NCBI RefSeq assembly: GCF_000828895.1
Contig: NZ_AP014568.1
Span: 1,681,858-1,745,857, forward strand
Length of the DNA: 64,000 nucleotides
Reading direction: 5' to 3'
Origin: Serpentinimonas raichei
GTDB lineage: Bacteria > Pseudomonadota > Gammaproteobacteria > Burkholderiales > Burkholderiaceae_C
The notes beneath the pieces are model-generated. The model worked only from the letters and a program-made list of their open reading frames with translations, was not told the DNA's origin and searched no databases. Below, one piece after another: positions 1-64,000 of this stretch (within the stretch, counting starts at the first letter, position 1; the number at the start of each line of letters is the position of its first letter). Position numbers and translations under genes: made by a program.

Positions 1-1
1 C

Positions 2-1555
2 TACCTCCACACCGGCACCCCCCTGTGGCTGTTGCTGGCGTGCGGGGTCTATTTGTTTTCGACGGCGGCGGTGCTGCGCTGGAGCCGGCCGGCCAGCGCC
101 GACTCGTTCTGGTCGATCGGCTGGGGCCTGACCCTGTGGATCGATCTGGTTTTTTTTGGCCTGCTGCAAACCCTGCACAGCGGTGTCATCAACTACATGC
201 CCTTGTTCATCTTGCCCGTGTTGCTGGCTTCGGTGCTGGGGCCGCTGCGGCTGGCGCTGGGCAGCGCGGCCTTTGCCACGCTGGTGCTGCTGTTCGATGC
301 GCTGGCGGGCGATCTGCTCGGCCCCCAGCAGGCAACCACCTATGTGCAGGGCGCCATCTCAGGGGCGGGGCTGTTCATCGTGGCCCTGTTGGTGCACCAG
401 TTGGCGCGCCGCTTGGGGCGCGAACAAGCCCAAGCCAGCAGCCACCGCGCCATGGCCGACGCGCAAGCCCAAGTCAATCAGATTATCGCCACCGGCCTGA
501 GTGAGGGGGTGTTGGTGATCGATGCGCGCGGCCAAATCTGGCACGCCAACCCGGCCGCTTGCGCCATGCTGGGTGCCCCGGGCGAGCGACCGCCTTATGC
601 GCTGCTGCCCACCCTGCCCGCCTGGCCCCTGCTGTCGAGCTGGGCCCGCGCCTTGCTGGCACAGGGGAGCCACATGGATTGCACCATGCGCCTGCCCCGG
701 CCTAGCCAAGAAGCGCTGCAGGTCCAGTTGCGCGCCCACATCAACTGGCCGGCGCCACACAGCCCGGCGCAGCCCGCTTGCGTCATCTTCATTGAAAGCC
801 TGCGCGACGTCGAAGCCCGCGTGCGCAACGAAAAACTGGCCGCCATGGGCCGGGTGTCGGCGGCGGTGGCGCACGAAATCCGCAACCCGCTGGCGGCCAT
901 CAGCCAAGCCAACGCCCTGCTGACCGAAGAGGCGCTGACCCCCGCACAACAGCGCCTGAGCACCATGATCGGGCAAAACGCCAAACGGCTGGGCCGAACC
1001 GTGGACGACATCTTGGAGCTGGCCAAGCTGCCGGCGCGCCCCGACTTGGCCTTGCCGCTGCTGCAGCTCGACGCCGAGGCATCCGACATCGTGGCCGACT
1101 GGCAAGCGATCAACCCAAGCAGCAACCTGGTCTGGCAACCCGGTGCGCCCGCGACCGCGGTGCACTTTGAGGCCGAGCACCTGCGCCGGGTGGTCATCAA
1201 TTTGCTCGACAACGCGCGCCGCCATGCCCCACCAAATGCCACGCCCAACGCCCCCGCGCTGCAAGTCAGCACCCACGACAGCCCCGATGGGGTCTGGCTG
1301 GAAGTCTGGAACGCAGGCCCTCCGATGCCCGACGAAGTCGAGGCACACCTGTTTGAGCCCTTCAACTCATCCCACAGCCGCTCCAGCGGACTCGGTCTGT
1401 ACCTCGCGCGTCAACTGTGCCAAGTCTATCGGGCGCAGCTCGACTACCAGCAGCAGACCCGGCAAGGCAGCAACGGCCACTGCTTCGTGCTGCGCTGGAA
1501 CGTGCGCCAAAATCCCAACGAGGGACGGCTGCCCCAGCTCGACTTCACCTTGTAA
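2..1555 (+). CDS. pilS: Sensor histidine kinase PilS (5' partial)
   Basis: Membrane sensor kinase that controls the response regulator encoded just downstream. In the family, PilS senses pilin levels and phosphorylates PilR to switch on pilA through sigma-54. The reading frame is open to the first base, so the N terminus lies outside the window; a TTG at 32 is inside the gene. Hydrophobic segments fill the first ~130 residues, followed by a PAS-like linker. The H-box reads AAVAHEIRNPLAAIS with the phospho-accepting His codon at 872-874. The N-box (INLLDNARRHAP) and G-box (SSGLGLYLARQL) follow. The stop is 27 bases before pilR, consistent with an operon. Confidence 0.93.
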   Translation, partial: YLHTGTPLWLLLACGVYLFSTAAVLRWSRPASADSFWSIGWGLTLWIDLVFFGLLQTLHSGVINYMPLFILPVLLASVLGPLRLALGSAAFATLVLLFDALAGDLLGPQQATTYVQGAISGAGLFIVALLVHQLARRLGREQAQASSHRAMADAQAQVNQIIATGLSEGVLVIDARGQIWHANPAACAMLGAPGERPPYALLPTLPAWPLLSSWARALLAQGSHMDCTMRLPRPSQEALQVQLRAHINWPAPHSPAQPACVIFIESLRDVEARVRNEKLAAMGRVSAAVAHEIRNPLAAISQANALLTEEALTPAQQRLSTMIGQNAKRLGRTVDDILELAKLPARPDLALPLLQLDAEASDIVADWQAINPSSNLVWQPGAPATAVHFEAEHLRRVVINLLDNARRHAPPNATPNAPALQVSTHDSPDGVWLEVWNAGPPMPDEVEAHLFEPFNSSHSRSSGLGLYLARQLCQVYRAQLDYQQQTRQGSNGHCFVLRWNVRQNPNEGRLPQLDFTL

Positions 1556-1582
1556 GCGCCCGCCACAACCCGACCCCTTGCC

Positions 1583-3193
1583 ATGTCCGCTGCTGCCCCC
1601 ACCCCCTCGCGCCTGCTCGTGGTCGACGACGAACCCGATTTGCTCACGCTCTATGAGCTGACGCTGCGAAAAAGCGGGCATCAAGTGGCCGCCGCCAGCG
1701 ATCTGGCGCAGGCGCGCGCCCTGCTGGCCACGCAGCGCTTCGACGCCCTGATCACCGACATGCGCCTGCCCGACGGTTTGGGGCTGGAGCTGGTGCGCGA
1801 ACTGACCCAGGCTGGCCGGTCCGAAAAAACCATCGTGGTGACCGCCTACGGATCAGCCAACAACGCCGTCGAAGCCCTCAAAGCCGGCGCCTTTGACTAC
1901 CTCACCAAACCCGTGGCCCCGGCGCAACTGCGCGCGGCAGTGGCCAATGCGCTGCAAGCCGCCCGGCCGCCTTGCAGCGCGGCGCAGACCAACCCGGTCA
2001 AACCCACAGCCGCGGGGGCCGGGCTGGACCGGGGTGAGGAATTGGAACGTGTGACTGACGAACCCCGGCGCAACACAGTCACGGCCCTAGGCCCGATGGC
2101 GGGGGCCGGGCTGGGCCGGGGTGAGGAATCGGAACGTGTGACTGACGAACCCCGGCCCAGCCCGGCCCCCGCCACCGCCACCGGCGCGCTGCAACAACTG
2201 GTGGGCCGCAGCCCCGCCATGTGCGCGCTGCGCGAGCGCGTGTTGCGGGTCGCGCGCAGCATGGCCCCGGTGCTGGTGCTGGGCGAATCAGGCACCGGCA
2301 AGGAACTGGTGGCGCGCGCCCTGCACCACTGCAGCCACCGCAGCGACGGCCCCTTTGTTGCCGTCAACTGCGGCGCCATCCCCGATACCCTGCTTGAAGC
2401 CGAGTTCTTTGGCGTGCGCAAAGGCGCTTACACCGGCGCCAGCGCGCACCGCGAAGGTTACTTTCAGGCCGCGCGTGGGGGTACCCTGTTTCTGGACGAG
2501 ATCGGCGATTTGCCGCATCCGATGCAGGTCAAGCTGTTGCGGGCGGTGCAAGAGCGGCGCGTGCGCAGCCTCGGCGCCACCGACGACGAAGCAACCGATG
2601 TGCGGCTGATCAGCGCCACCCACATCGACCTCGAACGGGCGGTGGCTGCGGGGCGCTTTCGGCAAGATTTGTATTACCGCCTGAACGTGATCGACCTGCA
2701 CCTGCCCCCCTTGCGCGAACGCCTCGAAGACCTGACTGAACTCGCGCAATCCTTGCTGCAACGTCTGAGCGAGCGCAACGGCAACCCCGAGCCACCCGTG
2801 CTCAGCCCCGCCGCGCTGGCCCGCTTGGCCCAGCATCCCTTCCCCGGCAATGTGCGCGAACTGGAAAACCTGCTCGAACGCGCGCTCGCCCTGCACCACG
2901 GCCCCGTGCTCGACGCCGAAGCGGTCTGGACGCCGCCGCCCGCAGCGCAGCGCGCCTTGCCCGAGGCCAGCAACGGCCATGCGGCGGATTTCAGCCCCAC
3001 CCAGCCGCCTGCAGACGGCTGGCCTGCCCCAGCCCCCGATGAGCACGCCCCCACCCGGGAGCAACTGCTGGCTTGGCTCAACCTGCACCGCTGGAACCAG
3101 TCGCGTGCCGCACGCCAGCTCGGCTGGACGCTGGCCAAACTGCGCTACTGGATGCAGCGCCACGGCCTGACCGATGCGGCGGCCCACCACTGA
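1583..3193 (+). CDS. pilR: Sigma-54 response regulator PilR
   Basis: Two-component activator of type IV pilus genes, partner of PilS. The receiver domain (about residues 10-125) carries D15/D16 and phospho-acceptor D59 in LITDMRLPDG. The AAA+ sigma-54 domain (about 210-445) has Walker A GESGTGKE, a GAYTGA loop (usual form GAFTGA) and Walker B GGTLFLDEIGD. A Fis-type helix-turn-helix lies at the C terminus (NQSRAARQLGWTLAKL). At 536 aa it is longer than most PilR proteins because the receiver-AAA linker (about residues 144-197) contains two in-frame copies of a palindromic DNA repeat, described separately. It converges on tolA with 36 bases between stops. Confidence 0.95.
   Translation: MSAAAPTPSRLLVVDDEPDLLTLYELTLRKSGHQVAAASDLAQARALLATQRFDALITDMRLPDGLGLELVRELTQAGRSEKTIVVTAYGSANNAVEALKAGAFDYLTKPVAPAQLRAAVANALQAARPPCSAAQTNPVKPTAAGAGLDRGEELERVTDEPRRNTVTALGPMAGAGLGRGEESERVTDEPRPSPAPATATGALQQLVGRSPAMCALRERVLRVARSMAPVLVLGESGTGKELVARALHHCSHRSDGPFVAVNCGAIPDTLLEAEFFGVRKGAYTGASAHREGYFQAARGGTLFLDEIGDLPHPMQVKLLRAVQERRVRSLGATDDEATDVRLISATHIDLERAVAAGRFRQDLYYRLNVIDLHLPPLRERLEDLTELAQSLLQRLSERNGNPEPPVLSPAALARLAQHPFPGNVRELENLLERALALHHGPVLDAEAVWTPPPAAQRALPEASNGHAADFSPTQPPADGWPAPAPDEHAPTREQLLAWLNLHRWNQSRAARQLGWTLAKLRYWMQRHGLTDAAAHH
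2012..2173 (+). repeat. Duplicated palindromic repeat inside pilR
   Basis: A 57-base unit occurs at 2012-2068 and again at 2099-2155 with only two mismatches (offsets 17 and 32). The offset is 87 bases, or 29 codons, so the frame is kept. The second copy is one arm plus loop of a perfect 24-base inverted repeat: 2098-2121 is the reverse complement of 2150-2173, with a 28-base loop (2122-2149). The encoded residues include GRGEESERVTDEPRP twice with small changes. This looks like a mobile palindromic element tolerated in a flexible linker. Confidence 0.85.
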
Positions 3194-3218
3194 AGCCGCG
3201 CCCCATGCCGACTTAAAA

Positions 3219-3230
3219 AGCGGCGCCGCT
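3219..3230 (-). terminator. Possible weak terminator after tolA
   Basis: The palindrome AGCGGCGCCGCT overlaps the tolA stop codon. On the minus strand it is followed by five T residues (3215-3219). The stem is very short, so the call is weak. Confidence 0.3.
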
Positions 3231-4018
3231 CAGTCTTGCGGCCTGAACCCTAGGATGAGGACGCTGGGAACCCGGCCGTCGGTGTCGCGCGGCAAGCGCC
3301 CGGTGCGCTCGATCGCCCGCAGCACCGCCGCATCCCAGCCGGCATGGCCGCTCGATTGCAGCAAGCGGGTGCTCAGGATCGTGCCATCGGGCAGCGCACG
3401 CAGCTCGACCTCGGCGCGCGGGTTGGCGCCCAACACCTCGGTAAACACGATGTTGGGCCGGATCGCAGCCGCCAAGCGACTGGCGTAGCCGGGAGATGGA
3501 CTGGCAGCGGGCGCAGCGGCCACTGGGCTGGCCGCCGCAGTGGCCGCCGCGCGGCCCATGATGCGCTCGATGTTGCGCTGGTGCTCGGCCTCGCGCTGGG
3601 CCTCTTGCTCACGCCGTTCGCGTTCGGCCAGCTGAGCTTGGCGTTGCTCGATCCGTTCGCGCTCGCGCTGCTGCTCGATGGCGATGGTCGCAGCGGGAGC
3701 GGGCGTGGGCGTCTGAACTCGGGCCGCAGGCGGTGCAGGCGTGGGCGGGCGAACCACGGGCGGCGCTGGCGGAGGTGGCGCTGGCGGTGCAGGGGGCACA
3801 GGCGCCGGTACCGGTGTGGGTGCTGGGGGTGCCTGCGCGGCCTGCGGCAATTGCGCCCACAGCTCGGCCTGCACCACCTGCATGGCGGGCTCGCGCTGCC
3901 AGTTCACGCTGGCGCTCAAGGCCAGCACCAGCAGCGCGTGTATCCCCAGCGCCAGCGCCAAAGGCAGGCGCCAATGGCCCGGGGCGGGAGGGTTGAGGTC
4001 GGGTGGGGTTGGGTGCAT
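3230..4018 (-). CDS. tolA: TolA / TonB C-terminal domain protein
   Basis: Periplasm-spanning link of the Tol-Pal envelope system, which draws on the proton motive force through TolQ-TolR and pulls on the outer membrane during division. One transmembrane helix sits at about residues 18-38. A proline/alanine-rich stretch (55-105) follows, then a charged coiled coil (about 110-165, runs of E, R, Q) and a C-terminal TonB/TolA fold (about 175-262) with a typical AVLRAIERTGRLP motif. It starts 38 bases after tolR. No tolB or pal follows; the next gene is convergent pilR. Confidence 0.88.
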   Translation of the reverse strand: MHPTPPDLNPPAPGHWRLPLALALGIHALLVLALSASVNWQREPAMQVVQAELWAQLPQAAQAPPAPTPVPAPVPPAPPAPPPPAPPVVRPPTPAPPAARVQTPTPAPAATIAIEQQRERERIEQRQAQLAERERREQEAQREAEHQRNIERIMGRAAATAAASPVAAAPAASPSPGYASRLAAAIRPNIVFTEVLGANPRAEVELRALPDGTILSTRLLQSSGHAGWDAAVLRAIERTGRLPRDTDGRVPSVLILGFRPQD

Positions 4019-4056
4019 CCCGCGCTGCCAGGCTGTGCTCAGGGGGGCGGTGGTGT

Positions 4057-4545
<489 letters not shown>

Positions 4546-4567
4546 GGCGCTCTGTGCTCCGTGCGCC

Positions 4568-5308
4568 TTAGCGCGGGCCTGCCGTGGCAGTGGACATCGA
4601 TGCGCCGCTGGCACCCGGAGCGCCGGGCTGACCCAGTGCGGCCACGTTGCGCTGCAGGATATTGGAGAACTCGTCGATGAAGCTCTCCATGCGGTTGGCG
4701 GCGCGGTCGATGTCGTGCGCAAAGCGGTTGTAGGCCACCACGGCCGGGATAGCAGCAAACAGGCTGATGGCGGTGGCCACCAGCGCTTCGGCGATGCCGG
4801 GTGCCACCACCGCCAGCGTGACCTGCGCCATGGCGCCAATGCCGGTGAAGGCGTGCATGATGCCCCAAACCGTGCCGAACAGCCCAACGTAGGGCGCCAC
4901 CGAGCCGACCGAGCCCAAGAAAGACATATTCGCTTCCAGCGCATCGACCTCGCGCTGCAGGCTGGCGCGCATGGCGCGCCGGGCCCCGTCGAGCAGCGCG
5001 TCGGGCTGGGTCACGCGGCGGTCGCGCAGCTTGTGGAATTCGCGCATGCCGCTGGCAAAAATGCGCTCGGTCGGGCTGGCCTCGGGGGCGCGCTGCAGCG
5101 CCGCTTGGTAGAGCTCGTTGAGCTGGCCACCAGACCAGAAATCGCGCTCGAATTCGTCGCTCAGGCGCTGCACGCGACGCAGCAGCAAGCCTTTGCGAAA
5201 AATCGCGGCCCAGCTCAGGATCGAGGCCAAGATGAGCAGCAGCACCACCGCCTGCACCACCCAAGTGGCTTCGAGCATGAGTTGGATGACGGAAAATTCC
5301 GGTTTCAT
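4568..5308 (-). CDS. tolQ: TolQ proton channel subunit (MotA/TolQ/ExbB)
   Basis: Inner-membrane proton channel subunit energising TolA. The protein is 246 aa with three predicted membrane helices: an N-terminal one (about 15-37) and two after the cytoplasmic loop (around GSVAPYVGLFGTVWGIMHAF and VAPGIAEALVATAISLFAAI), the signature pattern of the family. The start ATG at 5308 overlaps the ybgC stop in an ATGA arrangement, indicating translational coupling. The adjacent ybgC, tolR and tolA favour TolQ over ExbB. Confidence 0.94.
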   Translation of the reverse strand: MKPEFSVIQLMLEATWVVQAVVLLLILASILSWAAIFRKGLLLRRVQRLSDEFERDFWSGGQLNELYQAALQRAPEASPTERIFASGMREFHKLRDRRVTQPDALLDGARRAMRASLQREVDALEANMSFLGSVGSVAPYVGLFGTVWGIMHAFTGIGAMAQVTLAVVAPGIAEALVATAISLFAAIPAVVAYNRFAHDIDRAANRMESFIDEFSNILQRNVAALGQPGAPGASGASMSTATAGPR

Positions 5309-5781
5309 GATTGATTCAGCAAATGAACGAGGGCCGGCGGCAGGCGCAGCGGGCGCAGGGTGGCGGCATCGACCCAGCCGATGCGGATGCTGGCATCGCA
5401 CAGCAGCTCGGCGACGGCGGGCTCTAGGGCCTCCGCGGCACGGGCCGCTGCAGCGCCCGGGTCTGCTAGGCTGCTATGCGGCGGCAACAGGCGCGCCTTC
5501 TGTTGCAGTGTCATGGAAGCGCGCCCAAGTTCCGTGACGCGCGCGCTCACTTGCAACAAATCGTCGAGCCGCGCCGGGCGGTGGTAGCGCAGCGCAGTTT
5601 CGGTCACCACAAACAGGCCGCCGGTCTGCTCGCGCAGGCGCTGCTGCTCCAGCCCCAAGCTGCGCAGCCATTCGGTGCGCGCGCGCTCAAAGAACTTGAG
5701 GTAGTTGGCGTAAAAAACGATGCCACCGGCGTCGGTGTCTTCCCAATAGACGCGCACCGGCCAGCGAAAGGTTTGTGACAT
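5305..5781 (-). CDS. ybgC: Tol-Pal associated acyl-CoA thioesterase YbgC
   Basis: Hotdog-fold thioesterase of 158 aa, acting on acyl-CoA or acyl-ACP at the cytoplasmic membrane and first gene of the tol cluster in many Proteobacteria. The 4-hydroxybenzoyl-CoA thioesterase motif YWEDTDAGGIVFYANY, with its catalytic Asp, is near residues 10-25. The start at 5781 (MSQTFRWPVRVYWEDTD) fits family N termini; longer frames upstream run into nusB. Its stop overlaps the tolQ start. Confidence 0.92.
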   Translation of the reverse strand: MSQTFRWPVRVYWEDTDAGGIVFYANYLKFFERARTEWLRSLGLEQQRLREQTGGLFVVTETALRYHRPARLDDLLQVSARVTELGRASMTLQQKARLLPPHSSLADPGAAAARAAEALEPAVAELLCDASIRIGWVDAATLRPLRLPPALVHLLNQS

Positions 5782-5794
5782 GGTGGCGGTCGAT

Positions 5795-6343
5795 TCAAGG
5801 GTGCGGCGCTTCGGGTGCGCTGGCACTGGGAGCGTGGGCCGGGCGGGCCGGGCGGTTGGCGGCGTCGCGCTGCACCTCGGCGTTGCGCCACTGCGGGGCC
5901 AGTTGGTTGAGCACGCCGTTGACGTATTTGTGGCCGTCGGTGCCGCCAAACGATTTGGCCAGCTCGATGCACTCGTTGAGCACCACGCGCCAGGGCACGT
6001 CGAGGCAGTGCTGCAGCTCGTAGGCCCCGATCCACAGCACCGCGTGCTCGATCGGTGACAGCTCCACCAGCGGCCGGTCGAGCAGCGGGGCCAGCGCGGC
6101 ATCCAGCTCTTGGGCACTGGCAATGCAGCCGTGCAGCAGCGCGTCGTAGTGGGCGCTGTCGGCCTTGTGAAAGCCGCTCAGTTCGCGCGTGAACAAGTCG
6201 ATCTCGGCAGCGGCGTTGCGCCCGACCAAATGCTGGTAAAGCGCCTGCACGGCGAACTCGCGCGAGCGGGTGCGCGCCGATTTGTCGGCCGCCTTGCGCG
6301 GTTTCGGGACCAAGGCCGGGTTGGCTTGGGTGGGCTCGTTCAT
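5795..6343 (-). CDS. nusB: Transcription antitermination factor NusB
   Basis: RNA-binding component of the antitermination complex, with NusE, on rRNA leaders. All-helical NusB fold, about residues 20-160, with conserved [11 protein letters not shown] near the N terminus and [20 protein letters not shown] near the end. At 182 aa it is longer than E. coli NusB because of a basic N-terminal tail and a proline/alanine-rich C-terminal tail. The start overlaps the ribH stop by four bases (ATGA), matching the widely conserved ribH-nusB pair. Confidence 0.95.
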
Positions 6344-6843
6344 GCGCGCCCCTGGCTTTGCAACAGGCGCGCCATTTCCACCGCCACCCGCGCCGCATCG
6401 AGGCCTTTTTCGAGCTGGCGCGCTTGCGCCTGCTCTAGGTTTTCGGTGCTCAGCACGGCATTGGCCAGCGCGATGCGGCAATCGAGCATGACCCGGCTGA
6501 TGCCGGCGGCCGATTCGTTGCAGACCAGCTCGAAGTGGTAGGTTTCGCCGCGGATCACGCAGCCCAGCGCCACCAGCGCATCGAAGCGCTTGCTGGCGGC
6601 CAGCGCCTGCAGCGCCAGCGGCAGCTCCAGCGCGCCGGGCACTTGCAGGTGCTCGATCTGCCCGGCCGCCACGCCCAGGCGCAGCAGCTCCGCGCGGCAG
6701 TGCTGCGCAAGCGCATCGGTCACGCCCTGGTTGAAACGCGCCTGCACCAGCGCCACGCGCAAGCCGCTGCCATCGAGCGCGGCCCCATACCCGGGCACAC
6801 TTGCGGCCACATTCCCGGCCCAGCCCTTGTCGGCAGCTTGCAT
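6340..6843 (-). CDS. ribH: 6,7-dimethyl-8-ribityllumazine synthase
   Basis: Penultimate enzyme of riboflavin synthesis: condenses 5-amino-6-ribitylaminouracil with 3,4-dihydroxy-2-butanone 4-phosphate. The 167 aa protein shows the family motifs: the substrate loop [13 protein letters not shown], then [19 protein letters not shown] with the catalytic His, and [18 protein letters not shown] near the end. It lies one base after the ribBX stop region and overlaps nusB. Confidence 0.96.
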
Positions 6844-6844
6844 C

Positions 6845-7978
6845 TCAATGTCCTTTGTTCAAAAAACCCGTCACTTCCAGCCCGTAGCCGGTCATGCTCG
6901 GCATGCGCCGGGCGGTGCCCAGCAAGCGCATTTTGTGTACCCCGCAGTGACGCAAAATTTGCGCCCCGATGCCATAGGTGCGCAAATCCAGCCCGCTGCG
7001 GCCGCGTTCCGGGGCTTGGGCGGCGCGCGCCGTGCCCTCGAACTGCGCCAGCAACTGCTCGGCGCTCTCGCCGCAGTTGAGAAGCACCACCACGCCGCGC
7101 CCTTGTTGGTCCATGTGGCGCAGGCTGGCCTCCAGCGACCACGAGTGCATGGCGCGCCCGACTTCGAGCGCATCGAGCACACTCAGCGGCTCGTGCACGC
7201 GCACGCAAACTTCGTCTTCGGGTGCCCAAGTGCCCTTGACCAGCGCCAGGTGCAGCGCCGGGCTGGTCTGGTCGCGAAAGGCGTGCGCGGTGAATGCGCC
7301 GCTGGCGGTGAGCAGGCTGCGGCTGCCCAGGTGCTGCACCAGGCTTTCGGTGCGGCTGCGGTGCTCGATCAGGTCGGCGATGGTGCCGATCTTGAGCCCG
7401 TGTACGGCGGCAAAGCGCTGCAGATCGGGCAGGCGCGCCATGCTGCCGTCGTCGTTCATGATCTCGCAGATCACCGCCGCCGGGCTGCAGCCGGCCAGTG
7501 TGGCGAGGTCGCAACCGGCCTCGGTGTGGCCAGCGCGCAGCAGCACCCCGCCCTCGACCGCTTGCAGCGGAAAAATATGACCCGGCTGCACCAGATCGGC
7601 GGCGCGGGCCTCGGGGGCCACGGCGGCTTGCACGGTGCGGGCGCGGTCGGCGGCCGAAATGCCGGTGGTCACGCCCTCGGCGGCCTCGATCGAGACCGTA
7701 AACGCCGTTCCCATCTTGGTGCCGTTGCGCGCCACCATCGGCGGCAGTTGCAGCCGCTCGCAGCGCGCGCGCGTGAGCGTGAGGCAGATCAGGCCACGGC
7801 CAAAGCGCGCCATGAAGTTGATCGCTTCGGGCGTGACGTGGTCGGCGGCCAGCACCAGGTCGCCCTCGTTTTCGCGGTCTTCTTCATCGACCAAAATCAC
7901 CATGCGGCCAGCGCGCAGTTCGGCAACGATTTCGGAGACGGGTGCAATGGCAACCGGTTCGGGGCAAGGTGTGTTCAT
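6845..7978 (-). CDS. ribB: 3,4-dihydroxy-2-butanone-4-phosphate synthase with degenerate GTP cyclohydrolase II-like domain (RibBX type)
   Basis: Makes the four-carbon unit for RibH from ribulose 5-phosphate. The RibB domain fills residues 1 to ~205 with the acidic loop [13 protein letters not shown] and the [13 protein letters not shown] motif. The remaining ~170 residues resemble GTP cyclohydrolase II at their end ([20 protein letters not shown]) but lack the zinc-binding Cys cluster and the arginine-rich catalytic segment, so GTP cyclohydrolase activity is not expected. This matches the RibBX variant known in Proteobacteria; a separate ribA should exist elsewhere. The start at 7978 overlaps the ribE stop (ATGA). 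Confidence 0.9.
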
Positions 7979-8595
7979 GGGGCGGTGGGGAGCATGCGCT
8001 CTACGTAGCGCGCAATCAGGTCGATTTCGAGGTTGAGCGGCTGGCCCGCTTGCAACCGGCCCAGCGTGGTGTGCGTGAGGGTGTGCCCGATCAGGTTGAT
8101 GCGGCATTCGCAGCCCTCGGGGCGATCACACACCGCGTTCACGGTCAGGCTCACGCCGTTGACGGTGATGGAGCCCTTGGTGGCCAAATACTTGCCCAGC
8201 GCCGCCGGGGCCAGCAGGTGCAGCGCCCAGCTCTCGCCCACTGGGGCAAAGTGCAACACGCGCCCGACTGCATCCACGTGCCCGGTGACGATGTGGCCGC
8301 CGAGCCGATCTTGGGCGCGCAAGGCTTGCTCCAAATTCACCTCGCCCAGGCCATCGAGCCCGGTGGTGTGCGCCAGCGATTCGGCCGAGACTTCGACCGT
8401 GAACTCGTTGGCCGCCAGATCGAGCGCCGTCACCGTCATGCAAGCGCCGTTGAGGGCGATGCTGTCGCCCAAGGCCACCCCGGCCAAGTAGCCCGGTGGG
8501 GTTTGGATGAGCAAGCGCTTGCCGTGCTGCGCCGAAGAGCCAAGCGGATGGACAGCGGTGATGCGCCCCACCCCGGTGATGATGCCGGTGAACAT
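7975..8595 (-). CDS. ribE: Riboflavin synthase alpha subunit
   Basis: Dismutates two molecules of 6,7-dimethyl-8-ribityllumazine into riboflavin plus the RibH substrate. The 206 aa protein consists of two lumazine-binding repeats (about 1-97 and 98-195): [12 protein letters not shown] and NGACMTVT in the first, [12 protein letters not shown] and GVSLTVN in the second. It sits directly between nrdR and ribBX. The usual ribD between nrdR and ribE is missing. Confidence 0.95.
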
Positions 8596-8601
8596 AGGCC
8601 G

Positions 8602-9051
8602 CTATTGTCGCACTTCATCGACCAGGGTTTTGAACTCGTCGATGTCCTGGAAGCTGCGATAGACGCTGGCAAAGCGGATGTAGGCCACGTGGTCGATTTT
8701 TTTCAGCTCGCGCATCACCATTTCGCCCAGCCGCTGCGAGGCCACCTCGCGCTGCCCGAGTTGCAGCAGCGCTTCTTCGATGCGCTCGATGGCGGCGTCG
8801 ATCTGTTGCGTGCTCACCGGGCGCTTGCGCAGCGCCAGCGCAAAACTGGCGCGCAGCTTGGCGGCCTCGTAGTCGATGCGGCGCCCGTCTTTTTTCACCA
8901 CCTGCGGCAGCGCCAGCTCGGGCCGCTCGTAGGTGGTGAAGCGCTTGTCGCAGGCCGGGCAGCGGCGGCGCCGGCGCACGTGCTGCCCGTCTTCGGCCAC
9001 CCGGGTTTCGGCCACCTGGGTGTCCGGGTGGGCGCAAAAGGGGCACTTCAT
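8602..9051 (-). CDS. nrdR: Transcriptional repressor NrdR
   Basis: ATP/dATP-sensing repressor of ribonucleotide reductase genes. The N-terminal zinc ribbon has C3, C6, C31 and C34 (MKCPFC and CPAC) and is followed by the ATP-cone domain ([20 protein letters not shown]) to about residue 140. Length 149 aa is standard. It lies 57 bases downstream of glyA and 6 bases before ribE, the common glyA-nrdR-rib order. Confidence 0.97.
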
Positions 9052-9108
9052 GGCGCGCAGGCGCCACAGCTTGCGCCGGGGCCGCAGGCAGGCGCAGCCG
9101 CAAGCCGC

Positions 9109-10353
<1,245 letters not shown>

Positions 10354-10412
10354 GCAGGCAGTCCTTGGGTTCGGTCGGTGGAGGCTAAGGAATCGGACCC
10401 TTGGCGGGCCAA
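10354..10412 (-). promoter_or_regulatory. Expression platform and ribosome site of glyA
   Basis: The bases after the aptamer include the second half of a 7-bp hairpin (CCAAGGG) and, at 10359-10368, CCAAGGACTG, which holds the glyA Shine-Dalgarno. The same CCTTGG that forms the hairpin can pair with this ribosome site. There is no clear T-tract after the hairpin, so control of translation looks more likely than termination. Inference from pairing only. Confidence 0.5.
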
Positions 10413-10497
10413 GGGCTGCCCAGGCGAACGGCTGAGAACGGCCCTGGATGGGCCGCCGTGCGCTCCCCCGTGGTGAAAGTTTCCACGTCAGCCCCCC
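10413..10497 (-). promoter_or_regulatory. ZTP (pfl-type) riboswitch in the glyA leader
   Basis: Read on the minus strand, the leader contains the pfl/ZTP aptamer pattern: GGGCTGACG, a small hairpin GTGGAAACTTTCACCAC, the GGGGGAGCGC segment, and the hallmark 3' block CCGTTCGCCTGGGCAG. GGGCTG (10491-10496) can pair with CAGCCC (10413-10418) to close P1. The family senses ZTP/ZMP when 10-formyl-THF is low and commonly controls glyA, folD and purH. The next bases, CCCTTGGCCCGCCAAGGG, form a hairpin that competes with P1. Recognised by eye against the remembered consensus. Confidence 0.82.
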
Positions 10498-10600
10498 CAT
10501 GGGGTGATGCGCGCTGACGCGAACGCCGCCCACCGGTGCAGGTGCGAAGCGGCTAAACACAGCCAGCGCAGCGGGCCTATCGCCAGTTGCGCACAGGCCG

Positions 10601-10610
10601 AATTTTATCA
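10601..10610 (-). promoter_or_regulatory. glyA: Candidate -10 element for glyA
   Basis: On the minus strand TGATAAAATT provides a good -10 box overlapping the stop codon of the upstream transglycosylase gene. Transcription from here would give a leader of about 240 bases carrying the whole riboswitch. No convincing -35 box is visible. Confidence 0.4.
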
Positions 10611-11609
10611 GGCGGCCGGGTAAGGGGTGCCCGGGTAGGGTGTATCCAGCCGCTGCACGGGCTCGGGGCTGGGGCTGACCGGAGGCGCCTTGGCGGCCTG
10701 CTCGGCGGCTGGAATCGGAGGGTGCTCCATGCTGGCCGGGGCCACCGCATCGGACTCCCGAGCGGGCGCTTGCATTTGCGCGGCTTCGCTGACGGCGGGC
10801 GGGTTGCTCGCGCTGGCCGTGCTCAAGCCGGTGCGGCGCTGTGGCGCGTTGAAGCCGACGTTCTGACCGGCGGCCACGCGGTGCAAGCGGTCGCGCTCCG
10901 AGAGCACGCGGTCGATGTACCAGCGCCCGTCGGTGCTCACCGCCCCCACGTAGAGGCGCAAGCCGCCTTCGATGGAGCCGGAGCGGCGGATGGTGTCGCG
11001 CAGAATCATGGCCCCCACGCGCAGGTTGGTGAGCGGGTCGAACACCGCCATGTTGCCGCCAAAATCTTCCAGCTTGGCGCTGTGCACGCGCGTCATGACC
11101 TGCATCAGGCCCTGCGCGCCCACCGGGCTGGCGGCAAAGGGGTTGAAGCGCGACTCCATCGCCATCACGGCCAAAATCAGCTTGGGGTCGAGGTCGAGCT
11201 GCTTGCCCACCACAAAGGCTTCGGCCACCAGCGCGCTCATGGGCTCTTTGGCGACGCGGTACTTGCGGCTGAGCCAATTGGCCACCCGCTCTTGCTCATC
11301 GGGCAGCGCCTGCGGGTCGGACACCGTCACGCGGTCGATGGCCTGTGGGTCGACGGCCACCCCGAAGGCCGACATTTGGCGCTCCAGCAACCAAGCCAAG
11401 GCGCGGCTCTCGATGCCATCGCGCAACTGCGGCTGGGTGGCCAGCGCGAATGCCGCCAAGGCCAGCAACAGGCCCAGCAGCACCAGGCTGCCACGCGTCA
11501 GGCGCAGCAAAGGCCGCGCCAGCGCAGCCGCCGCCCAAGGTGTCCAAACGGACCCAGCCGACACAGCAGCGCCAGAGCCCGGAACGGGAGAAAGAGAGAT
11601 GGCGTTCAT
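10608..11609 (-). CDS. Lytic transglycosylase (SLT family)
   Basis: Peptidoglycan-cleaving enzyme of the Slt/MltE type. A transmembrane or signal-anchor helix lies near residues 25-50 ([16 protein letters not shown]). The SLT domain spans about residues 115-240 with the catalytic Glu in [26 protein letters not shown]. The ~90-residue tail is rich in A, P and S. The start at 11609 is preferred because GAGGA lies five bases upstream; 11621 and 11750 are open alternatives. It precedes glyA on the same strand. Confidence 0.85.
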
Positions 11610-12242
11610 GGTTTTCCTCATGGGGGCACACCGGCGCAGACCCATCGTCATTGCCAGTTCAGCCCCGATGGTTGGGCCGAGGGCGGGCTGCACAGGCCAG
11701 CGCTCGGACGGATCTGGTGCGGTCGCCCGAAGCGACTCAAGGGAAAACACCAGGCTGAAGATGCGCGGATGGTAGGGGCCTCAAAATACCTTGTCAAGCC
11801 TTAAAAACCAATACTTCAAAATTTATAGCTATAAACAGAAGCCTGCCAAGGGGGCGGCACAGGCTTTGCGGGAGGAAACAGGCACCCGATGACATACAAA
11901 AAAATTCATCGACAAAATTTTCGTCATAGTTTTATTTTTCTAGCCACCCACCGCCAGAGCCGCTAAAGTGGGGCTGTCTGTTTCGGCGCTTTGATCTAAC
12001 CAGCCGGAGCCGACCACTGCCCGCGCCGGGGTTTTCCTCGGCGCCCGGCATTTGAAACGCAAGCAATCCCTTGCTTGCGACGCGGTGTGACGACAACACT
12101 CCGCCGCGTCACCGGGCCCGAAGTCCCTTCGGCCCAACGGCCTCAGTGGGTGCAGCCCGCTGGGGCCGTTTCGTTTGCTGCTGCTGTGCCAACCCTGCCT
12201 AGGTCGGCTCTGGCGTGGGCCATGCCTTGCCCATCCACGCAA
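11610..12242. other. Long gene-free gap with AT-rich and hairpin-rich halves
   Basis: Between the transglycosylase and the DUF1841 gene, both on the minus strand. From 11780 to 11945 the sequence is unusually AT-rich and includes the palindrome TTTATAGCTATAAA near 11822 and a split GCCTG/CAGGC pair, similar in style to intergenic repeats common in Comamonadaceae. From 12020 to 12175 it is GC-rich with five hairpins (separate entry). A 100-codon minus-strand frame at 11940-12242 has no recognisable product. Confidence 0.6.
11945..12178 (+). ncRNA. Candidate structured small RNA
   Basis: Five adjacent hairpins: 12023-12044 (9 bp, TTTT loop), 12060-12077 (7 bp, perfect), 12079-12110 (7 bp plus inner 3 bp), 12114-12135 (9 bp with one bulge) and 12136-12170 (about 15 bp with two G-T pairs and a 5-base loop). 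The last is followed on the plus strand by TCGTTTG, a weak terminator-like end. A possible -35 (TCGACA, 11909-11914) and T/A-rich stretch precede it. It matches no RNA family I can recognise; strand and ends are guesses. Confidence 0.35.
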
Positions 12243-12677
12243 TCAGTCGGCTGTGGCGCGGCGGCGCACCTGATCTAGGTAGGCGGCCCCGTCGGGCGGG
12301 GTGCCGCTGCGCTGGCTTTCCCAGATCATGCGCCCCAGGCACTCCATCACCTCATGCTGCGCCGCGTGCACGCTGCCCCGGCGCGCCGTCAGCAGCTCGA
12401 CTGCCTGCCGGATGCCGGGCGGTTGGTCGATCGAGCACTGCTCGCTGATGCTCAGGTGCATCGAAAGGTGCAAAAAGGGGTTGTCGCGCTGCGGCTCTGG
12501 CACGCCCATGGCTTGCAGGGCCGCGTCCAGATCGGCCAGATCGGCGTGGTATTCGGGGTGGCGCTCGATCCACTGCCCGGCCAGCACCTCGATCGGTTCC
12601 ATCGCGGCTGGCTGGCCCAGCTTGGCATAGACGCCACAGAAAAATCGGCGCACATCGGCTTGTGAGGGTTCAAACAT
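12243..12677 (-). CDS. DUF1841 family protein
   Basis: Soluble 144 aa protein of unknown function, found mainly in Beta- and Gammaproteobacteria. It shows the family's HPEYHADLADLDAAL and NPFLHLSMHLSISEQCSIDQP segments and a C-terminal HEVMECLGRMIWESQRSGTPPDG block rich in conserved His, Glu and Trp. The start at 12677 (MFEPSQADVRRFF) fits the family. Upstream, 43 bases away, is the TRIC channel gene on the same strand. No role can be given. Confidence 0.88.
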   Translation of the reverse strand: MFEPSQADVRRFFCGVYAKLGQPAAMEPIEVLAGQWIERHPEYHADLADLDAALQAMGVPEPQRDNPFLHLSMHLSISEQCSIDQPPGIRQAVELLTARRGSVHAAQHEVMECLGRMIWESQRSGTPPDGAAYLDQVRRRATAD

Positions 12678-12720
12678 GGCCCGATTGTGGCCTCTGCGCG
12701 CCTTGGACGCTGCGCCGCCC

Positions 12721-13359
12721 TCAGATTTTCCAGGCCGGCACCACCCAATTGCGCCACAGCGCCAGCGCGCGCAACCCAAAGGTAAGCACCACGCACAGCA
12801 GCATGGCCTGCTCGGACGAACCGCTCCAGTGCCACCAACCCACATAAGCCCAGCCGCCCACAAAGGCGCAGATGGCGTAGGGCTTGTGGTCGTTGAAGGC
12901 GCTCGGGATTTCGTTGCACACCACGTCGCGCAGCACGCCGCCAAACACGCCCGTCACCACCCCCATCAGCACCGCCACCAGCTCGGGCATGCCGACCGCC
13001 AGCGCCTTGCTCACGCCGATGGCGGCAAACAGCCCCAGCCCCAGCGCGTCGGGCCACTGCATGGCGCGCTCGGTGGGCTCAAAATGGCGCTGGCGCATGA
13101 ACAGCACCGCCAGCAGGCACAGGGCGAGCAAAAACCACAGCCAGTGCTGATGTTCGACCCAAAAGAAGGGGCGCTGATCGAGCAGCAAATCGCGCAGGGT
13201 GCCGCCGCCAAAGGCGGTCAGAAACGCCACCGTGAACACCCCCACCAGATCGAGCCGCTTGTGCGCCGCCGCCAGCAAGCCCGACAAGGCGCCCGCCAGC
13301 ACGGCCCCGGATTCGATCACGACGCTCAAGTGTTGAAACCAGTGCAGCAGTTCTTGCAT
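12721..13359 (-). CDS. TRIC/YadS-type membrane channel family protein (UPF0126)
   Basis: Integral membrane protein of 212 aa with about six or seven helices arranged as two related three-helix halves. Each half contains a glycine-rich motif: TAFGGGTLRDLLL near residue 50 and GVFGGVLRDVVCNEIP near residue 140. Bacterial members are homologues of eukaryotic trimeric intracellular cation channels and are thought to conduct K+; the role in this organism is unknown. It is divergent from parA with 51 bases between starts. Confidence 0.88.
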   Translation of the reverse strand: MQELLHWFQHLSVVIESGAVLAGALSGLLAAAHKRLDLVGVFTVAFLTAFGGGTLRDLLLDQRPFFWVEHQHWLWFLLALCLLAVLFMRQRHFEPTERAMQWPDALGLGLFAAIGVSKALAVGMPELVAVLMGVVTGVFGGVLRDVVCNEIPSAFNDHKPYAICAFVGGWAYVGWWHWSGSSEQAMLLCVVLTFGLRALALWRNWVVPAWKI

Positions 13360-13410
13360 AGGGGGCTAATGGTAGAGTGTCTGTCAAACGCGTTTTTCAG
13401 GAGCCACCAC

Positions 13411-14028
13411 ATGACCGTGATCGTTGTCGCCAACCCCAAGGGTGGCGTGGGCAAGTCCACCTTGTCCACCCAGGTGGCGGGCTACCTGGCCCGGCGCGGG
13501 CACACGGTGCTGCTGGGCGATTCGGATCGGCAGCAGTCGGCCAGCCGCTGGCTGGCGCTGCGACCCAAGCAGGCGCGGCCGATTGTGACATGGGATGCCA
13601 GCCACGGCGACAGCCTCAAGCCGCCCCCCGGCACCACCCACGTGGTGCTCGACACCCCAGCCGGCCTGCACGGGCGCGATCTCAAAGAGGTGCTCAAACG
13701 CGCCGACAAGCTGCTGATTCCGCTGCAGCCCAGCGTGTTCGACATCATGGCGACGCAAGACTTCGTGGCCGAGTTGCAAGAGCGCCGCCGCAGCGTCGGC
13801 TTGCCGATCGGGGTGGTGGGGATGCGGGTCGATGCTCGCACGCACTCGGCCGAGAAGCTGCGCAGCTTCGTCGAGGGCTTGGAGCTGCCGGTGCTGGCGT
13901 ATTTGCGCGACACGCAAAACTACATTCACCTTGCAGGCCAAGGGCTGACGCTGTTTGATGTGGCGCCGGGGCGGGTGCAGCGCGACCTCGAACAGTGGCT
14001 GCCGATCTGCCGCTGGCTGGAGCACTGA
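13411..14028 (+). CDS. ParA-family partitioning ATPase (orphan)
   Basis: Deviant Walker A ATPase of the ParA/MinD superfamily, 205 aa. The N terminus MTVIVVANPKGGVGKSTLSTQ carries the signature lysines; the next motif is LLGDSDRQQSA where most ParA proteins have DxDPQ. Walker B is the HVVLDTPAG segment. An AGGAG site lies nine bases before the ATG at 13411. There is no parB beside it and no parS-like site seen, so it may position a protein cargo or be a small chromosomal ParA rather than a plasmid system. Confidence 0.9.
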   Translation: MTVIVVANPKGGVGKSTLSTQVAGYLARRGHTVLLGDSDRQQSASRWLALRPKQARPIVTWDASHGDSLKPPPGTTHVVLDTPAGLHGRDLKEVLKRADKLLIPLQPSVFDIMATQDFVAELQERRRSVGLPIGVVGMRVDARTHSAEKLRSFVEGLELPVLAYLRDTQNYIHLAGQGLTLFDVAPGRVQRDLEQWLPICRWLEH

Positions 14029-14041
14029 AACCCGCCCGCGC

Positions 14042-14530
14042 TCACGCGCCGCCGGCGGCGGGCACGCCACCGGCAAACCCCTGCTGGCGCCAGGCCTCGA
14101 AGGCCACCACCGCCACCGCGTTGGACAGATTGAGGCTGCGCTGACCCGGCCGCATCGGCAAGCGCAGTTGCTGCGCCGGCCCGATTTTAGCCAGCAATTC
14201 GGGCGGTAGGCCGCGCGTCTCGCACCCAAAAACGAACCAGTCGCCGGGCGCGTAGCGCGGCTCATAGGCCGAGCGCTGGGCCAAGCTGCTGAAGGTGAAC
14301 AGGCGCTGCGGATCGGGCCGCTCCTGTGCCATAAAGGCGGCCCAGTCGCGGTGCAAGCGCAGCGCGGCGTATTCGTGGTAATCGAGCCCGGCGCGGCGCA
14401 GCAGCTTGTCGTCCAGCGAAAAGCCCAGCGGCTCGATCAGGTGCAGGGTGCAGCCGGTGTTGGCGCTCAGGCGGATCGCGTTGCCGGTGTTGGGCGGGAT
14501 TTCGGGGTGTACCAGGACGAGGTTGAACAT
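14042..14530 (-). CDS. trmL: tRNA (cytidine(34)-2'-O)-methyltransferase TrmL
   Basis: SPOUT-fold methyltransferase modifying the wobble base of tRNA-Leu isoacceptors. The 162 aa protein starts with MFNLVLVHPEIPPNTGNAIR and shows the knot motifs VFGCETRGLPPELL and LNLSNAVAVVAFEAWRQ that bind S-adenosylmethionine. The start at 14530 is chosen over the longer frame because the family begins exactly at this segment. The comF gene ends just upstream. Confidence 0.94.
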   Translation of the reverse strand: MFNLVLVHPEIPPNTGNAIRLSANTGCTLHLIEPLGFSLDDKLLRRAGLDYHEYAALRLHRDWAAFMAQERPDPQRLFTFSSLAQRSAYEPRYAPGDWFVFGCETRGLPPELLAKIGPAQQLRLPMRPGQRSLNLSNAVAVVAFEAWRQQGFAGGVPAAGGA

Positions 14531-14565
14531 GGGGGGCGCGGTGCTTTGTGGGTGCTGTGGCCGCA

Positions 14566-15318
14566 TCAATCCAGGCGGTTGAGCAGGGTTTGGGCCTGGT
14601 CGGCGTCGATCACCGGTTGCGGGGCCGGGGTGCGCGCAAACACCAGCGCGCTCACGCGCACCGCCCCGGCGTCGAGCAGGTGGCGCGCAGCGGCCTGCAG
14701 GGTGGCCCCGGTGGTGAGCACGTCATCAACCAACACCCAGTGCTGGCCAGCCAAGGCGCTGCGCTGGCTGGGGTTGACGGCAAAGGCTTGCTGGGCGTGC
14801 GCCAAGCGCGCGGCGCGGCCGAGTTCGTGCTGCACCTGCCGGGTGTCGCGGTGCAACAGGGCCGCAGGCAGCGCCGGCAAGCCGCTGGCGCGCTGCAACG
14901 CATGCGCCAGCTCCCACGCCTGGTTGAAGCCGCGCTCGGCTTGCCGGGCTGGGCTGAGCGGAATCGGGATCAGGCCGTCGGCTTGGGTGAGCAGATCGTG
15001 CGCCTGCGGGTTTTGCAGCATCAGTTGCGCCAGCGCATGGCCCCAAGCCGGTTGCGAGCGAAACTTGAACTGCGCCACCAGATCGACCCACGGCCATTCG
15101 TAGCTGACTCGCGCCACGCACTGGGTCAGTGGGCCGGGTCCGGCTTCGGTGCAGCGTATGCACAGGGCCAGCCCGGGCGCCAGCGGCAAGGCGCACTGCG
15201 GGCAGCGTGGCAACAGGCGCGCATACTGGCCGCAGCAGTCTGGGCAGACGGCGCTGCGGCCCCACGTGCGGCAGACGGCGCACAGGGTGGGCAAGGGCAG
15301 GCGGTGCAGCCAGCGCAT
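14566..15318 (-). CDS. ComF family phosphoribosyltransferase-like protein
   Basis: 250 aa protein with an N-terminal zinc finger (pairs CAVC, CPDCC, CPQC and CIRC within residues 13-56) and a C-terminal phosphoribosyltransferase fold with PRPP loop VLVDDVLTTGATLQ near residue 195. Family members are linked to DNA uptake in competent bacteria, although many Gram-negatives carry it without known competence. The window also holds pilS/pilR, but a functional link is not shown by sequence. Confidence 0.92.
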   Translation of the reverse strand: MRWLHRLPLPTLCAVCRTWGRSAVCPDCCGQYARLLPRCPQCALPLAPGLALCIRCTEAGPGPLTQCVARVSYEWPWVDLVAQFKFRSQPAWGHALAQLMLQNPQAHDLLTQADGLIPIPLSPARQAERGFNQAWELAHALQRASGLPALPAALLHRDTRQVQHELGRAARLAHAQQAFAVNPSQRSALAGQHWVLVDDVLTTGATLQAAARHLLDAGAVRVSALVFARTPAPQPVIDADQAQTLLNRLD

Positions 15319-15372
15319 GGTCAGCCCGAGACAGGCGGAGGGGTGCGCGGCGGCGCCGCAGCGGCCAAGGCT

Positions 15373-16939
<1,567 letters not shown>

Positions 16940-16962
16940 GGTTTGCACTCCAGAGCCTGGCC

Positions 16963-18741
16963 TTAAAGGTCTTCGCTGCCGAGCAGCATTTCGGTGATGC
17001 CCATGCCGGCTTTGACCATGGGGAAGACGTTTTCGGTCGGGTCGGTGCGAAAGTCCATGAACACGGTGCGGTCCTTGAGCGCACGCGCCTCGCGCAGCGC
17101 CGGCTCCACATCCTGCGGGCGCTCGATCAGCATGCCGACGTGGCCATAGGCCTCGGCGAGCTTGACGAAGTTGGGCAGCGCGTCCATGTAGCTGTGGCTG
17201 TAGCGGCCCGAGTATTCGATCTCCTGCCACTGGCGCACCATGCCGAGGTAGCGGTTGTTGAGCGAAATGATCTTGATCGGGGTTTCGTACTGCAGGCAGG
17301 TGGACAGCTCCTGGATGCACATCTGCACCGAGCCTTCGCCGGTGACGCAATAGACCTCGCTCTCGGGCCGCGCCAGCTTGATGCCCATGGCGTAGGGCAG
17401 GCCCACGCCCATGGTGCCCAAGCCGCCGGAGTTGATCCAGCGCCGTGGCCGGTCGAACTTGTAGAACTGCGCCGCCCACATCTGGTGCTGCCCGACGTCG
17501 GAGGTGACGTAGGCGTCGGCGTCGCGGGTCATGTTCCAGAGCGTTTCGATCACGTATTGGGGCTTGATCACGTCCGAATTGCCGCGCTCGTACTTGAGGC
17601 AGTCGCGGCTGCGCCAACCTTCGATGGTTTCCCACCAAGCCGCCAGCGCGCGCCCATCGGGCCGCACCGGGCTTTCTTGCAGCATGGCGAGCAGCTCGGT
17701 GAGCACCTCGCGCACATCGCCCACAATCGGCACATCGACCTTGACGCGCTTGGAAATGCTCGACGGGTCGATGTCGATGTGGATGATCTTGCGCTCGTTT
17801 TGGGCAAAGTGCTTGGGGTTGCCGATCACGCGGTCGTCAAAGCGCGCCCCGATGGCCAGCAACACGTCGCAGTTTTGCATCGCGTTGTTGGCCTCCAGCG
17901 TGCCGTGCATGCCCAGCATGCCGAGGAACTTGCGCTCGGTCGCCGGGTAGGCGCCCAGCCCCATCAGGGTGTTGGTGACCGGGAAGCCCAGCAGCTCGCA
18001 CAGGGCGCGCAGCTCGGGCACGGCGTTGCTCAGCAGCACCCCGCCGCCGCTGTAGATGTAGGGCCGTTTGGCCGCCAGCAGCAGTTGCAGGGCCTTGCGG
18101 ATTTGCCCGCCGTGGCCCTTGCGCACCGGGTTGTAGGAGCGCAGGCTGACCGACTCCGGGTAGCCGCTCCAGGCGGTTTTCTTGAAGGACACGTCTTTCG
18201 GGATGTCCACCACCACCGGGCCGGGGCGGCCGCTGCGCGCCAGGTAAAAGGCTTTTTTGAGCGTCAGCGCCAGGTCGCGCACGTCTTTGACCAAAAAGTT
18301 GTGCTTGACGATCGGGCGCGTAATGCCCACCGTGTCGCACTCCTGGAAGGCGTCGAGCCCGATCGCCGCCGTGGGCACCTGACCGGTGAGGATCACCATC
18401 GGGATGCTGTCCATGTAGGCGGTGGCGATGCCGGTGATGGCGTTGGTCACGCCGGGGCCGGAGGTGACCAGCGCCACCCCCACGTCGCCGGTGGCGCGGG
18501 CGTAGCCGTCGGCGGCGTGCACCGCGGCCTGCTCGTGGCGCACCAGCACGTGCTGGATGGTGTCTTGCTTGTAGAGCGCGTCGTAGATGTAGAGCACGGC
18601 GCCGCCGGGGTAGCCCCAGAGGTAGCGCACGTTTTCGGCCTGTAGGGCGCGCACGAGGATTTCGGCGCCCATCAGTTCTTCGGGGCTGCCGGGAGTGCCA
18701 GGGCTGGATGCCGGGGCGGATGCGGATTGTTTGATTTCCAT
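16963..18741 (-). CDS. ilvI: Acetolactate synthase large subunit
   Basis: Thiamine diphosphate enzyme, 592 aa, condensing pyruvate with pyruvate or 2-oxobutyrate. Residues 20-190 hold the TPP pyrimidine domain with WGYPGGAVL and the activating Glu in [15 protein letters not shown]. The central domain binds FAD. The C-terminal TPP domain shows [15 protein letters not shown] and [12 protein letters not shown]. The N-terminal ~20 residues are a variable proline/alanine tail. First gene of ilvI-ilvH-ilvC. Confidence 0.96.
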
Positions 18742-18984
18742 TTGATGAACCTTTCGGGTATTTCTCTGACGAAAAACCTTGGGTGCCTCTGAGCCAGCCC
18801 TTGTGGGGCCGCTTTGAGACTTAAGGCCAAAGCCATGGCGGCATACAGCCGCGCAACCTTGACCCGTTTGCCGTTTGAATTGGGTAAGCGCGCATTATGG
18901 CACGTTCCAGCAGCCGCTCTGGCGCCGATCTGGTGCGTGCGGGGTGCGACAATCTGCGGCGATCCGATTCTCACCCTCGCGCTC
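18742..18984. other. Divergent intergenic region, ilvI / RDD gene
   Basis: 243 bases between divergent starts. CATAAT preceded by TG (minus strand, 18894-18899) may be an extended -10 for ilvI, giving a leader of about 150 bases. I looked for a leader peptide rich in Ile, Leu or Val followed by attenuator hairpins and did not find a convincing one. Confidence 0.4.
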
Positions 18985-19530
18985 ATGAGCAAAAACCGCC
19001 CCGCCTCCCCTGCCCCAGCAGCCGATACCGCGCCCCCCGCCCTGACCGCCCCCTCGCTGCGCCGGCGCATGGCTTGCTGGCTGTACGAGGGCACGCTGAT
19101 GTTTGGCGTGATCTTTATGGCGGCGCTGGCCTTTGGCGTGCTCACCGACAGCCGCGAGCCGATGCAAAACCGGCACGCGCTGCAAGGCTTTTTGTTCCTG
19201 ATCGGCGGCCTGTATTTCGCTTACTTCTGGCACAAGGGCCAGACGCTGGCCATGAAAACCTGGCACATTCGCGTGCTGGACCACGCCGGGCGGCCGCTGC
19301 GGCTGGCGCACGCGCTCTGGCGCTACGTGTTGAGCTGGGTCTGGTTTGCCCCGCCCATGGTGCTGGGCGCGCTGCTCGGACTGGCAGCGTCATGGATTTT
19401 GTGGATGATGTTGGCTTGGGTGCCGATCTACGCCCTGCTGGCGCGGCTGCACCCGCAGCAACAGTTCTGGCACGACGCCTGGGCCGGCACCCGGCTGATC
19501 CATGCACCCCCATCCGAAACCGATGCCTGA
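18985..19530 (+). CDS. RDD family membrane protein
   Basis: Membrane protein of 181 aa with about three or four helices. The motif around SLRRRMACWLYEGTLMFGV corresponds to the Arg-Asp region that names the family, although here the usual Asp is replaced by Glu. KGQTLAMKTWHIRV is the second conserved block. Function is unknown; some family members are cation antiporters. It is followed three bases later by dgkA. Confidence 0.82.
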   Translation: MSKNRPASPAPAADTAPPALTAPSLRRRMACWLYEGTLMFGVIFMAALAFGVLTDSREPMQNRHALQGFLFLIGGLYFAYFWHKGQTLAMKTWHIRVLDHAGRPLRLAHALWRYVLSWVWFAPPMVLGALLGLAASWILWMMLAWVPIYALLARLHPQQQFWHDAWAGTRLIHAPPSETDA

Positions 19531-19533
19531 TCG

Positions 19534-19944
19534 ATGAACGAACAATCACCCCTGCCGCACTTGGACCCGGTCACGCAGCAAAAACGGCGTGGCATTTTGC
19601 GCTTGTGGAACGCCATGGGCTACTCGCTCATGGGACTGCGCGCCGCCTGGGACGAATCGGCTTTTCGCCAAGAGGCGCTGGCGGCGTTCATCATGGTGCC
19701 CGCGGCGTTTTGGCTGGGGCGCAACTGGTTCGAGGTTGGGCTGCTGGTGGGCACCGTGCTGCTGGTGATGATCGTCGAGCTGCTCAACACCGGCATCGAA
19801 ACCGCCATCGACCGCATCGGGCCGCAATGGCACCACCTGTCCAAACGCGCCAAAGACATGGGCAGCGCCGCCGTGCTGCTCAGCCTGCTGCTGTGCGGCG
19901 GGGTCTGGCTGGGGGCGCTGCACGCGCGCTTCTGGGGGGCGTAG
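19534..19944 (+). CDS. dgkA: Diacylglycerol kinase
   Basis: Small trimeric membrane kinase, 136 aa, recycling diacylglycerol to phosphatidic acid. Three hydrophobic segments are visible. Active-site residues fall in ESAFRQEALAAF and VELLNTGIETAIDRIG; E. coli DgkA has the comparable VELLNSAIEAVVDRIG. It starts three bases after the RDD gene stop, suggesting co-transcription. Confidence 0.95.
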   Translation: MNEQSPLPHLDPVTQQKRRGILRLWNAMGYSLMGLRAAWDESAFRQEALAAFIMVPAAFWLGRNWFEVGLLVGTVLLVMIVELLNTGIETAIDRIGPQWHHLSKRAKDMGSAAVLLSLLLCGGVWLGALHARFWGA

Positions 19945-20006
19945 CCAGCCACGGCAGGGCCATCCTTGGCTTGGCGCACAGCTTGGCCGCATGACACAAT
20001 GGCATC

Positions 20007-20615
20007 ATGTACACATCCCCTGCCCCTTTGGCCGCCCCGGCCTTCTCGCTCTGTGTTTTTTGCGGCTCGCGCAGCGGTGAGAATCCGCATTTCGCGCAGG
20101 CGGCGCAAGCGGTCGGGCAGTGGATCGGCCAGCACGGCGGCCAACTGGTCTATGGCGGCGGCAACAACGGGCTCATGGGCCTGCTGGCCGACGCCGCGCT
20201 CGACGCCGGGGCCTCGGTGGTGGGGGTGATTCCGCAAAGCCTGGAGATCAAGGAACACGCCAAGCGCGAGTGCACCGAGCTGCACGTGGTGCCCTCGATG
20301 CACCGGCGCAAGCAGCTCATGGCCGAACGCGCCGACGCCTTCCTGATCCTGCCCGGCGGCATCGGTACGCTGGAAGAGTGGTTCGAGGTCTGGAGCTGGC
20401 GCCAACTGGGGTACCACGACAAACCCATCGGCGTGCTCAACGTGGGCGGCTTTTACGACCCGATGCTGGCTGCGCTGGGGCAAAGCGCGCAGGCCGGCTT
20501 CATGGACACTTGGCAGCTCGACCTGATCCAGATTTCATCTAGCATCGAGGCGCTGCTGCCGGCGCTGGTGCAAAACGCCGGCTTTGCGGCGCCGGATCGG
20601 CTGGAGCAAATTTAA
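20007..20615 (+). CDS. LOG family (TIGR00730) nucleotide 5'-monophosphate phosphoribohydrolase
   Basis: 202 aa Rossmann-like protein of the LOG/lysine-decarboxylase-like family, which cleaves nucleoside 5'-monophosphates, and cytokinin ribotides in plants, to free bases. The diagnostic pair is present: SMHRRKQLM around residue 108 and PGGIGTLEEWFEVW around residue 125. The N-terminal CVFCGSRSG and YGGGNNGLMG are also typical. It converges on the P-II gene with 28 bases between stops. The physiological substrate is not known from sequence. Confidence 0.92.
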   Translation: MYTSPAPLAAPAFSLCVFCGSRSGENPHFAQAAQAVGQWIGQHGGQLVYGGGNNGLMGLLADAALDAGASVVGVIPQSLEIKEHAKRECTELHVVPSMHRRKQLMAERADAFLILPGGIGTLEEWFEVWSWRQLGYHDKPIGVLNVGGFYDPMLAALGQSAQAGFMDTWQLDLIQISSSIEALLPALVQNAGFAAPDRLEQI

Positions 20616-20643
20616 AGCCGCACCCCAGCGGCTGCCGCTGCAC

Positions 20644-21018
<375 letters not shown>

Positions 21019-21023
21019 TTATC

Positions 21024-21745
<722 letters not shown>

Positions 21746-21749
<4 letters not shown>

Positions 21750-24100
21750 AGGCGCTGCAGCGCAAACTGCTGCGCGACGCCTGGCAGTTGCGCGGCCAGG
21801 CGCTGGCGATTGCGCTGGTGGTCATCGGCGGCATCGCCACCCTGGTGATGGCGCTGAGCAACTACCAGTCGCTGCAGCAGACGCGCGAGCGCTTTTACGA
21901 GGAACACCGCTTTGCCGATTTGTTTGCCAGCCTGCAGCGCGCACCCCTGACCCTGCTGCCCGAGCTGGCCGACCTGCCCGGTGTGCAACAGGCCGAAGGG
22001 CGCGTGCAGGCGCTGGCGCAACTGGAACTGGCCGGCTTCGAGCGCCCGATTACCGGGCAACTGGTTTCGCTGCCCCAGCGCCCCGGGGGCCTGAACCAGT
22101 TGTACCTGCGCAGCGGCAACTGGCCCGCCCAGCCTTGGGAGGCGGTGCTGGGCGAAGCCTTCGCGCTGGCGCACGGCCTGCAGGCGGGCGATGCGCTGGT
22201 CGCGATCGTCAATGGCCGCCGCCAGGAACTGCGCATCAGCGGCATTGGCCTCTCGCCCGAGTTCACCTACCCGGTGCGGCCGGGCGACCTGTTCCCCGAC
22301 TTTGTGCACTTCGCGGTGCTGTGGCTGCCGCACGACACGCTGGCCGGTGCGCTCGATCTGGAGGGGGCCTTCAACCAGTTGGCGCTGGAGCTGGCCCCCG
22401 AAGCCACCGAGGCCGACCTGATCGCCGCCGTGGACCGGCTGTTGCAGCCCTACGGGGGCCGTGGCAGCCACGGGCGCGACTTGCAGTTTTCGCACCGCTT
22501 GCTGGAAGAAGAGCTGCTGGCGCTGCGCACCCTGTCGCTCCTGTTTGGCCTGATCTTTCTGGGCGTGACGGCGTTTTTGCTGAGCGTGGTGAGCGCGCGC
22601 CTGATTCGCACCCAGCAGGAACAAATCGCGCTGCTCAAGGCCTTTGGCTACCGAAACCGGCAGATCGCAGCCCATTACGCCAGCCTGGTGCTGCTGCTGG
22701 TGAGCGTGGGCTTACTGCCCGGGCTGGCGCTGGGGGCTTGGCTGGGGCGCGGCATGGCCGAGCTCTACGCCGGCTTCTACCACTTCCCCTATCTGGACTG
22801 GAGCCTGCGGCCGGAGCTGGTGGTGCTGGCCTGCGCCTTTGCGCTCAGCGCCGCCGCCTTGGGCACCGCGGCCGGCCTGTGGCGCGCCTGGCGGCTGGCC
22901 CCGGCCGAGGCCATGCGCCCGCCGAGCCCGGCGCGCTTTGCCCACTCGCGCAGCGAAAGGCTGTTGCCCAGCCACTGGTTGCCGCCGTCGGCGCGCATGG
23001 TGGCGCGCCAGTTGGAGCGCCACCCCGGGCGCACGCTGCTGTCGGTGCTGGGCATCGCGCTGGCTGGCGGGATGCTGATCATGTCGCGGCTGCAAGCCGG
23101 TGCCATCGACGAAATCGTGCGGGTGCAGTTCGATCTGGTGCAGCGCGAGCACATCAGCTTGGTTTTTACCCACGCCACCCCGACCAGCGCCTTGGCTGAA
23201 CTGGCCAGCCTGCCCGGGGTGCTGGCCGTCGAAGGGGTGCGGCACAGCCCGGTGCGGCTGCGCCACGGGCCGCGCAGCTTCGTCAGCGCGGTGCAAGGGC
23301 TGCCCGCGCAGAGCGAGCTGCGGCGCGTGCTCGATGCGAATCTGCAAGCGGTCGAGCTGCCGGTCCACGGCCTGCTGCTGACCGAGCACCTGGCGCAGAT
23401 GCTGCACATCCGCCCCGGGCAGACGCTGCAAGTGGAGTTTCTGGACGGCCGCCGCGACACCCTGTGGCTGCCGGTGGCCGGCACGGTGCAGGAATACCTG
23501 GGCGTGGGCGTGTATGCGCGGCTGGACTGGCTCAACCCCCTGCTGCTCGAAGGCGAGCTGATCACCGGCGCGCTGCTGCGCATCGACCCGGCGCAGGAAG
23601 TGGCGCTGCTGCAGGCGCTGCGCCAGCGCCCCGGCGTGGCTACCGTGAGCGAGCAAGAGCGCGCCATCGCCGCCTTCATGGACACCATGGCCGAGGGCCT
23701 GCTGACCTTTGGCCTGATCATGACGCTGTTGGCCTCCAGCATCGCGGTCGGGGTGGTCTATAACGCGGCGCGCATCACGCTGGCCGAGCGCGCGCGCGAC
23801 TTGGCCAGCCTGCGCGTGCTGGGCTACACCCCGCAAGAGGTGCGCGACCTGCTGCTGGGCGAGCTGGGCGCGCTGGTGCTGCTGGCGCTGCTGCCCGCCT
23901 TTGCCATCGGTTACGGCTTGAGTGCGCTGCTGGTGGCGGGGATGCAAAACGAGCTGTTTCGCATCCCGCTGGTCGTCACGCCGCAGGCTTTTGCCTTGGG
24001 CGGCTTGGTGATGCTGCTGGCCTCGGCCCTGGCGGCCTGGTGGGCCTTGCGCCGCCTGCGCCAACTGGACCTGGTGGCCGTGTTAAAAACCCGGGAGTGA
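21746..24100 (+). CDS. ABC transporter permease, double FtsX domain
   Basis: Inner-membrane permease of 784 aa with two FtsX units, each preceded by a large periplasmic loop. Helices are visible near the N terminus ([14 protein letters not shown]), around residues 260-390 and in the last ~120 residues ([20 protein letters not shown] onward). The start is GTG at 21746, coupled to the ATPase stop. The frame open to 21530 lies inside the ATPase. Substrate unknown; MacB relatives export peptides, siderophores or glycolipids. Confidence 0.9.
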
Positions 24101-24102
24101 AA

Positions 24103-25344
24103 ATGACCCAGCCCCTGCCCGCTGCCCCGTGGCTGCGCTACCTGATCGCCGCCGCCGTGTTGGCGGCCTTGCTGGCGCTGGCGCTGTGGCCAGCGCGCCA
24201 CTTGGTGGACCACGCCACGGTGCGGCAAGGCACGGTGCGCGAGAGCTTCGAGGCCGAAGGCCGCGCCCGCATGCAACAGCGCTTTGTGCTGAGCGCGCCG
24301 GTGGCCGGCGTGGTGGAACGGCTGGAGTGGGAGCCCGGCGAGCACGTGCAGGCCGGACAGGTGCTGGTGCGCTTGCGCCCACTGGCCAGCCCGGCGCTGG
24401 ATGCGCGCAGCCGCGCCCAGGCGCAGGCCCAAGCCGCGGCGGCGCAAGCCAGCTACGCAGCGGCCCAAGCCGAAGCCGCTGCGGCCGCGCAAACGGCCCA
24501 GTTGGCCGCCAGCGCCGCCGATCGCGCCCAAGCGCTGGCGGCGCAAGGCATGGTGTCGGCGGCGGCGCTGCAACAGGCGCAGACGCAGCGCGAAACCAGC
24601 GCCCAGCGTGCCCAAAGCGCGCAATGGAGTCAGGGCAGCGCCCGCTACCAGCGCGACGCCGCCCGTGCCGCCTTGCTGGCGCACGACCCGGCGCGCCCGG
24701 GTGCGGCCGCGCTGCTGCTGCGCGCCCCCATCGACGGCGTGCTGCTGCGGCGCCACTTGCAAAGCGAGCGCGCGGTGCCGCTGGGCGAGCCGATCCTGGA
24801 GTTGGGCAACCCGCAGGCGCTCGAAGTCGAGGCCGATGTGCTGTCGGCCGATGCGGTGCGGCTGCGCCCGGGCATGGCGGTCGAGCTGCTGCGTTGGGGC
24901 GGCCCGGCCACGCTCAAGGCCGAGGTGCGCCGCATCGAGCCGGCCGCTTTCACCCAGGTGTCGGCGCTCGGGGTGCAGGAGCAGCGGGTGCGGGTGTGGC
25001 TGGCGCTGCGCGACGAGCCCGCCGCCTGGGCTGGCTTGGGTGAGGCCTACCGGGTGCAGGCGCGCTTCGTGCTGCGCTCGGTGCCCGAGGCCCTCTACCT
25101 GCCCAGCGCCGCCGTCTTCCGCCACCGCAGCGCGAATGGCGCTGGCGGCGCTGGGGGCACCCGCACCGAACCCGGCTGGGCGGTGTATCGCATCGACGGG
25201 CAGCGCGCCCGGCTGCAAGCGGTGCAACTGGGCCTGCAGGGCGAAGGCCGGGTGCAGATACTCGCCGGTCTGCAAGCCGGCGACCAGGTGGTGCTGCACC
25301 CACCGCGCCAGCTCAGCGATGGCGCGTGGCTGCGGCTGCGCTGA
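24103..25344 (+). CDS. HlyD/MacA-type periplasmic adaptor protein
   Basis: Periplasmic adaptor of 413 aa joining the FtsX permease to an outer-membrane channel. One N-terminal anchor helix (about residues 12-30) is followed by a biotinyl-lipoyl-like half (SAPVAGVVERLEWEPGEHVQAG), an alanine/glutamine-rich hairpin of about 110 residues, the second lipoyl half (LLRAPIDGVLLRRHL) and beta-barrel domains. It starts two bases after the permease stop. No outer-membrane TolC gene follows, so a shared one is likely. Confidence 0.9.
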   Translation: MTQPLPAAPWLRYLIAAAVLAALLALALWPARHLVDHATVRQGTVRESFEAEGRARMQQRFVLSAPVAGVVERLEWEPGEHVQAGQVLVRLRPLASPALDARSRAQAQAQAAAAQASYAAAQAEAAAAAQTAQLAASAADRAQALAAQGMVSAAALQQAQTQRETSAQRAQSAQWSQGSARYQRDAARAALLAHDPARPGAAALLLRAPIDGVLLRRHLQSERAVPLGEPILELGNPQALEVEADVLSADAVRLRPGMAVELLRWGGPATLKAEVRRIEPAAFTQVSALGVQEQRVRVWLALRDEPAAWAGLGEAYRVQARFVLRSVPEALYLPSAAVFRHRSANGAGGAGGTRTEPGWAVYRIDGQRARLQAVQLGLQGEGRVQILAGLQAGDQVVLHPPRQLSDGAWLRLR

Positions 25345-25362
25345 GCGCAGTCCACGCTCCTT

Positions 25363-25590
25363 TTAGAGATCCGGGAGTTCATCGCAGGTGTTATGAGGCC
25401 TCGCTCTGGCTTCTGCCTCTCCACCTCCATGCGCTCCGGCGGCGCTGTCCAGTTGCATGCCGGCTGCTTGGCCTTCTGAGCGCTGCTCTGACACACCGCG
25501 CTTGCTTTCCTGCAAGGCCCCGGCCATAATCTCGGGCAGCGCCGCAGCCGCCAACGGCCCCAGCATCAGTCCAACAGCGCCGAAGATCCA
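25363..25590 (-). pseudogene. Possible 3' remnant of a membrane transporter gene
   Basis: A 75-codon minus-strand frame beginning WIFGAVGLMLGPLAAAALPE and ending at a stop at 25363. The first 30 residues resemble the extreme C terminus of AI-2E family (PerM-like) permeases, including the GxxGLxLGP pattern; the rest is a polar tail. The 5' part is absent: a TGA precedes the segment, and the toxin-antitoxin operon starts three bases beyond its edge. This could be the tail of a gene cut by insertion of that operon. Short similarity judged by eye. Confidence 0.3.
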
Positions 25591-25592
25591 TC

Positions 25593-25820
25593 ATGAGCAC
25601 CACCCTGGAAATCTTGCAAGCTCAAGCCCTCGAGCTGCTCCCGGCGGATCGCTCCCTCCTGCTTGAGCGACTCATTGCAAGCTTGGATTCAGACCCTGAG
25701 ATCGAACAAGCGTGGGAACGCGAAGTCGATCATAGGGAGGCCGAATTGGAATCAGGGCGCGTGATCGAAGTCCCAGGGCACGAAGCCATTTCCCGCCTTC
25801 GAGCAAGACTGGATCGGTGA
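25593..25820 (+). CDS. Addiction module antitoxin, RelB-like (TIGR02574)
   Basis: 75 aa acidic antitoxin that should bind and neutralise the toxin encoded next and repress the operon. The sequence has the family pattern LQAQALELLPADRSLLLERL at the N terminus and a toxin-wrapping tail with E and R residues. The stop overlaps the toxin GTG start by four bases (GTGA at 25817-25820), the usual toxin-antitoxin coupling. GC content is visibly lower than in neighbouring genes, suggesting acquisition. Confidence 0.87.
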   Translation: MSTTLEILQAQALELLPADRSLLLERLIASLDSDPEIEQAWEREVDHREAELESGRVIEVPGHEAISRLRARLDR

Positions 25821-26110
25821 CGTATTCGCTTCATCCTGGTGCCGAAGATGACATCGCCGACGCCTTGGATTTCTACACGGAGCAAGCCGGCGTACTCGTA
25901 GCGTATCGGTTTCTGCGTGAGTTCGAGCGGGTCGTCCAGTTGTTAGCTCAACACCCAAGCATTGGCACACCCGGCACAAAGGGTCGCCGCGTGTTTCCAA
26001 TGCGGATCTTTCCCTATTCGCTCGTGTACAGAAGTCACGAAACCAGCATTCGAGTCCTTGTCGTCAGACATCAGCGCAAGAAACCTCGCTACGGCGAGAC
26101 ACGTGCATAG
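25817..26110 (+). CDS. RelE/ParE family toxin
   Basis: 97 aa toxin of the RelE/ParE superfamily. The start is GTG at 25817. Typical features: YSLHPGAEDDIADALDFYTEQAG at the N terminus, the LAQHPSIGTPGTKGRRVFPMRIFPYSLVYR middle and the VLVVRHQRKKPRY C terminus. The core sequence is closer to ParE (gyrase poison) than to the mRNA-cleaving RelE, but family cannot be assigned safely. It ends 21 bases before the convergent nadE stop. Confidence 0.88.
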   Translation: MTYSLHPGAEDDIADALDFYTEQAGVLVAYRFLREFERVVQLLAQHPSIGTPGTKGRRVFPMRIFPYSLVYRSHETSIRVLVVRHQRKKPRYGETRA

Positions 26111-26130
26111 GTGACACGTATGCGGCCTAT

Positions 26131-27876
26131 TCAGCCCCGGTAGCGGTTGGTGTTGGGGTAGCGCCAGTCTTTGCCGAAGCTGCGCGGCGTCACGCGGGTG
26201 CCCAGCGGGCCTTGGCGGCGCTTGTATTCGCTCAGGCGCAGCAGCCGCAGCACCTGCTCCACGGCGGCCTGCGGGTAGCCGGCGGCGATGATCTCTGCCG
26301 CGCTCTGCTCTTGCTCCACGTAGCGCTCGACAATGGCATCGAGCAGCTCGTAGGGTGGCAGGCTGTCCTGGTCGGTCTGGTTCGGGCGCAGCTCGGCGCT
26401 CGGCGGCCGGGTGATGATGCGCTCGGGGATTGGGTTCGCGCCACCCCCGCAGGGGTCGTGGGCGTTGCGCCAGCGCGCCAGCTCGAAAACCCGGGTTTTG
26501 GGCACATCCTTGAGCACGGCAAAGCCGCCCGCCATGTCGCCATAGAGGGTGCAATAGCCGGTGGCGAGCTCGCTCTTGTTGCCGGTGGTGAGCACGATGG
26601 CGCCAAACTTGTTGGACAGCGCCATCAGCAGCACGCCACGGATGCGCGCTTGCAGGTTTTCTTCGGTGAGGTCGGGCGCACGGCCCTCGAACAGGGGCTC
26701 GAGCGTGTGCAGCAGCGCCTCGAACACGGGCTGGATCGACACCTCCTCGTGGCGCACGCCCAAGCGCGCAGCCATCTCGCGCGCGTCGATGAGCGAAATC
26801 TCGGCGCTGTAGGGCGAGGGCAGCATGAGCGTGCGCACGCGCGCCGGCCCCAAGGCATCGACCGCCAGCGCCAGCACCAGCGCCGAATCGATGCCGCCCG
26901 ACAGACCCAGCAGCGCCCCCGGAAAACCGTTTTTCTCCACATAGTCGCGCAAGCCCAGCACCAGCGCCTGCCACAGCTCGGCCAGCGGCTCGGGCACCGG
27001 GGCTATAGGGCCGCTGAGCTGCCACGGGCTGCGCGGCAAAGCAATGGCCTCGAGGCGCAACAACTCGGGCACAAAACTGGCGGCGCGCGCGGCCAAGCGG
27101 CCGTCGGCATCAAGGGCGAAGCTGCGCCCCTCGAACACCACCTCGTCTTGCGCCCCCACCAGGTGCGCATAGACCAGCGGCAAGCCGGTCTCGGCCACGC
27201 GCTGGCGCATCACCTGCTCGCGCTGCGCGCCCTTGCCCCAGTGGTAGGGCGAGGCGTTGAGCACCAGCAGCAGCTCGGCCCCGGCGGCCTTGGATTGGGC
27301 GGCAGGCTCGGGGTACCAGGCGTCTTCACAAATCAAGAGCCCAATGCGCAGCCGCTGTCCGTGCCCGGCGGGCAGATCGAACACGCCCACGCCTTGGCCC
27401 GGCACAAAGGTGCGCTGCTCGTCGAACACCTGGTAGTTCGGCAGTTCGCGCTTGGCGTAGCGCAGCCGCACCTGCCCGTCGGCCAGCACCGAGGCGGCAT
27501 TGAGGCAGCGCGTGCGGCCGTGGCCCCCGGCGGGCTCGTCGGCGGGGTGGGATGGCGCCAGCGCCGCCGGGTGCCCCAGCACCAGGTGCAGCCCCGGCCA
27601 CTCGGCGCTCAGGCGCGCCAGTTCTTGCAGCGCCGCCTCGCAGTCGGCCACGAAGGCCGGCCGCAGCAGCAGGTCTTCGGCCGGGTAGCCGCACAGCGCC
27701 AGCTCGGGCGTGAGCAGCAGCCGTGCGCCTTGGGCGTGGGCCGCGCGCGCTGCCGCCGCGATCTGCTGCACGTTACCGGCTAGGTCGCCGACGACGGGGT
27801 TGAGCTGCGCCACGCAGATGGGCAGCGTGGCAGCGGCCGGGTCAGTGCTCAGGTCGGCAGACAATTCTGGTGCCAC
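26131..27876 (-). CDS. nadE: Glutamine-dependent NAD+ synthetase
   Basis: Final step of NAD synthesis, amidating deamido-NAD with ammonia taken from glutamine. The 581 aa two-domain form is present. The N-terminal nitrilase domain (about 18-270) has the Glu of LLTPELALCGYPAEDLL, the Lys of AKRELPNYQ and the nucleophile Cys in LLICEDAWYPEP. The C-terminal synthetase domain has the P-loop GLSGGIDSALVLALAVDALG at about residue 312. The N-terminal 15 residues are variable, so the exact start is uncertain. Confidence 0.95.
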   Translation of the reverse strand: MAPELSADLSTDPAAATLPICVAQLNPVVGDLAGNVQQIAAAARAAHAQGARLLLTPELALCGYPAEDLLLRPAFVADCEAALQELARLSAEWPGLHLVLGHPAALAPSHPADEPAGGHGRTRCLNAASVLADGQVRLRYAKRELPNYQVFDEQRTFVPGQGVGVFDLPAGHGQRLRIGLLICEDAWYPEPAAQSKAAGAELLLVLNASPYHWGKGAQREQVMRQRVAETGLPLVYAHLVGAQDEVVFEGRSFALDADGRLAARAASFVPELLRLEAIALPRSPWQLSGPIAPVPEPLAELWQALVLGLRDYVEKNGFPGALLGLSGGIDSALVLALAVDALGPARVRTLMLPSPYSAEISLIDAREMAARLGVRHEEVSIQPVFEALLHTLEPLFEGRAPDLTEENLQARIRGVLLMALSNKFGAIVLTTGNKSELATGYCTLYGDMAGGFAVLKDVPKTRVFELARWRNAHDPCGGGANPIPERIITRPPSAELRPNQTDQDSLPPYELLDAIVERYVEQEQSAAEIIAAGYPQAAVEQVLRLLRLSEYKRRQGPLGTRVTPRSFGKDWRYPNTNRYRG

Positions 27877-27903
27877 AGCAGCGCGTTCGTGTTCGCCTGC
27901 GCC

Positions 27904-28446
27904 TCAACCCTGCTGTTGCTCTTTCTCGTAGGCCGCGATGCCGTCGCGGATTTCTTGGTGCGCCGCCTCCAGCCCTTCCCAGCCCTGTACCTTGACCCAC
28001 TTGCCGGGGTCGAGGTCTTTGTAGTGCTCGAAAAAGTGCTCGATCGCCTTCAGGCTGATCGGGTTCAGGTCCGACAGGCTCTGCCACTGCGAGTACAGCG
28101 GCAGGATTTTTTCGGTCGGCACCGCCAGCACCTTGCCATCCACGCCGCCTTCGTCCTCCATTTTCAGGATGCCCAGCGCGCGGCACGGCACCACCACCCC
28201 GGGCGGCAGCGGCACCGGCGTGATCACCAGCACGTCCACCGGGTCGCCATCGCCCGAAATGGTCTTGGGCACGTAGCCGTAGTTGGTCGGGTAGTGCATC
28301 GCCGTGTTCATGAAGCGATCGACGAAGATGCAGCCCGAGGCCTTGTCCACCTCGTACTTGATCGGGTCGCCGTTCATCGAGATTTCGATGATGACATTGA
28401 AGATGGCGGGCGCTTTGTTGCCAGGGGTGACGTGGTCGAGTGACAT
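27904..28446 (-). CDS. ppa: Inorganic pyrophosphatase
   Basis: Family I soluble pyrophosphatase, 180 aa, removing PPi from biosynthetic reactions such as the neighbouring NAD synthetase. Metal-binding acidic residues fall in [14 protein letters not shown] and [24 protein letters not shown] and [10 protein letters not shown] are family blocks. The start at 28446 ([16 protein letters not shown]) fits homologues; the longer upstream frame is not conserved in character. Confidence 0.96.
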
Positions 28447-28587
28447 GGGTGAAACGGCCTGTGATGAAGAAAGGAATGGGGAAAGCAAACAAAACGGCCG
28501 CGCGACACACGGCCAGCCGACAGCGCCTGCTGCCACGCAACATTGGAGCCGATTTTACCGTCGCCAAACTGACTCGCTGCCACTTGG

Positions 28588-28593
28588 TATAAG
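28588..28593 (+). promoter_or_regulatory. moaA: Candidate extended -10 for moaA
   Basis: TGG-TATAAG lies 10 bases before the moaA ATG at 28604. A transcript starting about seven bases downstream would have almost no leader, so moaA might be translated from a near-leaderless message. No Shine-Dalgarno precedes the ATG. Confidence 0.4.
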
Positions 28594-28603
28594 CTAGCGA
28601 CTT

Positions 28604-29761
28604 ATGTCCGAGCGCATCATCCCCTTGGTCAACGCCTACCACCCCGGCCTGTTGGTGCCGGCGTGGTCAGTGGGCGCGCCCGCTGTGGCACCCAGCGGCG
28701 AGCTGCTCGATGCGCTTGGGCGGCCGCTGCGCGATTTGCGCATCAGCGTCACCGACCGCTGCAACTTTCGCTGCAGCTACTGCATGCCGCGCGAGGTATT
28801 TGACAACCAGCACCGTTTTTTGCCGCATGCCGATTTGCTCAGCTTCGAGGAAATCACGCGGCTGGCGCGGATTTTTGTGGCGCACGGGGTGCGCAAGCTG
28901 CGCCTGACCGGCGGCGAGCCGCTGCTGCGCAAAAACATCGAATCCCTGATCGAGCAACTGGCGCAACTGCGCACGCCCGACGGCCAGCCGCTCGACCTCA
29001 CCCTCACCACCAACGCCAGCCTGCTGCAGCGCAAGGCGCGCAGCCTCAAAGCCGCCGGGCTGAAACGCATCACCATCAGCCTCGACGCGCTCGACGACGC
29101 GGTGTTCAAGCGCATGAACGACGCCGATTTCCCGGTCGCCGACGTGCTGGCCGGCATCGACGCCGCCGAGGCCGCCGGGCTGGGGCCGATCAAGATCAAC
29201 ACCGTGGTCAAGCGCGGCAGCAACGAGCACCAGATCGTGCCGCTGGTGCGCCACTTTCGCGGCCGCCCCGTGGCGCTGCGCTTCATCGAGTACATGGACG
29301 TGGGCTGCAGCAACGGCTGGCGCATGGACGAGGTGCTGCCCAGCGCGGCGGCGCGCCAGTTGATCGAAGCCGAATTGCCGCTGCTGCCCCTGCCCGCCAG
29401 CGCCACCGGCGAAACCGCCGAGCGCTGGGGCCATGCCGGGCCCGATGGGCGCCACGACCCGGCGCTGGGCGAGGTGGGCTTCATCAGCAGCGTCACCCAA
29501 GCCTTCTGCCGCGACTGCAACCGCGCCCGCCTCTCGACCGAGGGCAAGGTGTATTTGTGCCTGTTCGCCACCCAGGGCTACGATTTGCGCGCCCTGCTGC
29601 GCGGCGGGGTCAGCGAGGCCGATCTGGCCGCGGCAATCGCCGCCATCTGGCAGCCCCGGAGCGAGCGCTACTCGGAGCTGCGCGCCAGCTTGGCGGCGCA
29701 GGCCCGATCGGCCGATGCCAAGTCCGGCCAGCGCATCGAGATGAGCTATATCGGCGGCTAA
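28604..29761 (+). CDS. moaA: GTP 3',8-cyclase MoaA
   Basis: Radical-SAM enzyme starting molybdenum cofactor synthesis from GTP. The SAM cluster is CNFRCSYC near residue 53; the C-terminal GTP-binding cluster is [10 protein letters not shown] followed by YLCLF. The protein ends with the essential GG pair (SYIGG). An N-terminal extension of ~40 residues relative to E. coli is usual in Burkholderiales. Its last four bases overlap the stop region of the convergent vapC-like gene. No moaB, moaC or moeA is adjacent. Confidence 0.95.
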
Positions 29762-30273
29762 ACCGCCACAGAGCCTCCCACAGAGCCACCCACAGGCCCG
29801 CCACTACCGCGCGGCACGCCGGGCTGCGGTGCATCGGTCGGGCTGGGGTTCTGCGCCGCCTGCCACGGGTTGACGACGCTCAGGCCGGCGGCCTCAAACG
29901 GGCTGGTGTCGCGTGTGGCCACCATGAAGCCGTGAGCGGCGGCCGTGCCAGCAATGTATCCATCGGTCATACCTATGGCCTTGCCTGCGGCTCGCGCCCG
30001 CGCCATCAAGTCGGCATAGGCCAGCGCGGCGTGCAAGTCAAAAGCCAGCACACGCCCGGCAAAGGCCGCCAGCACCTCTTGCTGCAAGCGATCCAGATAG
30101 ACCGCGCGCCGTTTGCCGGCCGGCATCGACATCAGGCCAAAACGCAGTTCGGCCACGGTAACGGCGCTCAGGTAGAGGGTTTCGATGGCTTGGGCGTCGA
30201 GCCAAGCCTGCACCTGCGCATCGGGTGCGGGCTTCCACAATTCGGAAATCACGTTGGTGTCGATGAGGATCAT
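29758..30273 (-). CDS. vapC: PIN-domain toxin VapC/FitB family
   Basis: Ribonuclease toxin of a type II module, 171 aa. PIN-domain acidic residues appear in order: D5 in [16 protein letters not shown] in [12 protein letters not shown], and D in [26 protein letters not shown]. The domain ends near residue 140; the last ~30 residues form a Pro/Gly/Ser tail ([14 protein letters not shown]) unlike the family and overlap the moaA 3' end, probably a stop lost by drift. Start overlaps the antitoxin stop (ATGA). Confidence 0.92.
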
Positions 30274-30527
30274 TCGAAGCTCATGGGTTGGGCCGGGGTC
30301 TGGTCGCGCAGTTGGCTGAAATGCTGCGCCTCGGCCGCGCTCAAGGGCCCCGCCTCGCGGGCGATGGAGGCCAACAAAGAACCCAGTTTGATGCGCTCTG
30401 TCGGTCGGGCAACCGCCTCCAGAATCGCGCGAATTTCGGCCTCGGTGCTGCGGCCATGCTGGGCCGCGCGTACGCGCAGCGCACGGTGCACCTCGTTGGG
30501 CAGGTTGCGAATGGTGACGACGGCCAT
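30270..30527 (-). CDS. vapB: FitA-like ribbon-helix-helix antitoxin
   Basis: 85 aa DNA-binding antitoxin. The N-terminal ribbon-helix-helix reads MAVVTIRNLPNEVHRALRVR with AQHGRSTEAEIRAILEAV, a FitA hallmark. The C terminus binds the PIN toxin. The start at 30527 fits the motif and follows AGGAGATG; an upstream in-frame codon is less likely. Overlap with vapC by four bases implies coupling. Confidence 0.92.
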   Translation of the reverse strand: MAVVTIRNLPNEVHRALRVRAAQHGRSTEAEIRAILEAVARPTERIKLGSLLASIAREAGPLSAAEAQHFSQLRDQTPAQPMSFE

Positions 30528-30570
30528 GACGGCATCTCCTGTTTTTGCAGTCAATGGCAGCACTTTACAC

Positions 30571-30582
30571 TAAATGAATTTA
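30571..30582 (-). promoter_or_regulatory. Possible operator of the vapBC module
   Basis: TAAATGAATTTA is an inverted repeat of five bases with a two-base spacer, 44 bases upstream of the antitoxin start, in a locally AT-rich patch that may also hold the promoter. Antitoxins of this family usually repress from such sites. Confidence 0.35.
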
Positions 30583-30705
30583 TTCGTCTGGGCGATGCGC
30601 CAGCGCCGGGTTGCGGCACGCTGGTCCTCTGTCACCTCGGCATCTGACGGCAGCAGCATTGCGCCTTATAGTTGACGGGCCAGCACGCCCCACGGAGACC
30701 GCCCC

Positions 30706-31857
30706 ATGGCCCAGATTTTTTACCTGACCCAAATCCAGATCGAGCTCGGTGCCCTGCGCCTGTTGGCCAGCGAGTGCGAGCGCGTCGGCATCGAGCGGCC
30801 CTTGATCGTCACCGACGCCGGGGTGCGCGCCGCCGGGCTGCTGCAGCGCGCCGTGGCGGCGCTGGGCCTAGGGGGCGCCGCCCTGCCCCATGCGGTGTTC
30901 GACGCCACCCCCAGCAACCCGACCGAGGCCGCCGTGCGCGCCGCCGCGGCGGTCTATAGCCAAGCGCGCTGCGACGGCCTGATCGCGCTCGGCGGCGGCA
31001 GCGCCATCGACTGCGCCAAGGGCGTGGCGATTGCCGTGGCGCACCCGGGGCCGCTCAAAACCTACGCCACCATCGAAGGCGGCTCGGCCAAAATCAGCGC
31101 CCAGGTGCCGCCCTTGATCGCTGTGCCCACCACCGCCGGCACCGGCAGCGAGGTGGCGCGCGGAGCGATTTTGATCGTCGATGACGGGCGCAAGCTCGGC
31201 TTTCACAGTTGGCATTTGCTGCCCAAGGCGGCCATCCTCGACCCCGAGCTCACGCTCGGGCTGCCGCCGCTGCTCACCGCCGCCACCGGCATGGACGCGA
31301 TCGCGCACTGCATGGAAACCTTCATGGCCAGCGCCTTCAACCCACCGGCCGACGGCATTGCGCTCGACGGACTGGAGCGCGGTTGGGCGCACATCGAACG
31401 CGCCACCCGCGATGGGCAAGACCGCCAGGCGCGGTTGCAGATGATGAGCGCCAGCATGCAGGGCGCAATGGCGTTTCAGAAAGGGCTGGGCTGCGTGCAC
31501 TCGCTCAGCCACAGCCTGGGCGGCGTGCTGCCACGGCTGCACCACGGCACCCTGAACGCGGTGTTTTTGCCCGCCGTGCTGGCCTTCAACGCCAGCGCCG
31601 CAGCGGTGCAGCAAGAGCGCCGCCTGGAGCGCATGGCGCAGGCCATGGGCTTGGGCACCGACGCGCAAGCCCTAGGCCCGGCCATCCGCGCCCTGAACCA
31701 GCGCCTGGGCTTGCCCAGTGGGCTGGTGGCCATGGGCGTGGGGCGCGAGCTGTTTGAGCGCGTGATCGAAGGCGCCTTGGCCGACCACTGCCACAAAAGC
31801 AACCCGCGCCTGGCCAGCGCCGACGACTACCGCGCCTTGCTCGAAGCCTCGATGTAA
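30706..31857 (+). CDS. Iron-containing alcohol dehydrogenase
   Basis: Group III NAD(P)-dependent dehydrogenase, 383 aa. Nucleotide-binding region GGGSAIDCAKGVAIAVAHPG is near residue 96. Metal ligands fall in the segment DPELTLGLPPLLTAATGMDAIAHCME (Asp and His) and in HSLSHSLGGVLPRLHHGTLN (two His). Substrate is not predictable; relatives oxidise or reduce 4-hydroxybutyrate, lactaldehyde, 1,3-propanediol or maleylacetate. It stands alone between the vapBC module and a convergent hydrolase. Confidence 0.92.
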   Translation: MAQIFYLTQIQIELGALRLLASECERVGIERPLIVTDAGVRAAGLLQRAVAALGLGGAALPHAVFDATPSNPTEAAVRAAAAVYSQARCDGLIALGGGSAIDCAKGVAIAVAHPGPLKTYATIEGGSAKISAQVPPLIAVPTTAGTGSEVARGAILIVDDGRKLGFHSWHLLPKAAILDPELTLGLPPLLTAATGMDAIAHCMETFMASAFNPPADGIALDGLERGWAHIERATRDGQDRQARLQMMSASMQGAMAFQKGLGCVHSLSHSLGGVLPRLHHGTLNAVFLPAVLAFNASAAAVQQERRLERMAQAMGLGTDAQALGPAIRALNQRLGLPSGLVAMGVGRELFERVIEGALADHCHKSNPRLASADDYRALLEASM

Positions 31858-31866
31858 CGCTGGTTG

Positions 31867-32946
31867 CTACAACAGCCGCACCTGCGACGGGTCGGGCTGC
31901 TGCAACCAGGCGTCGAATTCATCCGCCAACTGCTGGCTGGCCGAGGCCGCCCAGCTCCAGGCCTGCACCCGCGCCCCCAGATCGCTGCCGTAGCGCTCGA
32001 AATCGCTGCGATCGGGCAGCTTGCCGTGCGGCAGCGTGCGCAGCCAGTCCGGGTTGGGGGCCAGCACCAGCGTGTGGTCCAGAAACGCGGTGCTGCGATG
32101 GCGCCACTTGAGCGCCTTGTCGAGCCAGCCCGGCACCAGGTGGCGCTGAAAGTGCGGGTACAGCACCAGCCCACTCTCGCGCCGCCAATTCAGGTGCAAG
32201 TGGTAGTCGGTGATGCCGCCGTCCCAGTAGGCACCCTTGGGTGCGCCGGGAATGTCTGGCACCGCCTGCATGGCAAACGGCACCGAGCAACTGGCTTGCA
32301 GCGCTGGCAGCAGGTTGCGCTCGTCGAGCCAGGCTTGGCGCGTGCGCAGATCGGCGCTGCCAAAGGGCAAGGCCGCGCCCGGAGTGGAAAACACCACCCG
32401 CTCCAGCCACGCCCCCAGCGCTGGGCGGTGCAGCGCGTTGCTCAGCCAAGCCCCAAGGTAGCCCGCCGGGGTGAGCCAGCGCTGCTCGCGCCGCAGCAGG
32501 TGGCGGCCACGCGAGGTGAGCACATGCAGCCGATAGCGCGGGTGCGCCAGCACCTGCGGCAAGCGGCCAGCGTAGAAAGCCTGCAAGTTGTGCGCGAAGC
32601 GCTCACTCACGTGCGCCGCCGTGGGCCGTTTGCGCCCCGGCTCCAGCTCGAACTGCTGCCGGATGTAGCCGTGCTCGAAGCGCTCAAAGGCCTGGGCGCA
32701 ATCGTCAAAACAGGCCGTGGCCATGCGCCAGGCCCCAACCGAAGCCCCCACCAGGTCGATGGTCTGCGTGCTCTGCGCCAGCCAATGGCCAAAGATGAAT
32801 CGATCCAGCGGCCCCAGAATCAGCCCCTTGGGGCCACCGGCGGCCCCGGCCACAATGCCCACATCCTGCGCCTGCAAGCCCTGGGTTTGCAAATGGCGCA
32901 GCGCCGCCGGGCCGGCGTAGAGGCGCAGCGCCTGCAGCTTGGCCAT
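31867..32946 (-). CDS. Patatin-like phospholipase family protein
   Basis: 359 aa acyl hydrolase. The nucleophile Ser is in GASVGAWRM (G-x-S-x-G) near residue 72, the oxyanion-hole-like glycines in AGAAGGPKGL near residue 33, and the Asp of the Ser-Asp dyad in YWDGGITDYH near residue 240. No signal peptide is visible, so it is probably cytoplasmic. The start at 32946 overlaps the stop of the upstream HDOD gene by four bases, so lipid cleavage may be linked to that signalling pair. Substrate unknown. Confidence 0.85.
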   Translation of the reverse strand: MAKLQALRLYAGPAALRHLQTQGLQAQDVGIVAGAAGGPKGLILGPLDRFIFGHWLAQSTQTIDLVGASVGAWRMATACFDDCAQAFERFEHGYIRQQFELEPGRKRPTAAHVSERFAHNLQAFYAGRLPQVLAHPRYRLHVLTSRGRHLLRREQRWLTPAGYLGAWLSNALHRPALGAWLERVVFSTPGAALPFGSADLRTRQAWLDERNLLPALQASCSVPFAMQAVPDIPGAPKGAYWDGGITDYHLHLNWRRESGLVLYPHFQRHLVPGWLDKALKWRHRSTAFLDHTLVLAPNPDWLRTLPHGKLPDRSDFERYGSDLGARVQAWSWAASASQQLADEFDAWLQQPDPSQVRLL

Positions 32947-33758
32947 CAAACCCCCGGCAATTGATCCAGCCCGGCCACATTGGGCGCGACCAGCAGGTCC
33001 GGGTCCAGCCCCAGCGCCTCGCCCACGTCGTCCGGGTAGTGGTCGATCAGCTCGTTGGGGTGGTTGCCCGCCAGCAGCAGGCGCGCGCGCCAGCTCGCCA
33101 GGTGCACCACCGCCGCCAGCGGCTCCTGTTCGGCCGCCGCCAGCGGCTCGGTGTGCTGCTCGATGGCCGTCACCAGCAGGCGCGGCAGGCGCCAGTGCTG
33201 GGCCAGCGCGGTGCCGGCTTCGGCGTAGCTGTAGCCCAGCGCCAGCCGCTCGGCGGCGGCGCGATCGAGCGCAAACACGCCCACGCGCTGGTTCAGGCTG
33301 GCCATGGTTTCGGGCAGCCCCATGTGCAGCACCAACTCGCCCACGCCGTGCAGCAGGGCCGCGGTGAAAGCCAGGTTGGCGTCGAGCCGGCGCGGGGTGC
33401 AGATCAAGCGGGCCACGGTGGCGGCGGCGAAGCTGAAGTGCCAAAATTTGTCGAGGTTGATGCCGCTCACGGCGTGAAAGCTGGCATTCAGGGCAGCGGC
33501 GATGACCAGCGCGCGCACCTTGTTGAGCCCCAGCACCGTGATCGCCTCGCGCGCCGTGCCGACCGGGCGCAGCAGGGCAAAAAAGGAGGAATTGGCCTGC
33601 CGCAGCAGGCGCGCCGTGAGCACCGGGTCGTGCTCGATGTCGCGTGCCAAGGCATCGAAATCGACCTCGTCGAGTTCGAAGGTCTGGATCAGCTTGGCCG
33701 CCAGCTCGGGCACCACCGGCAGGCTCTGGGGTTGGCGCAACAGCTCATCGAGGCGCAT
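32946..33758 (-). CDS. HDOD domain protein (second of pair)
   Basis: 270 aa protein made of one HDOD domain, a degenerate HD-type fold linked to signal transduction and stress or motility control. Family features: LPVVPELAAKLIQTFELDEVD at the N terminus, DPVLTARLLRQANSSFF, and AALLHGVGELVLHMGLPE where the metal-binding HD pair is lost. It lies 7 bases after the first HDOD gene, to which it is clearly related, and overlaps the patatin gene downstream. No catalytic role is expected; output is unknown. Confidence 0.9.
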   Translation of the reverse strand: MRLDELLRQPQSLPVVPELAAKLIQTFELDEVDFDALARDIEHDPVLTARLLRQANSSFFALLRPVGTAREAITVLGLNKVRALVIAAALNASFHAVSGINLDKFWHFSFAAATVARLICTPRRLDANLAFTAALLHGVGELVLHMGLPETMASLNQRVGVFALDRAAAERLALGYSYAEAGTALAQHWRLPRLLVTAIEQHTEPLAAAEQEPLAAVVHLASWRARLLLAGNHPNELIDHYPDDVGEALGLDPDLLVAPNVAGLDQLPGV

Positions 33759-33765
33759 CGCAAAC

Positions 33766-34593
33766 TCAACCCAGAAAGGCCGACAACTCGCCCGCCGAGG
33801 TCCAATCGCTCGGGTCTTTGTCGAGCACCATGTCAAGGTCCAGCCCGAGCAAAAGCGCCACCACCTCGGGGAAGGTGGCGGCCATGCCTGCCCGGTCGAG
33901 GTTGATTTCTTGGGCCCGTGCGCGCCACGCCGCCATGTGCACGATACCCGCCAGCGGTTCGTAAATATCGCCCTCGAAGGGCAGCAACTGGTGCTGCAGC
34001 GCACGCACGATCAGCTCGGGAAAATCCCACTTGGCGGCAAAGGCCGCACTTACGTCGGCGTAGGTGTAGCCCAGCACGGCGCGCTCGGCCTCGGCGCGCT
34101 TCATGTCAAAGGGTGAAACGCTCCAGTCGATGCGGCCGATTTCTTCGGGCAGGCCGATGTGCAGCACCAAGTCGCCCACCGCGTGCACCAGCCCCGCAGT
34201 GAAGGCAGCGCCCTCGTTTAGTCGCATGCTGCGCGCCAGCGTGCGGCAAATCTTGGCGCTGTTGAGGCTGTAGCGCCAGAACTGCTCGAGGTTGACGCCG
34301 GGCACGGCCTTGAAACTGCGCCCCAGCGCCACCGCCTGCACCGTGGTGCGCAACTGGTTGAAGCCCAAGATGTTGACGGCGTCTTGCACACTCAGAATTT
34401 CGCGCGACAGGCCAAAAAAAGCCGAATTGGCCAACTTGAGCAGCCGCGCGGTGAGGGCCGGGTCGGTGGCTATGGCTTCGCTGATGCGGCGCGCATCGGG
34501 CTCCTCTGTGTTGAGCTCGGCCGACACCTCCGACACCACGCGCGGAATGCTGGGCAGTGCCTTGGCTTGGGCCAAGAGTTCTTCGAGTTGCAT
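33766..34593 (-). CDS. HDOD domain protein (first of pair)
   Basis: 275 aa HDOD protein, paralogue of the gene that follows. Matching blocks: LPSIPRVVSEVSAELNTEEPD, DPALTARLLKLANSAFFGL, GFNQLRTTVQAVALGRSFKAV and AGLVHAVGDLVLHIGLPEEI. The start at 34593 (MQLEELLAQAKALPSIP) is the conserved one; the frame upstream is noncoding. Tandem HDOD genes probably arose by duplication. First gene of a three-gene minus-strand unit. Confidence 0.9.
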   Translation of the reverse strand: MQLEELLAQAKALPSIPRVVSEVSAELNTEEPDARRISEAIATDPALTARLLKLANSAFFGLSREILSVQDAVNILGFNQLRTTVQAVALGRSFKAVPGVNLEQFWRYSLNSAKICRTLARSMRLNEGAAFTAGLVHAVGDLVLHIGLPEEIGRIDWSVSPFDMKRAEAERAVLGYTYADVSAAFAAKWDFPELIVRALQHQLLPFEGDIYEPLAGIVHMAAWRARAQEINLDRAGMAATFPEVVALLLGLDLDMVLDKDPSDWTSAGELSAFLG

Positions 34594-34673
34594 GGGGGCG
34601 CTGGTAAGGGGAAACGTTGACCGGGCAGTATAGTGGAGCGCAAAGCCGGGGCCGCAAGGCGCTGGGGCCAAAC

Positions 34674-35579
34674 TCAGCCCAGCCGCAAGGCCGCACGCAG
34701 CTGTTCACCCACCTGCGGCCGCTCGGCAAAGGGGTCGGGCGGGTTGTGGCCCTGCACGATCGCCTGCCAGCGCGCCTGCACATTGCCCAGCGCCTGCGGG
34801 TGGCTGTAGAGGTAAAAGCCGCCGCTGTCGAGCGCGGCCATCACCTGGGCCGCCACCTCGGCTGCCGACACCTTGCCGCTGCCCACGGCTTTGTCGCTCA
34901 TGGCTTGCCCGATCAACTGGCTGCGCGTCGGGGCCTCGGCGGCCCATTGGGCGGGACGGTTGCGCTGGCTCTGGCTGATCCCGGTTGGCACGTAGTAGGG
35001 GCACAGGACGCTGGCGCGCACCTGCTGCGTCACCAGCGCCAAATCTTGGTACAGCGTCTCGCTCAGGGCCACCACGGCGTGCTTGCTCACGTTGTAAACC
35101 CCCATATTGGGCGGCGTGAGCAGGCCCGCCATGCTGGCGGTGTTGACGATATGGCCCCGGTAGGCCGGGTCGGCTGCGGCAGCGGCCAACATCAGCGGCG
35201 TGAACACGCGCACCCCGTGGATCACGCCCCAGAGGTTGACGCCCAGCACCCAGTTCCAGTCGGCCACGCTGTTTTCCCACACCAGCCCGCCCGCGCCCAC
35301 CCCGGCGTTGTTGAACACAAAGTGCGGCGCGCCAAAGTGCTGCTGCACCGCTGCGCCCAATGCGTCCATGGCGGCGGCGTCCGACACATCGAGCACCTGC
35401 GCCAGCGTCTGCGCCCCCAACGCGTCGAGTTCAGCCACGGCGCGCTGCAAAGCCTCGGCCTGCACATCCACCAGCACCAGCTTCATGCCCTGCTGCGCCG
35501 CCAGCCGCGCCACCTCCAGCCCAAAGCCCGAAGCGGCCCCGGTGATCACAGCCACCCGGCCCTGCCATTGCGTGTTCAT
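34674..35579 (-). CDS. Short-chain dehydrogenase/reductase
   Basis: Classical SDR of 301 aa. The cofactor motif is TGAASGFGLEVARLA near residue 14, with VLVDVQ after beta-2 suggesting NAD(H); NNAGVGAGG follows, and the catalytic Ser and Tyr-x-x-x-Lys are in TASMAGL and YNVSKHAVVALSE. The C terminus carries ~50 extra residues. It is 19 bases after the oxidoreductase gene on the same strand. Substrate unknown. Confidence 0.9.
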   Translation of the reverse strand: MNTQWQGRVAVITGAASGFGLEVARLAAQQGMKLVLVDVQAEALQRAVAELDALGAQTLAQVLDVSDAAAMDALGAAVQQHFGAPHFVFNNAGVGAGGLVWENSVADWNWVLGVNLWGVIHGVRVFTPLMLAAAAADPAYRGHIVNTASMAGLLTPPNMGVYNVSKHAVVALSETLYQDLALVTQQVRASVLCPYYVPTGISQSQRNRPAQWAAEAPTRSQLIGQAMSDKAVGSGKVSAAEVAAQVMAALDSGGFYLYSHPQALGNVQARWQAIVQGHNPPDPFAERPQVGEQLRAALRLG

Positions 35580-35598
35580 TGCTTGGCCCTCGGGTTGC

Positions 35599-36615
35599 TC
35601 AAACCAGCCGCACCAGTTGTTTGCCAAAGTTCTGGCCCTTGAGCAGGCCCAGAAAGGCCGTCGGGGCCGACTCGATGCCCTGCGCGATCGTCTCGCGTGG
35701 CCTGAAGCGCCCGCTGCCCACCAGTTGCCCGAGCTCGGCCAGCGCGGGCGGCCAGTCCTGCATCTGTTCGCTGACGATGAAGCCTTGCACGCGCAGGCGG
35801 TTGATCAAAATCAAGGCCGGATTGAGCAGCGGCAGCGGCTGCCCTTCGTAGCCCGCGATCATGCCGCAGATGGCGATGCGGGCAAAGGCGTTGCTGCGCA
35901 GCAGCACGGCATCCAGCACAGCCCCGCCGACGTTCTCGAAATGCCCGTCTATGCCCTGCGGGCAGGCGGCTTTGAGCGCCTTGGCCAGCGCCAGGTGGTC
36001 GGGGTGCAAGCGGTGGTCGATGCAGTCATCGAATCCCAGTTGCTCGCGCACGTAGGCGCATTTGTCCGGGCCGCCTGCAATGCCCACCACGCGGCAGCCA
36101 CGCGCCTTGGCCAGCACCCCCACCGCGCTGCCCACCGCCCCGCTGGCGGCGCTCACGGTCACGGTCTGGCCCGGCTTGGGGTCGATGATGCGCACCAGCC
36201 CGTACCAAGCCGTCACGCCCGGCATACCCACCGCGCCCAGGTAGTGGCTCAGGGGCACGTGGGTGGGATCGACCCGGTGCAGCGCACCCACTGGGTTGGC
36301 ATCGACCACGCTGTATTGCTGCCAGCCACCCATGCCGACCACCCAGTCGCCTAGGCTGTAGCGCGGATGCCGGCTCTCGATCACCTCGCCTGCGGTGCCG
36401 CCTATCATCACCTCGTCGAGCGGCTGCGGCGCGGCATAGCTCTTGCCCTCGTTCATGCGCCCGCGCATGTAGGGGTCCAGGCTCAGGTAGTGGTGGCGCA
36501 CGCGCACCTGGCCGTCTTGCAAGGGCTCGAAGGGCACGGTTTCGAGCCGGAAGTGCTCCAGGCCGGCTTGGCCTTGCGGGCGGGCGGCGAGCACGATGCG
36601 GGTATTGGTGGTCAT
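35599..36615 (-). CDS. NADP-dependent zinc-free medium-chain oxidoreductase (CurA-like)
   Basis: 338 aa member of the MDR superfamily without zinc ligands. The N-terminal GroES-like domain includes VRVRHHYLSLDPYMRGRM; the Rossmann domain has VSAASGAVGSAVGVLAKARG near residue 155. These features match the leukotriene B4 dehydrogenase/curcumin reductase branch, which reduces enone double bonds with NADPH. It lies between two SDR genes on the same strand, suggesting a small catabolic or detoxification unit. Confidence 0.9.
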   Translation of the reverse strand: MTTNTRIVLAARPQGQAGLEHFRLETVPFEPLQDGQVRVRHHYLSLDPYMRGRMNEGKSYAAPQPLDEVMIGGTAGEVIESRHPRYSLGDWVVGMGGWQQYSVVDANPVGALHRVDPTHVPLSHYLGAVGMPGVTAWYGLVRIIDPKPGQTVTVSAASGAVGSAVGVLAKARGCRVVGIAGGPDKCAYVREQLGFDDCIDHRLHPDHLALAKALKAACPQGIDGHFENVGGAVLDAVLLRSNAFARIAICGMIAGYEGQPLPLLNPALILINRLRVQGFIVSEQMQDWPPALAELGQLVGSGRFRPRETIAQGIESAPTAFLGLLKGQNFGKQLVRLV

Positions 36616-36689
36616 GGTTTAGCTCCTGGGGTGAGTGGAACGATAGGCGGCCACGCCGGGTGCGCGGCCATTGGTTCAGACCAGGGATT

Positions 36690-37481
36690 TCAGCCGCCGA
36701 CGACGGCGCTCACGCCGCCATCCACCGCCAGCCACTGGCCCGTGATGTGCTTGCCGGCGGCCGAGGCCAGCAGCAGCGTCAGGCCCTTGAGGTCTTCGTC
36801 GTCGCCCAAGCGGCCCAGCGGCGCGTGCGCGGCCAGCCGCTCCTCGCCCAGCGCCTCCAGCGTGCCGCGCGTCATGCGGCTGGGGAAAAAGCCTGGGCAA
36901 ATGGCGTTGACCCGTATGCCGTGCGGCCCCCACTCGGCCGCCAGCGCGCGGGTGAAGTTGAGCACCGCCCCCTTGGAGGTGTTGTAGGCGATGGTGTGCA
37001 TGCCGCGCGGGTTGCCACCCAGGCCAGCAATCGAGGCCAAGTTGATGATGCTGCCGCGGCGGCGCCCGATCATGCAGTGTTTGGCCATGTATTGGCTGAG
37101 CAAAAAATAGCCGCGCACGTTGAGGTTCATGACCTTGTCCCAGGCTTCGATGGGGTGCTCCTCGGCCGGTGCGCCCCAGGCGGCCCCGGCGTTGTTGACC
37201 AGCACATCGACCGCGCCCAGGCGCTGCAAGGCCTCGGCCCCGAGCCGCTCCAGATCGGCCTGCTTGGCGCAGTCGGCCACGATCCACTGCGCCTCGATCC
37301 CTTGGCCCTTGAGCTGCTGCGCCGCGGCTTCGAGCTCATCGCTCTTGCGCGCCACCAGCAGCAGGCGCGCACCGGCCTCGCCCAGCGCCTGCGCCATTTG
37401 CAGCCCGAGGCCGCGCGAGCCCCCCGTCACCAGCGCCGTCTGGCCACTGAGGTCGAACAATTGTTGCACCGTGCGTGTCAT
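36690..37481 (-). CDS. SDR family oxidoreductase (gluconate 5-dehydrogenase-like)
   Basis: 263 aa SDR. N terminus: LFDLSGQTALVTGGSRGLGLQ; the VARK sequence after beta-2 suggests NADP(H) preference. NNAGAAWGAP, SIAGL and YNTSKGAVLNFTRALAAEW supply the catalytic Asn, Ser, Tyr and Lys, and it ends with the common ITGQWLAVDGG block. The start at 37481 follows homologues. It is first of the three oxidoreductase genes and 48 bases downstream of the CNNM-family gene. Confidence 0.92.
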   Translation of the reverse strand: MTRTVQQLFDLSGQTALVTGGSRGLGLQMAQALGEAGARLLLVARKSDELEAAAQQLKGQGIEAQWIVADCAKQADLERLGAEALQRLGAVDVLVNNAGAAWGAPAEEHPIEAWDKVMNLNVRGYFLLSQYMAKHCMIGRRRGSIINLASIAGLGGNPRGMHTIAYNTSKGAVLNFTRALAAEWGPHGIRVNAICPGFFPSRMTRGTLEALGEERLAAHAPLGRLGDDEDLKGLTLLLASAAGKHITGQWLAVDGGVSAVVGG

Positions 37482-37529
37482 GGGTTTGTGTCTCCGTGTG
37501 GATTGATCGAAGCCACGAACATAACCCAA

Positions 37530-38855
37530 TCAGCCCTCGGGAGCTGACTCCTGCATGACACGTCGCACCAGCACCCCGTCGATGCGGCGCCCGTCGAGCC
37601 GTTGCACGGTGAAGCGCCAGCCCGCCACCTGCACCGACTCGCCCACCTCCAGCAGCTCGCCGGCCACGGTCTGCATCAGGCCGCCCACGGTGTTGTAGCG
37701 CTCTTTGTCCTCGTCGGGCAATTCGTCGATCTCCAGCCGCACCTTGAGCTCGTGCGCCGGCATGGCCCCATCGACCAGCCACGAGCCGTCTGGCTGCGGC
37801 CTGGCCCAGGCGTCGAGCGGCGTCTCGGGCGAGAGCTCGCCGGTGATGGCTTCGAGCAAGTCCAGCGGCGTCAGCACGCCCTGCACCTCGCCGTACTCAT
37901 CGACCACGAACACCATGCGCGTGGCGCGGGCGCGAAACTGCTCCAGCAGCTCCATGCCGCTCAGGGTTTCGGGGACGAAAATGGGGGCCGCAATCTGGCG
38001 CGACCAGTGCTCGGCTTGGGCGGGCTGCTCCTGTGGCCCCTGCGCCCCCCACGCCAGCGCCACCAGCTGCGGCAAGTGGATCACGCCCAGCACCTCTTGC
38101 AGCCCGCCGCGGCAGACCGGGTACCACGAGTGCCCGCCCTGTTGCGCCCGCCGCAGCGCGGTGGCTATCGGGTCGGCGGCGTCCAGCCACAGCACGTCCG
38201 GGCGCGGCACCATGATTGAAGTCAGCGGCCGGTCGTCGAGCAAAAACACGTTGCGCACCATGCGGTGCTCTTGCGCCTCGATGATGCCCGCGCCCACGCC
38301 CTCTTGCAGGCTGGCGTCGATTTCGGCCTCGGTCACTTGCTGCACCGCCTGGTTGTCGATGCGCAGCAGCTTGAGCACCGCTTGCGTGGTGTGGGTGAGC
38401 AGCCAGACGAAGGGTTTGGTCGCCTGCGCCACGCCGGCCATGGGGCGCGCCATCCAGCGCGACACCGTCTCGGGGTAGATCTGCCCGATGCGCTTGGGCA
38501 CCAGTTCGCCAAACACGATGGTGATGAAGGTGATCACCAGCACCACAATGGCCGTGGCGCTCAGGCTGGCGCTGCCATCCGACAAGCCCCAGCCCATCAG
38601 CACGGCGGCCAGATCGTCGCTGAAAGCCGCTTCGCCGATGATGCCGTTGAGCATGCCGATCGAGGTGATGCCCACTTGCACCGAGGACAAAAACTGGGTT
38701 GGGTTGTCCATCAGACCGAGCGCGGTCTGGGCCCCGCGGTCGCCGCTCTCGGCCATGGCCAGCAACCGCGCCTTGCGGCTGGACGCCAGCGCCAGCTCCG
38801 ACATGGCAAAGGCGCCGTTGAGCAGCGTGAGGAACAAAATGAATAAGGCGTCCAT
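37530..38855 (-). CDS. CNNM/CorC-family transporter-associated protein (hemolysin-like)
   Basis: 441 aa membrane protein of the CNNM/CorB type. The DUF21 transmembrane domain (residues 1-190) starts with LFLTLLNGAFAMSELALASS and contains VGITSIGMLNGIIGEAAF. A CBS pair (about 205-345) and the C-terminal CorC/HlyC domain (about 360-435, EIDELPDEDKERYNTVGGLM) follow. Family members act in Mg2+ efflux or divalent ion balance; the hemolysin label is historical. Its start is only 11 bases from the divergent apaH start. Confidence 0.93.
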   Translation of the reverse strand: MDALFILFLTLLNGAFAMSELALASSRKARLLAMAESGDRGAQTALGLMDNPTQFLSSVQVGITSIGMLNGIIGEAAFSDDLAAVLMGWGLSDGSASLSATAIVVLVITFITIVFGELVPKRIGQIYPETVSRWMARPMAGVAQATKPFVWLLTHTTQAVLKLLRIDNQAVQQVTEAEIDASLQEGVGAGIIEAQEHRMVRNVFLLDDRPLTSIMVPRPDVLWLDAADPIATALRRAQQGGHSWYPVCRGGLQEVLGVIHLPQLVALAWGAQGPQEQPAQAEHWSRQIAAPIFVPETLSGMELLEQFRARATRMVFVVDEYGEVQGVLTPLDLLEAITGELSPETPLDAWARPQPDGSWLVDGAMPAHELKVRLEIDELPDEDKERYNTVGGLMQTVAGELLEVGESVQVAGWRFTVQRLDGRRIDGVLVRRVMQESAPEG

Positions 38856-38866
38856 AATTTCGCTCT

Positions 38867-39706
38867 ATGCCTACCTACCTAATCGGCGACGTGCAGGGCT
38901 GCGACGCCGCGCTGCAGCGCCTGCTGCACAAAATCGATTTTTCGCCCAGCCGCGACACGCTCTACCTGCTGGGAGATATGGTCAACCGCGGCCCGGATTC
39001 GCTGGCGGTGCTGCGCCGCCTGCGCGCGCTCGAAGGCGCGGCGCAGTGCCTGCTGGGCAACCACGACCTGCACCTGCTGGCGGTCGCGCACGGGGTGCGG
39101 CCACCGAGCCGGCACGACACCCTGGGCGCGGTGCTGCAAGCCCACGACCGCTCCGACCTGCTGCTCTGGCTGCGCCAGCGCCCGCTGGCCATGCAGGTAC
39201 AGGGCTGGCTTCTGGTGCACGCCGGTGTGCTGCCGCAGTGGACGGCGGCACAAACGCTGGCGCTGGCCGACGAGGTGTCGGCCGTGCTGGCCAGCTCGGA
39301 GGGCCCGCAGTGGCTGCAGCAGATGTATGGCAACCAGCCCGAGCGCTGGAGCGAAGGCTTGCAAGGGGCCGAGCGCTGGCGCGTGATCGTCAACGCACTC
39401 ACCCGGCTGCGCTTTTGCACCCCCAAGGGCAGCATGGAATTCGCCAGCAAAGACGGCTCGGGCGCTGCCCCAGCCGGCTACTTGGCGTGGTTCGAGGTGC
39501 CGGGCCGCCAAACGGCAGGCACCCCCATCGCCTTCGGTCATTGGTCCACCTTGGGGCTGCAGCAGCGGCCCGATTTGCTCGCACTCGACACCGGCTGCGT
39601 TTGGGGCGGCTGCCTGAGCGCGGCCCGGCTGCCCGCCCCCGGTTCGTCGCAAGCGCCAAGCCTCATCGAAGTCGAGTGTGAGCAGGCGCAGCGGCCGGGA
39701 CGCTGA
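38867..39706 (+). CDS. apaH: Symmetrical bis(5'-nucleosyl)-tetraphosphatase
   Basis: Metallophosphatase cleaving Ap4A to two ADP, also able to remove Np4 caps from RNA; rppH in this window acts on related 5' ends. The 279 aa protein shows the metallophosphoesterase motifs in order: YLIGDVQGCDAALQ, LGDMVNRGPDSL and LLGNHDLHLL, then LVHAGVLPQW and FGHWSTLGL with metal-binding His. It is divergent from the CNNM gene and converges on rhlE with 12 bases between stops. Confidence 0.96.
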   Translation: MPTYLIGDVQGCDAALQRLLHKIDFSPSRDTLYLLGDMVNRGPDSLAVLRRLRALEGAAQCLLGNHDLHLLAVAHGVRPPSRHDTLGAVLQAHDRSDLLLWLRQRPLAMQVQGWLLVHAGVLPQWTAAQTLALADEVSAVLASSEGPQWLQQMYGNQPERWSEGLQGAERWRVIVNALTRLRFCTPKGSMEFASKDGSGAAPAGYLAWFEVPGRQTAGTPIAFGHWSTLGLQQRPDLLALDTGCVWGGCLSAARLPAPGSSQAPSLIEVECEQAQRPGR

Positions 39707-39718
39707 ACACCGGGTGTC

Positions 39719-41200
<1,482 letters not shown>

Positions 41201-41299
41201 CTATAGCGGATTGTCGCACCACATCGTGACAAAGCAAACAAATCGAAGCGGGCGTGTTGTTGCACGCCCACAAGGCCAGCACACTGCGGCTCAGGCGGA

Positions 41300-42457
41300 T
41301 CAACTGCGGGCAGCGTAAGACGGCGCCTGGGCGCTGGTCGGGTGGCCCTGGAAATCGGTCCAACAGCGCTGGGTGAAGTCGTACAGCTTGCACTTGCGCG
41401 CGGTATCAAAATACCAGCGCCAACTGAACTGCTGGATGATGATGCGCCCGGGCAGCATGTCTTCGAGTTTCTGTTGCGCTTCCTTGAGCTTATACAGCGG
41501 CACGCTCATATCGACGTGGTGAGCGGTGTGCTCCATGATGTGGTGCACCAGCGCCCCGATGCGGTAGGGGAACTGCAGGTGCACGGTGGTCGAGACGAAG
41601 GGCGCCGCCTTGGCCCACAGGTGCTTGTCGTCGTGCCACTGCACGCTGGTGTGGGTGTGGTGCACATACACCACGAAGCCGATCATGGCGTTCCAAAACA
41701 AAAATGGCACCACAAAACCCATGACGATCAGCAGCCAAACCGCCTGCCCGGTGGCCACGGCCGCCCACACCAAACCTGCGTTCCAGAGCAGCGCCACCGC
41801 CGAGACGAACACCCCGTCCCAAATGAACTCGGAGCGCTGCGTGCCCATATAGGTTTTGCGCGGGAAGAACATGCGCAGCCACCACATTTCGATCAGGTAG
41901 TACAGCGCCGGGCCCCAGCCGCTGCGGTAGATGCGCTCCAGGGCACGGCGGCCGGGCGAGAGGGCCTCGAACTCGGCCTTGCTTAGGGGGGCCCAGACAA
42001 AATCCACCCCCTTGAGGTTGGTGTAGCCGTGGTGCACCACGTTGTGGCCCACCTCCCACAGGCTGTAGGGCGTGAGCGATGGGATCATGGCGATGCGACC
42101 CAGCACCCGGTTCAGGCCGCGGTGCGGGGTGTAGCTCTGGTGGCAGGCATCGTGCCCAATGATGAACAAACGCCCGATCACAAAACCCGCCGCCAGCGCG
42201 CACAACAGCTTGGCCCACCAGGCTTGCAACAAAATGGTGCCAGCGATCAGGGCGGCAAAAATGGCCCAGTCCAGCACCAGCAGCGCCACCGCGATGGCGG
42301 TGCGGCGCTCGGCCAGCGGGCTGATCCAGCCGCGGATGACCTTGCGGTGTGGCAGCGGGGCTCCGGTTGGGACCGGACGATCGGAGGCAGCGGATGCTGC
42401 ACCGGCTGCGGCTTGGAGCGGCTGCGCGCCGCTGAGGGGGTCTGGTGAAGTGTGCAT
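41300..42457 (-). CDS. Fatty acid desaturase family protein
   Basis: Membrane di-iron desaturase, 385 aa. The three histidine clusters are in place: GHDACHQ near residue 102, GHNVVHHGYTN near residue 140, and HHIMEHTAHHVD near residue 310. About four membrane helices lie between them. The first ~35 residues are a variable Ala/Pro tail. Family members introduce double bonds into acyl chains of membrane lipids, often in response to cold; position specificity cannot be read here. An alternative is a beta-carotene or alkane oxygenase-like member. Confidence 0.88.
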   Translation of the reverse strand: MHTSPDPLSGAQPLQAAAGAASAASDRPVPTGAPLPHRKVIRGWISPLAERRTAIAVALLVLDWAIFAALIAGTILLQAWWAKLLCALAAGFVIGRLFIIGHDACHQSYTPHRGLNRVLGRIAMIPSLTPYSLWEVGHNVVHHGYTNLKGVDFVWAPLSKAEFEALSPGRRALERIYRSGWGPALYYLIEMWWLRMFFPRKTYMGTQRSEFIWDGVFVSAVALLWNAGLVWAAVATGQAVWLLIVMGFVVPFLFWNAMIGFVVYVHHTHTSVQWHDDKHLWAKAAPFVSTTVHLQFPYRIGALVHHIMEHTAHHVDMSVPLYKLKEAQQKLEDMLPGRIIIQQFSWRWYFDTARKCKLYDFTQRCWTDFQGHPTSAQAPSYAARS

Positions 42458-42625
42458 CGATGAACGCAGGGGTTAAAAACGCCCGATCGGACGGCGCGCG
42501 GGACTCGCCTAGGCAACAACCATCTAGGCCTGTGCATTTTATTCCCTTATCCCCTACAGCAACTTGACAGACCGCAAAGACATCGAAACGCAGGCCAAAC
42601 CCCACACAACAACCACCGGCCTAGC

Positions 42626-42631
42626 TATAAT
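42626..42631 (+). promoter_or_regulatory. rpsT: Promoter -10 box of rpsT
   Basis: A perfect TATAAT 46 bases upstream of the rpsT ATG, in the 219-base gap after the divergent desaturase gene. No good -35 is evident, and the box is preceded by GC. The ribosome site CAAGGA lies near 42667. Confidence 0.6.
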
Positions 42632-42676
42632 CTAGGGTTTTGCTGGCAACATCCACAAACAACTCAAGGAACCCAC

Positions 42677-42979
42677 ATGGCCACCAAGCCCAAGAAAAAG
42701 AACCCACGTCTGGCGTCCGGGCGCAAACGCGCACGGCAAGACGTCAAGCTCAACGCCGCCAACACCTCGTTGCGCTCCAAATACCGCACCGCCGTCAAGA
42801 AGGTCGAAAAGGCCGTTCTGGCAGGCGACAAAACCCAAGCCTCGGCACTCTTTGCCCAAATGCAAGGCGTGGTGGACTCGATTGCCGACAAGGGCATTTT
42901 CCACAAAAACAAGGCCGCTCGCGACAAGAGCCGCCTGTCGGCCAAGGTCAAAGCCCTGGCCAGCACTGCAGCGGCCTGA
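42677..42979 (+). CDS. rpsT: 30S ribosomal protein S20
   Basis: Small basic primary rRNA-binding protein, 100 aa. The N terminus [20 protein letters not shown] and the two helices around [18 protein letters not shown] and [20 protein letters not shown] are diagnostic. It is monocistronic, with its own TATAAT upstream and a terminator about 100 bases downstream. The length, slightly above E. coli's 87 aa, is normal for Burkholderiales. Confidence 0.97.
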
Positions 42980-43079
42980 GCCAAGCTCAGACCGACCGCC
43001 CAGGCTTGGGGGCTGCTAGGCCCCCTGCACAGCCTGCCGTTTGAACCGGGTGCGCTGCCAGCAAATCCCGCTCGATCGC

Positions 43080-43119
43080 AAAAAACCGCCACCGGCCCCG
43101 CGCCTGTTGGCGGTTTTTT
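43080..43119 (+). terminator. Rho-independent terminator of rpsT
   Basis: AAAAAACCGCCA at 43080-43091 pairs with TTGGCGGTTTTTT at 43107-43119, leaving a loop of about 15 bases; the T run completes the signal on the plus strand. Because it is A-flanked on the other side, it can also serve the convergent DUF3579 gene. Confidence 0.85.
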
Positions 43120-43136
43120 CTTGGGCGAGGCGCGCG

Positions 43137-43481
43137 CTATGGGGCCGGAGCCTGGGGTGCAGGGTGCCCTGGGGCGGGATCGGGCAACAGGCAGGCTTCG
43201 ACCACTTGCAGATCGTTGTCGCGGGCAAAACCGAGCACGAAATCCCACGCCATGGGGTCGTAGTCGCGCAAAGCGGTGTGCAGCACCACGCACTTGACGC
43301 CGTTGATCACTTTGGGTATGCACCACGGCGAGTAGCCCAGATGCGCGCCCGGCACCCGACCCGCTGGGTGAAACGGGCTCATCACGCCAGACAGGCGCTC
43401 GGCCCAGTCGCTCGGGCGAAAGGGCTTGCCGCTGCTCGTCAGGCCTTGGATAAAGACTTCATTGGCGCTCGGAGAGACCAT
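43137..43481 (-). CDS. DUF3579 domain protein
   Basis: 114 aa soluble protein of a betaproteobacterial family with no known role. Conserved-looking blocks include GLTSSGKPFRPSDWAERL, LGYSPWCIPKVINGVKCVV and ALRDYDPMAWDFVLGFARDN. The start at 43481 matches the family; an in-frame ATG 33 bases upstream is possible. It converges on rpsT and is divergent from argD. Confidence 0.85.
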   Translation of the reverse strand: MVSPSANEVFIQGLTSSGKPFRPSDWAERLSGVMSPFHPAGRVPGAHLGYSPWCIPKVINGVKCVVLHTALRDYDPMAWDFVLGFARDNDLQVVEACLLPDPAPGHPAPQAPAP

Positions 43482-43583
43482 GGGGGTACTGGCCCAAAAA
43501 GGATGGCCCACCAACCGCCGCCGAGGATCGCTCGCCGCACAGAGTGAACCGGTTGAGACCGATGGGTTAACGCAAGTATTCTA

Positions 43584-43595
43584 TCTTATATAAGA
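43584..43595. promoter_or_regulatory. Perfect palindrome TCTTATATAAGA, probable operator
   Basis: A 12-base perfect palindrome in an AT-rich patch of otherwise GC-rich DNA, in the 258-base gap between divergent DUF3579 and argD genes. It sits about 145 bases before argD and 100 bases before DUF3579. The shape suits a dimeric regulator. No other copy was noticed in the window. Confidence 0.45.
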
Positions 43596-43739
43596 CTTGG
43601 TGGTTGGGGACGCCCGCTGCTCGCGCAGCAGCGCCTACAATGAACCCCCGCTGCGCCCGGCCGCCCCTTGGCTGCGCGCCGGCACCGCCCCTGTAGGCAC
43701 ACGCCTTTACTTCAACCCCTTCCAACCAGGACCCGATCC

Positions 43740-44951
43740 ATGCTCCCAGCCGCCCCGGTGCAAGCGCACGTCATGAACACCTACGGCCGGGTGCCGATCG
43801 AGCTCTCGCACGGCCAGGGTTGCCGGGTTTGGGATGTGCATGGCAAGGTCTATCTGGATGCGCTGGGCGGAATCGCCGTCAACACGCTCGGGCACGCGCA
43901 CCCCAAGCTGGTGCCGGCGCTGCAAGCGCAGATCGGCCGCCTGATGCACATCAGCAACTACTACTACCACGCCGCCGCCGAGGAGCTGGCGCAGTTGCTG
44001 GTGCAGCGCTCGGGCCTGAGCAATGTGTTTTTCTGCTCCAGCGGGCTGGAGGCCAACGAGGCCGCGCTCAAGCTGGCGCGCAAGTTTGGGCACGACAAGG
44101 GCATTGCGCGGCCCGAGATCGTGGTCTATGAAAAGGCCTTTCACGGCCGCTCCATCGCCACCCTGAGCGCGACCGGCAACCCCAAGGTGCAGGCCGGGTT
44201 CGAGCCGCTGCTAGAGGGCTTCATCCGCGTGCCGCTCAACGACATCGAGGCAATCCGCCGCGCCACCGTGGGCAACCCGAACGTGGTGGCGGTGTTCCTA
44301 GAGGCCATCCAGGGCGAAGGCGGCGTCAACCCGGCCAGCGCCGACTACCTGCAGCAAGTGCGCGCGCTGTGCGACACCCACGACTGGCTGCTGATGATCG
44401 ACGAGGTGCAGTGCGGCATGGGGCGCACCGGCAAGTGGTTTGCGCACCAGTGGGCCGGCATTTTGCCCGACGTGATGCCGCTGGCCAAGGGCTTGGGCTC
44501 CGGGGTGCCGATCGGGGCCGTGGTGGCCGGCCCCAAAGCGGCGCAGCTGTTCCAGCCCGGCAACCATGGCAGCACCTTTGGCGGCAACCCGCTGGCGCTG
44601 CGCGCGGGCATCGAAACCATCCGCATCATGGAAGAAGACGGGCTGCTGGAGCACGCCGCCCAAGTGGGTTTGCAGTTGCAGACGCTGCTGAGCACGCAGT
44701 TGCTGCGCGTGCCCGGCGTGCGCGAGGTGCGCGGCAAGGGGCTGATGATTGGCATCGAGCTCGACCGCCCCTGCGCCGCGCTGGTGAACCGCTGCGCCGA
44801 GGCCGGGCTGCTGATCAGCGTCACCGCCGACCGCGTGATCCGCTTGGTGCCGCCGCTCATCCTCACTGCGGCCGAGGCCGACGAGATCGTGGCCCTGCTG
44901 GTGCCGCAGATCAAGGCCTTTCTGGCTGAAACACCGGCTGCCGCGGCCTAA
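43740..44951 (+). CDS. argD: Acetylornithine/succinyldiaminopimelate aminotransferase
   Basis: Class III PLP aminotransferase, 403 aa, forming N-acetylornithine in arginine synthesis and often also serving lysine synthesis. Motifs: GIAVNTLGHAHP near the N terminus, the SSGLEANEAALKLAR PLP-phosphate loop, MIDEVQCGMGRTGKWFAHQ, and the Schiff-base Lys in MPLAKGLGSGVPIGAV. STFGGNPLA follows. The start at 43740 (MLPAAPVQAHVMNTYGRVP) fits homologues; upstream frame is noncoding. argF follows 46 bases later. Confidence 0.95.
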   Translation: MLPAAPVQAHVMNTYGRVPIELSHGQGCRVWDVHGKVYLDALGGIAVNTLGHAHPKLVPALQAQIGRLMHISNYYYHAAAEELAQLLVQRSGLSNVFFCSSGLEANEAALKLARKFGHDKGIARPEIVVYEKAFHGRSIATLSATGNPKVQAGFEPLLEGFIRVPLNDIEAIRRATVGNPNVVAVFLEAIQGEGGVNPASADYLQQVRALCDTHDWLLMIDEVQCGMGRTGKWFAHQWAGILPDVMPLAKGLGSGVPIGAVVAGPKAAQLFQPGNHGSTFGGNPLALRAGIETIRIMEEDGLLEHAAQVGLQLQTLLSTQLLRVPGVREVRGKGLMIGIELDRPCAALVNRCAEAGLLISVTADRVIRLVPPLILTAAEADEIVALLVPQIKAFLAETPAAAA

Positions 44952-44997
44952 GCTGCCAACACCAAAACCACCCTTCACGCCCTTGGAGCCCGCGCCC

Positions 44998-45960
44998 ATG
45001 ACCCCCGCCGCCCCGCCGCTCAAGCACTACCTGCAATTCAAGGATTTCAGCGCCGCCGAGTACGCCTACCTGTTCGAGCGCACCTGGCTGATCAAGCGCA
45101 AGTTCAAAACCTACCAAAAGCACCACAGCCTGTGCGACCGCACGCTGGCCATGATTTTCGAGAAAGCCAGCACGCGCACCCGGGTCAGCTTTGAGGCCGG
45201 CATGTACCAGATGGGCGGCAGCGTGGTGCACCTGACCACCGGCGACAGCCAGCTCGGGCGCGCCGAGCCGATCGAAGACAGCGCGCGCGTGATCAGCCGC
45301 ATGACCGATCTGGTGATGATCCGCACCTACGAGCAGAGCAAGATCGAGCGCTTTGCGGCGCACTCGCGCGTGCCGGTGATCAACGGCCTGACGAACGAAT
45401 TTCACCCCTGCCAGATTTTGGCCGACCTGTTCACTTGGCTCGAACACCGGGCCGCCCGCGCCGATGGCGGGATCGACGTGGGCGCGCTGCGCGGCATCCG
45501 CGTGGCCTGGGTGGGCGACGGCAACAACATGGCCAACACCTGGGTGCAGGCGGCGCAGGTGCTGGGCTTCAAGGTGCACGTGAGCACGCCCAGCGGCTAC
45601 GCCATCAAGCCCGAGGTGGCCGGTGTGAGCGCCGACGACGCCTGCTGGCAGGCCTTTGACAACCCGCTGCAAGCCTGCGCCGGGGCCGATCTGGTGACCA
45701 CCGACGTCTGGACCAGCATGGGCTTCGAGGCCGAAAACGAGGCGCGGCGGCAGGCCTTCGCCGCCTGGTGCGTAACCCCGGCGCTCATGGCCCAAGCCCA
45801 CCCCGAGGCGCTGTTCATGCACTGCCTGCCCGCGCACCGGGGCGAGGAAGTGGCGGCCGAGGTGATCGACGGGCCGCAGAGCGTGGTCTGGGACGAAGCC
45901 GAAAACCGCATGCACGTGCAAAAAGCCCTGATGGAATACCTGCTGCTGGGGCGGCAATAA
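44998..45960 (+). CDS. argF: Ornithine carbamoyltransferase
   Basis: Makes citrulline from ornithine and carbamoyl phosphate. The 320 aa protein carries the carbamoyl-phosphate loop EKASTRTRVSFEAGMYQ, the HPCQILADL block and the ornithine-site HCLPAHRGEEV. The ATG at 44998 has GGAG ten bases upstream; an in-frame TTG at 44983 overlaps that site and is unlikely. Operon with argD is probable. Confidence 0.96.
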   Translation: MTPAAPPLKHYLQFKDFSAAEYAYLFERTWLIKRKFKTYQKHHSLCDRTLAMIFEKASTRTRVSFEAGMYQMGGSVVHLTTGDSQLGRAEPIEDSARVISRMTDLVMIRTYEQSKIERFAAHSRVPVINGLTNEFHPCQILADLFTWLEHRAARADGGIDVGALRGIRVAWVGDGNNMANTWVQAAQVLGFKVHVSTPSGYAIKPEVAGVSADDACWQAFDNPLQACAGADLVTTDVWTSMGFEAENEARRQAFAAWCVTPALMAQAHPEALFMHCLPAHRGEEVAAEVIDGPQSVVWDEAENRMHVQKALMEYLLLGRQ

Positions 45961-46009
45961 TCCCCATGCCCTTGCCCATGCCCGTGCCCGCACGTCGTCT
46001 TGGCCCTGC

Positions 46010-47257
46010 ATGACCCCGGCTTTTGACGTGGCCATCGTCGGCGCGGGCGCGGCCGGCTTGTTTTGCGCCGGCATCGCGGGCCAGCGCGGGCTGCGCGTGC
46101 TGCTGCTCGATCACGCGCCCAAGATGGCCGAGAAAATCCGCATCTCGGGCGGCGGGCGCTGCAATTTCACCAACCGCGACCTCGACCCACACCAGCCGCA
46201 GCGCCACTTTTTAAGCCAGAACCCGGCCTTTTGCCGCTCGGCGCTGGCGCGCTACACCCCGGCCGATTTCATCGCGCTGCTGCAGCGCCACGGCGTGGCG
46301 TGGCAAGAAAAGCACAAGGGCCAGTTGTTTTGCACCCGCTCGGCGCAGGACCTGATCGACCTGCTGCTGCGCGAATGCGGCGCCGGCGGCGTGACGCACT
46401 GGCAGCCCTGCCGCGTGCTGCACGTGGCTTACAGCGACGCCACCCATGCCGAGGGTGCCGCCGCCCTGCCCTACACCCTGCAAACCGAGCGCGGCAGCGT
46501 GGTCTGCCGCTCGCTGGTGGTGGCCTCCGGCGGCTTGCCGGTGCCCAAAATCGGGGCCAGCGACTGGGGCTTGCGGCTGGCGCAGCAGTTTGGCCTGGGG
46601 CTGGTGGAACCCCGGCCGGCGCTGGTGCCGCTCACCTTCGAGCCCCAAAGCTGGGCCCCTTATGCGCACTTGGCCGGGCTGGCGCTGCCGGTGCGCATCA
46701 ATACCGGCAGCAAAAAACAGGCCATGGCATTCGACGAAGACCTACTCTTTACCCACCGCGGCCTGAGCGGCCCGGCGGGGCTGCAAATATCGAGCTACTG
46801 GAACCCCGGCCAAGCCTTGCGCATCGACCTGCACCCCCAAGCCCGGCTCGACGCCGCGCTGCAAACGGCCAAGGCAGCAGGCGGGCGCAAGCTGCTGCCC
46901 AACGCGCTGGCGCAGCACCTGCCGCAGCGCCTGTGTGACATTTGGACGCAGCACCGGCCCGACTGGCAGCGCCCCTTGAGCGATTGCAGCGACAAGGCGC
47001 TGGCGCAACTGGCCGAGAGCCTGCACCACTGGGCCCCCAGCCCCAGCGGCGACGAAGGCTGGGCCAAGGCCGAAGTGATGCGCGGCGGCGTGGATACGCG
47101 CCAGCTATCCTCGCAAAGCTTGGAGTCCAGCCAGCCCGGGCTGTACTTCATCGGCGAAGTGGTGGACGTGACCGGCTGGCTCGGCGGCTACAACTTCCAA
47201 TGGGCCTGGGCCAGCGCGCACGCCTGCGCGCTGGCTTTGCCACCCAGCCCGCACTGA
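46010..47257 (+). CDS. YhiN/HI0933 family FAD-dependent flavoprotein
   Basis: 415 aa flavoprotein with the N-terminal dinucleotide fold VGAGAAGLFCAGIAGQRG, then KIRISGGGRCNFTNRD, the signature of the HI0933 family, and a C-terminal FIGEVVDVTGWLGGYNFQWAWASAH closing the FAD site. Function is unresolved; recent family work suggests roles in tRNA-like or redox chemistry but no firm substrate. It begins 50 bases after argF on the same strand. Confidence 0.92.
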   Translation: MTPAFDVAIVGAGAAGLFCAGIAGQRGLRVLLLDHAPKMAEKIRISGGGRCNFTNRDLDPHQPQRHFLSQNPAFCRSALARYTPADFIALLQRHGVAWQEKHKGQLFCTRSAQDLIDLLLRECGAGGVTHWQPCRVLHVAYSDATHAEGAAALPYTLQTERGSVVCRSLVVASGGLPVPKIGASDWGLRLAQQFGLGLVEPRPALVPLTFEPQSWAPYAHLAGLALPVRINTGSKKQAMAFDEDLLFTHRGLSGPAGLQISSYWNPGQALRIDLHPQARLDAALQTAKAAGGRKLLPNALAQHLPQRLCDIWTQHRPDWQRPLSDCSDKALAQLAESLHHWAPSPSGDEGWAKAEVMRGGVDTRQLSSQSLESSQPGLYFIGEVVDVTGWLGGYNFQWAWASAHACALALPPSPH

Positions 47258-47364
47258 CACGGGCGTAGGGGAAACCAGGCCACGGCAGCGCACAAAAAGG
47301 CTCTGGGCGATAATCGGGCCCGTTTCCTATCCTCGACCCCCAATCCTTTGCACCGGCAACCCCC

Positions 47365-47691
47365 ATGACTGACACCCAACAACGCATCGACAGCTTGGTC
47401 AAATCGCACGAAGTCGTGCTGTTCATGAAAGGCACCGCTTCCTTCCCCATGTGCGGCTTTTCGGGCCGCGCGCTGCAAATTCTCAAGGCCTGCGGCGTCG
47501 AATCCAGCGCCGTCAAGGCCGTCAACGTGCTCGACGACCCGGCCATCCGCCAAGGCATCAAGGACTACAGCAATTGGCCCACCATCCCGCAACTGTACGT
47601 GCGCGGCGAGTTCATCGGCGGCTCCGACATCATGGTGGAGATGTACGAGTCGGGCGAGCTGCAGCAGGTGCTGTCCGCCTCCAAGGTCTGA
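47365..47691 (+). CDS. grxD: Monothiol glutaredoxin, Grx4/GrxD type
   Basis: 108 aa protein that binds and delivers [2Fe-2S] clusters with glutathione. The active-site motif is CGFS in KGTASFPMCGFSGRALQ near residue 30, with the TIPQLYVRGEFIGGSDIM block providing the glutathione-binding loop. It stands alone downstream of the flavoprotein gene and converges on the second transglycosylase gene. Confidence 0.97.
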   Translation: MTDTQQRIDSLVKSHEVVLFMKGTASFPMCGFSGRALQILKACGVESSAVKAVNVLDDPAIRQGIKDYSNWPTIPQLYVRGEFIGGSDIMVEMYESGELQQVLSASKV

Positions 47692-47706
47692 AGCAAAGCA
47701 GCGCGC

Positions 47707-48336
47707 TTAGCCCACCCGCCAGCGCTGCTGCGCCGCAAACACCGCGTTGGGGTAGGGGCTGCGGCCGCGGCTGCCGTTGTAGCGGCCCAGCGCCAGAAAC
47801 AAATCTCCGCGCTCGCGGTCGAGGTAATGGCGCAAAATCACGCAGCCAAAGCGCAGATTGGTTTTAAGCTGAAACAGGCCGCCCACGTCGCCATCGCCGA
47901 TCAAACGCGCCCAAAAGGGCATGATCTGCATAAACCCGCGCGCCCCCACGACCGAGATCGCAAACTGCCTGAAGCCGCTCTCGACCTGGATGAGGCCCAG
48001 CACCAGCGACTCGTCGAGCCCGGCGCGGCGGCTCTCGTACCAAACCGTCTGAAAAAAATCGACCCGCTGTTGCAGTTCGGGCATGCGCCGCGCCAGCCGT
48101 GGGCTGAGTTGCGTGAGCCAGCGCAAATAGGCCATGCGCGCTTCGCTGCTGGGGAACTCGGGCTCTAGCGGGTCGTTGAACTCCACCGCGGCGCGCAAGG
48201 CGTGGCGCACCGAATCGGCCAGCGGTTCCTCCAACTGGCTGGCCGCCACCGGGCGCAGCGGCCAAGCGGCCGTGGCTGCCGCAGCGCAGCCCAAGGCGGC
48301 GCTGGTCCAACGGCGGCGGCTCCAAGCTGCGGCCAC
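47707..48336 (-). CDS. Lytic transglycosylase domain protein
   Basis: 209 aa periplasmic SLT-type enzyme. A signal peptide with a basic start and a hydrophobic core (AALGCAAAATAAWPL) precedes the mature part. The catalytic Glu is in LGLIQVESGFRQFAISVVGARGFMQIMP near residue 125, and the late block LALGRYNGSRGRSPYPNAV is typical. It begins 15 bases after proS on the same strand. It is smaller than the 333 aa transglycosylase at 10.6-11.6 kb and not a close paralogue. Confidence 0.9.
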   Translation of the reverse strand: MAAAWSRRRWTSAALGCAAAATAAWPLRPVAASQLEEPLADSVRHALRAAVEFNDPLEPEFPSSEARMAYLRWLTQLSPRLARRMPELQQRVDFFQTVWYESRRAGLDESLVLGLIQVESGFRQFAISVVGARGFMQIMPFWARLIGDGDVGGLFQLKTNLRFGCVILRHYLDRERGDLFLALGRYNGSRGRSPYPNAVFAAQQRWRVG

Positions 48337-48351
48337 ATCAACCCCCTGGCT

Positions 48352-50097
48352 TCACAAGCCCAGACGCTGGCGCAGCCACGGCAGCGCCTCGTCCAGCGCC
48401 AGCTTGCTGGGCTGCGCCTCGCGCCGGTGCTGGTACTCGATCTGGCCCTCTTTGAGGCCCTTGTCGCCCACCGTCAGGCGGTGCGGCACGCCGATCAGCT
48501 CCCAGTCGGCAAACATGGCCCCGGGGCGCTCGCCGCGGTCGTCGAGCAGCACATCGACTCCCAGCGCCTTCAGTTCGCCATAGAGCCGCTCGGCCGCCTC
48601 GCGCACTGGCGCGCTGCGCTCCATCCCGATCGGGCAGATCACCAGCGTGAAGGGGGCAATCGCGTCGGGCCAGATGATGCCGCGCTCGTCGTGGTTTTGC
48701 TCGATCGCCGCCGCCGGCAAGCGCGTGATGCCAATGCCGTAGCAGCCCATCTCGAACGGTTTGGGCTTGCCGTCTTCGTCCAGAAAAGTGGCGTTCATGG
48801 CGCGGCTGTATTTGGTTCCGAGGTAGAACACATGCCCGACTTCGATGCCGCGCTCGATTTGCAGTTCCCCGGCCCCGTCGGGCGAGGGGTCGCCCGGCAG
48901 CACGTTGCGGATGTCGGCCACGCAATCGGGCTCGGGCAGGTCGCGGCCCCAGTTGACGCCGGTGAGGTGGTGATCGGCCTGGTTGGCACCGCAAACCCAG
49001 TCGGCCATCAGCGCCACTTCGCGGTCGGCAACCACTTGCACGGGCTGCTTGAGCCCGAGCGGCCCGAGGTAGCCGGGTTTGCTGCCAAAGTGGGCCACGA
49101 TCTCGGCCTCGGTGGCAAAGCGGTAGCCCAGATTGAGCCCCGGCAACTTGCCCACCTTGACCTCGTTCATGTCGTGGTCGCCGCGCAGCAGCAGCAGCCA
49201 GATGCGGGTGGCGACGATTTCGTCGCGCTCATTGATCTCTTCGGTGGCCAGCACCAGCGACTTGACGGTGCGCGCCAGCGGCAGACCGAGCAGCGCAGCC
49301 ACGTCGGCGCAGGTGCTTTTGCCCGGCGTCGGGGTGAGCGTGAGCAGCTGGCTCGGTGCCGGGCGCGGGCCGGCCGGGGCCAGCGCCTCGGCCTTTTCGA
49401 GGTTGGCGGCGTAGCCGCTGTGCGGGCAATAGACGATGGCGTCTTCGCCGGTGCTGGCAATGACCTGGAATTCTTCGCTCAGGTCGCCACCGATGGCCCC
49501 GCTGTCGGCCGCCACGGCGCGGTAGCGCAGCCCAAAGCGATCAAAAATGCGCCGGTACGCCGCCCCCATGGCCTGGTAGCTGGCCTGCGCCGCGTCGCGG
49601 TCGCGGTCGAAGCTGTAGGCGTCTTTCATGGTGAACTCGCGCCCGCGCATCAGGCCAAAGCGCGGACGCCGCTCGTCGCGGAACTTGGTCTGGATCTGGT
49701 AAAAATTTTTCGGCAACTGCTTGTAGCTGCGCAGCTCTTGGCGCGCAAGGTCGGTCACCACCTCTTCGCTGGTGGGCTGCACCACGTAGTCGCGCTGGTG
49801 CCGGTCTTGGATGCGCAGCAGCTCGGGGCCCATTTTTTCGAAGCGCCCGGTCTCTTGCCACAACTCGGCCGGTTGCACCACCGGCATGGTGAGCTCGATC
49901 GCTCCGGCGGCGTCCATTTCCTCGCGCACGATGCGCTCGACCTTGCGGATCACGCGCAAGCCCATGGGCAAGTAGGTGTAAATGCCAGCCCCGAGTTTTT
50001 TGATCAGGCCGGCGCGCAGCATCAGGCGGTGGCTGGCCACTTCGGCGTCGGCGGGGGCTTCTTTGAGGGTGGAGATGAAGAACTGGGAGGCTTTCAT
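48352..50097 (-). CDS. proS: Proline--tRNA ligase
   Basis: Class II aminoacyl-tRNA synthetase, 581 aa, of the bacterial type with an inserted editing domain (about residues 230-410) that hydrolyses Ala-tRNA-Pro. Motif 1 lies near [18 protein letters not shown], motif 2 near [20 protein letters not shown] and motif 3 near [13 protein letters not shown] with [10 protein letters not shown]. The C-terminal anticodon-binding domain follows. Its ATG is 193 bases from the divergent rppH start. Confidence 0.97.
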
Positions 50098-50290
50098 GGG
50101 GCGTTGTAGCTAAAGATTCGATGCAGCCCCGCAAGTCTGGGACGCAGTGGCACGCAGCAGCGCAACCGAATCAGCGCCGAATCGCAAGGATTCAGCCGGG
50201 CCCGGTTTTGGCCTGCGCCGACCTCGGAAATGCCACCTGCGCGTGCGCCAGCGGTGCATAATCGAGTCAGTTTAAAAATTGGGGTTGATT

Positions 50291-50935
50291 ATGCTTGACA
50301 GAGACGGCTTTAGGCCGAACGTCGGCATCATTCTGCTCAACCAGAAGAACCAAGTGTTCTGGGGCAAACGCATCCGCACCCACTCTTGGCAATTTCCGCA
50401 AGGCGGCATCGACCGGGGCGAATCCCCCGAGCAGGCCATGTTCCGCGAGTTGCACGAAGAGGTCGGACTCAAGCCCGAGCATGTGAGCATCGTGGCCCGC
50501 ACACGAGACTGGTTGCGCTACGAGGTGCCGGACCGCTACATCCGCCGCGAGGCGCGCGGTCACTACAAGGGCCAGAAACAGATCTGGTATTTGCTGCGTC
50601 TGCTCGGCGGCGACTGGCTGCTCAACTTGCGTGCCAGCAGCCACCCCGAGTTCGACGCCTGGCGCTGGCACGACTACTGGGTGCCGCTGGACGTGGTGGT
50701 GGAATTCAAACGCGGCGTCTATGAAATGGCGCTCACCGAGCTGGCGCGGCATTTGCCCGCGGACGGGCGCCCGCGCAGCGCTCGCTTCCCAACGCGCCCG
50801 CGCGGCAGCTTGGCGGCCAACGACTTGATGCCCCCGCACATGGAGCTCCCCCCCGGCGCCGTTTTCGACCCCATCCCCCAGTTTGAGGGCAGCATACAAA
50901 CGCCCATTCACACCGATCGATCCTCCACCCCATGA
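50291..50935 (+). CDS. rppH: RNA pyrophosphohydrolase
   Basis: Nudix hydrolase removing pyrophosphate from 5' ends of mRNA, which triggers decay. The Nudix box is [23 protein letters not shown] (GX5EX7REUXEEXGU fulfilled) near residues 37-59. The start at 50291 ([17 protein letters not shown]) matches RppH proteins. At 214 aa it exceeds the ~160 aa E. coli protein by a proline-rich tail, usual in Burkholderiales. Its stop overlaps the next start by four bases (ATGA). Confidence 0.95.
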
Positions 50936-51546
50936 GCAAGCTCCACCTATCCGCCCCCCTTGTGCCCAAGCGGGCTGTTGCTGCTGCCCGGCAAGCAGGC
51001 AGTGGGCGCCTGCGTTGGATGGCGGCTTGGGCACTGGGAGCCAGCTTGTTGGCGGCCTTGGCCCCCGCGCAGGCCCAATTTTTGACCGAAGGCGAGCAGT
51101 GGCAGGAAGAATCGGTTCCCCCGGCGCCCCCTTTTAGCACCCAAGGCTTGGTGCCCTTCGAGGTCGGTGTGGATTCGCCGCTGCGCTTTGGCTTGGTGCC
51201 CGATACGCTGCAACTCGGCGCCGACGGCGTGATTCGCTACGTGGTGGTGGCCCAAAGCACGAGCGGCGCGGTCAACGTGATGCATGAGGGTCTGCGCTGC
51301 CGCACCCAAGAGATGCGCACCTACGCGCGCTGGTCGCCCACGCAACTGCCACTGCCCGCCCCTTTTGCTTCCGAGGCCGGCCAGTGGCGCAGCGCCGGCG
51401 AGACCCGCTGGCAAGGCTGGCGCGACCACGCGGCAGGCCGTCCGGCTTGGGCGCTGGCGCGTGCGGGTCTGTGCGACGGCGCCGCCCCCAACGGCCGCCC
51501 GGCGCAGATGCTGCAAGCGCTGCGCCAAAACCCCCCGCTGCGCTGA
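50932..51546 (+). CDS. CNP1-like family exported protein
   Basis: 204 aa protein with a long basic N region followed by a signal helix ([20 protein letters not shown], cleavage after AQA near residue 48). The mature part contains [25 protein letters not shown] and [15 protein letters not shown], the hallmark of the CNP1-like family first noted in Neisseria. Role unknown; probably periplasmic. Coupled to rppH by ATGA overlap. Confidence 0.85.
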
Positions 51547-51564
51547 GCGGCGCCTTCAGACCAC

Positions 51565-52743
51565 TCAGCCGCTGCGGCTGGTGAGCACCAGGTTGTCGCG
51601 GTGGATCATCTCGGCTTCGGCGGCGTAGCCCAGCAGGCGCTCGAAATCCGCCGAAGCCTTGCGGCACAGCAGGCGCGCTTCGGCGGCGCTGTAGTTGGCT
51701 AGGCCGCGCGCCAGCTCGCTGCCATCGGGTGCGCGCAGCGCGATCACGTCGCCGCGCACAAAATCGCCCTCGACCGCCGTCATGCCGATCGGTAGCAGGC
51801 TCTTGCCCTCTTGCACGATCTTGGTGGCGGCCCCGGCATCCACCCGCACCGCCCCGCGCAGTTGCAAATGGTCCGCCATCCACTGCTTGCGCGCCTGCAG
51901 CTTGGGTGTATCGGACAACAGGCAGGTGCCGATCGGCTCGCCTTCGAGCAGGCGCAGCAGCGCGTCGGGATCGCGCCCCCAAGCGATCACGGTGCTGGCA
52001 CCCGACCGCGCCGCGCGCTTGGCGGCCAAAATTTTGGTGATCATGCCGCCGGTGCCGATGCGTGAACCAGCCCCGCCGGCCATGGCTTCGAGCTCCGGGT
52101 CGCCGGCGCGCGCCGCCGCGATGAAGCGCGCATCCGCTTGTTTGCGCGGGTCGGCGCTGTAGAGCCCTTTTTGGTCGGTCAGGATCACCAACAGGTCGGC
52201 CTCGACCAAGTTGGCCACCAGCGCGCCCAAGGTGTCGTTGTCGCCGAACTTGATCTCGTCGGTGACCACGGTGTCGTTCTCGTTGATCACCGGCAGCACC
52301 CGGTGCGCCAGCAGCGTGAGCAGGGTCGAGCGCGCATTCAGGTAGCGCTCGCGGTCGGCCAGGTCGGCGTGCGTGAGCAGCACCTGCGCGCTGCGCAGCC
52401 CGAGCTGGCGCAGCTTGCTCTCGTACATCTGCACCAGCCCCATCTGGCCCACCGCCGCCGCAGCTTGCAGCTCGTTGAGGGCTTTGGGGCGCACCGCCCA
52501 GCCCAAGCGCTTCATGCCCTCGGCAATGGCGCCGCTGCTGACCATGATCAGCTCACGCCCTTGCCCCACCAGGGTGCTGAGCTGCACGCTCCACTGGCCG
52601 ATGGCGGCTTCGTCGAGCCCGCGCCCCTCGTTGGTGACGAGGCTGGAGCCGACCTTGACCACGATGCGGCGCGCTGCGCGCAAGCGCTCGGCCACGGCGG
52701 CTTCGGTGACACGCCAATCGGGCGCTGGGCGGGCTGGATCCAT
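51565..52743 (-). CDS. proB: Glutamate 5-kinase
   Basis: First enzyme of proline synthesis, 392 aa. The amino-acid kinase domain (about 22-280) has [36 protein letters not shown] and [21 protein letters not shown], with [17 protein letters not shown] near its end. A C-terminal PUA domain (about 300-380) follows. The ATG at 52743 is chosen because the upstream 48 in-frame bases look like linker. It follows obgE by 71 bases on the same strand. Confidence 0.96.
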
Positions 52744-52814
52744 GGAAGCAGGGAGGTGTGGAGGTTGTGAGGATGCAGGCAGCAGCGTCAAGGCGTGCTT
52801 AAGGGCTTGAGGGC

Positions 52815-53984
<1,170 letters not shown>

Positions 53985-53997
53985 TTACCGCAAGAAC

Positions 53998-54273
53998 TCA
54001 GACCGACTCGGGCACTTTCGTCGCCTCGACGCTGATCACCTTGCGGTTCAGTGCGCCCTTGACAGCAAAACCCACCGTGCCATCGACGGTGGCAAAAATG
54101 GTGTGGTCTTTGCCGATGCCGGTGCCGGTGCCGGGGTGGAATTTGGTGCCACGCTGGCGCACGATGATCGCGCCGGCCGAGATAGCTTGGCCGCCAAAGA
54201 CCTTGACGCCCAGCATCTTGGGTTGTGAGTCGCGGCCGTTACGGGTTGAGCCGCCGCCTTTTTTCTGTGCCAT
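53998..54273 (-). CDS. rpmA: 50S ribosomal protein L27
   Basis: 91 aa ribosomal protein whose N terminus reaches the peptidyl-transferase centre. [20 protein letters not shown] is the unmistakable start, without the cleavable prefix seen in Firmicutes. [21 protein letters not shown] and [14 protein letters not shown] follow. It lies 13 bases after rplU. Confidence 0.97.
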
Positions 54274-54286
54274 GGTGTGCCGCTCC

Positions 54287-54598
54287 TTAAGCTTGGATCG
54301 AGCCGATCTGCAGCTCGGTGAAGTTTTGCCGATGGCCTTGACGCTTCTGGTAGTGCTTGCGACGGCGCATCTTGAAGATGCGGATTTTGTCGCCACGACC
54401 GTGCGAGACCACAGTGGCTGTGACCGTTGCGCCGCTGACCAAGGGCGTGCCAACCTGGATGCTGTCGCCGCTGCCGACGGCCAACACCTGATCGATCACG
54501 ATTTCTTGACCCACGTCCGCAGCAATCTGTTCTACTTTAAGTTTTTCGCCAACGGCAACGCGATACTGCTTGCCGCCGGTTTTTATGACCGCGTACAT
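54287..54598 (-). CDS. rplU: 50S ribosomal protein L21
   Basis: 103 aa ribosomal protein. [20 protein letters not shown] at the start and [20 protein letters not shown] near the end are family signatures. The start at 54598 fits all homologues. First gene of rplU-rpmA; promoter candidate just upstream. Confidence 0.97.
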
Positions 54599-54648
54599 TG
54601 GAAACCTCAAATGGTGATTTCTTTGGGCTGATTCCCAAAGAATTGAGC

Positions 54649-54657
54649 ATTATACCA
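54649..54657 (-). promoter_or_regulatory. Extended -10 promoter of rplU-rpmA
   Basis: TGG-TATAAT on the minus strand, 51 bases before the rplU ATG and 14 bases after the tRNA-Thr 3' end. It has both the TGn extension and a perfect -10 hexamer; no clear -35 is needed or seen. Confidence 0.65.
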
Positions 54658-54670
54658 AAAACGGGTGGGG

Positions 54671-54746
54671 TGGTGCCGCCTGTCGGATTCGAACTGACGA
54701 CCTACCGCTTACAAGGCGGTTGCTCTACCAACTGAGCTAAGGCGGC
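54671..54746 (-). tRNA. tRNA-Thr (TGT anticodon)
   Basis: 76 bases including an encoded CCA end (54671-54673). The acceptor stem GCCGCCT pairs with AGGCGGC. The D-loop AGCTCAGTTGGTAGAGC and T-loop GTTCGAATC are canonical. The anticodon stem is ACCGC/GCGGT with loop CTTGTAA, reading UGU, for threonine ACA and related codons. It follows sspB by 14 bases on the same strand. Confidence 0.96.
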
Positions 54747-54760
54747 GATAGGTGCGTATT

Positions 54761-55252
54761 CTACTTCACGCGCCGCAGGGCTGGCCGGCCGGTGGGGCTG
54801 CCACCAGGCTTGGGGGGATCCGATGGTGCCTCGGAGTCGCCCGACTCCGGGATTTGCTCAGACCCAGTGGCGTCGGCCTCGACCACTTTTAAACCCACGC
54901 GGGTGCCCTCGTCCTCGCTCTGCTGCAGCGGCGCGGGCGCTTCGAACGCCATCCCGTGTCCATTTTCATGGGCAAAAATGGCCAGCACATGGTCAATTGG
55001 CACTTGCACATCGCGCGGCACCCCGCCAAAGCGGGCCTTGAACTCGATCGTCTCGTTGCCCAATTGCAGGTTGCTGGTGGCCTCGTAGCTAGAGTTGAGA
55101 ACGATTTTTCCGTCCTGAACGAACTCTCGTGGCACGCGCACGGTGGCATCGACCGCCACCACCAAATGGGGCGTAAAGCCGTTGTCGCTGCACCACTCGT
55201 GCAGGGCGCGAATCAGGTACGGCCGGGTGGAGGGGAGTGGGTCCTGACTCAT
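54761..55252 (-). CDS. sspB: ClpXP protease specificity-enhancing factor
   Basis: Adaptor delivering ssrA-tagged proteins to ClpXP. The folded domain fills residues 1 to ~112 (STRPYLIRALHEWCSDNGFTPH; NLQLGNETIEFKARFGGVPRD; VLAIFAHENGHGMAF). A flexible acidic/proline-rich tail leads to a short C-terminal ClpX-binding motif (GRPALRRVK), as in E. coli SspB. It is 13 bases after sspA. Confidence 0.95.
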   Translation of the reverse strand: MSQDPLPSTRPYLIRALHEWCSDNGFTPHLVVAVDATVRVPREFVQDGKIVLNSSYEATSNLQLGNETIEFKARFGGVPRDVQVPIDHVLAIFAHENGHGMAFEAPAPLQQSEDEGTRVGLKVVEADATGSEQIPESGDSEAPSDPPKPGGSPTGRPALRRVK

Positions 55253-55265
55253 GGCGGCACAGCCC

Positions 55266-55877
55266 TTATTTGCGCATCACTTTTTCGGACGGCGTGAGCG
55301 CCTCGATGTAGGCCGGGCGCGAGAAAATGCGCTCGGCATACTTGAGCAGCGGTGCCGCGTTCTTGCTCAGTTCGATGCCATAGTGATCGAGGCGCCACAG
55401 CAGCGGCGCAATCGACACGTCGAGCATCGAGAAGTTGTCGCCCAACATGAATTTGTTTTTCAGGAACACCGGGGCCAACTGGGTCAGGCGGTCCCGGATG
55501 TGGCTGCGGGCTTTGTCGATCGACTTGTCGCCGCTTTTGAGGCTGCGGTTTTCCAGCACCGAAACGTGGACGAACAGCTCTTTTTCAAAGTTGAGCAAAA
55601 ACAAGCGCACCCGGGCCCGCTCGACCGGGTCACCCGGCATCAGCTGCGGGTGCGGGAAGCGCTCGTCGATGTACTCGTTGATGATGTTGGACTCGTACAG
55701 GATCAGGTCGCGCTCGACCAGAATCGGCACCTGCGCGTACGGGTTCATGAGCGCGATGTCTTCTGGCTTGTTGTACAAATCGACGTCGCGGATTTCAAAG
55801 TCCATGCCTTTTTCAAACAGCACGAAACGGCAGCGATGCGAGAACGGGCAGGTGGTGCCTGAATACAAAACCATCAT
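55266..55877 (-). CDS. sspA: Stringent starvation protein A, GST-like RNA polymerase-associated factor
   Basis: 203 aa glutathione-S-transferase-fold protein which in E. coli binds RNA polymerase during starvation. The thioredoxin-like domain has YSGTTCPFSHRCRFVLFEKG; the helical domain includes NEYIDERFPHPQLMPGDPVERAR. Pairing with sspB and following the cytochrome bc1 genes supports SspA over a detoxifying GST. It begins 118 bases after petC. Confidence 0.94.
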   Translation of the reverse strand: MMVLYSGTTCPFSHRCRFVLFEKGMDFEIRDVDLYNKPEDIALMNPYAQVPILVERDLILYESNIINEYIDERFPHPQLMPGDPVERARVRLFLLNFEKELFVHVSVLENRSLKSGDKSIDKARSHIRDRLTQLAPVFLKNKFMLGDNFSMLDVSIAPLLWRLDHYGIELSKNAAPLLKYAERIFSRPAYIEALTPSEKVMRK

Positions 55878-55995
55878 GAGCTAAAGCCCCTCGATACAAA
55901 AAACAAACAGTGGTGCGCCCCCATACAGCCCAAAACGGGGCGGGGCAGACCACTGTCTAAAGCAGGCCCAACCGCAAGCGGAAAGCCCGTGGAAA

Positions 55996-56748
55996 TTACT
56001 TGATGTCTTTCCAGTATTCCTTGTTCAGGCGCCAAGCCAAGACGGTGAAACCCGCCAAGAACAGCAGCACGAAAATACCCAAGGTCTGGCGTTGATCTTT
56101 GGCGGGTTCAGCCAACCAGTCAAGGAAAGCCACCAACTCAGCCACCGAGCGGTCAAATTCTTCGGGGCTTTGGGTGCCGGGTGTGACTTGCTCCCAGCCG
56201 GCAAACACTTCGCTGCTGCTGCCGTCCGGGTTGGACACGGTCTGCATCACGGGGCGGCGCTCGCCTTGCAAATACCACAAGGGGTTGGGCATGGCGATGG
56301 CTGGGAAGGCCTTGTTGTTCCAGCCGTGCGCGACGGTGTCGTCGCGGTAGTAGGAACGCAGCAGGGTGTAGATGTAATCGGTCCCACCCGAGCCCGCGCG
56401 TGAGCGCGTGATCATGGTCAGGTCGGGTGCGGCCTTGCCCCAGAACACCTTGGCATCGGCCGGGCTGATGGCGGCTTGCATGAGGTCGCCCACGCGCTCG
56501 CCGGTGAACATGAGGTTATCCCGAATCTGGCGCTCGGTCAGGCCCAACTCTTTGAAGCGCTTGTAGCGCTCGAAAGAGGCCGAGTGGCAACTCAGGCAGT
56601 AGTTGACGAACAGGTGGGCACCGCGTTGCAGCGCTTCCAAATCGTTGCTCAAATCAGGGGCCTGATCGTTGGGAAAACTGGTAGGCGCGGCGGTAGCCCC
56701 GCTAACCAATCCGAGTGCCAACAGGGCAGCCACAATCCATTTTTTCAT
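55996..56748 (-). CDS. petC: Cytochrome c1 of the bc1 complex
   Basis: Heme c subunit of ubiquinol:cytochrome c reductase, 250 aa. A signal peptide (MKKWIVAALLALGLVSGATA) is followed by the heme site CLSCH in FVNYCLSCHSASFERYKRF, the Met-ligand region later on (AIAMPNPLWYLQGERRPVMQ), and a C-terminal membrane anchor (IFVLLFLAGFTVLAWRLNKEYW). The start at 56748 gives the correct signal peptide. It is third gene in petABC. Confidence 0.95.
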   Translation of the reverse strand: MKKWIVAALLALGLVSGATAAPTSFPNDQAPDLSNDLEALQRGAHLFVNYCLSCHSASFERYKRFKELGLTERQIRDNLMFTGERVGDLMQAAISPADAKVFWGKAAPDLTMITRSRAGSGGTDYIYTLLRSYYRDDTVAHGWNNKAFPAIAMPNPLWYLQGERRPVMQTVSNPDGSSSEVFAGWEQVTPGTQSPEEFDRSVAELVAFLDWLAEPAKDQRQTLGIFVLLFLAGFTVLAWRLNKEYWKDIK

Positions 56749-56777
56749 TTTTGAAGACTCCAGCAAATGGCCGCAGC

Positions 56778-58202
56778 TCAGTGAGGGGTAAACGTTACGC
56801 GGCTGGGCACCGGCTTGAAATCGCCCCAGCGGCTCCACCACGGCATCAGCAGGAAAAACCCGAGGTAGAACAAGGTTCCAAACTGCGAAAAACGGGTGCT
56901 AATGTTTGAGGGAGGCAACACCCCAAAGTAAGTCAAAATGAAGAAATTGATCACGAACGCGCCGTAGAGGTATTTGTTCCACGTCGGACGGTAGCGGATC
57001 GAAGCCACGGGCGAGCGGTCCAGCCAAGGCAAAAAGCACAAGATCACAACGGCCGCACCCATGATGACCACGCCCCAGAACATGGCGTCCAGGCCCAGCA
57101 TCATGAGCGACCCCACGACGGCGCCACCCAGCACCAGCGCTTTGCCTTGGGTGCCAAAGCCGGCGCGGAAGATGCCATGAAAGGCCGCCAGCCAGACGGC
57201 TGCCGTCAACACGTACATGAATTCGGTGGTGACGGCGCGCAACATGGAGTAGTAGGCCGCAAAGTACCAGACCGGGGCGATGTGCGCTGGCGTGACCAGC
57301 GGATCGGCCGGAATCAGGTTGGTGTATTTGAGGAAGAAGCCGCCACCGGAAGGCGCAAAGAACACCACCGCCGAGAAGATCATCAGGAACACACCCACAC
57401 CCATCAGGTCGTGCACCGAGTAGTAGGGGTGGAAGGGAATGCCATCGACCGGCTTGCCAGAGGCGTCTTTGAGCTTCTTGATCTCGATGCCGTCGGGGTT
57501 GTTGGAGCCCACTTCGTGCAGCGCGATGATGTGCGCCACCACCAACCCCAGCAGCACCAGCGGCAGGGCGATCACGTGCAGGCTGAAGAAGCGGTTCAGG
57601 GTGGCGTCGCCGACCACGAAGTCGCCGCGGATGAGCAGCGCCAGATCGGGGCCGATGATGGGAATGGCCGCGAACAGGTTGACGATCACCGCCGCACCCC
57701 AGAACGACATCTGACCCCAAGGCAGCAGGTAGCCGGTGAAGGCAATCGCCATCATCACCAGCAGAATGCCGCAACCAAACAGCCAAATCAGCTCGCGCGG
57801 GCGCCGATAGGAACCGTAGATCAAGCCACGGAACATGTGCATATAGACCACGATGAAGAAGAACGAGGCCCCGGTGGAGTGGATGTAGCGAATCAGCCAG
57901 CCCCACTCGACTTCGCGCATGATGTACTCGACCGAGGCAAAAGCCACCGGCACCCCGGCGGCGTTGAGCGTGGCGTCGGGCTTATAGTGCATCACCAGGA
58001 AGATGCCGGAAATGATCTGGATCACCAGCACCAGCAGCGCCAGCGAGCCGAAAAAGTACCAGAAATTGAGGTTCTTGGGGGCGTAGTATTCAGACAAATG
58101 CTCTTTGTAGAGCTTGCTCAGGGGGAAGCGGTTGTCGATCCAGTTGAGCAGTTGCTCACCTGCTGGGGCGCTGGGGGAGATTTCCTTGTATTCGGCTGCC
58201 AT
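56778..58202 (-). CDS. petB: Cytochrome b of the bc1 complex
   Basis: Membrane diheme subunit, 474 aa, housing the quinol-oxidising and quinone-reducing sites. Eight or nine helices are visible. The heme-ligand histidines lie in RYIHSTGASFFFIVVYMHMF and in the RFFSLHVIALPLVLLGLVVAH helix. GYLLPWGQMSFWGA precedes the quinol site. The domain is full length (not split as in b6f), and the C-terminal ~40 residues form an extra helix common in Betaproteobacteria. It is 29 bases before petC. Confidence 0.96.
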   Translation of the reverse strand: MAAEYKEISPSAPAGEQLLNWIDNRFPLSKLYKEHLSEYYAPKNLNFWYFFGSLALLVLVIQIISGIFLVMHYKPDATLNAAGVPVAFASVEYIMREVEWGWLIRYIHSTGASFFFIVVYMHMFRGLIYGSYRRPRELIWLFGCGILLVMMAIAFTGYLLPWGQMSFWGAAVIVNLFAAIPIIGPDLALLIRGDFVVGDATLNRFFSLHVIALPLVLLGLVVAHIIALHEVGSNNPDGIEIKKLKDASGKPVDGIPFHPYYSVHDLMGVGVFLMIFSAVVFFAPSGGGFFLKYTNLIPADPLVTPAHIAPVWYFAAYYSMLRAVTTEFMYVLTAAVWLAAFHGIFRAGFGTQGKALVLGGAVVGSLMMLGLDAMFWGVVIMGAAVVILCFLPWLDRSPVASIRYRPTWNKYLYGAFVINFFILTYFGVLPPSNISTRFSQFGTLFYLGFFLLMPWWSRWGDFKPVPSRVTFTPH

Positions 58203-58223
58203 GATCTTCCTCTAAACACCGCT

Positions 58224-58820
58224 TCAGGCTTGTTGGTCTTCACCCACCAACAGCATGGTGTCGGTCAGGTATTGATGGGGAGGGATTTCGAGGTTGTCGG
58301 GGGCAGGCATGTTGGCAAACACGCGCCCCGAGAGATCGAAAGCCGAACCGTGGCAAGGGCAGAAAAAGCCGCCCGGCCAATCGTTGGGCAGACCCGGCTG
58401 GTCGCCCGGAGTGAAGCGGGAAGTGGGTGAACAACCGAAGTGGGTGCATACGCCCACCGCCACCAAATATTGGGGCTTGATCGAGCGGTGCCGGTTGAGC
58501 GCGTACTCGGGCGTGGGAAACACGCGGCGCTCGGATTGCGGGTCGGCCAGTCGCGGCTCGACCACCTCCAGCGAGGCGATCATCTCGGGCGTGCGGTACA
58601 AAACCCAGACCGGGCGGCCGCGCCACTCAACCACCATTTTCTCGCCTGGTTGAAGACGGGAAATATCGACCTCGACCGAGGCACCGGCGGCGCGGGCGCG
58701 CGCCGAGGGCTGGAAGGAACTGACGAATGGAACGGCGACCGCTGCTGCCCCCACGCCGCCCATGGCGCAGGTGGAAATCAGCCAAACACGGCGACCGTTG
58801 TCAACGGTGGCTTCGCTCAT
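58224..58820 (-). CDS. petA: Ubiquinol-cytochrome c reductase Rieske iron-sulfur subunit
   Basis: 198 aa high-potential [2Fe-2S] protein. The cluster ligands are in CTHFGCSP and FFCPCHGSAFDLSG. The N terminus has a twin-arginine-like GRRVWLISTCAMGGVG followed by the membrane anchor, matching Tat-dependent insertion of Rieske proteins; tatABC are at 62.5-64 kb. The start at 58820 (MSEATVDNGRRVW) fits homologues. First gene of petABC. Confidence 0.95.
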   Translation of the reverse strand: MSEATVDNGRRVWLISTCAMGGVGAAAVAVPFVSSFQPSARARAAGASVEVDISRLQPGEKMVVEWRGRPVWVLYRTPEMIASLEVVEPRLADPQSERRVFPTPEYALNRHRSIKPQYLVAVGVCTHFGCSPTSRFTPGDQPGLPNDWPGGFFCPCHGSAFDLSGRVFANMPAPDNLEIPPHQYLTDTMLLVGEDQQA

Positions 58821-58954
58821 GGGAATCTTTCTGTGACTTGAGAACTCGGCTACCCGCACGACACCCGCTTGATAAGGATCAAATGGCGCATCGGGGCATG
58901 TTTGATTGTAAGGGATTGTCACCACGGCATGGGGTGCATGGCCCTATGCTGCAC

Positions 58955-59971
58955 TCAGGTGGAGACCGCCTTCAGCGCCGCCTCGAGCGCGGCCAAGAAG
59001 CTAGACGGGTCGGCACGGCCGCTGCCCGCCAAATCGAAGGCGGTGCCGTGGTCTGGGCTGGTGCGCACGAAAGGCAAGCCCAAGGTGGTGTTGACGCCCT
59101 GCTCCAGCCCTAGGTACTTAACCGGGATCAGGCCTTGGTCGTGGTACATGGCCAGCACCACATCGAACTCGCCCCGGCGCGCGCGCATGAAAACCGTGTC
59201 GGGCGCAAAGGGGCCGTGGGCGTCGATGCCCGCCGCCCGCGCCGCTTTGATGGCAGGCGCGATGTGCTCGATTTCTTCGCGCCCAAACAGCCCGCCCTCG
59301 CCGGCATGGGGGTTCAGTCCCGCCACCGCGATGCGGCAATGGAGTCGGCCCAATACCTCGGAAAAATGCCGATGCGTCAGGTGCAGGGTTTGCAGCACCT
59401 GCGCTTGGGTAACGCACTCGATGGCGGCGCGCAAGGGCACGTGGATGCTGACCAGCACCGTGTGCAACTCGGCGTTGGAGAGCATCATGCGCACCGGCAC
59501 TTGCTCGCTGCGCAGGCCTAGGTGCGCCGCGGTGAGCGCCTGCAGCAGCTCGGTGTGGCCGGGGTAAGCCACGCCGGCGGCGTGCCACGCCCCTTTGTGA
59601 ATGGGGGCCGTGACCAGCGCGGCGGCTTCACCCTGCAAAACCGCTTGGGTGGCCCGCTCGATGGCCGCATGGGCCGCGCGCCCGGCCACGGCGCTGACTT
59701 GGCCCAGCGGCGGCAACTCGGCCATAGGCGGCAAGGCCAGCAGCGGCAGGCAGCGCGGTGGCAACCCGGCGGCCTGCTGCCAGTGCTCGAGCGGCGCCAG
59801 CGCCAGCAGGCCGCCGGTCAGGGCCGTGGCGCGGCGCATCACGGCCAAGTCGGCCACCACCACGCAGCGGCTGGACCAATCGGGCCGCAAGCGAAACACC
59901 TGCGCAATCAGCTCCGGCCCGACGCCGGCCGGGTCGCCCATAGAAATGGCGATCGGGCGTGAACCGATCAT
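58955..59971 (-). CDS. pdxA: 4-hydroxythreonine-4-phosphate dehydrogenase
   Basis: Oxidises 4-phosphohydroxy-L-threonine in pyridoxal phosphate synthesis. Standard family features over 338 aa: RPIAISMGDPAGVGPELI at the start, VTAPIHKGAWHAAGVAYPGHTELL in the middle, AGLNPHAGEGGLFGREE and VLAMYHDQGLIPVKYLG with metal-binding His residues. The ATG at 59971 overlaps the end of the palindromic element upstream, and no clear Shine-Dalgarno is present. Downstream petA begins 134 bases later. Confidence 0.95.
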   Translation of the reverse strand: MIGSRPIAISMGDPAGVGPELIAQVFRLRPDWSSRCVVVADLAVMRRATALTGGLLALAPLEHWQQAAGLPPRCLPLLALPPMAELPPLGQVSAVAGRAAHAAIERATQAVLQGEAAALVTAPIHKGAWHAAGVAYPGHTELLQALTAAHLGLRSEQVPVRMMLSNAELHTVLVSIHVPLRAAIECVTQAQVLQTLHLTHRHFSEVLGRLHCRIAVAGLNPHAGEGGLFGREEIEHIAPAIKAARAAGIDAHGPFAPDTVFMRARRGEFDVVLAMYHDQGLIPVKYLGLEQGVNTTLGLPFVRTSPDHGTAFDLAGSGRADPSSFLAALEAALKAVST

Positions 59972-60147
59972 CCCAGATTGTCCATTGGGGTTTGGAGGGC
60001 AGGCGGATGCAGGGGCGAGGCAGTTTTGCCCTGACTGAGGCGTCCATAGCCAGTGCTATGGACAACGAAGAAGGGCGAAAATGGGCGCCCCTGCGCCGCT
60101 TGCACCCAAACAGCACCAGTAGGTGCGCCCAATGGACAATCTGGGAT
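59970..60147. repeat. 178-base palindromic MITE-like element
   Basis: Ends are a perfect 20-base inverted repeat: 59970-59989 (ATCCCAGATTGTCCATTGGG) and 60128-60147. The arms continue to match imperfectly toward the centre (shared blocks GTTTGG, GCAGGGGCG, TTTT-GCCCT), meeting at a perfect 9-bp hairpin, GTCCATAGC / GCTATGGAC with loop CAGT (60042-60063). The right arm has ~15 extra bases that form their own small hairpin (CACCAGTAGGTG). No open frame of note. It exactly fills the space between the Nif3 stop and the pdxA start. Confidence 0.85.
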
Positions 60148-60953
60148 CATGCGGGGCTGTCGACGTCAATGAACTGGTGCGTCAGGCCCAACTCGGCCGC
60201 CACCGCCGCCCCCAGTGCGGGCGCGCCGTAGCGCTCGGTGGCGTGGTGGCCACAGGCCAAGTAGGCCACGCCGCATTCGCGCGCCAGATGGGTTTGGGGC
60301 TCCGAGAGTTCACCGGTGATGAAGGCATCGACCCCAGCGGCGATGGCGGCCTCGAAATAATCTTGCGCGCCGCCGCTGCACCAGCCTATGCGCCGCAAGG
60401 GCCGCTCGGGGGCGTCGATGAGCGTCACCGCACGCCCCAAGCGCTGTTGCACATGCATCGCCAGCGTGCGGGCGTCGGGGCAATCGGTGTGGCCCACGAA
60501 ACCCAAATCTTGCTCGCCAAAACGGCCCCAGCCATCGGCCAATGGGGTAAAGCCCAAGCGCTGCGCCAATTGGGCGTTGTTGCCTAGGCTGGGGTGGGCA
60601 TCGAGCGGCAGGTGGTAGGCCAGCAGATTCACGTCGTGCGCCAGCAACAGCGCCAGGCGCTGCTTCATCCAGCCGGTGACGCAGGCGCTCTGGCCGCGCC
60701 AGAACAGGCCGTGATGCACCAAAATGGCATCGGCCCCGGCCTCGATGGCGCGCTCGATCAACTCGCGGCTGGCGGTGACACCGCTGACCAGATGCCGCAC
60801 CCGCGCCCGACCCTCGACCTGGAGGCCGTTGGGGCCGTAGTCTTTGAAGCGCTCGGGTTGCAGCGTGGCATCGAGGTGGCGCAGCAGCACGCGGGTTTCG
60901 ACCGCTGGCGAAGCGGGGGGGGATGCAGGGGATGCGGCAATAGAAGTTGGCAT
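60147..60953 (-). CDS. Nif3-like dinuclear metal centre protein
   Basis: 268 aa protein of the NIF3/YbgI family, which forms hexamers with a two-metal site; E. coli YbgI is linked to cell-envelope or DNA-damage responses, but no reaction is certain. Metal ligands lie in ILVHHGLFWRG near residue 80 and ACGHHATERYG near residue 235. LDAHPSLGNNAQLA and GWCSGGAQDYFEAAI are further family blocks. An N-terminal Ala/Ser/Pro tail of ~18 residues is variable. The stop codon touches the palindromic element. Confidence 0.92.
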   Translation of the reverse strand: MPTSIAASPASPPASPAVETRVLLRHLDATLQPERFKDYGPNGLQVEGRARVRHLVSGVTASRELIERAIEAGADAILVHHGLFWRGQSACVTGWMKQRLALLLAHDVNLLAYHLPLDAHPSLGNNAQLAQRLGFTPLADGWGRFGEQDLGFVGHTDCPDARTLAMHVQQRLGRAVTLIDAPERPLRRIGWCSGGAQDYFEAAIAAGVDAFITGELSEPQTHLARECGVAYLACGHHATERYGAPALGAAVAAELGLTHQFIDVDSPA

Positions 60954-61040
60954 GGCGCAGACTCACCGGACACTAAACGTGTCCGATTGTCGCACTCCCC
61001 GCAGCGCGGCAATGAACCGCAGCAACGGGCTCAAGCGGAC

Positions 61041-61238
61041 TCAGGCTTGGCCCGAGGGGCGACCTTGGGGACTTTGTTTCTGACCCAGCTTTTGGCGCTG
61101 TTTTTCTTCGCGATCCGACTCGTCTATCTTGGTGAGAAAATAACGCAAGAACCAAGCCATTAAGACGATCACGCTGAGGATCGTGACGATGCTCAGCACA
61201 CCGTAGGTGGTGGAAAACAATTCAATCCAAGCGTCCAT
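61041..61238 (-). CDS. DUF3149 small membrane protein
   Basis: 65 aa protein with a single helix (YGVLSIVTILSVIVLMAWFL) and a charged C-terminal tail (KIDESDREEKQRQKLG). MDAWIELFSTTYG at the start is typical for this betaproteobacterial family. The ATG at 61238 has an AGAGG site upstream. Role unknown. It sits between the Nif3 gene and the divergent protease gene. Confidence 0.85.
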   Translation of the reverse strand: MDAWIELFSTTYGVLSIVTILSVIVLMAWFLRYFLTKIDESDREEKQRQKLGQKQSPQGRPSGQA

Positions 61239-61346
61239 GACCTCTCCAATCGTGTGTATATTATCTGTGTGTCGCATTAAACACCAGTTTTGTGGCAAGC
61301 ATTTTGACGCAGGTCAAATGGCCTGCGCATCGGGCGGCGCACAACC

Positions 61347-62498
<1,152 letters not shown>

Positions 62499-62535
62499 AC
62501 GCGGGCAGCGGCGCCCGTGGCGTTCAGGGCGCCGG

Positions 62536-63327
62536 TCAGGTTTTGTCGGCGGCTTCGGGTTCCTCGGGGGTGCGGCTGAACTTGTTAAACCAGCGCGAGC
62601 CCCAGATGCCCACTTGGTACAGCAAGCACATCGGAATGGCCAGCGCCAGTTGCGAGATCACGTCCGGCGGCGTGACGATGGCGGCGATGACGAAGGCCAG
62701 CACGATGAAGTAGCCGCGAAAATCCTTCAACTGCTGGATCGTCGCCAACTTGAAGCGCACCAGCAGCATCACCACCACCGGCACCTGAAAAGCCAGCCCA
62801 AAGGCCAAGTAGAGCGACAAGATCGCCTGCACGTAGGAGGCGATGTCGGGCGTGGCGGCCACACTGTCCGGGGTGAAGCCCTGGATGAAAAAGAACATCT
62901 GATCGAGCACGAAAAACTGCACGAAAGCGATGCCGATGTAGGCCAGTAGGCTGCCGATGAAGATCAGCGGCAGGGCAAAACGCTTTTCATGGCTGTACAG
63001 CCCGGGTGCCACGAAGGCCCACATTTGGTACATCAGCCAAGGCAGGGCCGCGATCATGGCCGACATCAGCAGAACCTTGAGCGGCACGAAAAAGGGCGAA
63101 AAGACACCGACCGCGATCAGCTTGGCATCGGGCGGCATGTGGTTGCGGATGGGAATGGCGATGAAGTCGATCAGCCCCCCCGGCCCGGGCCAGATCGCCA
63201 GCCCAATGGCGCACAGCACCACCCCGGCCAAGCTGTAGAGGATGCGGTCGCGCAACTCGACCAAGTGCTGCACGAAAGGCAGTTCGGTGCCGGCGAGTTC
63301 ATCCGCTTTGGGTTTGGGGTCAGCCAT
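62536..63327 (-). CDS. tatC: Sec-independent protein translocase TatC
   Basis: 263 aa receptor of the twin-arginine translocase. Six helices are visible. The conserved N-terminal signal-recognition region is LPFVQHLVELRDRILYSL, the first periplasmic loop has FSPFFVPLKVLLMSAM, and the later FVIAAIVTPPDVISQLALAIP is also diagnostic. The ATG at 63327 fits homologues. It is 23 bases after tatB. Confidence 0.97.
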   Translation of the reverse strand: MADPKPKADELAGTELPFVQHLVELRDRILYSLAGVVLCAIGLAIWPGPGGLIDFIAIPIRNHMPPDAKLIAVGVFSPFFVPLKVLLMSAMIAALPWLMYQMWAFVAPGLYSHEKRFALPLIFIGSLLAYIGIAFVQFFVLDQMFFFIQGFTPDSVAATPDIASYVQAILSLYLAFGLAFQVPVVVMLLVRFKLATIQQLKDFRGYFIVLAFVIAAIVTPPDVISQLALAIPMCLLYQVGIWGSRWFNKFSRTPEEPEAADKT

Positions 63328-63350
63328 GGGTGCTTGGGTTTGCGTAAGGG

Positions 63351-63866
63351 TCAGAGCGGACGCGCCATCGAACTGGCACCGGGATAAGGCTTGGGCCGGT
63401 GCCGCGCCACCCGCGCCGCGCCCGATTGCACAAAGGCGCGCTGGCCGGTGCGCGCCTTGTACCACTTGGGCACCGACTGCTGCTTGAGCCTGAAGCTCTT
63501 TTTCGGGCGCTGAAAAGGCGGATAGACCGAGTGCCCGAGCGAATAGGCGGCGCTGTGATCGACGCGCGGCGTCTCGCCGGGCTCGCTGCCCTCTAGGCCG
63601 GCCGTGGCATCCATCCAGTCTTTCTCAAAGCTGCCGACGCCCGACTGCACCTCGCGCGCCGCGCCCTCGACCGTCTCTTTCATCCGCTTGAGCTCGTCGA
63701 GGTCCATGGAGCGGTTCACCTCGGCCTTGACGTCGGCCACGTAGCGCTGCGCCTTGCCCAGCAAGGCGCCGACGGTGCGTGCCACGCGGGGCAACTTCTC
63801 GGGCCCGATCACCACCAGCGCCACCACCGCGATCAGGGCGAGCTCGGAAATTCCTAAATCCAACAT
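63351..63866 (-). CDS. tatB: Sec-independent protein translocase TatB
   Basis: 171 aa protein. One N-terminal helix ([21 protein letters not shown]) ends in the typical [13 protein letters not shown] hinge and amphipathic helix ([18 protein letters not shown]). The C-terminal ~80 residues are unstructured and basic. Pairs with TatC to receive RR-signal proteins such as PetA. tatA lies 68 bases upstream on the same strand. Confidence 0.95.
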
Positions 63867-63934
63867 GCAAGGCTTTCAGTGCCCCGGAGGCCTGCGCAAA
63901 GGCAGGCGCACGGGCAAGTCATAAGGCAAGGGCC

Positions 63935-64000
63935 TCAGACCTTGGTCTTGGCTTCGACGTCAATGGTGGTTTTATCGGCCGCAGCCGGGGCTTGGCCAAC
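63935..64000 (-). CDS. tatA: TatA C-terminal end (partial)
   Basis: The last 21 codons of a minus-strand gene running off the window: it ends ...ADKTTIDVEAKTKV and a TGA stop at 63935-63937. The position before tatB-tatC and the alanine/lysine-rich acidic tail, typical for TatA proteins of this order, support TatA. The membrane helix is outside the window. Confidence 0.75.
   Translation of the reverse strand, partial: VGQAPAAADKTTIDVEAKTKV

Follow-up and report, generated by a model that had tools for sequence, protein, structure and literature searches.

Since the Rickettsia palindromic elements (RPEs), palindromes that are translated within protein-coding genes have counted as a curiosity, and their spread and the persistence of their hairpins are open questions. 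RPEs are dispersed palindromes that lie in frame within unrelated housekeeping genes and are translated (PMC10969869, PMC3733652); they are summarised as about 150 bp long with a conserved encoded peptide (summary in PMC10969869), but RPE-4 and RPE-6 are shorter elements, equivalent to short CGTC repeats (PMC3733652). The CGTC-tagged REPs have stems of 8-9 bp, loops of 4-5 nt and a terminal tag, and the part of PMC3733652 that treats them ties no transposase to these repeats. The same part of that source describes REPs as mostly intergenic, and gives examples of GTAG and CGTC REPs that lie within genes, among them uvrA of Thioalkalivibrio and O. terrae and tRNA synthetase genes, as well as cases from R. 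conorii.

The window, i.e. the whole stretch of Serpentinimonas raichei DNA that was analysed (64,000 nt), carries two tandem copies of a palindromic element within a pilR-type response regulator gene. The features are as follows (positions of the window):

1583..3193, + strand: pilR-type response regulator gene hosting both copies (ORF, 536 aa)
2011..2035, + strand: copy 1, 5' arm (2012-2035 pairs with the copy 2 3' arm, 2149-2172, at 96%)
2036..2061, + strand: copy 1, loop (one change relative to copy 2; model match 2011-2086, 51.9 bits)
2062..2086, + strand: copy 1, position of the 3' arm (complementarity limited to about 7 nt)
2098..2122, + strand: copy 2, 5' arm, 25 nt (model R1 match 2098-2173, 90.9 bits, copy 2 belonging to the training set of R1)
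2123..2148, + strand: copy 2, conserved 26-nt loop (core 2126-2145 = GAATCGGAACGTGTGACTGA)
2149..2173, + strand: copy 2, 3' arm, 25 nt (25/25 pairs with 2098-2122)

The 536-aa product matched Response_reg (residues 12-120) and Sigma54_activat (residues 206-372), and the NCBIfam matches listed were of the NtrC class only, each scoring under its cut-off; we infer the gene name pilR for this sigma-54-type response regulator. The frame upstream was judged by eye to be histidine kinase-like. Two near-identical 57-base copies had been predicted to lie 29 codons apart in the linker, and this was borne out: the copies (2012-2068 and 2099-2155) differ at 2/57 positions, start 87 nt (29 codons) apart and correspond by arithmetic to about residues 144-197, which places them in the linker, between the end of the receiver (residue 120) and the start of Sigma54_activat (residue 206). 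The perfect inverted repeat proposed at 2098-2121 and 2150-2173 was also recovered; addition of T2122/A2149 gives a 25+25 stem with a 26-nt loop at 2123-2148, and outward extension gives 29 nt at 97%. Both arms are present in the second unit only, the first unit pairing over ~7 nt with its own 3' side, and a spacer resembling 2062-2086 was found again between the tandem pilR units of G001, one of the three genomes of the genus examined (G000, which is the genome of the window, G001 and G002).

Folding of the hairpin gave z-scores of -10.8 on one DNA strand and -10.6 on the other, and of -10.4 when the + strand was folded as RNA, with 0/200 shuffles equally stable in each of the three foldings, and the hairpin is far from chance. 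The 20-nt pattern GGAACGTGTGACTGACGAAC, covering the loop and the loop edge, matched the window twice at up to 3 mismatches, versus a mean of 0.00 in 100 shuffles. Searches of positions 1500-3300 gave no Rfam match at the gathering score and 18 matches up to E 1; miRNA-like Rfam rows arise from any long hairpin. A known RNA family was thus rejected, as was a hammerhead-like core (strand CTGACGA...GAA), which on inspection lacks one junction helix and the cleavage site.

We read the pilR feature, with a probability of roughly 0.67, as a tandem pair of a dispersed, non-autonomous palindromic DNA element of the REP/RPE class, which would act as a folded single strand and be tolerated in flexible linkers. 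The unit consists of a 25-bp stem and a loop of usually 26 nt (28-31 nt in some divergent copies), for a length of 76 nt in the main family and up to 81 nt in divergent copies. Its conserved part is the loop, a point that the original prediction had overlooked; the arms are free in sequence yet covarying.

Arm pairing was assessed in 60 of 63 non-redundant copies (three lacked full flanks), which had been chosen by their loop, and not by their pairing, and were laid out without gaps around it. The mean pairing over 28 positions was 0.76, versus 0.50 (maximum 0.54) in 1000 shuffles of the arms among copies. Values for single pairs were mostly 0.7-0.93 at pairs 1-25, the lowest being 0.55 at pair 20, and dropped to or near background at pairs 26-28; all four Watson-Crick types occur at several arm positions. 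In alignment A1, whose 36 sequences were picked from the 48/60 copies with at least 17/25 pairs, 95.2% of the cells are paired, a percentage that is thus selected, two-sided changes occur at 25/25 arm pairs, and covariation reached 0.757, versus 0.173 when shuffled and no more than 0.161 when slid. Alignment A3, in which divergent loops were included, gave 0.886 versus 0.195; its 39 rows are 76-nt copies only, so that its gapless length is partly a matter of choice, and the model that supplied its divergent rows favours paired arms.

The copies found by covariance model have a different apex, e.g. GACGATTTCTGCTCGCAGTATGAGGA; their arms are again 25 nt long and most of their loops 26 nt, with some of 28-31 nt. 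The invariant columns of A3 are A27, G29, A30, T46, G47, A48 and G50, and pair 28-49 exchanges CG for GC (25/14) and is never broken. From these columns and two covarying loop pairs, GA-S-GA and TGA-S-GA may be read as tandem sheared G.A pairs that flank a Watson-Crick pair and extend the stem up to a small hairpin at the apex, for which a CNNG-like tetraloop is predicted in most loop variants. Such a tandem G.A structure would be possible on the GA-rich strand alone. Folding programs left most of the loop open.

As had been anticipated, the element is dispersed: a genome-wide search with the 84-nt element (one contig, 2,574,013 bases) returned strong matches beyond pilR. At up to 3 mismatches the loop pattern gave 9 copies in G000, 16 in G001 and 10 in G002, and the reversed pattern gave 0 matches in these three genomes. 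Model R2 found ten matches in G000, where the hosts are pilR (2), uvrA (2), leuS, murD, murF, gyrA (C-terminus), holB (C-terminus) and a type IIG restriction gene; gyrA was identified from a partial piece below the cut-off, and holB scores 165.9 versus a cut-off of 180.6. Copies at three further loci, two in G002 and one in G001, lie beyond these eight named genes.

A scan of genome contigs with the exact loop pattern gave 22 stretches, every one in Burkholderiales, namely in Serpentinimonas, Limnohabitans, Hydrogenophaga, a Comamonadaceae member, Tepidicella and Tepidimonas (the last two placed by NCBI in Burkholderiales incertae sedis). At up to 2 mismatches, 12/399 genomes of the family sample carry the strict pattern and 1/399 the reversed one, and the three Serpentinimonas genomes hold the most copies by the strict pattern. 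In the order sample, R2 at E 1e-4 under stricter filters matched 3/250 genomes, one of which (G567) belongs to another family and has a different loop. Of 27 genomes searched with the A1-based covariance model, 16 gave matches, two of them weakly (G043 and G126, E 0.006-0.007); five of the six control genomes in this run were empty, and the sixth was the weak match G126. The viral, plasmid and phage collections gave no match by the exact pattern and none by blastn at E 0.01 with the filtered 84-nt query, and carriage by a virus, plasmid or phage was therefore rejected.

For the analysis of host genes, 109 copies were used (63 from the pattern and 46 from the covariance model, each place being counted on one strand), which is not a full census: two loci, one contig-edge place, opposite-strand rows and covariance-model matches without a chosen locus were left out. 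By tblastn, 82/109 copies were assigned to the eight genes (UvrA 38, LeuS 21, PilR 7, MurD 5, MurF 4, type IIG gene 3, GyrA 2, HolB 2) and 27 were left over; outside Serpentinimonas, uvrA or leuS hold 50/74 copies. The host genes have no common function. A host frame is free of stops through the element in 82/82 assigned copies, and the same frame was matched on both sides in 73/82, with only one side visible in 8/82 and differing frames in 1/82.

The GA strand serves as coding strand in 42/82 copies and as template strand in 40/82, counts that include orthologous copies and are therefore not independent, and single genes are skewed (LeuS 6 with and 15 against; PilR 7 with and 0 against). Opposite orientations also occur at one and the same gene site between species, in murF, murD and uvrA (G000 versus G002) and in leuS within one genus (g52). 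The two senses encode unrelated peptides, EESERVTDE or SSVTRSDSS, and are equally open. Because orientation is near-equal overall and opposite at shared sites, the conserved entity looks like DNA and not like mRNA or peptide, which argues for recognition of the element as DNA. A function at the mRNA level is disfavoured, copies being near-equally sense and antisense.

At four loci the uvrA frame is very long, reaching 2340 aa, and a single gene holds as many as four copies, several of which form adjacent pairs of opposite orientation. For LeuS, a family survey gave a match in 140/145 genomes, and the loci of 29 of these 140, together with that of G053, were inspected; 13 have long loops, including the known carriers G000, G002 and G040. 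An inverted repeat that beat all 40 mononucleotide shuffles was present in 12/13 long loops (in three of the 12 by one point); 0/16 short loops (30-32 residues) had one, nor did the 38-residue loop of G053, short loops offering less room. At six loci, in-frame palindromic repeats with different loops were seen in the LeuS loop of other genera. Since some long LeuS loops thus carry other palindromes, this loop seems to accommodate palindromes in general.

Comparison of orthologous sites bears on how the element is maintained. Among four species of g52, 0.09-0.14 of the fourfold sites of leuS differ, and the 26-nt loop is identical; between G245 and G371, 12/25 pairs of the leuS arms differ, 7 of them by two-sided compensated changes. 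Orthologous copies were compared in 53 cases that kept 15/25 pairs or more unchanged; these cases overlap one another and lack independence. Their 1325 pair positions held 99 two-sided compensated, 151 one-sided and 10 other two-sided changes; by our own estimate from these counts, just a few two-sided changes would be expected if the sides changed independently. The acting form would be the folded GA-rich DNA strand, whose loop, continuing the stem via tandem sheared G.A pairs, would be read by whatever copies or converts the element. The arms may be kept matched by one arm templating the rewriting of the other upon hairpin replication or repair, and selection for the hairpin may be a second cause; copies would last solely where an in-frame flexible insert does no harm. 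One-sided arm changes outnumber two-sided ones, so that templated correction is not the sole process.

Loops behaved differently from arms. At four uvrA sites, whose orthology was judged from the arms and flanking text, the apex is CTG..CAG in G168, G245 and G371 and GTG..CAC in G053 or G312, at a fourfold divergence of 0.09-0.19 among the genomes compared. A fifth uvrA site has its own loop types (TGG..CCG or GCG..CGC), again differing between the same two genome groups, and homogenisation is therefore incomplete. A CAGAG loop variant was found in G002 in murD, murF and one further site, and was seen in neither G000 nor G001. Loops thus tend to follow the genome, and arms mostly the site, which looks like loop conversion or reinsertion. 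A tentative possibility is that the mobile, converting part is the structured loop, which would invade or replace the loops of existing hairpins in either orientation and so make loops alike across a genome, the stem being regenerated arm from arm. This would amount to a mobile hairpin free of stem sequence, recognised in its single-stranded DNA form, and a site could switch to another encoded peptide with its frame intact. The element was also observed at apparently the same place of the type IIG (MmeI-like) gene in G000 (C1:1174900-1178000) and in G567, that is in two families and with different loop types, which suggests gene transfer and loop replacement.

Many sites are common to several species, so that much can be accounted for by inheritance plus conversion, with no need of transposition; near-identical strains showed no new insertion, and current mobility is accordingly a matter of inference. 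It is unlikely, all the same, that the copies are simply vertically inherited palindromes under selection for a functional nucleic-acid hairpin, be it a binding site or a structured transcript, and not a selfish element. The conserved stem length would fit such selection, as would the leuS loop, which is 26/26 identical between G000 and six Limnohabitans at a fourfold divergence of 0.38-0.43, an identity that is partly ascertained because the loci were found by the exact loop pattern. The near-equal orientation, the patchy distribution in both the family and the order sample, the lack of a common host function, an element-free holB site and the varying number of tandem units in pilR all speak against it.

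The holB end is the one clear element-free site: G000 has a hairpin with 36-nt arms there, and G002 has neither arm. A target duplication, one of the marks of a MITE, is not clearly visible at this one site in G002. In G001 the holB end lies at a contig edge (C86:1-346) and holds units of ~84 bp in tandem, whose loop is degenerate and which run in the opposite sense. In leuS of G053 the loop and the inner arms are missing and the outer flanks resemble those of G245, which is best read as a deletion. These two sites weigh on the proposal that a loop-only element inserts into pre-existing palindromes, each site supplying the arms, which we consider very unlikely. Arm sequences do differ strongly between sites, and G053 leuS could pass for a target that retained its outer flanks, but it is equally a deletion, the loop-free holB of G002 has neither arm, and the pilR, murD and holB copies of G000 have nearly the same arms, which indicates that arms travel with loops. 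The proposal was rejected with the holB site of G002 arguing against it.

A mobiliser was sought by means of PF01797 (Y1; RAYT/IS200 type), which was present in 24/28 family genomes searched, including 8/12 carriers of the strict pattern, and absent from G000, G001, G002 and G090. Being absent from the top carriers and present in most other genomes, PF01797 does not track the element, and this search found no partner enzyme. That the element is of the REP/REPIN type and mobilised by a RAYT (Y1) transposase is consistent with a small dispersed hairpin and with the frequency of PF01797 in the family, but is made highly improbable by the lack of PF01797 in G090 and in all three genomes of Serpentinimonas, the richest in strict-pattern copies, by a conserved loop without GTAG and by a stem whose sequence is unconserved. 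RAYT mobilisation in Serpentinimonas is thus unsupported.

The element was predicted to add roughly 50 residues to PilR, and about 45-50 is a fair figure: from the receiver end to Walker A there are 122 aa here (two copies), 101 in G002 (one copy) and 179 in G001 (four copies), versus 69-92 aa in 14 genomes of 13 other genera, where the element model has no match at the pilR locus (8/24 genomes queried with PilR had no match at the cut-off). The series of 1, 2 and 4 units among three species of the genus fits the suggested recent duplication, and with further copies in the genome and shorter, element-free linkers in those 14 other-genus genomes, the outcome that would have spoken against the original prediction, a single genomic locus and non-palindromic linkers of the same length in all relatives, did not emerge. 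The chance that the repeat is a protein-level feature, a linker peptide fine-tuning PilR and other enzymes, is close to negligible: the 7/7 pilR copies in the same sense and their varying unit number would suit it, but elsewhere both senses and their unrelated peptides are used, even at the same site across species, and PilR is element-free in the 14 genomes of other genera. As a dispersed DNA element, the repeat most likely does no more in PilR than lengthen a disordered linker, extra units probably being added through slippage.

The family is found in free-living bacteria, some of them cultured, and has a common architecture. Its notable properties are the strong covariation of arms that have no common sequence, the opposite orientations at shared sites and the genome-wise similarity of loops. 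Two questions are made testable, namely whether templated correction keeps the arms matched and whether the G.A-rich loop is recognised, as single-stranded DNA, by a protein. A published description of this element family was not found in the open-licence PMC papers searched.

Set beside known systems, the element resembles integron attC sites in being a folded strand of variable sequence and conserved structure, but differs in that the loop keeps its sequence and the stem is free. Like GTAG REPs and REPINs it is a non-autonomous hairpin scattered through the genome, but its conserved loop lacks GTAG and Serpentinimonas lacks PF01797. It resembles the CGTC REPs, as characterised in the relevant part of PMC3733652, in being a small hairpin without a known dedicated transposase and, for some copies, in lying within coding regions. 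The CGTC motif of those REPs is terminal, whereas here, on our own reading of the complementary strand, CGTC/CCTC stands at both loop edges, inside a long stem, and the 25-bp stem and loop of 26 nt or more contrast with the 8-9 bp and 4-5 nt given for those repeats. REPs are mostly intergenic by that account, whereas 82/109 copies lie within eight genes here; the oddity of palindromes in uvrA, published for other bacteria in the same section, is now repeated in another lineage.

The likeness to Rickettsia palindromic elements drawn in the original prediction is apt for a translated, dispersed palindrome that lies in frame within unrelated protein genes, as this one does, and stands as a likeness, not as membership in the RPE families. 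By description, and as far as the RPE accounts cited above go, the element is set apart by its length (76 bp or slightly more), its use of both senses, its sequence-free arms and its other lineage. The element shows neither the length of about 150 bp nor the conserved peptide that PMC10969869 gives for RPEs, which bears on the long RPE class only. The element thus works like RPEs yet misses defining features of the families tested; it is of the REP/RPE kind, but differs in stem length, in the free sequence of its stem and in its conserved structured loop.
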